Shown here piece by piece: positions 1 to 64,000 of a stretch of DNA of 64,000 bases; position 1 is the first letter of the stretch, and every line of letters begins with the position of its first letter. Source of the stretch: Nakazawaea peltata (lineage: Eukaryota; Ascomycota; Pichiomycetes; Alaninales; Pachysolenaceae); contig BCGQ01000008.1 in the NCBI GenBank assembly GCA_001599355.1, forward strand, positions 310,001-374,000, in the 5' to 3' direction. The position numbers were made by a program, and so were the translations under genes. The notes under the pieces were generated by a model, which had not been told where the DNA came from, searched no databases, and was given only the letters and a program-made list of their open reading frames with translations.

Positions 1-696
1 GCTTCTTTGACTGTTTCTTCTCGCACTGAAGTTGTTACTCCGGCACCAATTGAAGAGGAGACTGAGGTTGTGGCTGAGGTTGAGACTGAAACTACCGAAT
101 CATTCTCTACTGAGACACCAGTTGCTACTGATATTCAATCTGATGATGTAGAGGATGAGGAAGAGGAGGAAGAAGAGACATTGACTGAAGTAGAGACTAT
201 TACTGTAACAGCCGATGGAGAGGCTCCAGAAGAGACTGAAGCTGAAGAGGTTGAAGTTGAAGAGACCGCAGTCGAAGAGGCCGAAGCTGAAGAAGAAGCT
301 GAAGAAGAAGCTGAGACCGAGACTGCGACTGAGAGTGAGATTGAGGTCACTGAGACTGAAGAAGAAGTTGAAACTGAATCTGAGATTGAATCTCAGACTA
401 GCACAGCCGCAGCCGAATCCGAAAGCTCCGTTTCAGCTTCCAAAATTGAAGAAGAATCACTGACCATCTCTGAATTACACCTGGAAGAAACTGAAGAGTC
501 AGAAGAAATCCCAGATGAATCAGCCGATATCGAAGAATCTCAAGATACTGAGGAATCCGAAGACCTGGAACCTGAGATCGTCTCCGAAGTTGTCACCGAG
601 ACAGAGCCAGAGTCTACGGAGATCCCAGTTGAAGATCTGGAACAAGCTGATGAAATTATCGACCAAGAAGATCTGCCAGTCAAGGACGAATTATAA
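1..696 (+). CDS. 3' end of a highly acidic protein ending in KDEL (partial)
   Basis: The reading frame is open from the first base and ends with TAA at 694-696, so the start lies outside the window. The visible 231 residues are almost entirely Glu, Thr, Val, Ser and Asp, with runs such as EDEEEEEEE and no recognisable fold. The last residues are PVKDEL. A C-terminal KDEL is a classic ER-retrieval signal, so the protein may be an ER luminal protein with a long acidic, perhaps calcium-binding, tail. That is inference: in such a Glu/Asp-rich sequence the tetrapeptide could be chance, and no signal peptide can be seen. I do not recognise the gene. Confidence 0.75.
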   Translation, partial: ASLTVSSRTEVVTPAPIEEETEVVAEVETETTESFSTETPVATDIQSDDVEDEEEEEEETLTEVETITVTADGEAPEETEAEEVEVEETAVEEAEAEEEAEEEAETETATESEIEVTETEEEVETESEIESQTSTAAAESESSVSASKIEEESLTISELHLEETEESEEIPDESADIEESQDTEESEDLEPEIVSEVVTETEPESTEIPVEDLEQADEIIDQEDLPVKDEL

Positions 697-768
697 TTAA
701 AAGTTAATTAGAAAGTATATAATAATATTACAAACCAGTATGGTCTTTGTATATGCAGTTATGTAGGA

Positions 769-2325
769 TTAGGATGGGTTATCGGGGATTGTATCTGATT
801 GGATTAGATCGACGGCAGCAGGGGCAGCAGGGGCAGCAGGAACAGCGGAGGAAGAAGAAGAAGCTTCACTGATGGGTAGTAAATTATTAGATATGGACAT
901 TTCATCGGCAGAACTGTTATTCACAGCACTGTTGTCAGCACTGTTATTGGCACTGTTGTCAGCATGGACCTCGGTGACGTCAGTGACGTCAGTAATGTCA
1001 GCACTATCGGCATTATTGTCAGCACTACCAGCACTATCAGCATTTACATCGACACCAACTGAAACCTTCCTGTTCTTCCTCAGCTGTTTGATCAATTTAC
1101 TAAATTCCAGTTCATGCAGACCTGCCCAAGCTGCTCTATCGATATCGCCCTTCTTCTTCTGCTGGACTATCAAATTGGAGTCCATCTTATTATGAACAAA
1201 TTCCCATTGGTTCAAAGTGGAGCGAAGCTGTTTGAGAGGGACAGGAGCCACCGAGTCCAAATTGGCATTATATAATAAGAGATATTGATTATAACGGGCT
1301 TCCAATTGAGGACGGGAGCCGGTGGTGGGTACTGAGAGCTGAGATAACTTCTCTTTCAACTTTGAGGTGGTCAACGAGGAGAAGTTGAGTTTGGTGAGAG
1401 GTTTCTTTTGGGATGATGAGCTCGAGGAAGTCGAGTTTGCTGAAGATCTTTGCATTTGGAATTGACGCTGAGATGACTCTTTCTTGGAGGACAGTGATTT
1501 AGTGAAGAAACTTGAGATTTGGGATTTCGTAGGTAAGGATGAGTTAGGGGTTGAAGTAGGGGCTGAGAGAGTGGTTGAGGTAGGAGGAGCCAACAGAACA
1601 GTTGAAGATTCACTTTTACCTCCTCTACTAAGACATTCATCGATATGAGTAGTCTCTATTTCGGTAAGAGGCAAGAATTCATGACAAATAGGACATTCTC
1701 CCAACTGTTGAGATGCAGACGATCCCGACACAGCCAGAGAGATCTGATCAACGACTGTCTTCTGCCGTTTCTTAGAAGGCTCTTTACGACTTATAGAAGC
1801 TAAAGAAATAGTTCTTTTAGTGGCTACATTAGAAGAATCTTCATCTGAGTCAACATTGATCAACTCAGCGGTAGGAGGAGGAGACAATGATGACGATGGA
1901 GTAGGTGCCGATATATTTGACGGCAGCGATATAGACGCTATTGAAGAAACCAATAGTGGCAGTGCTGAAGAGACCTGTACTGGATCGGAGCCAGTATTAG
2001 ATGAGGTTGAAATAGGTTGTTGCGGCACAGCAAGCAGTTCTTGAAGACTGGCACGATGCTTTTTAAAGAAGATTATCACCTCCTCAAGAGCAAAGTTCTT
2101 TCTAAGACGGCTTTCAATTTGTTCAACATTGCACAAAGGGCATTTACCATTGGCTTCTAAGGCACTGCGGATACACAATGAACAGAAACAGTGACCGCAA
2201 CCGGTCAATACTGGAGCTGTCATGAACTCTTTACATACATGGCATCTGAGCATGGAATCTAATTGTGACAAGGGTGGGAAGATTGAGGTCAACCAATCTG
2301 AGGGATCTGGGTCTTGTTCTAACAT
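769..2325 (-). CDS. RAD18: Rad18-type E3 ubiquitin ligase of post-replication repair
   Basis: 518 residues. Rad18 with Rad6 mono-ubiquitinates PCNA at stalled forks in the nucleus. A C3HC4 RING finger lies at about residues 28-65 (CHVC, CGHCFC, CPLC). A UBZ-type zinc finger follows near 212-235 (CPIC then HIDEC), and a SAP DNA-binding motif near 320-355. This RING-UBZ-SAP order is diagnostic of Rad18. The C-terminus is low complexity (Asp/Asn/Ala/Ser repeats, then a Pro-Ala-Ala run) and probably disordered. The ATG at 2325 sits just ahead of the RING, as in orthologues. Length is close to the 487 residues of S. cerevisiae Rad18. Confidence 0.93.
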   Translation of the reverse strand: MLEQDPDPSDWLTSIFPPLSQLDSMLRCHVCKEFMTAPVLTGCGHCFCSLCIRSALEANGKCPLCNVEQIESRLRKNFALEEVIIFFKKHRASLQELLAVPQQPISTSSNTGSDPVQVSSALPLLVSSIASISLPSNISAPTPSSSLSPPPTAELINVDSDEDSSNVATKRTISLASISRKEPSKKRQKTVVDQISLAVSGSSASQQLGECPICHEFLPLTEIETTHIDECLSRGGKSESSTVLLAPPTSTTLSAPTSTPNSSLPTKSQISSFFTKSLSSKKESSQRQFQMQRSSANSTSSSSSSQKKPLTKLNFSSLTTSKLKEKLSQLSVPTTGSRPQLEARYNQYLLLYNANLDSVAPVPLKQLRSTLNQWEFVHNKMDSNLIVQQKKKGDIDRAAWAGLHELEFSKLIKQLRKNRKVSVGVDVNADSAGSADNNADSADITDVTDVTEVHADNSANNSADNSAVNNSSADEMSISNNLLPISEASSSSSAVPAAPAAPAAVDLIQSDTIPDNPS

Positions 2326-2538
2326 GATGGAGGTGACTGAGAGTGGGGTGGGTCAGTCGCTACAACGGTCAGTCAGTAGTCAGTAGTCAGTAGTCACTCT
2401 CTGCCCATCGCTCACTTGTTTGCCCCTGCTGAAAAAAAAACCCCCCCCAGCCAGTGACGCGTCACCAGAGCATTTTACAATTCTACAACACCCCCAATTT
2501 CATATTATATATGCATTTATTGTATTTATTTAGCCAGA

Positions 2539-5301
2539 TCACCAAAATGGTTTTTTCTTATTATTTGAAGGTCCAGCAGCAGCAGTGGCAGCAGCAGTTA
2601 CCGCAGAAATATTGTTCAGTTGAGGTCTTCTAACCTCAATTGCCTCACTCTGAGCATTATCAGAATAACTCGTCTCTGAAAAATCAATAGCAACGGCTCC
2701 ATAAGTATTGGAGTTGTTATTGTTCTTAGAAGGTCCTTGATGATCTAATAAACTCTCAGTCTCAGTAGATTCCGGAGATTCACCAATTTCAGGATCCGAA
2801 GAATTTCCCCAATGACTTGGATCAGTTTTACCGATAACTACAAACATTAAACAGGACAGAACCATCAAGAACAGAACAAGTCCAAGTATCAGTCCGACTC
2901 CCATAGCCACCATTGGAAGCTTGATATGAGGGATTCCAATGAATGGCTTATCGATCCACAGAGGATTTATCAGTCTGTCAATAATGAATAAACACTGTTT
3001 ACGGTCATTATTTGTACAACCTTTGGTCATGACTCTAACTTCTTTGTCATTTCCCTCCAAAATTTGAAGCATTTGGCTTGTCTCTGATGAACCGTCTGCA
3101 GGTGCCAATTGACGGCAGATCAAATCTGTGTTATTAAGCAGAGTTCTGATTTTTACAGATTCATCGTCACAAGCCAAAAGCTGTTGGAGCAGCTCAGGAG
3201 GAATCAAATGAAGTCTTAATAATTCTTCCAGATCCAGTTCAGGATAACTATCGGTGACATTCATACGAAGCAATGAAGATTCCGTAGGAAGAAGGAGAGA
3301 ATATCCATGATCCGTAATAAGAGACATTAAAGGACCAGTATCGTTACGATTATTACTAAGAAGAGCTTGGAATATATCGCTTCTCACCAGTGAAAGCAAA
3401 TTATCAACTCCAATATTCAATTCCAGAGGTAAAATCACCTCCTCAATAGTATGAGCAACTCCTTGAGCGAATAAAATGTCAGAAAATGGTTCAATTTCCA
3501 ATTGATATTTCTCATCAATGACCAAATCCTTGCCTTTTTTCTCAAGTCTCACTGGTTCACCGTCAAGATCGGTAGTTTCGATCTCTCCTTCATAATCACT
3601 ATATACTAATCCGTTCAAAATACAACTCTCCATTACTATCTCCAAAGCAGTCTTATTATGAAGAAGATACCTCCATGTGAACTCGAGATCATCCCAGGCA
3701 TCATTCTCAGGAATTAAATAAGTATATCCACCTAAAGAGTTTCTTAAAGAGAGAAGATCAAGACCGGCAAAGTATTTTATGGATCTAGAAGTGTGGTAAT
3801 AAGGACCAATAGATAAATCAAGTCTGGCAGGAGGCGAGAGATTGTCCTCAACTAAGTAAATTACGGTATTTCCAATCTCGTATCTCCTGGAGGGGTCCAA
3901 GATCACGTGATCATTCAAAAGATACATATCTTTATGCAGAGGAGAAGGATGAGGGGTGATTTTGATCTTCTGACACAGAGATCCTAGACTTGACGGACAA
4001 TATTTAGAATCGACAAGTGTTCCTTGGTCTTCTAAATCGATTATTCCCTCCACAAATTGGTATAAATCATTACTTTTATGGACATTTTCCAGATGAAAAC
4101 TTGTCTCATCATCGTCATTGTATCTGATATTAACGAAGATGGTTTGTTCGAGGTTTAAGTCGTCAATTAAATAAGAAAGACCTCTGAAATCGAGCTCTGC
4201 TACAAAATCCGAGACCCCTAATCCAAGAATATACTTTCTTGGGGTGAAAATAAGCAGATTTTCGCTGGATTTTCCATAAAATCCCACCTCTTCTTCAAAA
4301 ATATGTACCACCAGACGATTTGTTAATACATTTGAGACCACCAGTGGCACATCATCTACGACTAATTGGACTCCGAGGTCATCTGAAGTCGAAGAAACCG
4401 TAATTAAGTTACCTGCGAGGTCATAAAGCTCGGATTCGGTCATATTTCCACCAATATACCCCTCTATAGCATGGAATTTGAGGTATTTCAGCCGGTCTTC
4501 GGCCAGTTCAGCACTATCACCAGTCAAATAAGCCAATTCTACCTCATTAAACACCCCAGCAGAATCAGAAACTGCCAATAATGTTAAATTGCTCAAATCT
4601 TTACAATCTTCTCCAATGAGCCTGGAAAAAGCAGCAAAAGACACCGGAGAACCGGATCCAAGGTCTAATTCAGGTACCAAATCACATAACCCAGGGTTGT
4701 TCAATACCAGATCTACCCCTATAACCGTTGCATTCTGCGAATTGGCCAGCAATTCGACCGAATCATCGACTATTTCCAGCGAATCAAACTGCCAAACTCC
4801 ATAGTTAGGATCCCAATGAAGTAAGATGGGCTGATTGGCTAAAGATTCGTATAAAATCGACAGAAACTCGGCACCATCTGGGCCTTCGTCTAAAGATTGG
4901 GAAATGACATGGTTGGGTATGATATGGTGATCGAAATCGAACAGCGACAGCCCCACCACAAATTCCAGCAGCTCTTGTTCCTCCTGCTGCTTAGAAAACA
5001 GCGAATTGATCGGCAGAACTAAAGTGAAATTAGCCATCGAATTCAAGATCGGCACATATCCCAGTCTCTGGAGCATTCGAAGATAAGTAGAGAACTCCAC
5101 ATTCTCCGAAAGTACATCAATAACCGACTTGGTAAGTCCGTCATCATCGGCGGCAATCGAGGCAGCCTTCAAGCTCAGATCAGCAGCTCCAGTCAGAGCA
5201 GCCACTTCAGGCTCTCCTTGCAGTACAGCCACCTTCTCACCTTTGACTATCCCGCTTAGCACCGTCAAACATGTAATCAATAAATTCAGTTGAATTCTCA
5301 T
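2539..5301 (-). CDS. Fasciclin-domain type I membrane protein (YLR001C-like)
   Basis: 920 residues with an N-terminal signal peptide (MRIQLNLLITCLTVLSGIVKG), a long luminal part with many N-glycosylation sequons, one membrane segment near residues 805-830 (VAMGVGLILGLVLFLMVLSC) and a short cytosolic tail. The luminal part has repeated fasciclin-like blocks (for example YLRMLQRLGYVPIL and YTYLIPENDAW). This matches the uncharacterised S. cerevisiae vacuolar protein YLR001C (862 aa). In S. cerevisiae YLR001C is next to NOC3, which is also in this window. Biochemical role unknown; fasciclin domains usually mediate adhesion or protein contacts. Confidence 0.82.
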   Translation of the reverse strand: MRIQLNLLITCLTVLSGIVKGEKVAVLQGEPEVAALTGAADLSLKAASIAADDDGLTKSVIDVLSENVEFSTYLRMLQRLGYVPILNSMANFTLVLPINSLFSKQQEEQELLEFVVGLSLFDFDHHIIPNHVISQSLDEGPDGAEFLSILYESLANQPILLHWDPNYGVWQFDSLEIVDDSVELLANSQNATVIGVDLVLNNPGLCDLVPELDLGSGSPVSFAAFSRLIGEDCKDLSNLTLLAVSDSAGVFNEVELAYLTGDSAELAEDRLKYLKFHAIEGYIGGNMTESELYDLAGNLITVSSTSDDLGVQLVVDDVPLVVSNVLTNRLVVHIFEEEVGFYGKSSENLLIFTPRKYILGLGVSDFVAELDFRGLSYLIDDLNLEQTIFVNIRYNDDDETSFHLENVHKSNDLYQFVEGIIDLEDQGTLVDSKYCPSSLGSLCQKIKITPHPSPLHKDMYLLNDHVILDPSRRYEIGNTVIYLVEDNLSPPARLDLSIGPYYHTSRSIKYFAGLDLLSLRNSLGGYTYLIPENDAWDDLEFTWRYLLHNKTALEIVMESCILNGLVYSDYEGEIETTDLDGEPVRLEKKGKDLVIDEKYQLEIEPFSDILFAQGVAHTIEEVILPLELNIGVDNLLSLVRSDIFQALLSNNRNDTGPLMSLITDHGYSLLLPTESSLLRMNVTDSYPELDLEELLRLHLIPPELLQQLLACDDESVKIRTLLNNTDLICRQLAPADGSSETSQMLQILEGNDKEVRVMTKGCTNNDRKQCLFIIDRLINPLWIDKPFIGIPHIKLPMVAMGVGLILGLVLFLMVLSCLMFVVIGKTDPSHWGNSSDPEIGESPESTETESLLDHQGPSKNNNNSNTYGAVAIDFSETSYSDNAQSEAIEVRRPQLNNISAVTAAATAAAGPSNNKKKPFW

Positions 5302-5604
5302 CTATTATTTGATCAAGTAAATTGGTCAATTAATGATCTCGTGATCAAATTCAGTTTGAGATTTTTTTATTTTGATTTAAGTTGAGTGAGATGCGCAGGG
5401 CGACAGTGGTTGCGACAGTCGTTACGACACGACACAGCGAGATAGCGACAGAGACACGGCGAGCGTATTACGATTAATGACACAGCGATCGAAAAATGAT
5501 GAGCGTATTACGATTAACGCGGGGAAAATTTTTTTAAAACCCATTACAAATTATAGAGTAAATCTGAGACTACACTTGCTTATACTCTAAAGATTCAAAT
5601 CGTA
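5302..5604. promoter_or_regulatory. Divergent promoter with a 17-bp direct repeat
   Basis: This is the shared promoter between the fasciclin-domain gene (minus) and the RRM gene (plus). It is rich in GCGACAG/ACGACAC words. The 17-mer GAGCGTATTACGATTAA occurs twice without mismatch, at 5461-5477 and 5501-5517, with starts 40 bp apart. An AAAATTTTTTTAAAA tract lies at about 5524-5538. No binding protein can be assigned from sequence. Confidence 0.55.
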
Positions 5605-6309
5605 ATGGACAGTCATCAACTGAACGAACAGCTAGCTCTGATGCAAGCTCAAATGGACCAAATGCAAGCTCAAGCCGACGCTTTAAGACTGCAACATGAA
5701 CAGTCTCAAATCTCCAATAATCTGACCGAAGGCGATGTCGTGCCGCCCCAACAACAAACCGAGGCTCCAGCTCCTCAAACCCAGCAGCCTCAACTGGAGT
5801 CGACTCAAATCGATGAAATGGAAGATGATTCACTGCCACAAGGACAAAGTCAATCACTGTCGCAACAACTGCTGGCTCTGCTGCTGCTGGCTCTGCTGCT
5901 GCTGGACGTCGATGCCCGCTCAGTCTACGTAGGTTCAGTCGACTACGGTTCGACTCCTGAAGAATTACAGAAACATTTCGAGCACTGTGGCTCCATCAAC
6001 AGAGTCACCATCTTGATGGACAAGTACACTGGACATCCAAAAGGGTTTGCTTACGTAGAATTTGCCGAGAAAGAATCGGTCACTGAACTGCTCCAATTGA
6101 ATGACTCGGTCTTCAGAGGACGTAACTTGAAGGTCACTCACAAGAGGCATAACGTGCCTGGAATGAGCTTCAGAGGTGGTCGTGGTGGTGCTATGAGAGG
6201 TAGAGGTGGTATGGGTTTCCGTGGAGGTTTCCGCGGAGCCCCAAGAGGTAGAGGAGGTTTTGGTGCTAGAGGATCTTTCAGAGGAAGAGGACGTTTCGTC
6301 CCTTACTAA
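5605..6309 (+). CDS. SGN1: RRM poly(A)-binding protein of PABPN1/Pab2/Sgn1 type
   Basis: 234 residues. The order is a Gln/Met-rich N-terminal coiled coil (about 5-40), an acidic linker, an alanine tract, one RRM (about 106-180; RNP2 VYVGSV, RNP1 KGFAYVEF) and an Arg-Gly-rich tail ending GRFVPY. The segment [14 protein letters not shown] and the RRM resemble human PABPN1 and fission-yeast Pab2; the budding-yeast relative is Sgn1. These bind poly(A) in mRNA or nuclear RNA maturation. Residues 89-100 (5869-5904) are ten CTG and two GCT codons: with CTG read as Ala this is a pure 12-Ala tract, while the standard code would give a spurious membrane-like Leu/Ala stretch. Confidence 0.87.
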
Positions 6310-6401
6310 ACCATTCTAATGTTAGACCTACTACATTTTGTACTATAATATATATATATAATTGAATTATCGTTTCTGTTAAGAAGGAAATGTATTAACA
6401 A

Positions 6402-8198
6402 TTAGACTGTAAGACACAACGACAGGTAAGTACCAGCGACTCCTAAGAACAGAGCAATGACAATTGCGATCCAACAGGCGACTCTCTCCCACCGTTTGGT
6501 ATCACATAATTTCATGTAGAATAAGCAAGGGAAGATTATACACACGGTGAAACATACACTGGCCCCCATTATACCCAAGATACGGTCGAATTCTGGAATG
6601 AATACCAGAACAAGCACAAAGAGAAAATTGACGAATAACCTATTGAAAATCGATACCATTTTTACTCCAATTGGAATCTGCAGAGGCTTACCACTACTAC
6701 TGCTAGCGTCAGCTTTTGCTGCTACTTGAGTTGCTTCGGTTACTCCAGTCATCAAATCAAGCATCGAAATGATAGGCAAAGCATTTAATGGAGTCTTCAG
6801 CAATGGTACAATCAGAATGAAACTGGAAATCAACATATATACGAATTGAGGGTATCCTTCGGTGGTCAAGATGTTTTTAATGATGATATTTTTGGTGGAA
6901 TCACCAAACATTAAGAATCCAATTACAGCCATAGTGCAATCAGCAAAATATGTTACTGTATAAGTCACCTTCAAGTTTTTAGAGAATTTATGAGGATGTC
7001 TCATATCTACTCTTAAATTAGGGAAGATTGAGTGACCTCCAAATGGAGATAAGATGATTCCAATGGCAATGAGAAGACTAGAAGCAGACAATGGCCATAA
7101 ATTGGAAGGAGCTACGTCTATTAATGATCCGGGATACTCAGATTTCGACAACCCAAGCAATCCTACAGTCAGAATTACACTGAGAGTACAACAAATACCG
7201 AGTAAACTGAATATACTCAAGATTCTCAAAGGCATAAAAGTGAACGGTGTCAAGATCAAGAACAGGATCCATTTGAATTGGAATGATGTGAAAGTTGGGA
7301 ATAAAGCATTCAAAGTGTCACTAAACAAAATGATCAACAGCACACCACATCCGATCAAATCAACAGAGAACAAAACAGAAATCAGAACTCTCATGTTGAA
7401 TCCATACAGCAGGTATCCGATATCAGCATAAGTCATCAATGTTGGGTCTGTGTCCATACATCTCGACAACAACTCAGCTGTCACATACGTACTAAGAGCA
7501 CATACAGTCAAGAAGGGGACTCCGAAGACCCACCCGGCATAGTGAAGTCCCAAAGGTAACAGTAATAAACCTATCCCAATCAAAATATTGATACTATTAA
7601 AGATAGTCTGAGGCAATGTCGATTCTCCAGCTACAATTGTAGTCAATGTGCCGTCTCCATTGTCAATGTTCCTCAAGTAAGTAGTGTCTTGACCCCCACT
7701 CAACAAAGAGGTCATACTCTCCATAGGGCGTAACACTTGAGAATGCAGAAATGAATGCAGATATGAATGCAGATATGAGTAGACAGATACACCATCTTCG
7801 ACAGCAATCTCATCTCCAGGGGATCCAGTTGCCCCGTAACCACCTCCCGAGGCCAATGCATTAGCAGCAGCGGCAGCAGCAGCTTGTTGAGGCAGACCCC
7901 TTAAAACAGTACTCAACCGAGATCCAAATCGAGTAGGAATGAAATTGCTGGGATCGATCAACTCCTCGCCTTCGTCTGTAAAGTAACTACGTGATCCCCC
8001 AAGTTCATTATCGGCCAACTTATTACCCTGGAAGTTCAAGCTTCTACTATATGACGATGCAAACCTACTCAATGAGTTGACTCCACGGAAACTACCGATG
8101 GGTTGCTCAAAGATCGACTCTCTACGACGAGAGGTCGGGATCAGAATGAACGTGTCTTCTTGTGGCGGTGTCGAGCCATGTGAAACAAACGACTCCAT
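6402..8198 (-). CDS. AVT1: Vacuolar neutral amino acid transporter Avt1
   Basis: 598 residues (S. cerevisiae Avt1: 602). The long hydrophilic N-terminus (to about residue 190) contains an Ala run and is cytosolic. An amino acid/auxin permease domain with about ten membrane segments follows, starting at the family signature (TLPQTIFNSINILIGIGLLL) and including SPFGGHSIFPNLRVDM. Avt1 exchanges protons for Gln, Ile, Tyr and other neutral amino acids at the vacuolar membrane. AVT1 and MPP10 are adjacent here as in S. cerevisiae (YJR001W-YJR002W), which supports orthology. The ATG at 8198 is the first in frame. Confidence 0.92.
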   Translation of the reverse strand: MESFVSHGSTPPQEDTFILIPTSRRRESIFEQPIGSFRGVNSLSRFASSYSRSLNFQGNKLADNELGGSRSYFTDEGEELIDPSNFIPTRFGSRLSTVLRGLPQQAAAAAAANALASGGGYGATGSPGDEIAVEDGVSVYSYLHSYLHSFLHSQVLRPMESMTSLLSGGQDTTYLRNIDNGDGTLTTIVAGESTLPQTIFNSINILIGIGLLLLPLGLHYAGWVFGVPFLTVCALSTYVTAELLSRCMDTDPTLMTYADIGYLLYGFNMRVLISVLFSVDLIGCGVLLIILFSDTLNALFPTFTSFQFKWILFLILTPFTFMPLRILSIFSLLGICCTLSVILTVGLLGLSKSEYPGSLIDVAPSNLWPLSASSLLIAIGIILSPFGGHSIFPNLRVDMRHPHKFSKNLKVTYTVTYFADCTMAVIGFLMFGDSTKNIIIKNILTTEGYPQFVYMLISSFILIVPLLKTPLNALPIISMLDLMTGVTEATQVAAKADASSSSGKPLQIPIGVKMVSIFNRLFVNFLFVLVLVFIPEFDRILGIMGASVCFTVCIIFPCLFYMKLCDTKRWERVACWIAIVIALFLGVAGTYLSLCLTV

Positions 8199-8804
8199 CG
8201 TTTCTTCTCGGTTCTGCTTGTGTCTCAGCGCAACATCAAATCGTCTTGTTTAAATCGTCTTGTTTATATTTTTATTTGCAGCCGAAAGCAGCACCGCGCA
8301 GCGCGCAGCGCAGGGGGGTCGCGCGAGTGTTAAAGCCGGGTCGAAAAAGGGGTAAAAAAAGTTAAAGGGGGTAAAAGGGGGTAAAAGGAGTTGGTGATGT
8401 GAGGGGAAGAAAAGATTAAAGAGAGGGCAGGGGGAAGGGGGGAGAGGGGCGGAAGGTGAGAAGGTGATAATTCCACAATAAGACAATTGGACTGAATTAG
8501 AGTACGCTGTACTAATAAAATCATACCATTGAGTTCATTTCTCTTAGATACATCTACTCACAGCTATCCTCACTACAATTATTCCAATGAATAAAGAATT
8601 AACTGCTTGTAACCATCATCGATTGTTATATTGATTAAATTATTTATATTAATTAGGGTGTTGATGGGAATTTTGAAGGAATTGGAAGAAAAAATATCAA
8701 GAGATGAGCCCACGCAATACCCACGCAATGCCACGCACAGAGCTCACAGAGCTCACCTAAAGAACTTGTTTATCCTGCGCAGGTCAGTTTAACACAAACC
8801 TCTA

Positions 8805-8876
8805 GCAAACCCTTAGCACGCAGCACACACTTAGCACACACTTAGCACACCCTTAGAACACCCTTAGCACTTAACA
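8805..8876. repeat. Degenerate (A)CACACTTAGC minisatellite
   Basis: Imperfect tandem copies of a 10-11 bp unit containing CTTAG and CAC (AACCCTTAGCACGC, ACACACTTAGC, ACACCCTTAG and similar) run through this segment. Seen directly; no coding potential. Confidence 0.65.
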
Positions 8877-8927
8877 CCAAACATCATAAAAAAAAAAAAA
8901 TCACAATACCCACAAACCTATCTCTAC

Positions 8928-9018
8928 TTCTTCTACTTCCTCTACTTCTTCTACTTCCTCTACTTCTTCTACTTCCTCTACTTCTTCTACTTCTTCTACT
9001 TCTTCTACTTCTTCTACT
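8928..9018. repeat. CTACTT(C/T) triplet-based microsatellite
   Basis: A run of about 90 bases made of CTACTTCTT and CTACTTCCT units (12-bp higher-order period in the first half, 6-bp in the second). It lies about 30 bp beyond the MPP10 stop codon, in the probable 3' untranslated or terminator region. Confidence 0.8.
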
Positions 9019-9047
9019 TATCACTCCACTCTATTACATGCTATACC

Positions 9048-10481
9048 TCATAACTTCAATGACGACGACCCCAGTGGTCCAGCTGACTTCAACTTGTTTC
9101 CACTCGTATCAGTTCTCTCCCCCTTCTTGTTAATAACTGTAACATTCTTAGCTTTACTCAAAGTGTCAATCACTTCGTTCTTCTTAGACTTCTTAGCAGC
9201 AGGTTGTTGAGCTTGCTTCTTGAACTCCTTAGCCCTCTTTCTCTTGTTCAATCTTCTCAATCTTTGCTTCTCCTCTCTGTTCAACTCTCCCTTCAGTATC
9301 ACCAAACCACTCTTCAATGCAACCTCGTCATTATGAACTCCTGTATGCAGTTTGAACAACTCTTGAGGCAGTAATGTCTGAGCATTCGATAATGTCAAAG
9401 GTTGAGCATCCTCCATAGAGATAGTGCTGGTCTCCACCTTTACATCGAGTTGTTTCTGAGCAGGTTTTGGAACAAAGTGAGCAGACGACAACAGATCCAA
9501 CTTGTGGTTCAATTGTTGGAACATCAGAGAGATCTCATTGTGTTGCTTTATCAACTCTTCGCTGGCTGCACTACCTTCAGCAGCTCCATGGTAATCGTCT
9601 TCATAAAGCTCGGCCAATGATTTGGATGACTTCTCTTCACTCAATTCGAATCTCTTTGATTTGTTGAACTTGGAAAGTTCTTCAGAGATGTTTCTCTTCT
9701 CCAACTCATCGAATTGGAAATCTTTGATTCTTCTTCTGATCAACTCTTCAATCGACTCTGTCACTTCCGAGGTAATGACAGGCACAGGCTTAGCAGTACG
9801 TTCAAATTCCAACTCCTCATTCAATAACAGATCCAGAGGACGGTCTTTGGCCTTCGATTCACCTTTAAGTGCCCATTTCTTCTCACTTATCAGCTCCAGT
9901 TCCAATTCAGCAATCTCCTTATGGATTTTATGTTGTTGCTTCTCGAAAGTGGACAAATTGGAGTCGTCAGCAGGAGGTGCCGACGCAAACAAATCGTCAA
10001 ATGCAGATCCCATCAGTAAATCGTATTCCTTCTCTTGCAACTGTCCATCTGAGTCGTAAGCATCGGATTCGGCTTCAGAGACTTCTTCTGAGTCTTCTTC
10101 TCTCAGTTTCTTACTCTGCTTTTCTTGTTGTTTAGCCTTGAAGAAGTCATCGTGGTACAGAACCTCTTCTTCTTCACTGTCTTCATCATCCAAATCTCCA
10201 AAATAGTCAATATCCTCATCGTTTTCATCATCACCACCGTCCAAGTCGTCATTCTCCATGGCTAGCACTTGTTTTTTATAATCTTCAAGGTCGAAGAATC
10301 CGTCATTTAAGCCGAATTTATCTGGTTTGGATGATGAAGCTGGTTCTTCGGTGATGTTTTCAGTCTCAGAGTCCAGTTGAGAATCAAGGTCAGCCTCTGC
10401 GTCTTCATATTGTTCTTCATCTTCTTCCTCTTCATTATCTTGTTCTTCGTCATCCTCTTCCTCTTCATCTACTTCTTCTCT

Positions 10482-10512
<31 letters not shown>

Positions 10513-10829
10513 CCATCCTCACTATCTTCAGACACCTCCTCTTCAGACACTCCCGCCGTCACTACTCCATAACTTTCTCTCAATTCTGGTAACTTCTCCG
10601 TCAAAAGCTTCTCATTAACTCCCTCCAAAACCAACTTCACTTGTCCCCACACCTGCGAACTGTCCAATCCATCAGTGTAAATCTCATCAAGAACAGAGTT
10701 CGATTTGGCAATCGGGTCCAAAATGGACTTGATTTCAGATAAAAGTCCGGCCGAATCAACCGATTTTCTCTCAAAAACTTCACAAGGATCAGTTGTCAAC
10801 CTCTTAAGGATACCTTGATTGTCTGACAT
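9048..10829 (-). CDS. MPP10: Mpp10, U3 snoRNP subunit of the SSU processome
   Basis: 593 residues (S. cerevisiae Mpp10: 593). Mpp10 with Imp3 and Imp4 forms part of the nucleolar U3 snoRNP needed for 18S rRNA processing. An N-terminal helical region precedes a long Glu/Asp tract (about 95-150) and further acidic blocks. The conserved C-terminal half carries the Mpp10 signatures (FDLEDYKKQV, YDLLMGSAFDDL, ELEFERTAKPVPVITSEVTE, EEKQRLRRLNKRKR). Start ATG at 10829. The promoter carries two AAAATTTT motifs about 70-100 bp upstream, typical of ribosome-biogenesis genes. Confidence 0.93.
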
Positions 10830-10897
10830 AGCTCAATATACCTTGTTACTCGTCTTCCAACTGTCTCTTCAATCTCTCTTCTTCTCTTCTTCAGCTT

Positions 10898-10927
10898 AAA
10901 AAATTTTTTTAAGGAAAAATTTTTTTG
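10898..10927. promoter_or_regulatory. Two RRPE-like AAAATTTT motifs upstream of MPP10
   Basis: AAAAAATTTTTTT at 10898-10910 and GAAAAATTTTTTTG at 10914-10927. In S. cerevisiae the RRPE motif AAAAATTTT binds Stb3 and controls ribosome-biogenesis genes. Function here is inferred from the same motif upstream of NOC3, LTV1 and BFR2. Confidence 0.55.
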
Positions 10928-11046
10928 AGAAGAGGTATCGGTTAAGGCGGGGATATATCGAAGATGAACTAACGGTTATTAGAGGTATTTGGGGGGGGTT
11001 AGTTACTTCAAAATTCATAAATTTAAAAATGCATTAATTATTTACA

Positions 11047-13146
11047 CTATTCTCTCTTCGACTTTTTGAGAAGCAGTTTAGCTCCCAGTTGCACCAGAGG
11101 AGAGTAATGTTTCTCAAGTAAAAGAGTTTCCCAGACTGTTGCCAGGTCAGCGTTACATCTTTCAACATCGTCCAACTCTAAAGAGTAAGACCCATTTCCT
11201 ACACGTTCATCTGTGTTATAGAGACCACCGATTTCTTCGAAACGACCCATCAACTTGTCGATGAATTTCAACAACAGAAGAGACGATTTTTCTGGAGTTT
11301 GTAACATTGAAACGTAGAGACGTTTAGTGAACAGAGTCAGACGAATCTTGGAAGCTCCCGAACGAGATTTGAAGAAAATGGAATCAAGACTCTTGAGAAG
11401 AGTTTCGATTTTGGTTGATACGTTTACAGAAGGTTTAGCACCAGGACCAGATGCAGATGAGGCACCGGCATCTAATGGGTCGGCCAATCTAAGAGATTTA
11501 CTACTTAATTCCAAATCCAGGTCCATTGCAACAAATGGAAGCAGTTGGTAAAGATCGGTGATGAAAGAAGACAAATCCATATTGACCTTCTGGTATTGCG
11601 ACAAAAGAGCAAACGATGTCACCACACAAAGTAACACTTGCTTTAAAGCAGAGCCATCCAACAAATCCAGATCTCTTTTATTGCTGTTGACGTCCTTCAA
11701 GACGGTCAAGAAGTCACCCAAAAGTTCGAAATTGACTAAATGACCAAATTTCAGTAACCCTTCCAAAACTGGAGCCATAAGTTTCTCAGCATTATTTTTA
11801 AGGATTTCTAAATAAATAGTCAAGAGCATTTTGAGAATTTGCAGCTGGAATCTTTCTCTTTCTTGCAGAGACACCACTTGCTCCAGCTTTTGCATTTCCT
11901 TCTCGATCAGTTTGTTCTCCTTCAACTGTTTTCTTTGTTTTTTCGAAAGATGAACACGGTCCTTCTTCTTTAATTTTGGAGCATTATCTTCTTCTTTGGC
12001 ATACGGATCATAATCGTCCAAAACCAGCAATGACAACAAGATATTGACGACACTTTCATCCACTTTGAAATGACGATGACGAACAGTCTTGGTCAAAATT
12101 CTAACTACATCAAAAGAGACATCTCCACTGTCGTCATCAGCCAATAACAGTTCTAAACTTTGTACACACTTAAAATGGATACGATGATCATCTGGATGTT
12201 GAACTGGGGAAGGAACGGAAACAACCAGAATACGTCTACAAAGAATCTGAATTAACTCTGCACGGAAATTGAAATGACGCAACAGTGTTGCAAGTTCACA
12301 TGCGGCATTTGTGGCATAACGACCTTCGGCAGCAGCAATGACATCTTCAGTAGACCCATTCAGCTTGGATCTAACTCTCAGTTTCTGGCCAATCAACTCT
12401 ACGTATTTACGGAAGTTTACTACTAAAGACTGCTCGAATCTTCTTAATTTCGCCACATCCCTCGATACCTTCTCGCGAGACTCCAGATCGGTCAACAGTC
12501 TGATCTTATACAGAGGACAAATACTCTTAAAGATAGGCACCAACAGTAAAAGAGCCAATTTAGATGTGTTTGGATTTCTCGACTCCAGCATACGACGCAC
12601 TCTAGCAAGGAGCAGAATGTTTTCTTCCGGATCTTCCATCAATTTAGAAGCAATATCGGCGATCTCCTCTTGAAGTTTCTGAACTCTTTGAGCAGGAGTC
12701 AACCCATCGTCTACTTCTACATCGAACTCATTGGCTTCTTCATCTTCGGGCAGTTTTTCAGAATCCTTCTTATCTTCCTCCTCCTCGCTGTCAGATTCTT
12801 CCTCTTCTTTTGTCTCCTTCTCTGCAGCTTTGCTCTTAACAACCTTCTTCATCACTCTCTGGACTTTTCCGTCCTTGCCAATAATAGGCAAACCTTCCTC
12901 CATTCCTTCCAGGTCTGCTCCATATTTCTTGCTCAAGACTCTTGGTTTCAACTCATAATCTTGTTCGTCGTCCCAATTGGCCAGTGGTTGGTCATCTTCA
13001 TCATCTTCCTCGACATCTAAATCGGCATCGACATGGACCTCAGGATTGACTCCGCTGAAAAACCCACCGGATAAGGCAGAATCCAGGTCGACCTTCAGCT
13101 TTTTACGCCTCTCAGTGACAGAAGACTTTTCTCTTTTACGTGCCAT
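11047..13146 (-). CDS. NOC3: Noc3, 60S pre-ribosome and pre-replication factor
   Basis: 699 residues (S. cerevisiae Noc3: 663). Noc3 pairs with Noc2 in nucleolar pre-60S export and is also reported at replication origins. The basic N-terminus (KREKSSVTERRKKLK) is followed by an acidic block, the motif RVLSKKYGADLEGMEEGLPIIGKDGKVQ, a Lys/Glu-rich region and the NOC3p/CBF domain (TPAQRVQKLQEEIADIASKLMEDPEENI onward), ending in a C-terminal domain with LTLFTKRLYV. The fasciclin gene YLR001C, its neighbour in S. cerevisiae, lies 6 kb to the left. RRPE-like motifs lie upstream. Confidence 0.93.
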   Translation of the reverse strand: MARKREKSSVTERRKKLKVDLDSALSGGFFSGVNPEVHVDADLDVEEDDEDDQPLANWDDEQDYELKPRVLSKKYGADLEGMEEGLPIIGKDGKVQRVMKKVVKSKAAEKETKEEEESDSEEEEDKKDSEKLPEDEEANEFDVEVDDGLTPAQRVQKLQEEIADIASKLMEDPEENILLLARVRRMLESRNPNTSKLALLLLVPIFKSICPLYKIRLLTDLESREKVSRDVAKLRRFEQSLVVNFRKYVELIGQKLRVRSKLNGSTEDVIAAAEGRYATNAACELATLLRHFNFRAELIQILCRRILVVSVPSPVQHPDDHRIHFKCVQSLELLLADDDSGDVSFDVVRILTKTVRHRHFKVDESVVNILLSLLVLDDYDPYAKEEDNAPKLKKKDRVHLSKKQRKQLKENKLIEKEMQKLEQVVSLQERERFQLQILKMLLTIYLEILKNNAEKLMAPVLEGLLKFGHLVNFELLGDFLTVLKDVNSNKRDLDLLDGSALKQVLLCVVTSFALLSQYQKVNMDLSSFITDLYQLLPFVAMDLDLELSSKSLRLADPLDAGASSASGPGAKPSVNVSTKIETLLKSLDSIFFKSRSGASKIRLTLFTKRLYVSMLQTPEKSSLLLLKFIDKLMGRFEEIGGLYNTDERVGNGSYSLELDDVERCNADLATVWETLLLEKHYSPLVQLGAKLLLKKSKRE

Positions 13147-13921
13147 AATGAAGAAACTGGAAAAATCTTCGCTTAAGTGTAGTTCTGACCCTTTGTATTG
13201 GCGCTTACCTCTTCTTAACTATGTGATCCCCTACTTAAAATTTTTTTATATGAAAAATTTTTTGTGTGAGAGAAGATGGGGCAGCCCCAGATGGAAAGAA
13301 AGGGGCAGGAAAGGGCAAGAGTTGAGCCATCAAAGGAAAAAAAACCCAAGGCAGAGCAGAGCTGTTGAGGAAAAGCCTAATTGAGGAAAGAGTTTGGATT
13401 AACTTCATTGAGACGGAAATGGTTTTGGTTCGATTCAACTATTTAAAGTCTCATTATATGTTCTTTGTAATAATTTAAAATATCGTTTCCCCTTCTCTTT
13501 TCTCCCTCTCTTTCCTCTTCCTCATGCAATTCCCCCTATTTCCCTCGCTTATTTCCTCGCTCTCTCCCTTTTTCCTTAATTTTCAGCTTCGACCTCTTTT
13601 TCCCTAACACCCCCCGACTAATCTCCCTGTACTCTCCCTATTTTTTTTTTTTTTTTTTTTATTATTGTTAAACTTTTAGACTTTTTCTTTTTTTTGGCTT
13701 CTTTTATTTCTTAACTAAATTCTGGCGGCTGCAGAAGTTGATTGGTGACTTGGGAGTGATAGTAATACTGAGATAGCACTCAAAAATTGGTTTGGATCAC
13801 CATTGAGAGAATACTTAGTGCAAATCCAAATTATTCATAAACTCATTTTGATTAGACTTTGTCTACGTATATTATTACACGTGAAAGAACGCCCCATTAA
13901 AGATCAGCATTGAGGGTAATA
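13147..13921. other. Divergent intergenic region NOC3 / AT-hook gene
   Basis: 775 bases without a gene. Besides the RRPE-like motifs it holds a pyrimidine-rich stretch (13480-13620, mostly CCCTCTTTTCC-like words), a 20-base T tract (about 13641-13660) and an ACACGTGA E-box-like site near 13877-13884, about 40 bp upstream of the next start. Confidence 0.5.
13237..13263. promoter_or_regulatory. Two RRPE-like AAAATTTT motifs upstream of NOC3
   Basis: AAAATTTTTTT at 13237-13247 and GAAAAATTTTTT at 13252-13263, about 90-115 bp upstream of the NOC3 ATG. Arrangement and spacing resemble those upstream of MPP10. Confidence 0.55.
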
Positions 13922-14707
13922 ATGGAAAAGAGACAGAAATTAAGTCTGAGCTCTGACAGAGACTCAGTTGAGAATTATGTTATCCCATCTCAGAAAGAGC
14001 CTCTGCAGGCAGAGAAACGCAAAAGAGGGAGACCACTGAACAGCAAGAAAGATACCCCTCTACAAAATAATCTTCCTCCTTCTACCCAGAAAAGAAAGAG
14101 AGGGAGACCAAAACTGTCAGAGACGGTACAAGAACATCGGGCTCATATGGATCTCTTGAAGAGATTTGTTTCAGAAAGTGATTTGGATGCCAATGGGAAG
14201 CCTATTAATTATGTTGATACTCCTGAATTGAGAGAGCATCTTCTGAAATTGGAGGAATTTATTGATGACTTCGATAGGCGCCAGACAGCAGGAGGCCGTC
14301 CTAGGATTTATCCATTACGTGAAACGTTAACTAAGAAGAAGATCTCTACGTTCCCGAAAGAATTACAAGGTAGATTCCATGAGTATGTAGTTCTCAAGAA
14401 ACTTGTGCCTCCAAGTAAATCGATGGGGAGACCTAAGAAATTTATTATGGAGACGGAGATGGAGATGGAGGAGGATGAGGAGGAGGAAGTAGAGGAACCA
14501 AAGACGGTCGATATAAAAGAAGATTCCTCTATGGTCGATCGTGAAACTACACTTTCATCGTCTGATGAAGAAGAAGAACTGAACACAGCTCCGGTTTCTC
14601 CTATTTTTAAACCCTATGTCTTACGAGGAAGCTTGATTCTTTCAAAAAATGATCGGTATGCTCTTCCTTTCTATACGACCCAGCCTGTGTTCTCGCATAT
14701 GAGATAA
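13922..14707 (+). CDS. AT-hook protein of unknown function
   Basis: 261 residues from the first ATG (13922); the upstream in-frame codons contain no ATG. Four GRP-core AT-hook-like motifs are visible: KRKRGRPLNSKK (about 33-44), KRKRGRPKLS (about 59-68), AGGRPRIYP and MGRPKKF. The first two are near-perfect type I AT-hooks that bind the minor groove of AT-rich DNA. A helical segment (TPELREHLLKLEEFIDDFDRR) lies between the second and third hooks, and an acidic Glu/Asp block (about 180-200) follows the fourth. This suggests a nuclear chromatin-associated protein. I do not recognise an orthologue. Confidence 0.75.
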   Translation: MEKRQKLSLSSDRDSVENYVIPSQKEPLQAEKRKRGRPLNSKKDTPLQNNLPPSTQKRKRGRPKLSETVQEHRAHMDLLKRFVSESDLDANGKPINYVDTPELREHLLKLEEFIDDFDRRQTAGGRPRIYPLRETLTKKKISTFPKELQGRFHEYVVLKKLVPPSKSMGRPKKFIMETEMEMEEDEEEEVEEPKTVDIKEDSSMVDRETTLSSSDEEEELNTAPVSPIFKPYVLRGSLILSKNDRYALPFYTTQPVFSHMR

Positions 14708-15302
14708 TTTTATAATGAATACGAAATTTACGCTATGATAAGAAATATATGTAGAGAAGAGATAATGGGGTTGGAGTAGATTTTTAGCCAGCGTTTCAAT
14801 CTTGTTGTAGCCTCAGCTCTCATATTGAAGATTTGAGTAGTTGATTTGTGTCAATTGTCTATTATTTCCTATTATGGATATAGAGGAAATACTGAAAGAG
14901 GAAATCAAATATATAAGGCCTGGAGGAAACGTTTATTGATAAAATGCTCAAGAAGAACAAGTAAATAACACTGATCGAAAGGGAACAGTTGATCAGGAAA
15001 GGAAATTGGAAATTGGATTTCTTTAATTGGATCATATTACTATCAACAGAGTGAATAGTCCTGCCTTCTTTTCTTCTCTCCCCTCCCACTTGCCGTTGTT
15101 CTACCCCCTCCCCCCGGCTCTTCCCACGCTATTTCTTCTTTCTCCCAAAATACACGACCTCCATCGGAGAAATGTGTTGCGGATCGGCCTCAAGCAGGAA
15201 AAAAACAGGAGAGCTTTTTTCCTTCACACTAAAGCAAGAAGGAGGTGAAAAGAAGAGGGCACGAGCAACTTGATTAAGAAGTACCACACCATATAGTACA
15301 CA
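14708..15302. other. Intergenic region before PDX1
   Basis: 595 bases with no supported gene. It contains pyrimidine-rich words near 15060-15140 (CTCCCCTCCCAC, CCCCTCCCCCC) in the probable PDX1 promoter, and nothing else I can name. Confidence 0.45.
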
Positions 15303-16796
15303 ATGTTGAGAAGAACTTTGATTCAAGGAAGAAGAACAGTAGTGAGAGGTAAGTGAGGAAATTTGGAGACTGAAGGGTGCTTTTTTGGAGGACTATCCCC
15401 CTTGGGGTAAGATGAGAGATGGCTGGGAAGAAGAGGGGCGAGAACGTGAGGTAGCGCCGATGGCAATTCCGGAGCGTTTTGGTCCCTTTGTTGGCCTGGA
15501 TCCTCATATCATACCCTAATTAACGTTTTGGTCTCCTTAACCGATATAGTGTACATACTAACTATCCATTTTTATATAGGCTTTCATTCATCCAGACAGC
15601 AAAATGCCGCTTCGATTTTCGGTATGCCTCTGATGTCTCCAACCATGGACAAGGGAGGTATTATCAAGTGGAATTTCAAAGAAGGAGAACTGTTCTCTGC
15701 TGGAGATTCTCTTTTGGAGGTTGAGACCGATAAAGCCACTATCGATGTAGAACTGCAAGACGATGGTATCTTAGCTAAGATTGTGGTGCAGGAAGGTGCT
15801 AAAGATATCCCAGTAGGACAGCCAATTGCTGTTGTTGCTGAGCCAGGAGATGACCTTGCAACAATTGAGATGCCAGATACCTCTGCTTCTACTGAGACAG
15901 CAGCTCCAGCTGCTCTGGCTACTCCAGCTCCAGCTAAGTCTGCTCCAACTCCAGCTCCAGCTAAATCTGCTCCTACTCCAGCCAAGAAGGCTTCCGGTTC
16001 TGGAGTAACTGCTACTCCAGCCAACCCTAATCAAACCTTCTTCCCTTCGGTTGAGCTTTTATTGCACCATAACAACATTTCAAGAGAAGACGCTTTGAAG
16101 AACATCACCTCTACTGCTCCAAACGGTAGAATTACTAAGGGTGATGTTTTGCTGTATTTGGGAACCATTTCTAAAGATGCTGTTCTCTCTATTGCTTCTT
16201 TCATCGATTCCAAGTCTCACCTTGACTTAAGTAACATCAAGTTGGCCGAGCCAAAGGCTGCTGCTCCTGCTGCCGAAGCTGGTAAGTCTGACAAGTCAGC
16301 TGCCGCTCCATCTAAGCCAGCTAAACCAGCTCCAGTCAACATCTCCAAGCAATTTGTCCTTGCCCAACAACATCTGATTCCAACTGCTCAATTGAAATCT
16401 CTTGTGAAGTCACTTGCCTCCAAAGCTGAACAATTTGCTTACCTGGCTCCAGCTTACAAGAGCTCCGACTACATCGACCCTATTTTCGAGGAATTGTGCG
16501 CACCTTCTGCTAACGTTGATAGATTCAAGGTTGCCGTAAGTGTAAACCCAGGTGCTTCTGGTGCTGTTGTAGTAGCTGCTGACCCATTCGATGCTTTACT
16601 TGGTACTCTGACCAGTACTGTTTCTCCTGGAGCTGCTGCCACCGTAGCTTCTTCTGTTGATATCACTTTGACCATCAACGAAAAGGCTGTCGATGCTAAA
16701 GACAGAGCCAACTTGTTCTTGTCCAAGTTTGGTCAATTATTGACTGCTGCTGTCAGCAAGCCAGAGCCAACTAAGGTTGAGGAATTTGAGTTCTGA
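15303..16796 (+). CDS. PDX1: Pdx1, E3-binding protein of mitochondrial pyruvate dehydrogenase (two exons)
   Basis: Exon 1 is 15303-15348 and exon 2 is 15580-16796, giving 420 residues (S. cerevisiae Pdx1: 410). The spliced N-terminus MLRRTLIQGRRTVVRGFHSS is a typical mitochondrial presequence; without splicing there is no ATG or presequence in front of the lipoyl domain. The lipoyl domain (about 25-105) has its lipoylated Lys in ETDKATIDV. Pro/Ala-rich linkers flank a peripheral subunit-binding domain (PSVELLLHHNNISREDALK, NGRITKGDVLLYL). The C-terminal part lacks the acyltransferase active-site motif of E2, as expected of Pdx1, which tethers E3 to the complex. Confidence 0.9.
15349..15579 (+). 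other. Spliceosomal intron of PDX1 (231 nt)
   Basis: Donor GTAAGT at 15349-15354, branch site TACTAAC at about 15556-15562, acceptor TATATAG ending at 15579. Splicing joins the phase-1 codon G/GC and restores a continuous frame with a mitochondrial presequence. Confidence 0.88.
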
Positions 16797-17452
16797 TTGA
16801 AAGTATATAAAATGACCTAAAATAAAATTAAGTGAAGAATGGTGTGTAGCACTGCTGTGTAATACGATTTTGGCTAGCCAGTCCAGAATTGACTCTATTG
16901 CAGTCTGCCATAGCAGTAAGGCCATCTCGGCCCCTCTCTCCCCACCTCTATCTGTGTCTTTGTAAGATCTCTACATCGGCTATATATTCCATATTAGGAA
17001 ATTATTATCCGAGATCTATCTTCTCAGATCCTTCCTTTAACTTCCCTATTCAGTAATACCCATTATAGGAAATTCTAAAATTTTTCACCGATGCCACAAT
17101 CATCACAAGTCACGTGCTATTTCATAAAGCTCGAGAGATGAGAAGATGAGGATCTGAACAGTGTCCTCAGATGGTGGAATCGCAATTGAAAGAGAGGGGA
17201 ACCCATTTACTTGGCATCACTCATTCATTCCTCATTCTATAGCCCACTCTCAATTCCCTAACCTTGGCATCCTCAGCCACACCCGCCGTCCTCCCCATCC
17301 CTCGTCAATCTCTTCAAGTCCTCGACCTGCATGAAAAATTTGAATAACTGTGGAGATTTCCACTGTTGGTATATAAAGCAGGCAAGGGAGTTTGTCAAAG
17401 ATAGCTACAATGACTGGTACTTTAAGTAAATCTCAAATACTTTATTTTAACA
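16797..17452. promoter_or_regulatory. MET3 promoter region
   Basis: 656 bases. A TCACGTG Cbf1-type site lies at 17110-17116, an AACTGTGG Met31/32-type core at 17346-17353 and a TATATAAA box at 17371-17378. This set is the usual promoter of sulfur-assimilation genes controlled by Met4 in S. cerevisiae, so methionine-repressible control is a reasonable inference. Confidence 0.65.
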
Positions 17453-17484
17453 ATGGTTGCTCCTCACGGTGGTGTTTTAACTGA
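17410..17484 (+). other. Short upstream ORF overlapping the MET3 start
   Basis: An ATG at 17410 (context ACAATGA, with A at -3) opens a 24-codon frame that ends with TGA at 17482-17484, overlapping the MET3 ATG in another frame. It lies 32 bases after the TATA box, so whether it is in the mRNA depends on the transcription start. Confidence 0.4.
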
Positions 17485-19105
17485 TTTGATCCAAAGAGAT
17501 GGGTCCATCAAAGCCGAGCTTTTGAAAGAAGCTGCCGGTTTGAAGAGTTTGGTCTTGACTGCTCGTCAATTGTGTGACTTGGAATGTATCTTGAACGGTA
17601 GTTTCAGTCCTTTGACCTCTTTCATGTCCCAAGCCGATTACGACTCTGTCGTTGAGAATATGCGTTTGCTGAACGGTTTGGTATGGACCATTCCAATCAC
17701 TTTGGATGTCTCTGAACTGGAGCTGGCCCGTTTCGACGTTGGTGAGCGTGTTGTCTTGCGTGATTTGCGTGACGACAAGCCTTTGCTGATCATCACCATC
17801 GGAGATTTGTACACCCCAGACAAACAACGTGAAGCCGACTTGTGTTTCCGTGGAGTCGCCGATCACCCAGCTATCAAATATTTGAACGAGATTGCCGGTT
17901 CCGTTTACATTGGAGGTGAGATCCAACTGATCCAACTGCCAACCCACTACGATTACACTGCCCTTAGAAAGACTCCTCTGCAATTAAGAGCCGAGTTCCA
18001 ACAAAGAAACTGGACTCGTGTCGTTGCTTTCCAAACCAGAAACCCAATGCACAGAGCTCATCGTGAATTGACCGTCAGAGCTGCTCGTGACCAATTGCTG
18101 AACGTTTTGATCCACCCAGTCGTTGGTTTGACCAAGCCAGGAGATATCGACCACCACACCAGAGTCCGTGTCTACCAAGAGATCATCAAGAAATACCCTA
18201 ACGGTATGCTGCAATTGTCTCTTTTACCATTGGCCATGAGAATGGCTGGTGACAGAGAAGCCGTCTGGCATCTGATCATCCGTAAGAACCACGGATGTTC
18301 CCACTTCATCGTCGGTAGAGACCATGCCGGTCCAGGTAAGTCTGCTATCACCGGCAAGGACTTCTATGGTCCATACGATCTGCAAGAATTAGTCGAGAAA
18401 TTCAAGCTGGAATTGGAAATCGAAGTTGTCCCATTCCGTATGGTCACCTACTTGCCAGATGAGCAACGTTATGCTCCAATTGATGAGATCGAAGAAGGTA
18501 CCAAGACTCTGAACATCTCCGGTACTCAATTGAGACAAAAATTGAAGGACGGTTCCGACATTCCTCTGTGGTTCTCCTACCCAGAGGTTGTCAAGGTCTT
18601 GAGAGAGTCTCACCCAGCCAGACCACTGCAAGGTTTCACTTTATACTTGACTGGTTTGCCAAACTCTGGTGTAGATGCTTTACTGAACGCTTTACAACTG
18701 ACTTTCAACCAATTTGGTGGTCACAGACATATCACTTTATTAAACTCTACTGCCAGTGGTATCAGTAAGGAATCTTTGCCATTCTTCACTGGAGAATTAG
18801 TCCGTTCTGGTGCTGGTGTCATCGTTGCCGACGAGTCCCATGCTCCTTCCTCTTCTGATATTCTGCATGTCAAACTGGAGGCTTCCAAGGCCGGTTCTTT
18901 CATCGTTATCAGCTTGACCAGTGACATCCACCAATGCTCTGCTGACGACAGAAAGGGCTACTACCAAACTGACCGTGCTGATATCAAGGAATACGTTGCT
19001 CCTCTGGATGCCGATATCAAGGTTGACTTATTGAAGGACGGTACTTTAGTTGCTGTTCAAAAGGTTGTACTCTACTTGGAGGAGCAAGGTTTCTTCCAAT
19101 TCTGA
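17453..19105 (+). CDS. MET3: ATP sulfurylase Met3
   Basis: 550 residues. Makes adenosine 5'-phosphosulfate from ATP and sulfate, the first step of cytosolic sulfate assimilation. The catalytic domain has the signatures [13 protein letters not shown] (about 196-208), [18 protein letters not shown] and VGRDHAGPG. The C-terminal third is an APS-kinase-like domain (GLPNSGVDA near residue 402) without a working Walker A Lys. It is longer than in S. cerevisiae (511 aa) and nearer to the allosteric domain of filamentous fungi. Most CTG codons here sit at positions that are Ala in relatives (17669, 18272, 18380), which reveals the altered code. Confidence 0.95.
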
Positions 19106-19178
19106 TCATACATATATTTATATTTAATAGAACATTATGCTAGAGAACGTTATTCGAGCAGCTCTGTAGTCTCTCTTT

Positions 19179-20561
19179 TTAAATCACCAACCATACTCCC
19201 ATTCCGATTATAGACAGTCCTATCACCACTGTTAAGATGGCGGCACCCAGTTTATCACCCAGAGACAAACTTAAAGGTGAGTCAAGGGTATCGGAAGATT
19301 CGGTTCCGGCAGCTCCGTCACCATATGACGACCCTCCAGTCTCTTGAGTGTATGGCAGTGGTCTATCTGGGAATCTAAGACTCTGGATCACTTCTAACAG
19401 CAGCATTTGTTCTCCTAATCCGTAGTATCCGTCCCATCCGTCGTACCACCAAACCATACCACAAGTCACTCCATCGGTACCACCTGAACACGATTGCAGC
19501 AGTCCTTTCAGTGACAGTTGAAGTAATGGCATGATATCGTCATATGTGGAAGGCACTAACTTGGCTGTCAACAGCATCGATCTGGCTAAGAACAGACGGA
19601 AACTCCTCTGGTCATTATTACATGACCCAGACTTTTGACACAGCAGTTCATACATGATCGAATTGTTGAAGAACACCTTAGTTCCATAAAGGAATTTCTC
19701 TGTACGTTCTAACCATGCCTCATCCTCGGTGTAATTGTATAAGTAAGCACATCCTCCTAAAACTAATCCAGCATTATAAGTCCATTGCAACTTCTCGATA
19801 TCAGTACAGTTACCGTCAATAGAAGCACCATCATAAACGAACCACCAAGTATCTCCCTCAGAAATGAACTGAACACCAACTAACCAATCATAAACCTTCT
19901 CAGCCCAATCAACATACGAATCATTCGAAGTGTATCTGGCAAGTCTAGCACCAATATGGAACAACCCAGCATTGGAGACACTGTTCTTATAGTCATAACC
20001 AGAGTTCCATTGGAAAATCTGCCAACGAAGACCTCCATTACAATGTTCATTATCCCAACGAGAAGACATAGTATTGAACACCAGCTGCAGCAAATAAAGC
20101 CATTGTGGTTCATCACTAGATGGGTTAGAAAAGTTCCTCTCCAGCAGCAGCATCAGAGCAATCCCCCAAAACACTTGATCATCATTACCTTCGGTAGTAC
20201 TTTGGTTAAGAGGGATATAATCGTCATTCTCACCTACCTGATACAATAAACATTCCTTGACCAAGTCCAGGTAAGTGTCATTCTCCATATACCACCAAAA
20301 GTCGAGCATGGACCCCCACAGAAGCCCAGCTTCCCACCAATAATATGGAGAAGTGAACTCACCGATGGTTCCTCCGTATTTCCAGCCGTCGTAATAGTTG
20401 AGTAACCCGTCTGCGATCACCGAGGTGGCATATTGCATACTTTCCAAGTCATCAATATCAAGCTCAACGGCGCTTACGGGAGCAGAAAGCGATGCCATCA
20501 ACGCGATAGGTGTTACCAGGAGCGCCAGGCCCAGCCATTTTTTTATTGATTCGATTCTCAT
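19179..20561 (-). CDS. DFG5: GPI-anchored GH76 cell-wall protein, Dfg5/Dcw1 family
   Basis: 460 residues from the ATG at 20561 (further in-frame codons upstream lack ATG). A signal peptide (about 5-30), a glycoside hydrolase 76 domain with the acidic pair in EGNDDQVFWG, many N-glycosylation sites, a Ser/Gly-rich linker and a C-terminal hydrophobic tail (AAILTVVIGLSIIGMGVWLV) typical of GPI attachment are visible. Dfg5 and Dcw1 (458 and 449 aa) are a redundant essential pair thought to link GPI mannoproteins to the wall glucan. I cannot tell which of the two this is. It ends 74 bp from the MET3 stop, convergently. Confidence 0.9.
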   Translation of the reverse strand: MRIESIKKWLGLALLVTPIALMASLSAPVSAVELDIDDLESMQYATSVIADGLLNYYDGWKYGGTIGEFTSPYYWWEAGLLWGSMLDFWWYMENDTYLDLVKECLLYQVGENDDYIPLNQSTTEGNDDQVFWGIALMLLLERNFSNPSSDEPQWLYLLQLVFNTMSSRWDNEHCNGGLRWQIFQWNSGYDYKNSVSNAGLFHIGARLARYTSNDSYVDWAEKVYDWLVGVQFISEGDTWWFVYDGASIDGNCTDIEKLQWTYNAGLVLGGCAYLYNYTEDEAWLERTEKFLYGTKVFFNNSIMYELLCQKSGSCNNDQRSFRLFLARSMLLTAKLVPSTYDDIMPLLQLSLKGLLQSCSGGTDGVTCGMVWWYDGWDGYYGLGEQMLLLEVIQSLRFPDRPLPYTQETGGSSYGDGAAGTESSDTLDSPLSLSLGDKLGAAILTVVIGLSIIGMGVWLVI

Positions 20562-21525
20562 TCTCACAGGTTCCACTTGTCACGCTATCGAATACACTCG
20601 CCTCACGTTAAATGTCTCCTCTTCAAAGTCCAGTGGTCTCCTAAGCCTTTGATCTGATCCAATATAAAAAAAGGAAGTGGATCGGCGCAAAAAGACAAGG
20701 CAATTTTTTTTTTCCTTCTTTTTTAGTGTGCATTGTGAAGATTTGGCGTTTTTCGCTCCTGTTTACGTGCGCGATGGAGTGCGGAGAGACAGGGAGAGAC
20801 AGGAGCGAAGGGGTGCACTGAGGGAGACTAGTCACAAACAGTAGAGGAGAGACAGGAGAGGTGTGGAAGGAGGGGGAGGAGGGAGAGTGAATTAGAATTG
20901 GATTCTACTCTAGAAATCATTTATCAAGAATTCTAGAACGAGCATACCGCTATGCCCATGCTACCTACCCAATTCTACGTCATTAATTCCATTCCCCTCC
21001 TTGTTATAACGGCAGCCCCCATCCTTCCTTTTTTAATCAAATTATTATATATTTTCTCACTTTTCTTGGCTCCGCTTAGCCTCGGTCTGCGCGACTATTT
21101 CTCCTCGTTCCTTAATACTCTCAACTCGTGGTCTATTTCTCTCTTTAGTAACCTGCTGACCGTTTTCGATCACCCGGTTCAGGCCTGACAAGCCTGAATC
21201 GGAAAAAACCGAGCTGACCAGTTTAGTGATTTACTTTTTGTATACAAATATCAATTATTAATTCTCAACTCAGTCACTACTATTATCCATTTGCTTATTC
21301 ACTTCTCATACCCTTAGACTTCCTCACTTCATCCCCCTCACACTCACCTTCCCCCCACTTCACCTTCTACTTTCCTCATTAACCCCCCACCCTTTGTCTC
21401 CATACTTTGTTTTGCTCTTCTCCCCTCCGCGCATCCTATGACTCGACGAGCCCTAGTGAAAAAAACTTTTCAGTCATCTGCGACTCGATCCCTCACAGTT
21501 AACTTAGTGATATCTGAGAGTCAAC
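20562..21525. promoter_or_regulatory. Divergent promoter region DFG5 / ILV1
   Basis: 964 bases. A TGACTC Gcn4-type half match lies at 21439-21444, about 80 bp upstream of ILV1; general amino acid control would be expected for this gene. A 7-bp inverted repeat TTCAGGC/GCCTGAA lies at 21178-21184 and 21192-21198. Poly(T)-rich and C-rich tracts fill the rest. An ATG at 21438 opens a frame that overlaps the ILV1 start out of frame, which matters only if transcription begins upstream of it. Confidence 0.45.
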
Positions 21526-23277
21526 ATGATGCCAATCAGATTCAGACATATCTCACGGACTGTGTCGACGGTGAAAACTGTCTCCATGGTCTCAAGAGCC
21601 CGTTTCAGCTCCTCTCTGTTTGTTTCCAACCTGGGACCTACCTCTCCTGAGGCTGTCGCTGCTGAGACTCTTGCCAAATACCCTGACCTTTGCAAAGACG
21701 ATCTTCTTCCTTCTGGAAAACCCGATTATGTCAAGTTGATCCTCACTTCCAGGGTCTATGATGTCATTGAAGAAACTCCAGCCACATACGCTGCCAGCTT
21801 GTCTCTGCGTTTCAACACCAACATTCTTTTAAAGCGTGAAGATTTACTTCCTGTCTTTTCTTTCAAGCTTCGTGGTGCATACAATATGATCCTGAAATTG
21901 TCCAAAGAACGTAAACTGAAGGGTGTCATTCTGTGTTCCGCTGGAAATCACGCTCAAGGTGTTCTGTTCTCTCTGAAACACCTTGATATCCCTGCCACTA
22001 TCGTCATGCCGGTCCTGACCCCTCTGATCAAGTACCAGAATGTCTCTCGTTTGGGAGCTGAGGTTGTTTTGCACGGTGAAGACTTCGACGGTGCCAAAGC
22101 CGAGTGCGCAAGACTCACTGATCTCCATGGCTACACCAATGTTCCTCCATTTGACCATCCTTTGGTCATTGCCGGTCAAGGTACCATCGGTATGGAATTG
22201 CTCAGACATGTAGGTGAGAATAAGAAGGCTTCTGCGAGTGACTTTGATGGTGTCACTCTGGTATTCTGTGCTGTAGGAGGTGGTGGTTTGATCGCCGGTG
22301 TCGGATCCTATATCAAACGTCTTGCTCCTCATGTCAAGATCATCGGTGTAGAGACATTCGATGCCGATGATTTGTACCAGTCTCTCAACCTGGGTAAGAT
22401 CGTTACCCTTGATCAAGTTGGTTTGTTTGCTGATGGTACCGCTGTCAAGACCGTTGGTGAAGAGACTTTCGCCGTATGTCAAAACGTTGTCGACGAGGTT
22501 GTCCGTGTTTCCACCGATGAAATCTGTGCCGCTATCAAAGATGTCTTCGAAGACACCCGTTCCATTGTAGAACCTAGTGGAGCCATGACTGTCGCTGGAA
22601 TGAAGCGTTACATCCAACAACACCCTGAGGTCAACCATGCCTCTTCCACTTATATCCCTGTTCTCTCTGGTGCCAACATGAACTTCGATCGTTTGAGATT
22701 CGTCTCCGAGAGAGCCGTCCTTGGTGAAGGAAAAGAAGTCTTCATGATGGTACGTATTCCAGATGTCCCAGGTTCTTTCCTTAGATTGCAATCTTTGATC
22801 CACCCTCGTAACGTCACCGAATTCTCTTACAGATTTGACGGTGAATTCGATGGCCAAGCCAACATTTACACCTCCTTCTCCGTCATTGACCGTGCTAAGG
22901 AGGTCTCTCAAGTCATTGCTGGCTTGGAGAAGGAAGGTTTCGAGCTGGTTGATATCAGTGACAACGAGTTAGCTAAGATGCATGGTCGTTACCTTGTAGG
23001 TGGACGTAGTTGTGTAAAGAACGAGCGTGTCTTGAGTTTCGAATTCCCAGAGAGACCTGGAGCTTTGGACAAATTCTTGAGTTGTTTGAAAACCGACTGG
23101 AATTTGACTTTGTTCCATTACAGAAATCATGGTCAAGATATTGGTAAAGTGCTTGCTGGTATCCTGGTTCCTCCAGAAGATAACCAGCTGTTTGAAGACT
23201 TTTTGACCAAGCTTGGTTATGACTACACCGAAGAAACTGATAACATCGTATATCAAAGGTTCCTTTTAAAGAAATAA
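21526..23277 (+). CDS. ILV1: Threonine deaminase Ilv1, mitochondrial
   Basis: 583 residues (S. cerevisiae Ilv1: 576). Converts threonine to 2-oxobutanoate with PLP, the first step of isoleucine synthesis. The N-terminus ([20 protein letters not shown]) is a mitochondrial presequence. The PLP Lys lies in [10 protein letters not shown], the phosphate-binding loop is GGGGLIAG, and two C-terminal ACT-like regulatory domains follow (from about 410; [14 protein letters not shown] and [14 protein letters not shown]), the site of feedback inhibition. CTG codons match Ala in relatives at NMIAKL, VIACSAGNH and GVAFSAKHL. Start chosen at the first of two adjacent ATGs. Confidence 0.95.
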
Positions 23278-23634
23278 ACTTTTGCAGCAATATATAAATT
23301 AAAATAAATGAAATCAATCGTATTTGAATTTATAAATTATATATTTCAAATCTGGTATCCCCTTTTTTTGTGAAGAGGAAAGGTGATAGGTATAAAATTG
23401 GGTAGAGGGATAAGGGTTTGGGTGAAAACGCCACCAAACATCTAGACATATCTCCAGATACACCTTCAGATACACCCCAGATACATATCTCCTATTTTTG
23501 AGAATATTCACTAACCCCAACACCATAACCCTCAACTTCATGTCATGTCTGATAATCAGCAAATTACGAAAACTTCTGGTATGCACGACGAGCATTATAC
23601 GAATTTCAAACGTCTACTGTTTTATTCTTATACA
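23278..23634. other. Convergent intergenic region ILV1 / epsin
   Basis: 357 bases between two stop codons. AT-rich, with an ATACACC(T/C)CAGATAC repeat (about 23455-23490). No gene supported. Confidence 0.4.
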
Positions 23635-25023
23635 TTATATGTCGATCAACTTGTTATCAGGGTCACCATTGGATTGCTGCAGCGGCAGGTTACCAAATCC
23701 ATACCCAGTGTGAGCTGGAACCACAGCAGTGGCTGGCACTCCTGTGTACTGGCTTGTGATGAAGGGGTTGGCCTTGCTGCCGGAGTAACCGGTCTTGAAA
23801 CCAGTACCGGATGAGTTAATGAAGTTCTGAGTCTTGGTATGTTGCAGAGGGATTCTTTGGGATCCAGTATTACCAAAGGTATCGATACCGGTTCCGGTAG
23901 CTAAAAGCAGGTTAAGTTCTGAGAATTTCTCATTCTTCAGCAGCAGGGCAGAGTTCTGAGCAGGAGCCTGTGGAGCTTGGACTTGAGTTTGAGCTTCAGA
24001 AGAAGATTCAGGTTCTTCATTGTCAGCACTAAGAGCAAATGGATTATTAGCTCCTGTTTGCATCAGCTGCTGTTGTTGCTGCCACAAATACTGTTGTTGC
24101 AGTTGCTGTTGTTGTTGTTGCAATAGCAATTGCTGTTGATACAGCAGCTGTTGTTGCTGAAGTAAGTAAGCCTGCTGCAGTTCATATTGCAGTTGCAGTT
24201 GTTGTTGCAGTAATAACAGCTGCTGTTGCTGTTGCTGTTGCAAATAAGCATTTTGCAAGTATCCTGTATCCATTTGGCTCTGATAGACAGGTTGACCATA
24301 CATATCATACCCAATTAAGACACCATTTGCAGCAGCAGAACTATCAAGATCCAAAAGATTAGGTTGTTGCAGCATCTCACGTTGCTTACGCATTTCTTCC
24401 TCCTCTCTACTTAATTGAAGCAGTCTTTGAAGAGATTCAGAAGAACCAGAACCTTGAAGACGTCTAGCACGTTCTTCTTCCAGAGTCAAACGACTCAGCT
24501 CTAACAGTTTCTGTAAATCTTCATCATATTCATTGTCTTCACGGTCATCACGACGACGACCATGACGATTTCTACGGCCTTCAGCTGCCAGCAGACGCTC
24601 GGCCCGCAACCTCTCATCATCCATCAAAAGAGAAGTCAATTCTTTCAGCTTCACTCTGATAATAGCACCATGGTCTTGTCCTCCATCGTCGGTATATTGG
24701 AACTCACGTAATGTCTTGATGATGTACAAGTTATCTTTGGACCACAAAACAACGTTGGAAGCTCCGTACCGTACTAAGAAATCTAATAAAGTCAACAGCT
24801 TCAGGACATGGCGCCAATTCTTACCTTTATCATTCAATCTCTTGTCAATCATATCCATGACCTCGAGGAATTCCGAGTTCTCATAAGTGTGATTGGCAAC
24901 ATCTCTCATCTCCAGAGTGCTCGGTCCATAAGGTTCGTTAGAGGTAGCATTACGTACCATAACTTGGGCGGTTGAGTACCCATTGGCGATGTTTTTTACC
25001 TGTCTTAAAAGTGATTTCGACAT
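23635..25023 (-). CDS. ENT2: Epsin, clathrin adaptor (Ent1/Ent2)
   Basis: 462 residues. An ENTH domain (about 5-140; VKNIANGYSTAQVMVRNATS, WRHVLKLLTLLDFLVRYG) binds PI(4,5)P2. Two ubiquitin-interacting motifs follow (DEDLQKLLELSRLTLEEE and SESLQRLLQLSREEEE), then a long Gln-rich tract (about 250-330), two NPF motifs (NNPFALS, ANPFITS) that bind EH-domain proteins such as Ede1 and Pan1, and a C-terminal clathrin-box-like LIDI. This is the full domain order of yeast endocytic Ent1/Ent2. The poly-Gln tract is a CAG/CAA microsatellite at about 24060-24250 and likely length-variable. Confidence 0.93.
   Translation of the reverse strand: MSKSLLRQVKNIANGYSTAQVMVRNATSNEPYGPSTLEMRDVANHTYENSEFLEVMDMIDKRLNDKGKNWRHVLKLLTLLDFLVRYGASNVVLWSKDNLYIIKTLREFQYTDDGGQDHGAIIRVKLKELTSLLMDDERLRAERLLAAEGRRNRHGRRRDDREDNEYDEDLQKLLELSRLTLEEERARRLQGSGSSESLQRLLQLSREEEEMRKQREMLQQPNLLDLDSSAAANGVLIGYDMYGQPVYQSQMDTGYLQNAYLQQQQQQQLLLLQQQLQLQYELQQAYLLQQQQLLYQQQLLLQQQQQQLQQQYLWQQQQQLMQTGANNPFALSADNEEPESSSEAQTQVQAPQAPAQNSALLLKNEKFSELNLLLATGTGIDTFGNTGSQRIPLQHTKTQNFINSSGTGFKTGYSGSKANPFITSQYTGVPATAVVPAHTGYGFGNLPLQQSNGDPDNKLIDI
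24060..24245. repeat. CAG/CAA trinucleotide-rich tract coding poly-Gln in the epsin
   Basis: Interrupted CAG/CAA repeats on the minus strand, broken by Leu and Tyr codons, encode the Gln-rich region of the epsin gene. Within the coding frame throughout. Confidence 0.8.
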
Positions 25024-25567
25024 GGTTGATGCTAATGGCCGATTGATCTATTGATTTTTGCCGGTATCTCTATGGTGGTTTGGGTTTATTGTTTAATCCC
25101 CTCCTCTTTATTTGTCACTGAGCCTCGCTGGAATGGTCTGCGGCGGGTAAGCCGAAAATTCCAGCGCAGCAACGGAGCAAAAAATGAATGGAGGAAGAAT
25201 TTCCTGATTAGGAAATGGAGGGAAGTTAAAAAAAGGGAAGGAGAAAAGGGAAGAGGGATAGAGAGAGATATTGGGGGAGGAATGGGGGAGGAAGAAAAGG
25301 GGAGGAATAGGGGAGAGAAATAGGGAAGAGGAATAGAGGACAGAAAGGGACAAGAGATATGGGGAAGAGGGGTGAGTGAAGATGAGAACAGATGAAAAGA
25401 AATATCAGCTCACATAGTGGCCAATATAAATTAATTCATACCTTTTTCCCGTAAATACTGTAGGCACTGTCTCTATCCCATACTAGCCCCCTTCTTAACG
25501 ATCTACAATAATTAAAACAAAAATATCTTTTAAACTAGATCAATTCTAAACCTCTTTCTCAAAGTAA
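25024..25567. other. Epsin promoter side and 3' flank of SDR copy 1
   Basis: 544 bases. A strongly purine-rich stretch (about 25195-25380, GGGGGAGGAAGAAAAGG-like words) lies in the epsin promoter. No gene supported. Confidence 0.45.
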
Positions 25568-26305
25568 TCACCATGGAATCTCAGTACCATCGTTGTTAAG
25601 GAACTTTGAAGCCTCATTGAGCTCATCGACAACCTTTAATTGTCTCTTTGCACCTTCCTCAACAGAGAGAATCTCTATTGGGAATTGCTCAACAGTTATC
25701 TTTAAACCATCCAAAAAGTTGCTAAACATATCAGTATTAACAACGCCAGGATTGTAAGCAGCAACAATAGTATCAGGTTCTTCTGAGGCAATCAATTTGA
25801 TAATGTAATTCAAATACAGTTTGGATGCTCCGTACAGATTAGTGGTGAAACCAATTTTTTCAACCAATTGAAGCGAACCAACCAGGGAAGAAGTGAAGAT
25901 CAATTTCTTGACACCTTTCCATAACAGTTCATGTTTCTTCAATTCTTGGTACAAGATGATTGCACCCAAACCATTGACAGTGAAGTGTTCCATGAAAGAG
26001 TCAGGGGAAACGTCTACCACTGGTTGATTGGTGATAGTATTAGAAATACCCGCATTGGCAAGGATAACGTCAACCTTCAGACCTGAAGCGGCAACCTTAG
26101 CAACAAAATCCTTAGTACTTTCGGCGCTTGAAGCATCATACTTGTAAACGGTAACCTTTCCAGTCTTCAGCAACTCATTCAACTCCTCAGAATCAGATCT
26201 GGAAGTAGCAATAACCAAAGTGTCTTGTTTCTTGACAAGTTCTTTAACAAGACCGAGGCCAAGACCTCTGTTGGCACCAGTGACTAAATAGGTAGTGGAA
26301 CTCAT
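25568..26305 (-). CDS. Short-chain dehydrogenase/reductase, tandem copy 1
   Basis: 245 residues from the ATG at 26305. An earlier in-frame start is possible, but this ATG aligns exactly with the starts of the two sister copies. The Rossmann motif TGANRGLG (about 9-16), NAG, the catalytic Ser (TSSLVGS) and YGASK (Tyr/Lys) are all present, so it should be an active NAD(P)H-dependent oxidoreductase; TSR after the second strand suggests NADPH. The family is close to YIR035C/Irc24-like and carbonyl-reductase-type SDRs. Substrate unknown. First of three head-to-tail copies, all on the minus strand. Confidence 0.88.
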   Translation of the reverse strand: MSSTTYLVTGANRGLGLGLVKELVKKQDTLVIATSRSDSEELNELLKTGKVTVYKYDASSAESTKDFVAKVAASGLKVDVILANAGISNTITNQPVVDVSPDSFMEHFTVNGLGAIILYQELKKHELLWKGVKKLIFTSSLVGSLQLVEKIGFTTNLYGASKLYLNYIIKLIASEEPDTIVAAYNPGVVNTDMFSNFLDGLKITVEQFPIEILSVEEGAKRQLKVVDELNEASKFLNNDGTEIPW

Positions 26306-26381
26306 ATTGAAAGTGGTGTTTTTTGTGTGTGGAGCGTAAGGCGCTAGCAAATTTCTGTAAAGAATGGAACTTTATTTGAAC

Positions 26382-26619
26382 CTGACACAAAGTAAAAGGT
26401 GCCCAAAATCTCGATTCATAGCTCCTTTTATATGGGAATCATAGCCAAGTCACTTGGCACTTCCATCTGAACGTGAAATATCGTTCTCGCGAGACTCGCT
26501 TAATCTCACAGTACCCCACTGTAAATTTCGTTTAGTCCTCGGAAATCAAAAATGGACCCCTTTTTTAATTCTTGCGCATCTTTTCAGTCAGCCCTGCAGC
26601 TTCATATACTTTGTGTCAG
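26382..26619. repeat. 238-bp segment bounded by 13-bp perfect inverted repeats
   Basis: CTGACACAAAGTA at 26382-26394 and its exact reverse complement TACTTTGTGTCAG at 26607-26619 bracket most of the copy-1 promoter. I see no clear target-site duplication. The segment also contains the promoter element shared by all three SDR copies, which argues against a recent insertion. Confidence 0.5.
26536..26580 (-). promoter_or_regulatory. Conserved SDR promoter element, copy 1
   Basis: Reads (plus strand) CCTCGGAAATC, then ACCCCTTTTTT, then TTGCGCATC, about 230-275 bp upstream of the copy-1 ATG. The same three words in the same order lie upstream of copies 2 and 3. It contains a CCCCT stress-response-like core. 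Confidence 0.6.
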
Positions 26620-26941
26620 ACCTAAGGAATTTTTTCGGAGTTTATTAGGTAGAAAAAATATCCGAACGGCTTATCCGAGGTTCAGCCGCATCTACAGCAA
26701 AACTTAGTAGGGAATCAGTGGAGTAGTGGGAGGTTAGACTTACGAGGTGGGGGATCCAGGATTGGGATAATTGAGGTCGTATTCGGATAAATATTGTGTT
26801 TCTGATAGCTTCTATGTAATCAGCTCTCTGTGAATTTGCTCTTTTAATTAGTAACAGCTGGAATAAAACATCTCTATCATTGTCTACTATATACAATTTG
26901 ATATCACATTGATTAATTTAGTTCCTATATGTATAAATATC

Positions 26942-27679
26942 TTACCATGGAATTTCAGTACCATCATTGTTAAGGAACTTGGACGTTTCATTGAGCTCAT
27001 CAATAACCTTCAATTCCCTCTTTGCTGCTTCTTCAGTGGTGAGAACTTCCATAGGGAACTCCTCTGCCTTGATTTTCAAATTATTCAATAAATTAGTGAA
27101 CATATCAGTGTCAACAACACCAGGACTATAGGCCGCAATGATGGTGTCAGACTCTTCAGAAGCAATTAATTTTACACTGTAATTCAAATACAGCTTTGAA
27201 ACACCGTACAGTGAGGTTGAAAAACCGATTTTGTCCACCAACTCGAGTGAGCCCACCAGCGAAGAAGTGAACAACAATTTCTTGACACCCTTCCATAACA
27301 GCTCATGTTTCTTAAATTCTTGGTACAAGAGAATTGGTCCCAAACCATTGACGGTGAAGTGTTCAACAAATGAATCAGGCTCAGCTTCTGCCATAGGCTG
27401 ATTTGTAGGTGCGTTTGCGATTCCGGCATTGGCGAGGATAATATCAACCTTCAGACCAGAAGCGGCAACCTTAGCGACAAAGTCTTTAGTGCTTTGTCTA
27501 CTTGAGGCATCATACTTGTAAACGGTGACCTTTCCGGTCTTCAGCAACTCATTCAACTCCTCAGAATCAGATCTGGAAGTAGCAATAACCAAAGTGTCTT
27601 GTCTCTTGACAAGTTCTTTAACAAGACCGAGACCAAGACCTCTATTGGCGCCGGTAACTAAGTAGGTAGTGGAAGTCAT
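26942..27679 (-). CDS. Short-chain dehydrogenase/reductase, tandem copy 2
   Basis: 245 residues, the same length as its sisters. TGANRGLG, NAG, TSSLVGS and YGVSK preserve the cofactor loop and Ser-Tyr-Lys catalytic set. The 5' end is almost identical in DNA to copy 1 (66 bp with no mismatch at 27537-27602 versus 26163-26228), while the middle differs in amino acids (APTNQPMAEAEPDS against TITNQPVVDVSPDS). In the SSRQSTKDF segment it matches copy 3 instead. This mosaic suggests local gene conversion. Substrate unknown. Confidence 0.88.
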   Translation of the reverse strand: MTSTTYLVTGANRGLGLGLVKELVKRQDTLVIATSRSDSEELNELLKTGKVTVYKYDASSRQSTKDFVAKVAASGLKVDIILANAGIANAPTNQPMAEAEPDSFVEHFTVNGLGPILLYQEFKKHELLWKGVKKLLFTSSLVGSLELVDKIGFSTSLYGVSKLYLNYSVKLIASEESDTIIAAYSPGVVDTDMFTNLLNNLKIKAEEFPMEVLTTEEAAKRELKVIDELNETSKFLNNDGTEIPW

Positions 27680-28422
27680 ATTAATAGTAAATTCTTGAGT
27701 ATAATGTTAGACGCTAGCTAAGTCTTAATGGAACTAAGTTTGAGTCTGGCTGTCTAAGTTCATTTTAGAGCTGATCCCCCCTGTATTTATATTAATCTAT
27801 TTCCGTTAACCCCCCCCTCGCGCCCCCCCAATTGACAATACCTCGTTTAAAAAAAAATCACCTACACACATTTTACTAAAGCACTGTAACCTCTCGCTAG
27901 TTCTCGGGTATTGAGATTACCCCTAATTTTTTGCGCATCTGTTTGGCTAGTCAATAAGTGAAGAGGCTTTGATGGTTTGGGGGTAAGGGAGGAGAAGGGA
28001 CTCTGATGAGGAAGCAATTGGATTATACAGTTGGATTTTTCGTTGGATTGAGTTGTTTAACGGAGTCAATCGGTTTCCGAACCTGAGAAACTGACTAACT
28101 AATTAAATTCACTAAAACCCCCCCACACTATCAAATCCTTAGCCGCACAAACTGCTAGCGCTTAATGCTCAACTAGCCATTAGTAATAAGATCTGGAAGA
28201 AAAAAGAAACAAAAAATCTCTTTTAGTACGAATTTGCACCACAGAGATTAATTATGGGGGATTTGAGAAACAGGATTGGGGGTTCATAATAATTTGGAAA
28301 TGAGGATAATTAGAAGGATTTGTTAGTCTGAGTAGAACATCGCAGAAAACAACAAACCATGTCAGTACAGTTTTTACATTAATCGAAATTGCTTCTTCTA
28401 ATTATACTTCTATTTAAATTTA
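27680..28422. other. Intergenic region between SDR copies 2 and 3
   Basis: 743 bases. The copy-2 promoter holds the conserved element and a TTACTAA (Yap1-type) site at 27873-27879. C-rich runs (27809-27830, 28117-28127) are present. No further gene or SDR remnant recognised. Confidence 0.5.
27901..27939 (-). promoter_or_regulatory. Conserved SDR promoter element, copy 2
   Basis: TTCTCGGGTATTGAG, ACCCCTAATTTT and TTGCGCATC in that order (plus strand), about 220-260 bp upstream of the copy-2 ATG; the weakest of the three matches but with the same layout and distance. Confidence 0.55.
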
Positions 28423-29160
28423 TTACCATGGAATCTCTGTACCGTTATTATGAACGAACTTAGCTGTCTCATTAAGCTCATCAATGACCTTCAATTCACG
28501 TTTAGCAGCTTCTTCTGGAGTAAGAACTTCTCTTGGGAATTTCTCGGCACTGAGTTTCAATCCACTCAACAAGTTAGTGAACATATCAGTGTCGACGACA
28601 CCTGGACTGTAAACGGCGATGATAGTATTTGGTTCTTCTGAAGCAATTAATTTGATAATATAATTCAAATACAGCTTGGATGCTCCATACAGAGAAGTAC
28701 TGAAACCAGACTTACCAACTAATTCAAGGGATCCACTCAGAGATGATGTGAACAACAATTTCTTTACGCCCTTCCATAACAGTTCATGTTTCTTCAACTC
28801 TTGGTAGAAAAGAATTGGACCCAAACCATTGACGTCGAAATGCTCAACAAATGAATCTGGATCGACATCCAGCATTGGTTGGTTAGCGATCATTTTAGAA
28901 ATACCGGCATTGGCAAGGATAATGTCAACTTTCAGACCAGAAGCGGCAACTGCAGAGATAAAATCTTTGGTGCTTTGTCTACTTGAGGCATCATACTTGT
29001 AGACAGTAACTTTTCCAGTTTTCACTAATTCATTCAATTCCTCAGATTCAGATCTGGAAGTAGCAATGACCGAGGTGTCTGGTCTCTTAACAAGCTCCTT
29101 AACAAGAGCAAGACCAATACCTCTGTTGGCACCGGTAACTAAATAGGTAGTGGAAGTCAT
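28423..29160 (-). CDS. Short-chain dehydrogenase/reductase, tandem copy 3
   Basis: 245 residues. It carries TGANRGIG, NAG, TSSLSGS and YGASK, so catalytic residues are intact. It is the most diverged of the three (GIGLALVKELVKRPDTSVIATSRSESEEL; C-terminus FVHNNGTEIPW) yet still plainly a duplicate. Its promoter has the shared element plus several TTACTAA sites, so expression under oxidative or chemical stress through a Yap1-like factor is plausible but inferred. Confidence 0.88.
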   Translation of the reverse strand: MTSTTYLVTGANRGIGLALVKELVKRPDTSVIATSRSESEELNELVKTGKVTVYKYDASSRQSTKDFISAVAASGLKVDIILANAGISKMIANQPMLDVDPDSFVEHFDVNGLGPILFYQELKKHELLWKGVKKLLFTSSLSGSLELVGKSGFSTSLYGASKLYLNYIIKLIASEEPNTIIAVYSPGVVDTDMFTNLLSGLKLSAEKFPREVLTPEEAAKRELKVIDELNETAKFVHNNGTEIPW

Positions 29161-29364
29161 ATTAAAAAAATAGTAGAAGCCTCGGATAAAATGTAGATTC
29201 TAACAGAGCAACAATAGCAGTAAATTTGAGCTGACGATCAAATTTTATCTCCCATATTGTTCTGAATCACTCTTTATATGCATATCCACCTCGACTCCCT
29301 CCATTCATATCATACCGACTGCCTTACCGACACCTCAACTTAACCACTTTAAACCTTCGGCTAG

Positions 29365-29403
29365 CCCTCGGAAGCAAAAATTACCCCTTTTTTCTTGCGC
29401 ATC
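29365..29403 (-). promoter_or_regulatory. Conserved SDR promoter element, copy 3
   Basis: CCCTCGGAAGC, then ACCCCTTTTTT, then TTGCGCATC on the plus strand, about 205-245 bp upstream of the copy-3 ATG. A TTACTAA Yap1-type site follows at 29410-29416. Confidence 0.6.
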
Positions 29404-29638
29404 CCTTTCTTACTAAGTGCATGAGATTTAGATCTGACGCATGGAGTCTGATTATTAAGCAGTTTTATCTTCCGTTAGAGTGGAGAAAGAATTGTGAATC
29501 GGAGGTTAATTTTTAACAGCCGACTGACAGAAAGGATGATAATGATGTTGGCCGTAGGTATTGGCCGTCTTTGCATATCAGCCGTCCTTACTTGATTATT
29601 AATATTGTCACAAAGAGAATTTGATTTTTTTTCCTTAG

Positions 29639-29683
29639 GGGGGTTATTACTAAGGTTAACAAGGGGGTTATTACTAAGGTTAA
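29639..29683. repeat. 21-bp perfect direct repeat with TTACTAA cores
   Basis: A 21-base sequence beginning GGGGGTTATTACTAAGG occurs at 29639-29659 and 29663-29683. Each copy holds TTACTAA (29647-29653, 29671-29677), the recognition element of Yap1-type bZIP factors, about 490-520 bp upstream of SDR copy 3. Confidence 0.65.
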
Positions 29684-30194
29684 TTAGGGTTCACTGGATC
29701 AGATGTCTATTAGTATGGGAAGTATGTAGAGTCGAAATTACGATTTTCCGAGCTTTTGCCGAGACCTTAGGTTGGGTTTGAATTTTCAGGGTCCAAGGTT
29801 GGATATAAGGTTGGATATTACGTAATTTACAGATCGATACACTGTTTGCACTACCTACAATACCTTATTTGTATATTGAATTCACTAGGGGTACAAAAAG
29901 GTTATTGAAGGTGAGACAAATTGTGAATCCGGGTATTTCATAACATGTATCCTGATTTTTTCGAATTTTAATACTCTCTGTGTTACTGTAATTTGAATCT
30001 GTAGTTTTGACTCTTTGGCATGTAGACATCCTTGGTTGTCTTCGGTTCTACTCAACTCATCCTTGATATCAACCGACCATGAACTATTAACAGACCGTCA
30101 ACCTTGTATTAACTGACCATAATCTTGAGGTCCCGACCTCAGACCCTCGCTATACAATACAATCTTATTATGTTAATCTTTATTACTATACAGA

Positions 30195-31709
30195 TCAAGT
30201 GAAATGTTCACATCCTGGACAATTATGAAGAACCTCATGGATGAACACATCACAATCGATGCAGAAATTGTTATTACATTCCGGACATCTGTAACGAGAT
30301 TGTACAGATACAGGCTTGTTTGTAGGTGGTGAGACTTCTCTGGATGAAGAAGAAGAAGATATATGAGATGCAGATGAAGGTTTGAAGGGAGTCTGACAAG
30401 AGAAGCACAGCAGTTGATCGTTATTATCGATATCCATTTGATCCAGATCCAGATCCAGACCAGTCCCATTCTCTTCTACTGCATTAAATAACTTTAATGG
30501 GAATAAATGATGATACGATCTAGCTAAATGTGTAGACAAAATCAACATCAAGTCACAACATGGACAAAGTGTTGGTAAAGAACATACTTTAGACCGACAT
30601 TGAGGACAAACATAGCCCCCATAGATCAATTTTGAGTGACATGAACAAAATGTAGGAGTATCTTCAGATATTCTTGAAGGGAAACCCATCTTAACTAAAG
30701 TGAATCCGGATTTCGTAGAGTCAGAATTAGTAGCAGAAGCAGCTAACAGCAGTTTTTGTTGTTGCAGCAGCTTCAGAACCAGCAAAGGAGTCACCAGTTC
30801 CATGAAAAGTTCCTTGAAATGCAGCTCATTCAATACAACTCCATAACTCTCGGTGTCCCCATAGTTAGTACGTTGCACAATCTCTTTACAAATCAGAACT
30901 TGCAGTGTAAGACCGATAATCCGGCACCGAATATGATCTCTGACCAAAGATTTTACAGTCATATGAATATCTCCTGGGTCAGAAGTGAGAAGCAGACCGA
31001 AACAGATCAACACCTCTCTAGTCAGATGAGCAGGAACATGCAAAAGAAGCCCACGAGACATCTCAAGAGCATTCTGAAGCGTAGGATCTCCCTGAGGTTC
31101 GACCCTACGCAATTGTTTCAACAGTTCAATATGATCCAGAGGATTACCACTCACCTCACTGACCAACTGCAGGAACCCATTCCTCATAATGACCACTCCC
31201 AATTGAGAAATGGGATTCTGATCAAAATATTCAGTCACAAACTCAGACAGATACGTCAACATCAATTGCAGTCTGTTAGGTCTAAGATCTTTCTCGGTCA
31301 TCAGTACTGAAAGGTCCAAGACGAGGATTAAAGTCCTGATAATTCCACGTTGGAAGGGGGTGACATTCTTCAGAGACCTCAGTTTCTTCCTTTGCTCTAC
31401 AAGTCCACTAACAATGGTCTCAAGAGACCCCGCCTCATCCTCTTGGACTATATCCCATGATCTTTGATACTCATCTTCCCACAGATAGGCGGCACCGGAG
31501 GCCAGTTTACCGGCACTTCCATTTCCTGTTCCATTTGTTGCTCCATTTGTTCTATGTCTTGTTCTACGAGCGATTCCAGACCTCAGACCCTCACCATTTT
31601 CTTCTCCTTTGATTCCACTTCCCACATCGCCATCGTCGTAGTCGCTGTCGCCAGCTCCAATCAGTGGCGACGACACGGTGCCTACATATTCGTCATCTGA
31701 ATCGTCCAT
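30195..31709 (-). CDS. SSL1: TFIIH core subunit Ssl1 (p44)
   Basis: 504 residues (S. cerevisiae Ssl1: 461). Ssl1 is the p44 subunit that activates the Rad3/XPD helicase in transcription initiation and nucleotide excision repair. An acidic, Gly/Thr-rich N-terminus is followed by YLWEDEYQRSWDIVQEDEAGSL and a von Willebrand A-like fold (about 125-300; LILVLDLSVLM, GVVIMRNGFLQLVSEVSGNP). The C-terminus has a C4 zinc finger (CSCH..CPQC..CPCC) and a RING-like C4C4 domain (CFSCQ..CPECNNNFCIDCDVFIHEVLHNCPGC). In S. cerevisiae SSL1 is three genes from NOC3 on chromosome XII. Confidence 0.94.
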   Translation of the reverse strand: MDDSDDEYVGTVSSPLIGAGDSDYDDGDVGSGIKGEENGEGLRSGIARRTRHRTNGATNGTGNGSAGKLASGAAYLWEDEYQRSWDIVQEDEAGSLETIVSGLVEQRKKLRSLKNVTPFQRGIIRTLILVLDLSVLMTEKDLRPNRLQLMLTYLSEFVTEYFDQNPISQLGVVIMRNGFLQLVSEVSGNPLDHIELLKQLRRVEPQGDPTLQNALEMSRGLLLHVPAHLTREVLICFGLLLTSDPGDIHMTVKSLVRDHIRCRIIGLTLQVLICKEIVQRTNYGDTESYGVVLNELHFKELFMELVTPLLVLKLLQQQKLLLAASATNSDSTKSGFTLVKMGFPSRISEDTPTFCSCHSKLIYGGYVCPQCRSKVCSLPTLCPCCDLMLILSTHLARSYHHLFPLKLFNAVEENGTGLDLDLDQMDIDNNDQLLCFSCQTPFKPSSASHISSSSSSREVSPPTNKPVSVQSRYRCPECNNNFCIDCDVFIHEVLHNCPGCEHFT

Positions 31710-32102
31710 TGAGCACTGAGTTACGAGATTAATGAACTCTCGCGGTGGACTATTGGTTATGAATATCTGTTGATCCCACTCGATGATCAGTATGGAAGTA
31801 ATGATTAAGCTTGTTGGATGAAAGGTCGTGTATTGCGAGGGTCAAAGTAGTGTAAATTTCACTAAAAATTATTTCAAGTTGTTACTAAAGTAGTGCACCA
31901 AATATCAATACAATATAAAAATCCAAATAAGTAGTGTATTATATACAAATACCAAAATAGGAAGTCTAATTACTATTCGACTAGCTAATCCACCAATTGA
32001 TCTAACGATGGTGAAATGAGCTATTCGGCCGGCCATTCGGCCATCCATGCAGCCCAATAAAATCCTACTCCTCTAAAAGACTCATAGAATCTCTATTCCA
32101 TA
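31710..32102. other. Intergenic region SSL1 / NRAMP transporter
   Basis: 393 bases, AT-rich, upstream of SSL1 and downstream of the transporter. A doubled GGCCATCCATTCGG-like word (GCCGGCCATTCGGCCATCC near 32027-32045) is present. Nothing else supported. Confidence 0.4.
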
Positions 32103-33890
32103 CTATACAGGAATATCTCTTCCAAACATCATACTTATAAGCAAATAAAGATTTAATGCAGAGATTGACCCCCAAATTAATACAGCCAAAGTAGCGGTGA
32201 CTGGTCCATTGCTGAAATCTGCATAATGTAGACGAGACAGAGTCTGTAATGGGACCAGGTCAGTATCTGTTGTAGCAATCAGAGTAACATCTTGATCTTC
32301 TTCCTCATCCATCAACCTAACGGTCAAATCCTCCATCTCATAAGTATTAGAACCAGAAGTCAGAGCCTCGTTGATATCAGTGCGCGAACCATCGTCGCTT
32401 TGAGTGACTACTCTCATGATTTTCTTACTGCAAGTGAAGTAAATCAAGGGCAGACTTACAATGGGTAATAAAAACAGTAATACAACTTGGGACGCATTTA
32501 AGGCCAGAGATAAACCTTCACGTCCACTAACTACCACTAAAATCAAACACGGAGTAATGGCAACGGCTCTTGTCAGCAATCTACGCAGCAGTGGGGGTAA
32601 TGACCAATGTAAGAACCCTTCACTCACCATTTGACCCGCCAATGTACATACTACACCAGCACTTTGTCCACTGAGCAATAACAGCAGCAGATACAATTTC
32701 CCTGCGCTCAGAGAAAGGTATTTAGTTAAAAGATCATAAATGGTGAATAAATCCAGAGTTGAAGTGTTCACATCCTCTTCTACATTCTCTCCCAAAGTAG
32801 AGCCAGCCACGATCAAAATCAGGGAGTTTACAAAGAGGGCCACTGTGAATAATGACAGAATCAATTCGGCAATACTGTAGTGCATAGTATCTTTAATTGC
32901 CGCGAGAGACGGACGATACGTAGTAGAAGCGTCTGAGTCATCGTCCAGCTCTACATCTTCTCTTTTCACGTGACCATTTTTGATATCGAAATCTTTTAAA
33001 CGAGGCTGAACAAGTCCCGATCCGAGATATAATGAGTGGGGCATCACTGTGGCTCCTAAAATGGCAAGACTTAAGTATAATCCATCGCCTTGTACTACAT
33101 CATCGGAGGGTAAAAAGCCACTAAACACTTCCAGCAGAGAAGTATTAGGACTGATTTGATAAAGCTCGATAGCGAAACAAGCTACTGTACCCAGAACTAA
33201 TACTGCAATGAATCCTTCAAAGATTCTTATAATAATTAATGGTCCTCCAGGTCTATACAGCAGTAAGACAAGCAAGACGTCGGTGACGGTTAAAATGACA
33301 CCGACAAGTAATGGGATATTGAATAAAATCTTCAACGCAATGGCCGTACCTACTACTTCGGCCAAGTCGGTGGCTATAATTGCAATTTCCAGCAACACAT
33401 ACAACGTGATATTCCATTTCCGAGGGAAATGTTCTCTACAATTTTGCAGTAAATCAAGACCAGTTACGGTTCCCAATTTGATACAGAGAATCTGTAAGAA
33501 ACACAGCATCAATGTCGATACCAAAATCGAGAATAAAAGCTTGTATTTATGGGTGAAACCTGCACTCACACTTGAGGAATAGTTTCCCGGGTCGAGGTAC
33601 AGAACACTCACCATAATGCCGGGACCAATGAATCGGAGGTACTTTTTGAACACCTGGAGGGCCATTTGGAGATATGTTTGGGATCCTAGTTGAGCTGTGG
33701 GAGATCCATGGACTGATCCGAGACTGAATGTGCTGAAATTATCTGAGTCTGAGTCGGCTCTCGCTCTTCCTGGAGCGGTGGTTTCATCTTGAGCATTTGG
33801 AGCTCTTTTGGACAGCTGAGAGTTGGGCAGTGAGTGCCGCAACTCGTCCATCACACTATTTATAGGTGTATGATCTTTATGAAGGTTCAT
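32103..33890 (-). CDS. SMF1: NRAMP divalent metal transporter, Smf1/Smf2 type
   Basis: 595 residues from the ATG at 33890. Imports Mn2+ and other divalent metals with protons. A hydrophilic N-terminus is followed by about eleven membrane segments. The metal-binding motif DPGNYSSSVSAG in TM1 and MPHSLYLGSGLVQPR in TM6 are intact, and the transport signature (SGQSAGVVCTLAGQMVSEGF) is present. Closest to S. cerevisiae Smf1 and Smf2; which one cannot be decided here. An acidic loop (DDDSDAS) between TM6 and TM7 is cytosolic and may govern turnover. Confidence 0.92.
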   Translation of the reverse strand: MNLHKDHTPINSVMDELRHSLPNSQLSKRAPNAQDETTAPGRARADSDSDNFSTFSLGSVHGSPTAQLGSQTYLQMALQVFKKYLRFIGPGIMVSVLYLDPGNYSSSVSAGFTHKYKLLFSILVSTLMLCFLQILCIKLGTVTGLDLLQNCREHFPRKWNITLYVLLEIAIIATDLAEVVGTAIALKILFNIPLLVGVILTVTDVLLVLLLYRPGGPLIIIRIFEGFIAVLVLGTVACFAIELYQISPNTSLLEVFSGFLPSDDVVQGDGLYLSLAILGATVMPHSLYLGSGLVQPRLKDFDIKNGHVKREDVELDDDSDASTTYRPSLAAIKDTMHYSIAELILSLFTVALFVNSLILIVAGSTLGENVEEDVNTSTLDLFTIYDLLTKYLSLSAGKLYLLLLLLSGQSAGVVCTLAGQMVSEGFLHWSLPPLLRRLLTRAVAITPCLILVVVSGREGLSLALNASQVVLLFLLPIVSLPLIYFTCSKKIMRVVTQSDDGSRTDINEALTSGSNTYEMEDLTVRLMDEEEDQDVTLIATTDTDLVPLQTLSRLHYADFSNGPVTATLAVLIWGSISALNLYLLISMMFGRDIPV

Positions 33891-35463
33891 CACGAGTTTT
33901 GCAGTGTTTCAAATCGTGCAAATGTTTCTATGTTGAATGTCCGAGCGATTGGGTCCACTGTTTGTCTATAATTTATAAGAAATGAACGTGATAAAGCCCT
34001 TGAGTGATGACGGGTGAGGTATTCTAGGCTATTCTAACTGTTTAAGCACCAATCCCGCGGTTTTTATATGCAATATTGACCAAGAGATGGTTCCTGGTTT
34101 AGGTCGTGTGTCGTGTCCTTGTTGGTGGTGAACTTGGACAGGGAGGGCCTGGGTGATATGGGGTGAATTTGGTGTTATTTTTTGCTGTAGCCAGCAGTCT
34201 GAGTATGAAGTATGAACTAGATATGCAATTTGGGGTTGAAAACCACAGTCTATAGTGTTTGTTCGCGGTATGTGATGGGGGGTGAAAGTTGATTTAGGCC
34301 CTTAAGCGCTGTTATTTTTGAGCTTTTCGTTTCGAGTTCCTGCGGTTTCGGCGGGGGTGCGCGGTGGGCGGAATGGGGGCGGGACAAGGGCAGGAGGAGG
34401 GCAGGAGGAGGGGCAGGAAGGGAGAGGCTGGCTTGGACAGAGATGGTGATGGGGAGGAGATAAGTTGGAAATGGGTGGAAACACTACATTACAGGGTCTG
34501 TACAGAGTATGAATCGAGTCTGGGAAGAGACTGGAGAGAGAGTGTAAATGAAACTGGGTTTAGTTGTGTATTTTCTCGAGTGGTCACCGGACCTCTTACT
34601 GATTAACCGAGTAGATTTGCCCTATTTAATTGGGCAAATTTAGTAGGGCAAATTCTCTTAAAGGCAGGTAGTAACGAAAAAGTGGTACTTTGTAAGGGAG
34701 AGATTAGCGAGGCAGGAATAAGTCAAGGGTGAGCGGGTAGGGAGCGGGTAGGGAGCGGGTAGGGAGCGGGTAGGGAGCTGGCAGGGAGCTGGTAGGGAGA
34801 GGGTAGGAAGCGGGCAGGGGAAGGACAGAAAGTAGACAGGGCATAAATTACAGTATTAATAGAGAATTTAAGCCCGGATGGATTAGGTTATAATAAGTAT
34901 TGGGTGAATTTATGGAAATGAGTTAGCTGAGACACAGCAAAGTATGATATTGAAAGTATGGCATTAACTCCTATCCCTACCCCTAACTACCTATGTATCC
35001 TTATTATCATTCCCAGAACTATCTGCCCTGGTGTCCCTGGTGTTCTAATACCCCTGACCCCCGATCTCCCTCTCTTCTTTCTCTTGCCCTTGTCTTGTAT
35101 CCCTTAATTTCTGCCCAAGATACTCTGCCCACCCCTTGCCCATCTTGCCCATCTTGCCCTCGCAAGGTAAAAAAATTTTCAGCTCAGCTCCTCTTCAAAA
35201 CGGTGGCCATCAACTTATTGGGTTGTTAAAGAAGGGTATACCAAGGATTTTTGAACCGATTTCAATCATAGAAGTATCAAATCTGAGATCTAGAACACAA
35301 ATTTGTCATCTAATCCACAAAAAAGACTCAAAAATCTCATTTTATACCCCACCATCTTCCATCCACTACTGCTCATCTCTTTAAAGAAGAATCATCACTT
35401 GATTATAGCTCATTTAATACACCCATACCCCGGTCAAACCACCATAAAACTCATACTACATCA
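33891..35463. other. 1.6-kb divergent intergenic region with G-rich repeats
   Basis: No gene supported. A G-rich stretch (34352-34440; GGGCGGGACAAGGGCAGG-like), an 11-bp minisatellite (34731-34818) and an AAAAAAATTTTCAGCTC motif (about 35169-35185) before SMM1 are visible. ORFs in this region are repeat-driven. Confidence 0.5.
34731..34818. repeat. 11-bp minisatellite GAGCGGGTAGG, eight units
   Basis: Four perfect GAGCGGGTAGG units are followed by four variants (GAGCTGGCAGG, GAGCTGGTAGG, GAGAGGGTAGG, AAGCGGGCAGG). Decay toward one side suggests expansion from the left end. Regular G-runs could form G-quadruplexes. Confidence 0.85.
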
Positions 35464-36606
35464 ATGGTTGACTTCAGAGGAAAGCTTGTACTTCTGCCGA
35501 TGGTGAGAATCGGCGAACTTCCGACCCGTTTGCTCCTGTTAAGACACGGATGCGACTTGGTTTGGGGTCCAGAGATCATCGATAAAAAGATCTTACAATG
35601 TGAGAGGATCGAGAACAAAAAACTCAACACTATTGACTACCTCCTGACATCTTCACCTACCAAGATCCCTGGAGTGACCAATTTGGTATTCAGAACTTGC
35701 CCAGAGTTGGAACAAGGCAAACTCATTTTCCAGATGGGAACACTGGATGCTGATTTGCTGGTCAAGCTGCTGAAGATCATTATAGGAGACGTGAGTGGGA
35801 TCGATATCAATGCTGGATGTCCAAAACACTTCTCAGTTCATAGCGGAATGGGTCTGCTGTTGTTATCGACCCCAGACTTGCTTTGTGATATCTTAACTCG
35901 TCTCGTTTCTGAGGTGGGAAAGCCTAATAAGAAACCTATCAGTGTTAAGATCAGATTATTACCATCTGAGGAGGAAACCTTGGCCTTAGTAGACAGACTT
36001 CTTGACACGGGAATCACCAACTTGACATTACATTGTAGAACCAAAACCATGAGGAATAGAGAGCCTCCTATCCATGATCTTATCCCGCAAATCATTGCTA
36101 AATGTCAACTGAAGGGAATTTCTTTCATTATGAATGGAGCCATTACCGGAAGGCCTCAACTTCTGGAGTTACAAGCCAAATACAATGCTCCTGAGCTTGG
36201 AGCCATGATCGCATCCAAGCTGGAACTTAATCCAACCGTCTTTAGACCTCAAGGAGTGTTGCCTTGGCATGAAGTCCTGAGACAATTTATTGAGATTGCC
36301 GGGAAATATCTGAACTGGAAGGGGAATACTAAATATTGTCTTACAAGGATAGTTCCAGCTGGAGATAATGCTGATACTAAGCAGATCTACCAGGAGGTAG
36401 CTCGTCTGAAGGAGCATGGAGATTTTGAGAGTATTTTCCAGAGGGTCTCTGATGAGGGAAGATGGAAAACTGAGAAGAAGAGTAATGAAAAGACTAGTGA
36501 AAAGATTAGTGATTCTGACTTGAAAAGACCCCTCGAAGACACCCTCGACACCTCCATCGATGAATCCCCCGTAGACCTCAAAAAACAAAAACCAATCACT
36601 ACATAA
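35464..36606 (+). CDS. SMM1: tRNA-dihydrouridine(20) synthase Smm1/Dus2
   Basis: 380 residues (S. cerevisiae Smm1: 384). FMN enzyme that reduces U20 of tRNA. Signatures: KLVLLPMVRIGELPTRLL at the N-terminus, the catalytic Cys in DINAGCPKHFSVHSGMG (about 119-135), SVKIRLL and LTLHCRTKTMRNREP. With CTG read as Ala the motif becomes SGMGAALL, close to other Dus2 proteins. The C-terminus is a charged Lys/Glu/Asp tail. In S. cerevisiae SMM1, ACC1 and TIM23 are consecutive (YNR015W, YNR016C, YNR017W); here the order is SMM1-TIM23-ACC1. Confidence 0.93.
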   Translation: MVDFRGKLVLLPMVRIGELPTRLLLLRHGCDLVWGPEIIDKKILQCERIENKKLNTIDYLLTSSPTKIPGVTNLVFRTCPELEQGKLIFQMGTLDADLLVKLLKIIIGDVSGIDINAGCPKHFSVHSGMGLLLLSTPDLLCDILTRLVSEVGKPNKKPISVKIRLLPSEEETLALVDRLLDTGITNLTLHCRTKTMRNREPPIHDLIPQIIAKCQLKGISFIMNGAITGRPQLLELQAKYNAPELGAMIASKLELNPTVFRPQGVLPWHEVLRQFIEIAGKYLNWKGNTKYCLTRIVPAGDNADTKQIYQEVARLKEHGDFESIFQRVSDEGRWKTEKKSNEKTSEKISDSDLKRPLEDTLDTSIDESPVDLKKQKPITT

Positions 36607-36718
36607 CCCCCCCGCATAACGATGGTCCCATACCATCTCATATAATAAATATCCTACTATAAATTAAACGTTCTCATATTTTATTTACTCTCGTCAGTAT
36701 ATACAGTCATTAAGGATC

Positions 36719-37318
36719 CTATTGGAGCAACTTCTTGAAACCACACCAGGAGGCAGCCAGCAGAGCCATCAAGGCACTGGAAATACCCATTGGTTTCAAA
36801 CCTTTAGTACTCTTAAAGATGGCACCAGCCAAGGCACCGGCAGTGATAGAGTTGACCAGGTCGTGTTTACCACGGAACAGGTCTAAAGAACTGTTCAAGA
36901 TGTTGTAGGTCATCAGCAAGACGGCAGCGGAGTTACCCATGAAAGGTCCACGTCTTGTGACAGCGTTCAATATGGTGTTCAACTTCAATTTAGGTGTGGC
37001 GTTGGCCGGGATCTTGCTGATACCTTCTTGTATTCCGTAAGCACCTCCTACACCCAACAGTAAAACGTAGACGGTACCAGTTCCGTAACATAAGTCATCA
37101 GTCCAACCTCTAGAAGGGATCAATCCTTGAGATCCCTCCATGGAAGAGAGCTGGTCATCTTCCAAATCCAAATATTCGACGCCCTTGTCTAAACCGGCCA
37201 AAGGATGCAATCTTGAGGCATCGAAGGACTCTTGAGGAAGCAGGGTAAGAGTTGCTGGGTCGAAACCTAAGGTGTTTTTAACGCTTTGTTCTTGTTTTTC
37301 ACCGCCAAACCACGACAT
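36719..37318 (-). CDS. TIM23: Tim23, mitochondrial inner-membrane import channel
   Basis: 199 residues (S. cerevisiae Tim23: 222). The N-terminal intermembrane-space part has LHPLAGLDKGVEYLDLED, the Tim50/Tim21-interacting segment. The Tim17/22/23 fold follows, with four membrane segments and the conserved GGAYGIQEG and RRGPFMGNSAAVLLMTYN. Forms the presequence translocase with Tim17 and Tim50. The N-terminus is somewhat shorter than in S. cerevisiae. Ends 112 bp from the SMM1 stop, convergently. Confidence 0.95.
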   Translation of the reverse strand: MSWFGGEKQEQSVKNTLGFDPATLTLLPQESFDASRLHPLAGLDKGVEYLDLEDDQLSSMEGSQGLIPSRGWTDDLCYGTGTVYVLLLGVGGAYGIQEGISKIPANATPKLKLNTILNAVTRRGPFMGNSAAVLLMTYNILNSSLDLFRGKHDLVNSITAGALAGAIFKSTKGLKPMGISSALMALLAASWCGFKKLLQ

Positions 37319-39155
37319 GATGATCGTATAGTCAATTAACCGCCGTATTAATAAGGGTGAAATGGAAGAATTTTTTTTATAGTGGGTGAAAAAATTTTTT
37401 TAGTGGGGGGAAAAGGATGGGCGGTGAGATGGGCGGAGAGTGGGTGGAGGATGGGCGGAGCGCAGGTGGAGCTTGGGCGGAGTGCGGCTAGATGATTTAT
37501 CACGGGAGCGAGATGGACGAAAAACTGGTGGAATCAAAGTCGTGCACACCCTAATTGAACGTGAAAAATTTCATCGAATGGCAGATACACACAAAATCAA
37601 CACAGATGATAGATTTCCTTTTACGGTAACAGTGTTACTGTATTGGGAAACCCGATCTCCCTTCCGTTTATGGCAACCCGAGGTCATTACGTCAGCCAGT
37701 CTGCATCTCATCTCGCTCACTAGCAAGGCGCGTCAGTTTTTGTTGGGTGTTAGGCGTGTGTGCACGACCAAAATAGTATGGGTTTTTTGCGTTTTTCAAG
37801 TTTTGGATATTTTATATATATTTAGAGGATTGGATTGAAGGTGAAAAGATAGCCAATTGTTGTTTGATCGTGGTATATTCTAGGAGTTTTGAAGAGGAGA
37901 TACAATCCACATACTATTTCATCTTCGTAAGGTTATTTTTGGGAGAAAATAACGGATATTTCTAGGAGTTATATAGAGATCATTATTGTATCACAGGTGA
38001 GTATTGATTTTATATGAGAGGAGAAGATGAGATAAGACTAGATGAGATGAGGAAGTGAACGAGTTAAAATGGAAGTGAGAATGTAGTGTCTAGGAAGTGA
38101 TAGAGGAGAAGACAGTTTAAGTGGATAGGTGATCAGTTAGTGGTCAATTCATCCCTTGATTTCAGTCTCTTTGACCTCACTTCACCAAGAAGCCTCGATG
38201 AGCGGATGGGGCCTGTTGAGATATGATGGGCAAGGGCAAAGAGTGAAAAATTGATTTATCCGGGAAAAAAATAAGGGGAAACGGTTAGAGAAGGGGCATA
38301 AGAAAAGGCAGGAAAAAATGGGAAAATAGTAACAAAAAGGCAAATGGATCAGTCAGTATAAGGGAAGAACTAATGAACCAACAAATCGAGATCAACAAAG
38401 GAAACTGTAATTGACAACATTGTACAAGCTCTACAGATTGCTATATTGATGACGTACATCAAAACTCAAATGGTATAAAATATCGTCACCTGTTTTACAG
38501 TTTGTGCCCATTTAAGCTTTAAAAAGCGCGTTGAAGGAATCCCAACGCGTTCCGCCCAGTTCCCTTCCAGTCCCGCCCACAGTCCACCCGCTGCCCGCCT
38601 ATTTTTCCCACTTATCCCGCCCATTCCCTCATCACTTCCTTGCCCTTGCCCTGAAATTTTTTTCTCAACAAAAAAATTGTTGGTGTGTGCCAATTTCGGC
38701 CCAAATTTTTCGCCCTAAGAGCAAGAAGCAGAGTGCTAGCAATAAGCCGAGGTAATCATAGCAACGACATCATCGCGGCTGCATAGGAACTATTCTACCA
38801 AATTCTGAATCATCGCGAATAGCATTGCCACTTTTATTACCCTGAATTTATCTTGAATTGATATTTTTGAACCAGGGGTTATTCGACTGAGGTTATCCGT
38901 GACTAGAATTACTAAGGGTGACCATAATTACACTAGATAACCAAGCCATACATTAAGGCTATCAACACTTCAGATATCCAGTATAATTGAGGTGTTATTC
39001 GTTCAGTTATTTGGCCGTGCACTCGTTACGTTTACAGGATCACATCCAGGCCATCACCTACCATCATTCAAGGTTCCATCCAGTTCCATCCAGTTCCCTC
39101 ACCACTTAAGGTAGTCAACTGAACTGGAGAAGATTGATAATACAGAACCTTGCGT
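37319..39155. other. 1.8-kb divergent region TIM23 / ACC1
   Basis: A GAAAAAATTTTTTT motif (37388-37401) lies near TIM23, followed by an imperfect array of GGGCGGAG-type words (about 37418-37490). The middle is AT-rich without a gene. A C-rich mirror of those words (CCCGCC at 38570-38625) and an AAATTTTTTTCTC/AAAAAAATTG pair (about 38654-38680) lie about 500 bp before ACC1. A repeated CCATCCAGTTCC is found near 39070-39095. No ORF looks like a gene. Confidence 0.5.
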
Positions 39156-42100
39156 ATGCTCAGGTGGTTGAATCTCACCAGAAGCTCGCCTCTTATCCCC
39201 AAATACCAAACTATTACTAACTTAGCCCTGTATAGACAACATCATAAAATGACAAACGCATTACCGAGTCATTTCTTAGGTCTCCACTCTGTGGAATCAG
39301 CCGAACCTTCGAATGTTCGTGACTTTGTCAAGCTGCATGGAGGTCATACCGTCATTAAATCCATTTTGATCGCCAACAATGGTATCGCAGCAGTCAAAGA
39401 GATCCGTTCCATTCGTAAATGGGCTTATGAGACCTTTGGTAATGAAAGAGCCATCAAATTTGTAGCCATGGCCACACCTGAAGATTTGGAACTGAACTCA
39501 GAGTACATCCGTATGGCTGACCAATTCGTAGAAGTCCCAGGTGGTACTAACAACAACAACTATGCTAACGTCGAGTTGATCGTAGAAGTTGCCGAGCGTA
39601 CCGATGTCGATGCCGTTTGGGCAGGATGGGGTCACGCTTCTGAGAACCCTCAATTGCCTGAAATGTTGGCTCTGTCTCCACGTAAGATCATCTTCATTGG
39701 TCCTCCAGGTTCGGCCATGCGTTCTTTAGGTGATAAGATTTCCTCCACCATCGTCGCTCAACATCTGAAGGTTCCATGTATTCCATGGTCAGGAACTGGA
39801 GTTGACGAAGTTCAAATCGATGCTCAGACCAACCTTGTCTCTGTCTCAGATGAAGTATATGCTCAAGGTTGTTGTACTGGCCCAGAAGATGGTCTTATCA
39901 AGCTGAAGAAGATCGGTTTCCCAGTAATGATCAAGCTGTCTGAAGGTGGAGGTGGAAAAGGTATCAGAAAAGTCGATAATGAGAAGGATTTCGTCAGTTT
40001 GTACCACCAGGCCCTGAATGAGATCCCGGGATCTCCAATTTTCATCATGAAATTGGCCGGAAGTGCTCGTCATTTGGAAGTACAATTGCTTGCCGATCAA
40101 TATGGTACTAATATCTCTCTTTTCGGAAGAGATTGTTCTGTTCAAAGAAGACATCAAAAGATCATCGAAGAGGCTCCTGTAACTATTGCTAAACAATCGA
40201 CTTTCCGTGAGATGGAGAAGCTGGCTGTTCGTTTAGGTGAACTTGTCGGTTATGTCAGTGCTGGTACCGTTGAATATTTGTACTCTCATGCTGATGACAA
40301 GTTCTATTTCCTTGAATTGAACCCAAGATTACAAGTTGAACATCCAACTACCGAGATGGTCACTGGAGTCAACTTGCCAGCTGCTCAATTACAGATTGCT
40401 ATGGGTATTCCAATGCACAGAATCAGAGATATCCGTCTCTACTATGGAGTCGACCCTCATACTGCTACTCCTATCGATTTCGAGTTCTCTTCTCAAGAGG
40501 CTTCCACTTCTCAACGTAGACCTGTTCCTAAGGGACATTGTACTGCTTGTCGTATCACATCTGAAGATCCAGGTGAAGGTTTCAAGCCATCCGGAGGTTC
40601 TCTTCATGAATTGAATTTCAGATCTTCTTCTAACGTTTGGGGATACTTCTCGGTCGCCAACAAATCTTCTATTCATTCGTTCTCCGATTCTCAATTTGGT
40701 CATATCTTTGCCTTTGGTGAGAACCGTCTGCTGTCGAGAAAACACATGGTTGTAGCTTTGAAAGAGCTTTCGATCCGTGGTGATTTCCGTACTACTGTCG
40801 AGTACTTGATCAAGTTACTCGAGACCCCAGATTTCGAAGATAACACCATCACTACTGGATGGTTAGATGAGCTTATTACGAAGAAATTGACCGCAGAGCG
40901 TCCAGATTCGACTATCGCTACGATCTGTGGAGCAATTACGAAAGCGCATATCCTGAGCGAACAAGACCGTCAACTGTATTTGCAATGTTTGGAGAAAGGT
41001 CAAGTGCCAGGTAAGCTGCTTTTGAAGACCATTTACCCTGTCGAGTTCATCTACGAGGGAAAGAGATACAAGTTTACTGCTGCCAGAGCCGCTAATAATG
41101 CTTATTCGTTGTTTATTAACGGATCTAGATGTGAAGTTTCGGTTCGTTCGCTCTCTGATGGTGGTCTTTTGATCGCTTTAGGTGGTAGATCCCACTCCGT
41201 CTATTGGAAGGAAGAGGTCGCTGCTACCAGATTGTCTGTAGATGGTAAGACATGTCTTCTTGAGGTTGAGAACGACCCAACTCAATTAAGAACCCCATCT
41301 CCAGGTAAATTGATCAAATACCTCGTTGAGAACGGTGAACACGTCGAAAGTGGTCAACCATTTGCCGAAGTGGAAGTCATGAAAATGTGCATGCCATTAA
41401 TTGCTAAGGAAAATGGTAGTGTACAACTTTTGAAACAACCGGGATCGACCGTGAGTGCGGGGGATATTCTTGCGATCCTTTCTCTTGATGACCCATCTAA
41501 AGTTAAACATGCCTTACCATTTGAAGGTACCTTGCCAGACCTTGGGGCTCCAACCGTCGAAGGTACCAAACCGGTCCACAAGTACGAGTCGTTATTGTTG
41601 ATTTTACAGAACATTTTACAAGGATATGACAACCAAGCCGTTATGAAGCTGACTCTCACCAACTTGATCGACGTCTTGAGAGACCCAGAATTGCCTTACT
41701 CCGAATGGACCCAACAAATCTCCGCTTTACATTCGAGATTACCGGCCGAATTGGACCTTCAATTGCAGGAAATTGTGTCGAAAATGCACGACCGCCGCGC
41801 AGAGTTCCCGGCCAAAAATATTCTTAAATTGCTCAGCAAGCTGAGTGCCGAGTCGGCTGATGGGTTATTTGAGCAGGTGGTTGCTCCGTTGACGGCTATT
41901 CTGACTCTGTATCTGGATGGATTAGTTGCTCATGAGTATCTGGTGGTACGTGACTTGTTACAGGAGTATTATAGAGTCGAGAGCTTGTTTGCTGGCCATA
42001 ATACTCGTGAGGAAGACGTCATTTTGAAGTTGAGAGACGAACATAAGGCCGATTTGAACGTTGTTGTCAACACTCTGTTGTCTCATTCGAGAGTTGGAGC

Positions 42101-45100
42101 TAAGAATAACTTGATTGTGGCTGTTTTGGAGATTTACCAACCGATTTGCCAGAATTCTGCTGCTCTGTCCAATGCTTTAAGAGGTATTTTGAAGCAAATC
42201 GTTGAGATGGAGAGCCGTTCTTCGGCTAAAGTTGCCCTTAAAGCACGTGAGATCTTGATTCAATGTGCTTTGCCATCGATTAAGGAACGTTCTGACCAGT
42301 TAGAGCACATTTTGAAGTCTTCTGTCATGGATTATGGTGATATGAGCGGTGCTTTGAGCCACAGATTGCCAAAATTCGATGTAATTAAGGACTTGATCGA
42401 CTCCAATTACACCGTTTTCGACGTTTTGACTCCATTTTTCGCTCATTCTGACCCTTGGGTAGCTGCTGCTGCTGCTGAGGTTTATATTAGAAGAGCTTAT
42501 AGAGCTTATTCTGTAAACGAGCTTAAACATTCGGAAGCTGTAGCTGCTTCCGGAGCTTCTGGATCTTCCGGAGCCTCTCCAATCGTAGAATGGAAATTCC
42601 AATTGCCTTCTTTGTCTACTGCTGCATTCAATGCCGTTCCTCATTCTGCTGAAAAAATGAACAGGGCTTTAAGTGTCTCCGATTTGAGTTTCATGATCAA
42701 CCCTAACGATTCCCAGCCTTTGAGAACCGGTTTATTTGCTTCCAGTAAGACTGTAGATGATGCTGAAGAGACTTTGTTGAGACTGTTGGAGATTATTCCA
42801 AAAAGAAGTGCTTCTCCAGCTGGTCCGGCTCCAAGTAGATCTCAAAATTCCGCTTCTTCCGGTATGCTCACCAACGTAATTAACCTCTTTATTGCCAATG
42901 TTGAAGGTTATGAGAGTGACGAGGAGATTATCTCGAAATTGACTCAAATTCTCGCCGAAATCAAGTCCGATCTCACTGCTGCTTCTATCCGTAGAGTAAC
43001 CTTTATGATTGGTGACAAGGCTGGAGCTTATCCTAAATATTTCAACTTCAAGGGCCCAGAATACGGTGAAGATAGAGTCATTCGTCATATCGAGCCGGCT
43101 TTGGCCTTCCAATTGGAATTGGGACGTCTTTCCAACTTCAGCATCAAGCAAATCTTCACCGATAACCGTAACATTCATGTTTATGAGGCAGTTGCTAAGA
43201 ATTCTTCTGGTGTCGACAAGCGTTACTTCACCCGTGGAATCATTAGAACTGGCCGTATTCGTGACGATATCACCACTTCTGAGTACCTTATTTCTGAGGC
43301 TAACAGATTAATGGCTGATATTTTGGACCTGCTCGAACTTTTGGACACTTCCAACACTGATTTGAACAATATCTTCATCAATTTCAGTGCTGTTTTCAAT
43401 GTCACTCCAGAAGATGTCGAGCTGGCCTTTGGTGGGTTCTTGGAAAGATTCGGCCGTAGATTGTGGAGATTGAGAGTCACCTCTGCCGAGATTAAGATCA
43501 TGTGTACTGACCAGAAGACTGGAGTTCCATTCCCTCTTAGAGCTATCATTAATAATGTATCTGGATATGTAGTCAAGTCCGAGATGTATACTGAGGTGAA
43601 GAATGCTCAAGGTGAATGGGTATTCAAATCATATGGATCTCCAGGTTCTATGCATTTGCGTCCAATTTCTACCCCATATGCCACCAAGGAATGGTTGCAA
43701 CCTAAGCGTTATAAGGCTCACTTGATGGGAACTACTTATGTCTACGATTTCCCAGAGTTATTCAGACAGCTGGTTGTATCTGAATGGCAAAAGGCCGGAT
43801 CTCCAGCTCCAGAAGAGTTCTTTGTAGCTAATGAGTTGGTTATTGACGATGCTGGAGAATTCACCGAGGTTTCTAGAGAGCCAGGTGCCAATAATGTAGG
43901 TATGGTTGCCTTTAAGATCACTCTGAAGACTCCAGAATACCCAAGAGGACGTCAATTCATCGTGGTAGCCAATGATATCACCTTCAAAATCGGATCTTTC
44001 GGTCCTCGTGAAGATGCTTACTTCAACAGTGCTACTGAGCTTGCTCGTAAGTTGGGTATTCCACGTATTTACCTCTCTGCTAACTCTGGTGCTCGTATCG
44101 GTATAGCTGAGGAGTTGCTTCCACACTACCAAGTAGCTTGGAACGAAGAAGGTGATGCTTCCAAGGGATTCCAATACTTGTACTTGAGTGATGAGCTGTT
44201 GGAGGAGTTGAATAAGAACGGTAAGTCCGACGTAGTTGTCACTGAGAGAATTGTCGAACAGGGACAAAGTAGAAACGTAATTAAGGCCATTGTAGGAGCT
44301 GAAGAAGGTCTTGGTGTCGAATGTTTGAGAGGTTCTGGTTTAATTGCCGGTCTGACTTCCAAGCTGTACAAAGATATCTTCACTATTACTTTGGTCACTT
44401 GTAGATCTGTCGGTATTGGTGCTTATTTGGTCCGTTTAGGTCAACGTCTGATTCAAATTGAAGGTCAACCAATCATTTTAACCGGTGCTCCTCTGATTAA
44501 CAAGGTTTTGGGTAAAGAAGTTTACTCTTCCAACCTTCAATTGGGAGGAACTCAAATCATGTACAAAAACGGTGTCTCTCATTTGACTCTGGAAGATGAT
44601 TTGGAGGGTGTTAAGAAGATTATGCATTGGTTGTCTTATGTTCCAGCTAAGAGAGGATTGCCAGTTCCAATTATGGAGAGTTTGGAAGATCCTTGGGACA
44701 GAGACGTTGAGTTCACTCCAGAAAGAAACGTTCAATACGATGTCAGATGGATGATCGAAGGTAAGACTCATGAGAATGGTCAATTTGAGTCTGGTTTGTT
44801 CGACAAGGGCTCCTTCCAAGAGACTTTGTCCGGATGGGCTAAGGGTGTAGTTGTAGGTAGAGCCAGATTAGGAGGTATTCCAATGGGTGTCATTGGAGTC
44901 GAGACTAGAATGGTTGAGAACTTAGTTCCTGCCGATCCTGCTAACCCAGATTCTACTGAAATGATGATCCAAGAAGCTGGTGGTGTTTGGTACCCTAACT
45001 CTGCCTTCAAGACTGCTCAACTGATCAACGATTTCAACCATGGTGAAGAATTGCCATTGATGATCTTGGCCAACTGGAGAGGTTTCTCTGGAGGTCAAAG

Positions 45101-45920
45101 AGATATGTATAATGAGGTTTTGAAATACGGATCTTTCATTGTCGATGCTCTTGTTGGCTTCAAGCAACCTGTTATCACATACATTCCTCCAACTGGTGAG
45201 TTAAGAGGTGGTTCTTGGGTTGTCGTTGATCCTACTATCAACTCTGACATGATGGAAATGTATGCCGATGTCGAGAGTAGAGGTGGTGTCTTGGAGCCAG
45301 AAGGTATGGTTGGAATCAAGTACAGACGTGACAAGTTGTTGAAGACCATGGAGAGATTGGACCTGAAGTACAGTGAATTGAAGAAGAAGTTGAGTTCTGA
45401 GGGATTGAGTTCTGAAGAACAAGCTCAAATTTCTGACCTGTTACTGAAGAGAGAGAAGCAATTATTGCCTATTTATGCTCAAATCTCCGTCCAATTTGCC
45501 GACTTACATGACAGATCTGGCCGTATGTTGGCCAAGGGTGTCATCCGTGGTGAAATCGAGTGGAGTAACCTGCGTAGAATCTTCTTCTGGCGTATCAGAC
45601 GTCGTTTGAACGAGGAATACTTGATCAAGAAGATTGGAGATGTTTTGGAGGAGAGCACTAGATTGGAAAGAACCGCCAGATTAAAGAGTTGGATGCCAGC
45701 CGATCTGGATCTTGAAAACGACCAAGAAATTGCTCTTTACATCGAACTGAACCACCAGCTGTTGTTGAATAACGTCAAGGCTTTGAAGCTGGATGCTATT
45801 AAGCACAAATTGGCTAAATTAATGAAGAGCGACATGAAGAGCACCGCTGCTGGTTTGGCTGAGATCGTTGGTATGTTGAGTAAGGAGGACAAGGAGATGT
45901 TCCTTAGTGGATTGAAATAA
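39156..45920 (+). CDS. ACC1: Acetyl-CoA carboxylase Acc1 with probable dual start
   Basis: 2254 residues from ATG 39156, 2223 from ATG 39249 (S. cerevisiae Acc1: 2233). Carboxylates acetyl-CoA to malonyl-CoA for fatty acid synthesis. Biotin carboxylase comes first (GGGGKGIR, HLEVQLLADQYG), then the biotinyl Lys in EVMKMCMP (about residue 716 of the short form), the central regulatory domain, and the carboxyltransferase halves (GSFGPREDAYF, ANSGARIG; GFSGGQRDMYNEVLKYGS, GGSWVVVDPTIN). The extra 31 N-terminal residues have five Arg/Lys and no Asp/Glu, like a mitochondrial presequence. The first ATG has a poor context (C at -3), the second a good one (AAAATG). CTG codons match Ala in relatives at IKASEGG, HQAANE, GATSKAY and GAPAINK. 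Confidence 0.96.
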   Translation: MLRWLNLTRSSPLIPKYQTITNLALYRQHHKMTNALPSHFLGLHSVESAEPSNVRDFVKLHGGHTVIKSILIANNGIAAVKEIRSIRKWAYETFGNERAIKFVAMATPEDLELNSEYIRMADQFVEVPGGTNNNNYANVELIVEVAERTDVDAVWAGWGHASENPQLPEMLALSPRKIIFIGPPGSAMRSLGDKISSTIVAQHLKVPCIPWSGTGVDEVQIDAQTNLVSVSDEVYAQGCCTGPEDGLIKLKKIGFPVMIKLSEGGGGKGIRKVDNEKDFVSLYHQALNEIPGSPIFIMKLAGSARHLEVQLLADQYGTNISLFGRDCSVQRRHQKIIEEAPVTIAKQSTFREMEKLAVRLGELVGYVSAGTVEYLYSHADDKFYFLELNPRLQVEHPTTEMVTGVNLPAAQLQIAMGIPMHRIRDIRLYYGVDPHTATPIDFEFSSQEASTSQRRPVPKGHCTACRITSEDPGEGFKPSGGSLHELNFRSSSNVWGYFSVANKSSIHSFSDSQFGHIFAFGENRLLSRKHMVVALKELSIRGDFRTTVEYLIKLLETPDFEDNTITTGWLDELITKKLTAERPDSTIATICGAITKAHILSEQDRQLYLQCLEKGQVPGKLLLKTIYPVEFIYEGKRYKFTAARAANNAYSLFINGSRCEVSVRSLSDGGLLIALGGRSHSVYWKEEVAATRLSVDGKTCLLEVENDPTQLRTPSPGKLIKYLVENGEHVESGQPFAEVEVMKMCMPLIAKENGSVQLLKQPGSTVSAGDILAILSLDDPSKVKHALPFEGTLPDLGAPTVEGTKPVHKYESLLLILQNILQGYDNQAVMKLTLTNLIDVLRDPELPYSEWTQQISALHSRLPAELDLQLQEIVSKMHDRRAEFPAKNILKLLSKLSAESADGLFEQVVAPLTAILTLYLDGLVAHEYLVVRDLLQEYYRVESLFAGHNTREEDVILKLRDEHKADLNVVVNTLLSHSRVGAKNNLIVAVLEIYQPICQNSAALSNALRGILKQIVEMESRSSAKVALKAREILIQCALPSIKERSDQLEHILKSSVMDYGDMSGALSHRLPKFDVIKDLIDSNYTVFDVLTPFFAHSDPWVAAAAAEVYIRRAYRAYSVNELKHSEAVAASGASGSSGASPIVEWKFQLPSLSTAAFNAVPHSAEKMNRALSVSDLSFMINPNDSQPLRTGLFASSKTVDDAEETLLRLLEIIPKRSASPAGPAPSRSQNSASSGMLTNVINLFIANVEGYESDEEIISKLTQILAEIKSDLTAASIRRVTFMIGDKAGAYPKYFNFKGPEYGEDRVIRHIEPALAFQLELGRLSNFSIKQIFTDNRNIHVYEAVAKNSSGVDKRYFTRGIIRTGRIRDDITTSEYLISEANRLMADILDLLELLDTSNTDLNNIFINFSAVFNVTPEDVELAFGGFLERFGRRLWRLRVTSAEIKIMCTDQKTGVPFPLRAIINNVSGYVVKSEMYTEVKNAQGEWVFKSYGSPGSMHLRPISTPYATKEWLQPKRYKAHLMGTTYVYDFPELFRQLVVSEWQKAGSPAPEEFFVANELVIDDAGEFTEVSREPGANNVGMVAFKITLKTPEYPRGRQFIVVANDITFKIGSFGPREDAYFNSATELARKLGIPRIYLSANSGARIGIAEELLPHYQVAWNEEGDASKGFQYLYLSDELLEELNKNGKSDVVVTERIVEQGQSRNVIKAIVGAEEGLGVECLRGSGLIAGLTSKLYKDIFTITLVTCRSVGIGAYLVRLGQRLIQIEGQPIILTGAPLINKVLGKEVYSSNLQLGGTQIMYKNGVSHLTLEDDLEGVKKIMHWLSYVPAKRGLPVPIMESLEDPWDRDVEFTPERNVQYDVRWMIEGKTHENGQFESGLFDKGSFQETLSGWAKGVVVGRARLGGIPMGVIGVETRMVENLVPADPANPDSTEMMIQEAGGVWYPNSAFKTAQLINDFNHGEELPLMILANWRGFSGGQRDMYNEVLKYGSFIVDALVGFKQPVITYIPPTGELRGGSWVVVDPTINSDMMEMYADVESRGGVLEPEGMVGIKYRRDKLLKTMERLDLKYSELKKKLSSEGLSSEEQAQISDLLLKREKQLLPIYAQISVQFADLHDRSGRMLAKGVIRGEIEWSNLRRIFFWRIRRRLNEEYLIKKIGDVLEESTRLERTARLKSWMPADLDLENDQEIALYIELNHQLLLNNVKALKLDAIKHKLAKLMKSDMKSTAAGLAEIVGMLSKEDKEMFLSGLK

Positions 45921-46223
45921 GTTTAGACCTCCCATCTGGACTTTATTTTGAGATCACGTGATATGCACACCCGGAATTCCCCCGAACCCCCCCTCAAAAT
46001 TGGGGATACCTGATTTTTTTTTTTTAGTTTTTGATTTTGACTTTGTGGCTTTAGCTGCAAAGAATTTACTGGAATTCGAGTTCCGTCAGCGTTTCGATGC
46101 TGTTGCTCGACTGAGTTTAGTGGATTGAGCTCCTCGATCACTCGTCGCTCCGTTTTCGTGAGACTTTTTTATTCTTTAATAGTAATCGTATATATAGTTT
46201 TGAGAGATTGTAGGATAATTAAG
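45921..46223. promoter_or_regulatory. Short region between ACC1 and the subtilase
   Basis: 303 bases. A palindromic ATCACGTGAT E-box (45953-45962) and a T tract at 46014-46025 precede the subtilase start. Confidence 0.45.
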
Positions 46224-47639
46224 ATGAGATTGCTTAGTAGGGATGAGGTTACTGGGATTAGAGGGCCAGTTGGGCCGGCGGGATCGATTTTATTAGGTTT
46301 ATTCATGATTTGGTTACTTGGGAATGGTCTGACTGGTTATCCTGTTAAAGATGAGTTCGGAGTATTCAGAGGATCTTTTGGAGCACCTGAAATCCCTGAT
46401 ATTTCCGCATTGCCTGATTCATTTCACCCATCAGACACAAATCATTACCTTGTCAAATTGAGAAGAGCTGAAACGATGGACACTTTGGTTCAATTAGGCG
46501 GTTCTGATCATTTGAAAGAATGTATTAAGAAACGGTATTCTATTGGAAGGGATTTCGAGCTGTTTAGCGGAGACCTAACCACGGAATTGGTACTGCTGTT
46601 GCGTCTGAACCCTTTGGTGGCTGAAGTGGTAGAGGATGTGACCGTCAGATCTTTTTACCTGACACAGGACGATGCTCCGAGGCATTTACTGAGAATTTCC
46701 AGGAGAGCTCCCCTTGAAGAGACACAGCAAGATGCTGCAGATGACGAAGACTATGATCAAAATAGCGATAGCGCATCTCTTAAATACTTCTACGATGAAC
46801 AAGCTGGTGACAACATCACTGTCTATGTTTTGGACACTGGAGTTTCTGTGAAACACCCCCAATTTGAAGGGCGGCTGAGATTCGGAGCTGATTTATCTGA
46901 TGAGACTTCTCTGTCGCCAGGGGCTGATGTCCAGGGTCATGGAACACATGTAGCGGGAATAATAGGTTCTGCAGAGTTTGGTGTTGCCAAGAAAGCGTCA
47001 ATCGTTTCTGTCAAAGTGCTCGATAATAATGGGATCGGAAGTCTCAGTTCTGTGATAGAGGGAATTGAGTTTGCAGTCAACGATATGAAAACCAGGAAAA
47101 TCACTGACGCTGTCGGAAATCTCTCATTAGGAGCACAAAAGAACAGCGTTCTCAATGATGCAATCCGTGCTCTGTATAACTCGGGTCTACTCATGGTTGT
47201 TCTGCTGGGAAATTCCCACCAAGATGCCTGTCTTGATTCTCCCCTGTCCAGTCCATATCTGATCACAGTTGGGGCAATTGATACTCGTGATGGTGATACA
47301 CTTGCAGAGTTCAGCAATTTTGGTCCCTGTGTAGATATCTTCGCTTCAGGAGTCTATGTGGAAAGTCTTTACAATCGAGACTTTGAGAGTTCTGTGTTAA
47401 TGAGCGGGACATCGATGTCTGCACCGTCGGTTGCAGGGCAAGCGGCTGTATTGATGGGAGCTGGTGTCAAGAGAGAAGCAGTGGCATCTAAGTTGTACGA
47501 AATGTCAACTAAGGATGCCATTGAGGGTCTCACTTTCCTCTTTCCCCCTGTCAACACCCCCAATCGTCTTGTCTATAACGGGGTTGGACCTTCCGAATCG
47601 GGAAATACAACCGAGATGAGCGAGATGAGGATTTTTTGA
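46224..47639 (+). CDS. Subtilisin-like serine protease (Prb1/Ysp3/Rrt12 family)
   Basis: 471 residues from ATG 46224; in-frame codons upstream lack ATG. An N-terminal hydrophobic segment (about 20-37) acts as signal or anchor. An I9 propeptide-inhibitor domain (about 73-150; HYLVKLRRAETMDTLVQL) and a peptidase S8 domain follow, with Asp in VLDTGVS, His in GHGTHVAG and Ser in SGTSMSAPSVAG. The oxyanion Asn lies in a motif encoded with two CTG codons (47202-47207): read as Ala it is the canonical AAGN. Size is nearer to S. cerevisiae Rrt12 (491) and Ysp3 (478) than to vacuolar Prb1 (635). Likely secretory or vacuolar. Confidence 0.9.
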   Translation: MRLLSRDEVTGIRGPVGPAGSILLGLFMIWLLGNGLTGYPVKDEFGVFRGSFGAPEIPDISALPDSFHPSDTNHYLVKLRRAETMDTLVQLGGSDHLKECIKKRYSIGRDFELFSGDLTTELVLLLRLNPLVAEVVEDVTVRSFYLTQDDAPRHLLRISRRAPLEETQQDAADDEDYDQNSDSASLKYFYDEQAGDNITVYVLDTGVSVKHPQFEGRLRFGADLSDETSLSPGADVQGHGTHVAGIIGSAEFGVAKKASIVSVKVLDNNGIGSLSSVIEGIEFAVNDMKTRKITDAVGNLSLGAQKNSVLNDAIRALYNSGLLMVVLLGNSHQDACLDSPLSSPYLITVGAIDTRDGDTLAEFSNFGPCVDIFASGVYVESLYNRDFESSVLMSGTSMSAPSVAGQAAVLMGAGVKREAVASKLYEMSTKDAIEGLTFLFPPVNTPNRLVYNGVGPSESGNTTEMSEMRIF

Positions 47640-48275
47640 AGAGGTGCAGCATTATGCATTACAAATAGGCTTGCGCGCTTGCCGAAGGAGTGTACAAAAA
47701 TAAATAATATGTGGCTAACGCTGGTCGTAGGAGGCAGTGGGTAAGAAATTAGAGCAGGGATTTGACTGCTGCAGTAAAGGTATATTGTTCCAATGGATAT
47801 AATTCAAGAGATCGAGTAGACCGAGTAGTGAATATACACCGAGAAACATATCTGTAGAACTGTTAGTAGTTTCAGTGCCACATCGTAGAGTGGAACACTG
47901 AGAAACACGGCAAAACACAAGCGTACTAAAAGTCGCAGAGCACATAGCAGACTTCAACATCAAAATTCCAACAAGACCAGCTTTTAAACCCTCGGGTAAC
48001 TGGGTCTAGAAAATGTAATCCCTTACTAATACCCTGTAGATTCCAAGCCTCCGTATCTCCAACTAGCACCCCCATCGAGCACCGCTCAGCCGCAGACTAC
48101 CCTTTACTAAAATACCTGCTCCTCCACCACACTCTAATGCGCGCGGAACACAAATATGCAAATATTTTTTTTTTTTCAAAACTAAGTCTTTCAAGGACTG
48201 TAGCAAGTTTCTTCTTATAATTTCAAACTAATTCAAACGATATCAGAACCTCAAGAAGCACAAGAATATCCCAAT
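47640..48275. other. Intergenic region subtilase / MFS transporter
   Basis: 636 bases, with a possible small ORF on the minus strand (listed separately) and a T tract at 48166-48176 in the probable transporter promoter. Confidence 0.4.
47715..47960 (-). CDS. Possible small ORF, unrecognised
   Basis: 81 residues from ATG 47960: a Cys/Ser-rich N-terminus (MLKSAMCSATFSTLVFCR) that could be a presequence, then a hydrophobic-amphipathic part (DMFLGVYSLLGLLDLLNYI). No family recognised, no flanking splice signals seen. It may be chance. Confidence 0.22.
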   Translation of the reverse strand: MLKSAMCSATFSTLVFCRVSQCSTLRCGTETTNSSTDMFLGVYSLLGLLDLLNYIHWNNIPLLQQSNPCSNFLPTASYDQR

Positions 48276-50177
48276 ATGAGTAGTCTGTCGTCATTAGATG
48301 AGGCCTATGAGCCGAACGAATTAGTTGCCGAAGATTTGTTCCCAGACCAAGCCGAGCTCAACAGAGTCTCATCGCGCTTTTCCACTCTGTCAATCTACAA
48401 AAGAATGGACGAGGACCAGATCCTGTTACATCGTCAGCAGAGTCGGAACAGTGTTCTCGGAGTGTTAAAAAAGCGTACACAGTCTATTGGAGAGGATGCC
48501 GCCGCTGTGGCTGAAGGGGCAGTCCTGAGAAGACGCCGTACTTCATCTGCGGCTGCTGGAGAACCTCTTTCCGACAAAGTCGACTCTGAAGAAGAAGACA
48601 TGGCCACTATTGAAGCCCTGTACCGCGAACAAACGATGGAACAACTGCTTCCCGTCGTAGCTGATGGTCTGGAGTTCCAGGATGTGGACCCTGAATTGGT
48701 CACATGGGACGGAGATGACGATAAATCCAACCCTCGTAATTGGACTGTGGGCCGTAAATGGTTGATGACATCCACGGTATCAATGTTCACCTTAATGCTG
48801 CCATTTGCATCTTCCATGATGTCTCCTGCCCTGGCTGACATCTCTGCCGATTTCGGTATCACCAATGCCACTGTAGAGCTGCTTCTTGTCTCCATCTTCC
48901 TTCTTGGGTTAGCCTTTGGGCCATTGCTCACGGCTCCTCTCTCTGAGATGTATGGACGTCGGTATGTATTGACCATAGCCATGTGGCTCCATTTGCTGTT
49001 CAATATCGGATGTGCTACGTCTCAAAACCCCGCCCAAATGTGTGTCTGCCGTTTATTAGCCGGTTTATTTGGATCTGCCCCATTAAGTATCGGAGCTGGT
49101 GTCCTTGGAGACATGTTCACCAACGAGGAACGTAACAGAGCCATTGCCGTGTACTCTTTGGGTCCAACAGTCGGTCCAAACATTTCTCCTATCATTACTG
49201 GTTTCATGTTGTCCAATAAAAGCATCACCTGGAGATGGCCTCTTTGGGTTTTGTGTATTTTCAATGGAGTCGTCGCCGGTGTGGGGTCTTTGGTCCTTCG
49301 TGAGACCTATGGACCTCGAATCTTGCTGGATAAGCTGAAGAAGCTTCGTAAGACCACCGGGAACCCTAATTTGCACACCATTTACGAATTACTGATGGAG
49401 AACGACACAGAATCCGTCCTGAGTAGATTCTACGTAAATATCACTCGTCCAGTCAAGCTTCTTTTCACCAACGAGATGGTTTTCGGTCTCGGATCCTTCA
49501 TGGCCCTCTGTTATGGCTGTCTTTACTTATTAATCATCACTTTCCCTACTCTTTGGAGCGGTACCTACGGTTTCGGTCCAGGTATCTCAGGTTTAATGTT
49601 CGTCTCTCTTTTAATTGGTTACATGATCGGAATCTTCTTCTTCCTGTGGCTGATCGGAAAGCACTACACCCATCTCGTAGCTAAGAATAACGGAGTCCTG
49701 AAACCAGAGTTCCGTTTACCCTTCCTCATCGCTTCAGGTATCACCACTCCCGTCGGATTATTCTGGTACGGTTGGAGTGCCGACAAGAAGCTTCATTGGA
49801 TCATGCCGGAAATTGGAGCTGCCATATTCTCTTTTGGAATCATCGCCATTTTCCAGACCATCCAGAACTATTTAATCGATATGAACCCCCGCTTTTCTCT
49901 GTCCTCAGTGCTGCTGCTGCTGTTCTTCCGTTCAATGGTCGGCTTTGCTTTCCCATTATTTATCAACCAGATGATTGCCAAGTTGGGCATGGGCTGGTCT
50001 TTCTCTTTGTTCGGTTTTGTAGCCATCGCTTGTGGTATTCCATTCCCATTGTACGTTCTTTATAGAGGAGAGAAGCTCCGTATGAGACTGAATCTGAGAT
50101 TGGAACGTAGTCAGGCTAAAAGAGACGAGAAGAGGTACTCTAAATTGCAGAAGAAGTTACTGGATCAGAAGAAATGA
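48276..50177 (+). CDS. MFS drug/polyamine:H+ antiporter, DHA1 family
   Basis: 633 residues. A 160-residue cytosolic N-terminus with Ser/Arg stretches is followed by WDGDDDKSNPRNW, the usual entry to the MFS fold in this family, and twelve membrane segments. The loop 2-3 motif APLSEMYGRRYVL and the TM5 antiporter motif (LGPTVGPNISPIITGF) are intact. This is the DHA1 group of S. cerevisiae Tpo1-4 and Yhk8 and C. albicans Flu1, which export polyamines, azoles and weak acids at the plasma membrane. The exact substrate cannot be told. The C-terminus is strongly basic. Confidence 0.88.
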   Translation: MSSLSSLDEAYEPNELVAEDLFPDQAELNRVSSRFSTLSIYKRMDEDQILLHRQQSRNSVLGVLKKRTQSIGEDAAAVAEGAVLRRRRTSSAAAGEPLSDKVDSEEEDMATIEALYREQTMEQLLPVVADGLEFQDVDPELVTWDGDDDKSNPRNWTVGRKWLMTSTVSMFTLMLPFASSMMSPALADISADFGITNATVELLLVSIFLLGLAFGPLLTAPLSEMYGRRYVLTIAMWLHLLFNIGCATSQNPAQMCVCRLLAGLFGSAPLSIGAGVLGDMFTNEERNRAIAVYSLGPTVGPNISPIITGFMLSNKSITWRWPLWVLCIFNGVVAGVGSLVLRETYGPRILLDKLKKLRKTTGNPNLHTIYELLMENDTESVLSRFYVNITRPVKLLFTNEMVFGLGSFMALCYGCLYLLIITFPTLWSGTYGFGPGISGLMFVSLLIGYMIGIFFFLWLIGKHYTHLVAKNNGVLKPEFRLPFLIASGITTPVGLFWYGWSADKKLHWIMPEIGAAIFSFGIIAIFQTIQNYLIDMNPRFSLSSVLLLLFFRSMVGFAFPLFINQMIAKLGMGWSFSLFGFVAIACGIPFPLYVLYRGEKLRMRLNLRLERSQAKRDEKRYSKLQKKLLDQKK

Positions 50178-50508
50178 TTACCAGGATGCAACTAGACACT
50201 TTTAAGCATGGTGTTCGGGGCATTTCTTTCGCCTCTAGACACTCTTATATACATTCAGTTTAATATAGCACTTTTTAATATTTATGCGTAGATTTAGGAT
50301 TATATGGGCGATCTTGAGTTAGTGGAATATCTTAGAGTATGCCTCAGAATCACCAAAAGCCCCAGACACTCATTTTAGCTGATATATACTATACTATAGA
50401 TGACAATAATTACACTGTCCGAACAAATCTAATCATTAACGATATTAATTACAATTAAATAAACCATGCCTTGCTGAAATGATGATCTTGACAAGAATCA
50501 ACCTCTGC
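50178..50508. other. Convergent intergenic region of the two MFS genes
   Basis: 331 bases between two stop codons, AT-rich, with no gene seen. Confidence 0.4.
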
Positions 50509-51933
50509 TTAACCCCTCAACCCCCTCTCCTTCTTCTCAAGTCTTCCTATCATAACTACAACCAATACACCTACTATACACAAAGCCGTAGTCGACTCGA
50601 ATCCCCGAATATAAAATGGCAGCTCCGACTGTTTCCAGGCATGAAGAGGATAGAATGCATAGCACAAGTAATCGAAAGAATTCGTCAATACGATCACATT
50701 ATGACGGATATCCAGAGGACATACACTGTTAAGCCACAGTAATGTCACTGGAGAGGCATAAAGCATAGCTCCAAAGAGAATATAACAAATCCAATGCCAT
50801 AATGTACTACCACTCGAGTCTGAACTACCCAAAATACATAGACTCACACTACAAATACCATAGATGACAAAATATCCTCCCAAAAGCACCATTGTCATCC
50901 TTCCTCTCTTTGTGTCGTTCCATTTGGACACCCCCAAAGTTAAGCAGATAGAGATACCACTTACAAACGAAGGGAAATAGTTGTAATACTGGCTGGGCAA
51001 ATGAAGTCCCCATTTGATCCACGACATGGCCACTATTGGCTCTCCTGCATACGCAGAGTTCCGTACACAGGCAAATAACACTGGGAATGCGACATAATGC
51101 CAAGTGAATGGCTTGAAATATGGGGAAGAGGAGGTGATTTGGAGATTAGATTCGAGATCAGTGCTGGCTGGACTGGTAATCGGATCGAGTTCTGGATCAC
51201 TCTCTGCAGTCTTCCGCAGCTCCAGAGCTGCTATATCAGAATCATTAAAATACCATACTGGCCCCAATCCCGGTTGAACTACTAATGTATATAATGCTAC
51301 AGGAATAGAGATCAACAGATCAACTAAAAAAAGGTTTTGGTACGGCTTCAATCCAAAATTCAGCTTCCCTTCTCCACTCACCAAGTATTGTTGCAAAAAT
51401 CCGGTCATCATCGTACCCAAAGTTCCCGATATATTGAACATCAGCTGTCTCTTACCCAATTCTGAGCGATGATTATATACACTCCCAAGCACATATACCA
51501 TGGTAGGGAAAAATCCCAGCTCTAAAACACCTACAAGGAATCTAATTACACATACATGCAGATAACTAGTGCAATACCAAGCCATAGCCATCGTCAGCAT
51601 CGACCATAACATCTCAATCACCCCCAAATAATACCTTACGTTATACTTGAATATTTGAAGACCTTGTTTGGATAAAAAACCACCTACCAAATACCCCAAG
51701 AAATACCACATCTGAATCTTATTGAACAGATCTGCTTCTCCAAATTCATCACTCATCCCATTATGCCACAGCACCTGCAAATTCTTCAGATCAAGGTTCT
51801 TTATAAAGTAGCCCATCATCAGAGAAGAAAGGAGGAAGAAATCCAATTTTGCCAAGTACCTCGCCTCAGCGTCGTTACTGCCGTACATCCAGTTGATCAT
51901 TGTGGAGTGTGACATTCTTGAAAGACCATTCAT
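50509..51933 (-). CDS. MFS anion:cation symporter, Dal5/Fen2/Vht1-like
   Basis: 474 residues from ATG 51933. It opens with EARYLAKLDFFLL, then TM1 ending YFIKNLDLKNL, the typical start of the allantoate permease family (S. cerevisiae Dal5, Fen2, Vht1, Seo1). Twelve membrane segments are predicted, and IRFLVGVLELGFFPTMVYVLG in TM4-5 is family-conserved. Members import carboxylated vitamins or organic anions (pantothenate, biotin, allantoate) with protons. Substrate here unknown. It is convergent with the DHA1 gene and followed upstream by a 2-kb gene-free stretch. Confidence 0.85.
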   Translation of the reverse strand: MNGLSRMSHSTMINWMYGSNDAEARYLAKLDFFLLSSLMMGYFIKNLDLKNLQVLWHNGMSDEFGEADLFNKIQMWYFLGYLVGGFLSKQGLQIFKYNVRYYLGVIEMLWSMLTMAMAWYCTSYLHVCVIRFLVGVLELGFFPTMVYVLGSVYNHRSELGKRQLMFNISGTLGTMMTGFLQQYLVSGEGKLNFGLKPYQNLFLVDLLISIPVALYTLVVQPGLGPVWYFNDSDIAALELRKTAESDPELDPITSPASTDLESNLQITSSSPYFKPFTWHYVAFPVLFACVRNSAYAGEPIVAMSWIKWGLHLPSQYYNYFPSFVSGISICLTLGVSKWNDTKRGRMTMVLLGGYFVIYGICSVSLCILGSSDSSGSTLWHWICYILFGAMLYASPVTLLWLNSVCPLDIRHNVIVLTNSFDYLCYAFYPLHAWKQSELPFYIRGFESTTALCIVGVLVVVMIGRLEKKERGLRG

Positions 51934-53975
51934 AATTCTCCACAACTCCGAACTCAACTTTGAGATGGCTTTTAGTCATCATTTATATCCAACTTTTCAT
52001 CCTCGGCTAAACCGCGGAGACAATCCGAGGGACCCCGAGGCCTAGTTCCTCACATATAACTGCCTATCAGAGCAATACACTATATACTTTTTCGGGAAAT
52101 AAATCTTAAGATTAGCAAAATACTAAAATATCTCTTGTTACAGTAATTTTGTGTAGATTCTTTTCTTAGGAAACAATAGAGAAAAATCTAAAAAGAAGCG
52201 CCGCAAACCCCTTTTTGGAACCCTAGAGGTATTTCTTTATAATATTAATGGATCATCAGAGAAATTAGTCCACCAAAAATAAGCCTGAATTCTTTGTAAA
52301 TGTAGTCTAATAGTAGTATATCAACTTTTTATCCCCTAATGAAACTGGTATCCCAGTATATATCTAAACTTCTGTAGGGAATCTTTCTAATTTTTAAGGG
52401 TCCAAAGGATCCAAAAGGGTAAACCCTTCAAAAAATTGGAGATTTGAGATTTTTAAGCTCAAATGAGATATTAAGGAGATTGAGAGACATCTAGGGAAAA
52501 AAACACTAAAAAAATCTCAAGACCCCCCCCATTATGAACTTTTGAATTTTCTTTAGTTGGCTTATTTGAAGGAATGGTGGATTCACAGAGCTTTAAAATG
52601 GGTCAGATATATTGCAACTGAGAGATGAAAGGTGCTAAGATGAGATATTGGATCATAGAACAATACATTATTCCATTCCGTCAACTTCATGAGAAAATAT
52701 TAACAATAATTTTTAAATATCAATATTATCCCCTTTTAATCATCTCAAATCCAAGAATAGTACCCCTGACAGTGGAGCTACAATATCTAAATGGATTTCT
52801 ACATTTTTGCTGCTGAATTGGATAAAGAGACTGGTTTCCAATAGCAACCATCTTCTAAGATAGACTGACAACAGGTTATTCTGGTCAATAATGAATGGAT
52901 TAGTACCCAAGACCGCAATGGCGGCTACTACAATATCAGTTTCACCTGCCAATTAGCCATTAAATTATATAGGATATCTGTGGATATAAATACAATCCTT
53001 GTAAAGTGCTCAGTGAATAGTCTGCTGGAGTAGGTAGACGTTAAAAGGCCCCTAAGCCCGATCCAAATTCCCATTATTTGATAACGGAAACAGTCAATTC
53101 TCGCAACGGTATAATAGTGTGATAATTTATCAAATAAGGGGACATGCACCTCTTAAAACTGATATATTCAGACCAAGTAGTGTCTGTGTCTAGTACTAAT
53201 TATCTGAAGGGTTGCATTGTATTTGATAGATAGTAATTCAACCCGAATAACTCACCGACCTGTGGGTAAATACCTCATCCCACCAATCTTTAGATCCCTT
53301 TTTATTTGATGAAAACATAGAATGCATCTTTCAAAAATACTATACAAAGATTTAGATGGAGTTACTCTATGTACTACAGACCGATTCTTGGTTTGCATTC
53401 TATTTGGTTAAGAGCAATTGACCGACAAATATACATCTGCCCCAGGTGTAAACTCTACTGTAAACTCACTATTGTATCCCTTCTATATATTAAAGAAATA
53501 AAATGCATCTTTTCAAAATAGTATAGTTCGATTCAGACAGTTGCAAGCTAACCATTAGTCATCTTTTCAGAATTTGCATTGTATTTGATCATACACTAAT
53601 ACAACTGCAATGGTGCCATTACCCCCTTTTTCTGGCTTTTATCTGCATAAAATAGTTCTCAATTTTCTGAAGTGATCCAGTCACTACACAAAGCGTCGTA
53701 GGATTACCATCTCTGGTAATTATATCTTTTTCGGGGAATAATTTCTCAGAGGAGGAAGAGAATCATTTCTAACCCCCAAGCTTTGCAAGTTGTTGGGTGG
53801 ATTATACCACGAGCTATAACAACCAGACTCCCTCAATAAGGTTTCAATGTATACATGGACAGACAAGGAAAATCCGACCTAGCGGTGAAGATTGCATGAT
53901 CTCCTATATAAATAATATTACACATTCACAAATAGGATTCTGGGAATCTCATCTCATTTCTATCTATTAATCTAG
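51934..53975. other. 2-kb AT-rich gene-free region
   Basis: The largest gap in the window. All ORFs are short and unlike any family. It contains a degenerate tandem repeat of 181-bp period (53144-53680). No tRNA B box, no LTR-like ends and no transposase remnant seen. Confidence 0.6.
53144..53680. repeat. Degenerate tandem repeat, 181-bp period
   Basis: GCATTGTATTTGAT at 53214, GCATTCTATTTGGT at 53395 and GCATTGTATTTGAT at 53576 are spaced 181 and 181 bp. A second anchor agrees: ATGCACCTCTTAAAA (53144), ATGCATCTTTCAAAA (53323) and ATGCATCTTTTCAAAA (53503), spaced 179 and 180. The two full units are roughly 60 percent alike by eye; flanking partial units are weaker. Confidence 0.6.
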
Positions 53976-55277
53976 CTATATAGCGAGCTTCTGGACACTC
54001 AAGTCATCCTCCAAAGTCAAATGCAATGGGAACAGCAAGTTCTCACGATGGACAACGTATTCAGTATCGGCAGAACCTCCTAAAATATCGAAAATTTGGT
54101 CACTTTGCTTAGATTTGATCTTCTCAATCTCGATCGAAGTGTAGTTCGGACGAGCTTTTCCAACCTCGACAAGTGGTTTAGAAGTATCAATTTCTGTAGA
54201 GCCATCCAAACGAGATCCTACTTTCAAAGTGACACATTCCATTTCATGGAAAGAACCTTCAACAGCGATAATCCCCAGTGGTAAGAGACCAGCCTTGTTT
54301 TTCCTCGTCAATGCTCTGTAACATCCCATATCAATGACAATGGCACCAGAAGGTTTGAGTCCATGCAAAAGCCAGAATTCCTTCCTCTTGATCAGCACAT
54401 CATGTGACAGAAGGAATCTAGTGTGAAGTGGAACTCCACTGGAAATCATGCGGTTATACTCTTCCATATTTTGTTGGAGGAATTCTTGCTCCGATAAGTC
54501 TGGAGATGACTCAAGACTCTCCAAGTTATCATGCTTTTGGGAATACTCGATAATATCCAAGATACTTTGTGGGTTAGTTGATTTACAGATGACGGTGATC
54601 ACTCCAGCGCTGGTTCCCAAATCCAGGGCAATGATTTTTGTGGTCATTCCTCCAGTACCCACACTTGATCCAGTAGACTTTGTATTCACATTCAAGTTCT
54701 TCAAATTCCGCACTACTACCACTGGTTTCAGATCAGGATTCACACGTGGGTTATCAGTGTAAAGACAATCGACATCTGTCATCAAAAACAAGTAATCAGC
54801 ATTGCACATACCCGCCGTAATCGCACTTAATGTATCGTTATCACCGAATTTGATTTCTTGCACCGACAAGGTATCGTTTTCATTAACAATTGGGATAATA
54901 TCCATCTTAAGAAGCTCCTCAACAGTATTCTTGGCGTTCTGGAACTGCTTGTAGTCGTGAATGTCGTTTCTCGTGATCAAGATTTGCAGAATAGGTTGAT
55001 CCAACTGCTTGAACAACTCATCCCAAAGCAGGATCAACCTACCTTGCCCGATAGCAGCTAACAGTTGTGCTTTCAGTAATTGTTTTGGTTTCTGAGATAC
55101 TCCTACACGTTTCATTCCTACAGCCACCGCTCCTGACGACACAATAATGATCCGGTGCCCGCTTCTTCTTAACTTTACTATGGTCTCCACTATAAGTGAC
55201 ATATTAGCTATACGAGGTTCTCTGGTGACTTCATCGACAAGCGATGAAGATCCGAGCTTAATCACGATGGTGAACAT
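53976..55277 (-). CDS. PRO1: Glutamate 5-kinase Pro1
   Basis: 433 residues (S. cerevisiae Pro1: 428). Phosphorylates glutamate in the first step of proline synthesis in the cytosol. The amino acid kinase domain carries IVIKLGSSSLVDE, IIIVSSGAVAVGM, IPIVNENDTLSVQEIKFGDNDTLSA and TGGMTTKI. A C-terminal PUA domain (about 320-410; GAIVIDMGCYRALTRKNKAGLLPLGI) is present, as in other yeasts. In S. cerevisiae PRO1 is adjacent to BFR2 (YDR300C, YDR299W); here they are separated by APC11, LTV1 and PIH1. Confidence 0.95.
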   Translation of the reverse strand: MFTIVIKLGSSSLVDEVTREPRIANMSLIVETIVKLRRSGHRIIIVSSGAVAVGMKRVGVSQKPKQLLKAQLLAAIGQGRLILLWDELFKQLDQPILQILITRNDIHDYKQFQNAKNTVEELLKMDIIPIVNENDTLSVQEIKFGDNDTLSAITAGMCNADYLFLMTDVDCLYTDNPRVNPDLKPVVVVRNLKNLNVNTKSTGSSVGTGGMTTKIIALDLGTSAGVITVICKSTNPQSILDIIEYSQKHDNLESLESSPDLSEQEFLQQNMEEYNRMISSGVPLHTRFLLSHDVLIKRKEFWLLHGLKPSGAIVIDMGCYRALTRKNKAGLLPLGIIAVEGSFHEMECVTLKVGSRLDGSTEIDTSKPLVEVGKARPNYTSIEIEKIKSKQSDQIFDILGGSADTEYVVHRENLLFPLHLTLEDDLSVQKLAI

Positions 55278-55398
55278 TGTGTATTATATTCAATCCGAGT
55301 CCTCACCCCTATCAATACCAGCGTGCAAGTAGTCTCGAAATGACTAATTTAGGTGAAAAATGGTCGAAAATGGGCAAAGAAAAATTGAATGGGAAAGT

Positions 55399-55440
55399 CA
55401 CGTGATCGTAGCCGGGGAAGTTTATGTGAAGTCACGTGAC
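55399..55440. promoter_or_regulatory. Two palindromic TCACGTGA sites upstream of PRO1
   Basis: TCACGTGA at 55399-55406 and 55433-55440, each preceded by AAG or GAAG, 34 bp apart, about 120-165 bp upstream of PRO1. CACGTG boxes are bound by bHLH factors such as Cbf1. The gene on the other side, APC11, has its 3' end here, so PRO1 is the likely target. Confidence 0.55.
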
Positions 55441-55564
55441 TACCCTCGGTGATGATTTAACTGTTGGTGTGAATATGACATGGGTATGAGAGGATGCGGG
55501 TGGTAGTTCTGTATTGAGGCTCATGAACTGTAAATGAGTTGTAATCACGCTAGCGCTGTTCACT

Positions 55565-56027
55565 TTAACGACCATATGGAGTTGGGGAGGGAGTCTCATC
55601 TCTGACTGGGGAATCAGGATCACCTACAGGAGTAACGTCAGCTAATGAAGGGGCCCGCGAGTCCATATCAACAGCTACTCTCGGAACTCCTAATGGGATC
55701 GACTTATCCACAGATTGAAATACTTGTCTACACATAGGACATAACCCCCTAGCCACGTCTTGACTTAACCAAGATCGAAGGCAGTGAAGATGGAACGCGT
55801 GCTTGCATTCTCCAAAGACTAGAAAAGATAAAGTTAGTTGAATTGAGACGTATGTGTGAGAAATTAGATTGAGATCACTTACCTAAAGGACAATCATCAC
55901 CAGGAAACTTGCAATTCGTGCAAGTTGCTTCAAAATTAGCTCTGCAAATACCACAGAGATCATCGTCATTAGGCACGTCCCAATGCCAGGAGACAACTTG
56001 TTGCCAACTCTTGATTTCCAGCTTCAT
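55565..56027 (-). CDS. APC11: Apc11, RING-H2 subunit of the anaphase-promoting complex (two exons)
   Basis: Exon 1 is 56027-55883 and exon 2 is 55818-55565, giving 132 residues. Apc11 is the catalytic RING of the APC/C ubiquitin ligase that triggers anaphase. The N-terminus (MKLEIKSWQQVVSWHWDV) and zinc ligands follow the Apc11 plan: CGIC, CTNC, GDDCPLV, GECKHAFHLHC, CPMC. The motif KFPGDDCPLV is split by the intron after its Leu codon. A 45-residue Pro/Asp/Ser-rich C-terminal extension follows the RING; S. cerevisiae Apc11 (165 aa) is also extended, the human one (84 aa) is not. Confidence 0.92.
55819..55882 (-). other. Spliceosomal intron of APC11 (64 nt)
   Basis: On the minus strand: donor GTAAGT (from 55882), branch-like AACTAAC, acceptor TTTTCTAG ending at 55819. 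Removing it joins the two halves of the RING domain in frame. Confidence 0.88.
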
Positions 56028-56401
56028 TGGATTATATATGTGTAGTTGGTAGTAATTATGAGGGCTCTGGAACTGGAAAACGTAGTATCTTGATTACCAC
56101 TTCGAATCTGAACAAAATCGACTTTTGATATTATGTAATGACTATCGAATTTGATCTCCAGCTGAATAATCTTTTTCTCCCGCCTGCGCTTCCGCCTGTG
56201 CTCTAGCTCTTCTCCAACTGCTCTCCAGCCCAAATCTACTTTTCTTTCTAAACAAAACGTAATGTTCTGCTCACATACACAAATGTATTTCGTAAACCGC
56301 TAAGCATCTCCAAAAATTTTTCAATTAAAATTTTTTAGCAGGAGATGAGAAGGGACCGAGATTTGAGTTGAACAGCGGAGGACCAAGACAAGCATTTAAA
56401 G
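56028..56401. promoter_or_regulatory. Divergent promoter APC11 / LTV1 with RRPE- and PAC-like motifs
   Basis: 374 bases. AAAAATTTTT at 56312-56321, AAAATTTTTT at 56327-56336 and GATGAG (PAC core) at 56344-56349 lie 50-90 bp upstream of LTV1, a ribosome-biogenesis gene. Confidence 0.6.
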
Positions 56402-57682
56402 ATGTCTAAGAAGAGATTTGATAAGAAGAATGCGACCAAGTTTCAGTTGGTCCACAGATCGCATGAAGATCCTTTATTCCATGACCCAGAGGCTCCTGAT
56501 AATGTTCTTAGAGCCGTTGTGAACCCAAACCAGCTGAGGAAGCAGGGTGGAAATGGAGGAGAATCGAAGAAGAACATTCGTTTTGTAGGTCTGGATGACT
56601 TAGAAGCCGAGAAAGAAAAGATGAGACTGAATGAGGGAGAGGCTGCCTTGTATGGTATCACTTTTGATGACTCTAAGTACGATTATATGCAGCATTTGAA
56701 GCCGATTGGAGGTTCTGGAGGTGTTTTTATATCGAAATCGGGGACTGAAGATGACCCAAAGACCAGTAAGAAAGGTAAAGATTTCGAGTTGATCGACCAA
56801 TTGAAAGATATCCTTCCATCTCTGGAGAAAGTGGAATTAGATTACCAAGATCAGCAGGATATTCCCGATGATATCAAAGGTTTCAAACCGGACATGGATC
56901 CAAGATTACGTGAAGTATTAGAGGCATTAGAGGATGAGCTGTATTTGGACCCTGAACAGGATCTGGAAGAGGGTGACATCTTTGACGATTTACTTGCTGG
57001 TGGAAAACTGGATGCTCTGGCACTTGCCGATGAAGATTATGACGAGTACGAGTTGGAGGATGATTTCTATGCTGAAGAATACTTGGGAAAGGACGACCAA
57101 CTGGAATCATGGGAACATGACTTCGTCAAATTCAAGAAGGAGCAAAGAAATAAGGTGAATGATTGGGATAGTGATGATCTGTTCAGTGACGAAGATGACG
57201 AAGAAGAAGAAGAGCGTGATGAGTTCCCAGATTTACCAAATATTAACAACAAATCGAGTGCAGGACAGTCTAAGAAAGCCAAGATGAAGCTGAAGCGTAA
57301 GAAGGGTGCAATGACTGACACTTCATCTTACTCGATGTCGTCTAGTGCTACCTACAGAACTGAAGGACTTCGATTATTGGACGACAGATATGAGCTGATC
57401 TTAGCTAAGCAGAGGAAGCAATTCGAGAGTGACGATGAAGAGGAGCAAGGTGCTTTTGATTTAAGTAAAGAAAGACCTGATCTTGAGGAGATGATGGACG
57501 ATTTCTTGGAGAACTACGAACTTGAGAGGGGAGGACGTAAATTAGTAAAGAAGAATGCGGAAAATCTGTTGTATAAAGAGCTGGCATTGAGTGTTTCCAA
57601 GGGAAAACAGCTGCTGAGACTTAAGAAGGAACAATCAATGGACGAGGTACAGAAGACATTGAAGAATTTGCATCTTAAATAG
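56402..57682 (+). CDS. LTV1: Ltv1, 40S ribosome assembly and export factor
   Basis: 426 residues (S. cerevisiae Ltv1: 463). The N-terminus MSKKRFDKKNATKFQLVHRSHEDPLF and the block EKMRLNEGEAALYGITFDDSKYDYMQHLKPIG are hallmark Ltv1 sequences. The middle is very acidic (DEDDEEEEERDEFP), and the C-terminus has MMDDFLENYELERGGRKL and a Lys-rich helix. Ltv1 binds the head of the pre-40S with Enp1 and Rps3 and is released after phosphorylation by Hrr25. RRPE- and PAC-like motifs upstream fit this role. Confidence 0.94.
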   Translation: MSKKRFDKKNATKFQLVHRSHEDPLFHDPEAPDNVLRAVVNPNQLRKQGGNGGESKKNIRFVGLDDLEAEKEKMRLNEGEAALYGITFDDSKYDYMQHLKPIGGSGGVFISKSGTEDDPKTSKKGKDFELIDQLKDILPSLEKVELDYQDQQDIPDDIKGFKPDMDPRLREVLEALEDELYLDPEQDLEEGDIFDDLLAGGKLDALALADEDYDEYELEDDFYAEEYLGKDDQLESWEHDFVKFKKEQRNKVNDWDSDDLFSDEDDEEEEERDEFPDLPNINNKSSAGQSKKAKMKLKRKKGAMTDTSSYSMSSSATYRTEGLRLLDDRYELILAKQRKQFESDDEEEQGAFDLSKERPDLEEMMDDFLENYELERGGRKLVKKNAENLLYKELALSVSKGKQLLRLKKEQSMDEVQKTLKNLHLK

Positions 57683-58039
57683 GACAATAGACGATTAGCT
57701 TTGTGTAATTTGATGTGTAGAGGGGTAGTGGAAGCTTTTTGAAAGTAATGGAGGAGTCAATATAGTGGGGTAGAGGTGTAAATCTCATAAAAGACTCTAT
57801 TCCCAATCATCGAACTGATATCTCTCAAGAAACCCCATCATATCTCAATCCCATTCTCAAGACTCTCAGTAACCCCTTCACCCCATTTTGCGAGCACTTT
57901 ACGAATAAACGAGAAGGATAGAGTTCAAGCTTAGCACTATACGAATATTGGCCATCTTCTGGAAATTCGAGGGAGCGATGAGAAGACGGTCAGAAGAAGG
58001 ATTGAAGAGGGATAAGCGATATTGTCACGCGGTTGAATA
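57683..58039. other. Intergenic region LTV1 / PIH1
   Basis: 357 bases between tandem genes. No motif of note beyond ordinary AT/CT-rich sequence. Confidence 0.4.
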
Positions 58040-59101
58040 ATGCTCTGTAACCCAGTTCCGATCTTCGTGCTCAAAGCACGTCTCGAATTCACCAATAATT
58101 TACCCAATTTGAGCGTCGGGTCGAAAATATTCATCAATGTTCTCACTGACAGCGTGATTCCTCGGCCTGAACAGGCGTTTGACCCGGTCCAGACTTTCCC
58201 TTTGATCATGAATAATGAATGGGAGATCCCAATATATGTGGCAGGGGACCAATTAAGGCCTGTACAGGACAAGCTGGGCCAAGATAGCTGCTCTATTGAC
58301 TGTATTATCAACGATGAGTGTATGAGATGGTGTGCTACTAGTAAAGAGCTTATGAGTATATTGAAAGAATGGTGCATTGAGCTGGTGGAGTTCCAGACAG
58401 GTGTAGGAGTCGATAGAGACAGTGTAAGGACTCCGAAATTGACATATAAGGGAGACAAAGATGCTATTAAAGATATGGAGATTGAGATCGGAAATGAGAG
58501 AGGACGTGGAGGGAGTTTGGGCGGAGATTTTGGCGGAAGCTCAGGCGGAAGCTCAGGTGGAGAAATGGGCGGAGATTCCACCCAAATTAAAAATGACCAA
58601 AAAGTTCATAAAATGTTCGATTCAAAAGACACCAACAAACCAATTGCACTTGATGACAATCCCCAAAGTATCCTTAGGCTCCGGGACCTCGAAATTCATA
58701 ACGATGAACTCCTGGATGAACAATTAGGTGCTATCAGTGTCGATGATTTGCTTGGAAGAAGTCGAAATCCGTCTAAAAAGCCACTTATTGAAGTCATTGA
58801 AGAGCCACTGAAACCTAATAAATCTGTAAAGCCTGTAATATCACCACGGGTCACTCGTACCAACCCTATCAATATCACAGTATCCAAGATAACCGACCCC
58901 TCCTCTCCATATAAACTCCTACTTCGTCTGGAGTGCACAAACACCCAATTAGAGTACAAATACGAGAAAGAGTCGCACGATTTGGTGATTGGTAGTGCCA
59001 ATGATCCTAAACCAACTCGATTCCCATTACCTTCCGTCTGTTCAGCCACGGAGATCAAGTCCGAATCCGATAAAGACACCCTACTCATCTACATTAACTA
59101 A
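58040..59101 (+). CDS. PIH1: Pih1, R2TP complex subunit
   Basis: 353 residues (S. cerevisiae Pih1: 344). The PIH1-N domain (about 1-125) has NPVPIFVLKARLE, KIFINVLTDSVIPRP, WEIPIYVAGD and ILKEWCIELVEFQTG. A Gly/Ser-rich linker follows (GGSLGGDFGGSSGGSSGGEMGGD) and a C-terminal CS-like domain (about 275-353). With Tah1, Rvb1 and Rvb2 it assembles box C/D snoRNPs and other machines with Hsp90. The Gly linker is encoded by GGCGGAAGCTCAGG repeats and may vary in length. It ends 33 bp from the BFR2 stop, convergently. Confidence 0.88.
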   Translation: MLCNPVPIFVLKARLEFTNNLPNLSVGSKIFINVLTDSVIPRPEQAFDPVQTFPLIMNNEWEIPIYVAGDQLRPVQDKLGQDSCSIDCIINDECMRWCATSKELMSILKEWCIELVEFQTGVGVDRDSVRTPKLTYKGDKDAIKDMEIEIGNERGRGGSLGGDFGGSSGGSSGGEMGGDSTQIKNDQKVHKMFDSKDTNKPIALDDNPQSILRLRDLEIHNDELLDEQLGAISVDDLLGRSRNPSKKPLIEVIEEPLKPNKSVKPVISPRVTRTNPINITVSKITDPSSPYKLLLRLECTNTQLEYKYEKESHDLVIGSANDPKPTRFPLPSVCSATEIKSESDKDTLLIYIN

Positions 59102-59134
59102 ATAAAATTAATAATAAATCTTTATATATGCAAT

Positions 59135-60607
59135 TTACCCGAAGATCTTAACTCCAGTGTCGGCAGCGAGCTCCTCTTCTTCGTCAGCTTCCTCTTCATC
59201 ATCCTCTTCCTCCATATTAACCTTCTGGCCAAACAATGAGGCAAAGAACTCGTCTGTTTGATCGTCTGACCACTGGCCAGGCAATTTCTTCGGCAGCTCA
59301 AAGTTACTTAACAGTTCTTGGATCTTATAGTTCAATTTACGTCCCTTACTCAGCTTTCTCTCGTAGTTCTTGTGCATCTTTGTCGGCAGTTTCAGGATAG
59401 TCAAACTTGACGAGATCTTGTCGTTACTCGAAAGCTTTTTGTCCACCAAATCGTTCAAAAGAACACGATAAAAGTCTTCGTCGTCGAACACATACGAAGA
59501 GTATTCCAACAGTCTGTCGATTTGCTCCAAATCCAAGATCAAACCACCAGCTGGGGATACTTTTCTTCTATTTAATTGGGTTCTACGGATCAATTTATCG
59601 AAATCGGCCAAATTGCTCTGTACTTGTTTCAAAGCGTCTTGGTTGATCAGTTTGAACTTGGAAGCGTTCAACAGAGAGGCACCCGAGGCAGCATTGATCT
59701 TTTGGGACCATTTTAACAACACTGAGTCTCTAAATTGGCTGAGTGAATTGTCCATTTGGACGGTCAGGTCTAAATATTGGTCAAAAGTACGTTTCTTTGG
59801 GTTTACAGGTTCACCAGAACCACTTAACTCGGCTCTAACACTAAGCACTTGGTCAAGAAGTCCATATAATGATTTCTTACAAGCTTTAAGAGCTGATTTG
59901 TCGGCTTTAAGTCCAGATTCTTCAAGTTTACCCTTGGAAACAGGCAACTGACTGGAGCTGGTGAGCAGTTTTTGCAACTTGATTCTACTGTCGATGATCT
60001 GATCAAGAATCTTGTGCTGTTGTAAGATGGCATAACCTTTGATGGCGTCATTCTTGGCTTGGCCAGAGAGACGGTTGATGATATGCGAACGTTCATTATC
60101 CATTAATTGTTTGAGCTTTTCTCTTTTGTAGGAAGCGGAGGAGGCATCGAGGTCAGATTGGGAGTTTGAGTCTGAGTCGATGTCATCTTTTGAGTCGTTA
60201 AAGGAGACAGCAGAGTCATCTGAGAGATGACCATTATCTTCATCGTCATCTTCCTCTTGGTCGTCATCAAGATCTTCTTCAAGTTCCTCCTCATCAAGTT
60301 CCTCCTCTTCATCGTCTTCCTCCTCATCATCCCCTCCTCTTACACCCCCAAATAACTCAGCACGACTAGCAACTTCTCCCTCATATTTCTCATCAACCTC
60401 CAACTCATCCAAATCCTGTCTCAATTTAGACTTCCCTACTGGTACATAATGACCGCCATCATGAAGTTTATTGACTGGTCTTTCCTCATCGGAGCCATTT
60501 TCACTTTCGTCCTCAGAGGCTCCCCCTCCAATGTCGATATCTTCGATATCTTTTTCCCGTACGGGTCTTGAAAGCTCTTCGATCTGTTCTTTCAACGAAA
60601 TGGCCAT
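59135..60607 (-). CDS. BFR2: Bfr2 (AATF homologue), SSU processome factor
   Basis: 490 residues from ATG 60607; the in-frame codons before it lack ATG. S. cerevisiae Bfr2 has 534. N-terminal SLKEQIEELSRPVREKDIEDID, HYVPVGKSKLRQ and YEGEVASRAELFG are conserved in Bfr2/AATF. A long Glu/Asp block (about 95-130) follows, then the AATF-Che1 domain (INRLSGQAKNDAIKGYAILQQHKILDQIIDSRIKLQKLL) and the TRAUB domain (VYDDEDFYRVLLNDLV-like; here SSYVFDDEDFYRVLLNDLV). Acts in early 18S rRNA processing in the nucleolus. Confidence 0.94.
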   Translation of the reverse strand: MAISLKEQIEELSRPVREKDIEDIDIGGGASEDESENGSDEERPVNKLHDGGHYVPVGKSKLRQDLDELEVDEKYEGEVASRAELFGGVRGGDDEEEDDEEEELDEEELEEDLDDDQEEDDDEDNGHLSDDSAVSFNDSKDDIDSDSNSQSDLDASSASYKREKLKQLMDNERSHIINRLSGQAKNDAIKGYAILQQHKILDQIIDSRIKLQKLLTSSSQLPVSKGKLEESGLKADKSALKACKKSLYGLLDQVLSVRAELSGSGEPVNPKKRTFDQYLDLTVQMDNSLSQFRDSVLLKWSQKINAASGASLLNASKFKLINQDALKQVQSNLADFDKLIRRTQLNRRKVSPAGGLILDLEQIDRLLEYSSYVFDDEDFYRVLLNDLVDKKLSSNDKISSSLTILKLPTKMHKNYERKLSKGRKLNYKIQELLSNFELPKKLPGQWSDDQTDEFFASLFGQKVNMEEEDDEEEADEEEELAADTGVKIFG

Positions 60608-60999
60608 GATTTTAGTCAAAATAATTGCGACTCCAGCAATGGTATCACCTTTAATCTCGGTCTTGTCTCTTGTTCCTTAGTAAAAAATCTCATCGCATAA
60701 AAATTTTCAGCTCTAAAATTTTCTTTGTGGGATAATTTCCTGATTTGGATTAATGGGATGGGAGGGTAATTACTTAATAGGGAAGTTAAAAGGAAAAGGC
60801 AGCGCAGGCGTGGAGGGGGGTTAGAAAATGGGGTCTAGTGCCTATGGGCTAGCGATGGGCTGGTGCAGATGAGGCGAATCAATCAGTGGCTGGGATAATA
60901 GTCATGAGGCTGATACCCACCAGCCACACACCCCCAATTTACAACTTCAAAATAAATTACTAACATACATTCCAAAGCTAATTATATCAATTATACATA
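60608..60999. other. Intergenic region BFR2 / Zn2Cys6 factor
   Basis: 392 bases including the BFR2 promoter motifs. The rest is GA-rich with no gene. Confidence 0.45.
60689..60722. promoter_or_regulatory. PAC and RRPE-like motifs upstream of BFR2
   Basis: CTCATCGC (reverse complement GCGATGAG, the PAC motif) at 60689-60696, AAAAATTTT at 60699-60707 and AAAATTTTC at 60715-60722, 80-115 bp upstream of the BFR2 ATG. In S. cerevisiae PAC is bound by Dot6/Tod6 and RRPE by Stb3. Confidence 0.65.
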
Positions 61000-63957
61000 T
61001 CACTCAGGTGAATCATGACGTTGGTAAAGTCCTAACATATCATTTCCAAACAACAAATCCATCACATCACTATCAAGGAACATTTGGTTGTCGACTGCGA
61101 CACTGAATTCGTTCATATCGACAAGAGGTTGCTGGTTAGAGGTGTGAGGATTCGAGGAAGTGGAAGTGACCGAACCTGGAGTTGTGGTGAGCTCGGCATA
61201 ATGGAGGTTCATTGTCTCGTCAAGTGACAGGTACAGCGGAGATTCTACATTTTGAAGTGGTGACTGAGTCATTCCCTGTCCTTGTTGAGGGTTCACAGAA
61301 TGTCTGAGATGATGAACAGGGTAAGGCAGAGGTGGTTGAGTATGTGGTGGGAAAGGTAACGGTGGATGAGCATTGGAAGGTTGGCCGATTTGAGGTAATA
61401 ATGGCAGTGGGACCATATTCAGATGCAGAGACAGCAGAGATTTACCCAGACCATCAGCAGACTCTAACTTAGCTAGTTCTTCAACACCCCTCTTCTTCCT
61501 CTTCTGTTTGGATCTCAAGATTAACTCTTCATCACTAATCATAGTATCAATTAACTCACTAATTCTAGCCGAACTTCCCTTGATTTTATCTAAATTTTTA
61601 GCATTAAGCATTTTAATCCACTGAAGAGAATTATCGACCAATTCTCTTGAAACTCCATATTTAGACTCAATATATGTCATATCCAACAGCTGCAGTTTCG
61701 ACAGAGGTAAATGTAAAAGCAAATGGAACAATACCAATGCCATGGAAGCATGGTAGCAGTAGAATATCTCTGGAGAAATAGTACCGTTGAAAAGACCATG
61801 AGTATCTACGAACATGAACAATTTCAGAATAGCAATTGAACTTCTCAGACATCCACATATTAAGTCAAGGATAGGATCGTCTCGAGCAAGTTTAAGGCTA
61901 GTACGGTGGATTTGGAAATAAATGAGGAATGGAAGCGAGAGAGAAATGAAGTAGTAATGATACTGGAAGTGAAGGTGCACAATATATGTTGCCGAAGCAG
62001 AGATTGGGACCAGATCATAATTCTTCAACTCCAGCGGTAATTCTTCCATCCACAGGACTAATCTTTTCTTCAAATCGATCAGTTTGGCAGTATTTGGAAG
62101 TGAGAGAAGCTCATTATTGAGGAAAAGTTTCTTCCTATATTGCAAAATGGAGTATAAAATTTTGTTCAACTCAACTTCACGACGAGTATAGGACTCGTAG
62201 AGTGGATCTGATGGGAATTTTGGTAATCCGATATTGACATCTTCAAGATGAAGACAGGTAGCACGTCCCATTTGGTTGGAAAAACGAAGTTCAAGCTTGA
62301 AAACAACCCACCATACTCTTTTAACGTCTTCAGATTGTTTAAGACCTGTTGGTGAGGGTGTCAGGGCTGTCATTTTACTGTTTTCATTAGCTGTTGGACC
62401 TCCAGAGGAGTTATTTTTGTCATTTCCTGAATTTCTTTGTCTCATTTTCTCAACATGAGAGAATAAAGACTTTCTATTCAACCCTAAGGACACCAGCTGT
62501 CTCAGCAGCAACTCAATTAAGATATATCCACTCTCTCTTCTTTTGATATTGTCCATATAAATCGATAATAACACCATACAACGAATTCCATCGAGAGAAG
62601 GAGTGAGTAACATCTCCGACAAGGTGATTCTGACTACTTCGAGGTACTTTCCGATCAAATATTCGTCTAGTTCTGCCTGGGCATCTGCTGGATGACCATC
62701 GGCCATCGACTGGGTCCGTCCTAAGATCCAGACCATGTAAATACAACATACTTGAGAGTTGGAGAGGACTCCATGGGATCCAGAAGCGTCTTTTTGTCCA
62801 TCAAGCTGAGCCCATAACATCTCATACATGGTCGAGAAGGTTTCCTGGTCGAAGAAGTACACCATAGGGTGGATTGTCTGGAAGAAAACCGACACATATC
62901 TGTCCAGTTCAGGTTTTTGGATGGCTCTGATCAATGGGAAATTAAGAAGGTCCATATTTGAGAACATATATGGACTCAATGGCAGTTGTTTGGAGTTGAT
63001 AAGGTTCTCACGGTTTGCAGCTGCCTTTTGAAGCTTTGTCACCGCCATTAACTCGATCTTATCATGGAAATTTCTTGTAAGAATCGTAAAGAGAGCTGAA
63101 GCAAACAGAGGCAGTCCTAATGGGCCGATATAATGGGTATTTCCACTCTGATCTACGATAAGACGATCATCAGATTTCGGCTGGGCAGCTCCAGTAGATC
63201 CAGAAGTATTGACAGCAGCTAAAGGCCCTCCTACCAGCCCTCCTATCAGACCCATTCCAGCTCTTGTCACCTCTGGAGATAAATTATTATTGCTGGTGAC
63301 ATTTGGAGTAGCAACTACTGATCCTGATTCAGGAATCACAGATCCAATTGGTTCGATCTTAACGATACCTGATGATCCCGAACCTCCATTAGCCAGATCT
63401 CTGGCCAGAGCTTCAGCTTCAGCTTTGGCAAATGCCTCTTCTTGTTGCTCAACTTTTAATACCAACCCAGGTCTTTTCTTACTGGAGGTCAATAAAATGG
63501 CGATATCTTTTAATTGTTCTTCTTCCTCCGAGGTTATTCCATCTCGAGATGGCATTTTCAAGTTCATACTAACCCCCAATTCAATGAGAGTGTCAATGGA
63601 ATTCACGTCAGTGTCTGGGTACAATCCTTTCATGATAGTTAAAAGACATTTATAGTGTAAGCCAATGTTTTCAATGGGCCCATGAACTCTCTTCTTTCTC
63701 TGAATAGTCGTTTTACATTCCACTCCGAGTCTTTGACATTCAACACAAGGAGTCAGTGAATCCTGTTGTTTGTTCCCATCCACTGCCACTCTTTTACATC
63801 CGATTTTCTTTGTTTTACATCGATCGCAACTGAAAAGGGCCCTTTTACGATCGGCTGCCGAGACAACACGACGTTTTGTCGTTCTGATCTGTGGCAACAC
63901 CACCTTCATGTCATCTTCCGGGTCCTTTCTTTTCCTAGAATCCATTGGAATTTCCAT
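61000..63957 (-). CDS. Zn2Cys6 fungal transcription factor, target unknown
   Basis: 985 residues. A zinc cluster at residues 44-81 has C-x2-C-x6-C, then a 16-residue loop (KRVAVDGNKQQDSLTP), then C-x2-C-x6-C; the loop is longer than the usual 5-12. It is followed by a basic linker (QRKKRVHGP). The fungal-specific transcription factor domain spans about 330-720 (RYVSVFFQTIHPMVYFFDQETF, GRTQSMADGHP, VWWVVFKLELRFSNQMGRATCLHLEDVNIGLP). The C-terminus is rich in Pro, His, Ser and Thr with an acidic end (DVMDLLFGNDM), a likely activation domain. I cannot link it to a named regulator. Confidence 0.88.
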   Translation of the reverse strand: MEIPMDSRKRKDPEDDMKVVLPQIRTTKRRVVSAADRKRALFSCDRCKTKKIGCKRVAVDGNKQQDSLTPCVECQRLGVECKTTIQRKKRVHGPIENIGLHYKCLLTIMKGLYPDTDVNSIDTLIELGVSMNLKMPSRDGITSEEEEQLKDIAILLTSSKKRPGLVLKVEQQEEAFAKAEAEALARDLANGGSGSSGIVKIEPIGSVIPESGSVVATPNVTSNNNLSPEVTRAGMGLIGGLVGGPLAAVNTSGSTGAAQPKSDDRLIVDQSGNTHYIGPLGLPLFASALFTILTRNFHDKIELMAVTKLQKAAANRENLINSKQLPLSPYMFSNMDLLNFPLIRAIQKPELDRYVSVFFQTIHPMVYFFDQETFSTMYEMLWAQLDGQKDASGSHGVLSNSQVCCIYMVWILGRTQSMADGHPADAQAELDEYLIGKYLEVVRITLSEMLLTPSLDGIRCMVLLSIYMDNIKRRESGYILIELLLRQLVSLGLNRKSLFSHVEKMRQRNSGNDKNNSSGGPTANENSKMTALTPSPTGLKQSEDVKRVWWVVFKLELRFSNQMGRATCLHLEDVNIGLPKFPSDPLYESYTRREVELNKILYSILQYRKKLFLNNELLSLPNTAKLIDLKKRLVLWMEELPLELKNYDLVPISASATYIVHLHFQYHYYFISLSLPFLIYFQIHRTSLKLARDDPILDLICGCLRSSIAILKLFMFVDTHGLFNGTISPEIFYCYHASMALVLFHLLLHLPLSKLQLLDMTYIESKYGVSRELVDNSLQWIKMLNAKNLDKIKGSSARISELIDTMISDEELILRSKQKRKKRGVEELAKLESADGLGKSLLSLHLNMVPLPLLPQIGQPSNAHPPLPFPPHTQPPLPYPVHHLRHSVNPQQGQGMTQSPLQNVESPLYLSLDETMNLHYAELTTTPGSVTSTSSNPHTSNQQPLVDMNEFSVAVDNQMFLDSDVMDLLFGNDMLGLYQRHDSPE

Positions 63958-64000
63958 TTTTAGACCTTTTCAGTCAGCACTGTCACGAATGTCACTGCGT

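Follow-up and report, generated by a model that had tools for sequence, protein, structure and literature searches.

CUG is most likely read as alanine, and not as leucine, in a yeast related to Pachysolen

CUG is most likely read as alanine, and not as leucine, in the yeast studied here. The window is the whole stretch of DNA that was analysed, 64,000 nucleotides long (G000:C8:310001-374000), from an assembly of 11.63 Mb in 11 contigs. An earlier note on this DNA proposed that CTG stands for alanine, and the proposal is borne out: alanine occupies 29 of the 32 conserved protein columns that hold a CTG, it is the best of the 20 residues in a profile test, and the tRNA with anticodon CAG carries the acceptor pair G3:U70. 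We estimate a probability of about 0.97 that the window comes from the nuclear genome of a budding yeast of the CUG-Ala clade, in which a single-copy tRNA(CAG), charged by alanyl-tRNA synthetase (AlaRS) through G3:U70, puts alanine at CUG. The code itself is not new, having been described in a few yeasts (Pachysolen, Nakazawaea and Peterozyma). The nuclear code of Pachysolen is NCBI translation table 26.

CTG in conserved protein columns

The column comparison was made on three genes of the window:

17453..19105, plus strand: MET3 (ATP sulfurylase), an intact open reading frame with 20 CTG codons
21526..23277, plus strand: ILV1 (threonine dehydratase), open over its full length, with 15 CTG codons
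39156..45920, plus strand: ACC1 (acetyl-CoA carboxylase), open over its full length, with 42 CTG codons

The MET3 protein is predicted to contain ATP-sulfurylase and PUA_2 domains, with a weaker match to APS_kinase. Each gene was aligned with 120 listed homologues with its CTG codons masked as X, and columns were used only if at least 70% of the homologues had a letter there. This left 76 of the 77 CTG codons for scoring, one CTG of ILV1 being dropped because its column was poorly filled. The homologue sets retain the Pachysolen proteins and some from species named Candida and the like, in which CTG may itself have been mistranslated. The homologues were searched with the standard (leucine) translation, and thus any bias runs against the alanine reading.

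The tabulation of CTG columns against orthologues, which had been suggested as a check, gives mostly alanine rather than leucine or serine. The 32 columns that are at least 80% conserved and hold a CTG have alanine in 29, and leucine, serine and glutamine in one each. At a threshold of at least 50% there are 50 such columns, with alanine in 36, glutamate in four, serine in three, aspartate in two, and leucine, glutamine, arginine, lysine and valine in one each. Alanine makes up 145 of the 2010 conserved columns, so that chance is excluded as the source of the alanine matches (binomial p = 3e-30). The leucine codons of the same genes behave normally: at columns at least 80% conserved, leucine is returned by CTC in 14 of 15, CTT in 34 of 34, TTA in 35 of 36 and TTG in 118 of 120. 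Of the 1978 conserved codons other than CTG, 1877 match the standard code.

Individual sites in MET3 are as follows:

17669..17671, plus strand: CTG codon 73, alanine in 76 of 120 homologues
17936..17938, plus strand: CTG codon 162, a variable column (leucine 56, arginine 42) which leucine fits better
18209..18211, plus strand: CTG codon 253, alanine in 120 of 120 homologues
18272..18274, plus strand: CTG codon 274, alanine in 117 of 120 homologues
18380..18382, plus strand: CTG codon 310, alanine in 120 of 120 homologues
18509..18511, plus strand: CTG codon 353, a column with leucine 96, cysteine 18 and alanine 6

The earlier note had placed codons 73, 274 and 310 at alanine positions, correctly, and its two leucine-leaning sites in MET3 are real, these being codons 353 and 162. 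At codon 353 alanine is found in Pachysolen tannophilus and five other homologues, and therefore occurs elsewhere at that site. The CTG contexts that it cited as alanine in ILV1 and ACC1 also all agree, with alanine in 103 to 120 of 120 homologues: in ILV1, codons 136 (119), 147 (120) and 150 (106); and in ACC1, codons 261 (120), 287 (106), 356 (114), 1423 (103), 1737 (120), 1765 (115), 1780 (120), 1956 (120) and 2139 (106).

Scores of the alternative readings

For each homologue set we made a profile, against which the CTG codons of MET3, ILV1 and ACC1 were scored under all 20 possible residues, one residue at a time. Alanine scored best. Serine came second, 52 bits lower, and leucine was 150 bits lower, in 17th place of 20. 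As a control, all 11 of the other codons that occur in the three genes and were treated in this way returned their standard residue; CTA is absent from these genes.

Pfam domains were scored under tables 1 (CTG as leucine), 26 (alanine) and 12 (serine). For ten other proteins of the window, the top-domain scores sum to 1910.6 bits with leucine, 1986.4 with serine and 2050.6 with alanine, and alanine is best in all ten. They include:

53976..55277, minus strand: protein with amino acid kinase and PUA domains, AA_kinase scores 139.5 (leucine), 149.0 (alanine) and 141.8 bits (serine)
19179..20561, minus strand: glycosyl hydrolase 76 protein, 498.5, 529.2 and 509.8 bits in the same order
30195..31709, minus strand: Ssl1-like protein, 231.2, 254.4 and 247.4 bits
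35464..36606, plus strand: dihydrouridine synthase, 131.4, 149.3 and 137.6 bits
46224..47639, plus strand: subtilase, 124.9, 137.3 and 132.4 bits

In the subtilase, an Inhibitor_I9 domain is listed when CTG is read as alanine or serine and is absent with leucine. In the Ssl1-like protein, the secondary domain C1_4 scores 0.1 bit higher with serine than with alanine. One further reading frame changes its appearance under table 26, a mixed run of leucine and alanine becoming an unbroken alanine run:

5605..6309, plus strand: open reading frame, RNA-binding-like by eye

Ten reading frames outside the window were scored in the same way. Nine are the longest of the 94 listed (L087, which overlaps L086, was excluded) and the tenth, L014, was picked out of length order for its 27 CTG codons. 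The sums are 2772.7 bits for leucine, 2839.6 for serine and 2882.5 for alanine. Alanine scores above leucine in nine of the ten (in L069, leucine is 0.6 bits ahead) and above serine in eight (in L042 and L060, serine is ahead by 0.1 and 0.2 bits respectively). Some weaker secondary domains disfavour alanine, for example TMEM154 in L042. Without L014 the sums are 2412.1 for leucine, 2478.3 for alanine and 2455.3 for serine, with alanine above leucine in eight of nine and above serine in seven of nine.

The tRNA with anticodon CAG

An anticodon pattern for tRNAs with a short variable loop gave 35 matches in the genome, compared with 7 in a reversed control. ARAGORN, run over the loci of these 35 matches, identified one CAG tRNA; at the match inside the window it found no tRNA. 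A DNA search of the genome shows the gene to be single copy, and to lie outside the window:

G000:C4:81426-81498, plus strand: tRNA with anticodon CAG

The tRNA is of alanine type, with a short variable loop, G3:U70, A73 and G37. Its acceptor pairs are G1-C72, G2-C71, G3-U70, C4-G69, U5-A68, U6-U67 (a mismatch) and A7-U66. The Rfam alignment places its non-standard pairs at 6:67 and at one position in the D stem, with no others. The U6:U67 mismatch is common to the tRNA-Ala sequences, and is also seen in the tRNA-Leu(UAG) row. G3:U70 is the alanine determinant of tRNA. It was flagged in three of 43 ARAGORN sequences, some of which are one gene cut differently and which cover the isoacceptors in part: the CAG tRNA, tRNA-Ala(AGC) and tRNA-Ala(TGC). 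A further row for tRNA-Ala(TGC), one base out of register, was not flagged. The suggested tRNA check thus came out in favour of alanine, the sole CAG-anticodon tRNA found in the genome carrying G3:U70 and being of neither leucine nor serine type.

In a permissive scan with the Rfam tRNA model the gene reaches 50.9 bits. A default Rfam scan of the locus gave no match, and a search for tRNAs by Rfam family, in which 63 of 608 candidates were scored, did not have it among those listed. A T run lies 3' of the gene, and box A- and box B-like sequence can be made out by eye; the gene is presumably expressed. It probably descends from a tRNA-Ala. Whole-tRNA similarity does not discriminate between origins, the matches being 49 to tRNA-Ala(AGC), 48 over 83 bases to tRNA-Leu(AAG) and 46 to tRNA-Gln. 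The pattern search turned up six tRNA-Ala genes, which all lie on contig C9 (84160-298703); the CAG gene is on C4.

A tRNA-Leu(CAG) was sought among class II tRNAs, using an exact D-arm pattern that is independent of introns and that a divergent D arm would escape. It gave 16 genes, all of which could be typed: nine leucine (CAA five, one of them by eye; UAA two; AAG one; UAG one) and seven serine (AGA three, GCU two, UGA one, CGA one). No tRNA-Leu(CAG) was found among these 16. The tRNA-Leu(UAG) gene has a long intron. Two loci were reassigned: C6:401508 resembles a tRNA-Leu(CAG) and is a tRNA-Leu(AAG), its TCAG sitting in a stem; and at L117 the ARAGORN call of tRNA-Val(CAC) was rejected by eye and the gene counted as tRNA-Leu(CAA) with an intron. 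A pattern for long variable arms gave 119 matches, compared with 108 in its control, and none of the 32 of these that were run through ARAGORN is a CAG tRNA. With these counts, and with the matches listed in part, the case against a tRNA-Leu(CAG) depends on the D-arm pattern.

On the basis of these observations, we propose that AlaRS would recognise the alanine-type tRNA(CAG) by its G3:U70 acceptor pair, and that the charged tRNA would insert alanine at CUG. Leucine is written with TTG, TTA, CTT and CTC, CTA being nearly unused. AlaRS and seryl-tRNA synthetase are described as needing no particular anticodon bases (in the relevant part of PMC5951914).

It is worth considering whether CUG could be ambiguous, mostly alanine with appreciable leucine. 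Yeast leucyl-tRNA synthetase uses A35, G37 and A73, and the tRNA described here has the anticodon CAG, G37 and A73; in addition, the single tRNA-Leu(UAG) gene might read CUG by wobble. A passage in PMC5951914 attributes 3% leucylation of the Candida albicans tRNA-Ser(CAG) to its G37. Against this, leucine is badly tolerated at the CTG sites, as its 17th place in the profile test indicates, and in Pachysolen the product is given as more than 99% alanine, an earlier figure of 10% leucine being called mistaken (as stated in a section of PMC8645108). We consider appreciable ambiguity unlikely.

A serine reading, as in the Ser1 or Ser2 clades, is very improbable. Serine ranks second in the profile test, but it lies 52 bits below alanine and is found in one of the 32 conserved CTG columns. 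Moreover, the tRNA-Ser sequences of this genome have long variable arms, and G73 in four of five rows (the fifth being cut out of register), whereas in the CAG tRNA the variable loop is short and base 73 is A. The CTG columns and the tRNA class together refute it. The standard code, with the alanine matches as chance substitutions, is favoured by one conserved and one variable MET3 site and can be dismissed, being refuted by the CTG columns (alanine in 29 of 32), by the leucine that CTC, CTT, TTA and TTG return in MET3, ILV1 and ACC1, and by the alanine type of the sole CAG tRNA found.

Relatives and the use of CUG

Among the 360 listed homologues, the nearest that are named to species are from Pachysolen tannophilus, at 73% identity for MET3, 77% for ACC1 and 74% for ILV1. 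With this as the closest named relative, the yeast is probably a different species within the CUG-Ala clade already described. Two proteins rank above Pachysolen, one per search: P0001 for MET3 (81%) and P0241 for ILV1 (79%), which may come from a relative. As a probe for misread CTG in relatives, leucine was counted in their alanine columns, the counts of 1 of 19 for P0001 and 1 of 25 for P0241 being small. None of the 360 is named as from Nakazawaea or Peterozyma. The GC content is 40-45% along the window.

Pachysolen tannophilus is thus a separate species with proteins 73-77% identical, in which CTG is likewise alanine through a CAG-anticodon tRNA of alanine identity. For the Pachysolen clade this code is supported by BLAST and mass spectrometry, according to a passage of PMC5951914, and CUG-Ala with tRNA-Ala(CAG) is reported for Nakazawaea and Peterozyma in parts of PMC5951914 and PMC11415595. 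The genome studied here probably belongs with these genera. The CUG-Ser1 (Candida) and CUG-Ser2 (Ascoidea, Saccharomycopsis) systems are alike in that the synthetase of the capturing tRNA is independent of the anticodon, as set out in PMC5951914; they differ in that serine is inserted by a tRNA-Ser, whereas here the residue is most likely alanine. That paper also states that tRNA-Leu(CAG) is kept in four of five Ser2 species.

A 2014 paper states that no Pachysolen CUG is found at its most conserved leucine or serine positions, although its discussion mentions conserved serine positions (excerpts of PMC4986446). In contrast to this account, CTG is common here at conserved alanine positions: 29 of the 145 conserved alanine columns of MET3, ILV1 and ACC1 are written CTG.

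Codon usage in the window was counted in 28 of its 33 open reading frames (15,200 codons), four overlapping antisense frames and one open at the window start having been dropped. These contain 494 CTG, 487 GCT, 280 GCC, 124 GCA and 33 GCG, and CTG thus makes up 35% of the alanine codons. Elsewhere in the genome, 95 reading frames (46,881 codons) have CTG at 913 of 3164 alanine codons, or 29%; these frames, each 300 codons or longer, come from sampled loci and are not annotated genes, and L087 was left out of this count and of the correlation below, being kept in counts made on the list of 94. CTA is almost missing, with 18 of 15,200 codons in the window and 89 of 46,881 elsewhere. In the three genes, 32 of 77 CTG codons fall in columns at least 80% conserved, compared with 120 of 242 GCN codons (Fisher p = 0.24). 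Less expected than the code itself is therefore that CTG makes up some 30% of alanine codons and is about as likely as GCN to fall in a conserved column.

An EF-Tu-like reading frame (L120:1495 onward, contig C10) has extreme codon bias, with TTG 31 times and TTA once. It has no CTG among its 33 alanine codons, and is the only such frame of 116, a hint that genes with very high expression avoid CUG. Matches to enolase, GAPDH and a probable EF-1alpha gene lie at G000:C7:639609-640481, C4:845960-846433 and C1:1224828-1225151. Across 116 of 123 frames (seven with few leucine or alanine codons were left out) there is a weak negative trend of CTG share with codon bias (Spearman -0.19, p = 0.04). 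One CAG tRNA gene was found to serve CUG, compared with the six tRNA-Ala genes.

Two further features of the window may be noted. The protein encoded at 23635-25023 has a long glutamine-rich stretch with many CTG codons among the glutamines; CTG is one base from CAG, and repeats of this kind may therefore seed alanine into polyglutamine. On the minus strand, 25568-29160 holds three consecutive similar frames of 245 residues, which by eye look like short-chain dehydrogenases and form a local gene family.

A 2018 paper describes CUG, in the part concerned, as relatively rare and as avoiding conserved sites in clades with a changed code. This statement concerns clades, and so a single CTG-rich species need not contradict it. 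In titles and the opening lines of abstracts we found no description of CUG usage in this genome, which does not show that none exists. Tentatively, and with rather less than even confidence, we suggest that the captured CUG is now an ordinary alanine codon and CTA almost purged, so that this genome would exemplify a late stage of codon capture. Avoidance of CTA could limit a tRNA-Leu(UAG) that might otherwise misread CUG.

The standard code mistranslates about 20-33 codons in every thousand (913 of 46,881 and 494 of 15,200), and the proteins of this genome should therefore be translated with table 26. At conserved alanines CUG is used almost normally, in contrast to the published picture of clades with a changed code. 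The genome would allow one to test how use of a codon recovers after capture, and whether avoidance of CUA protects its new meaning.
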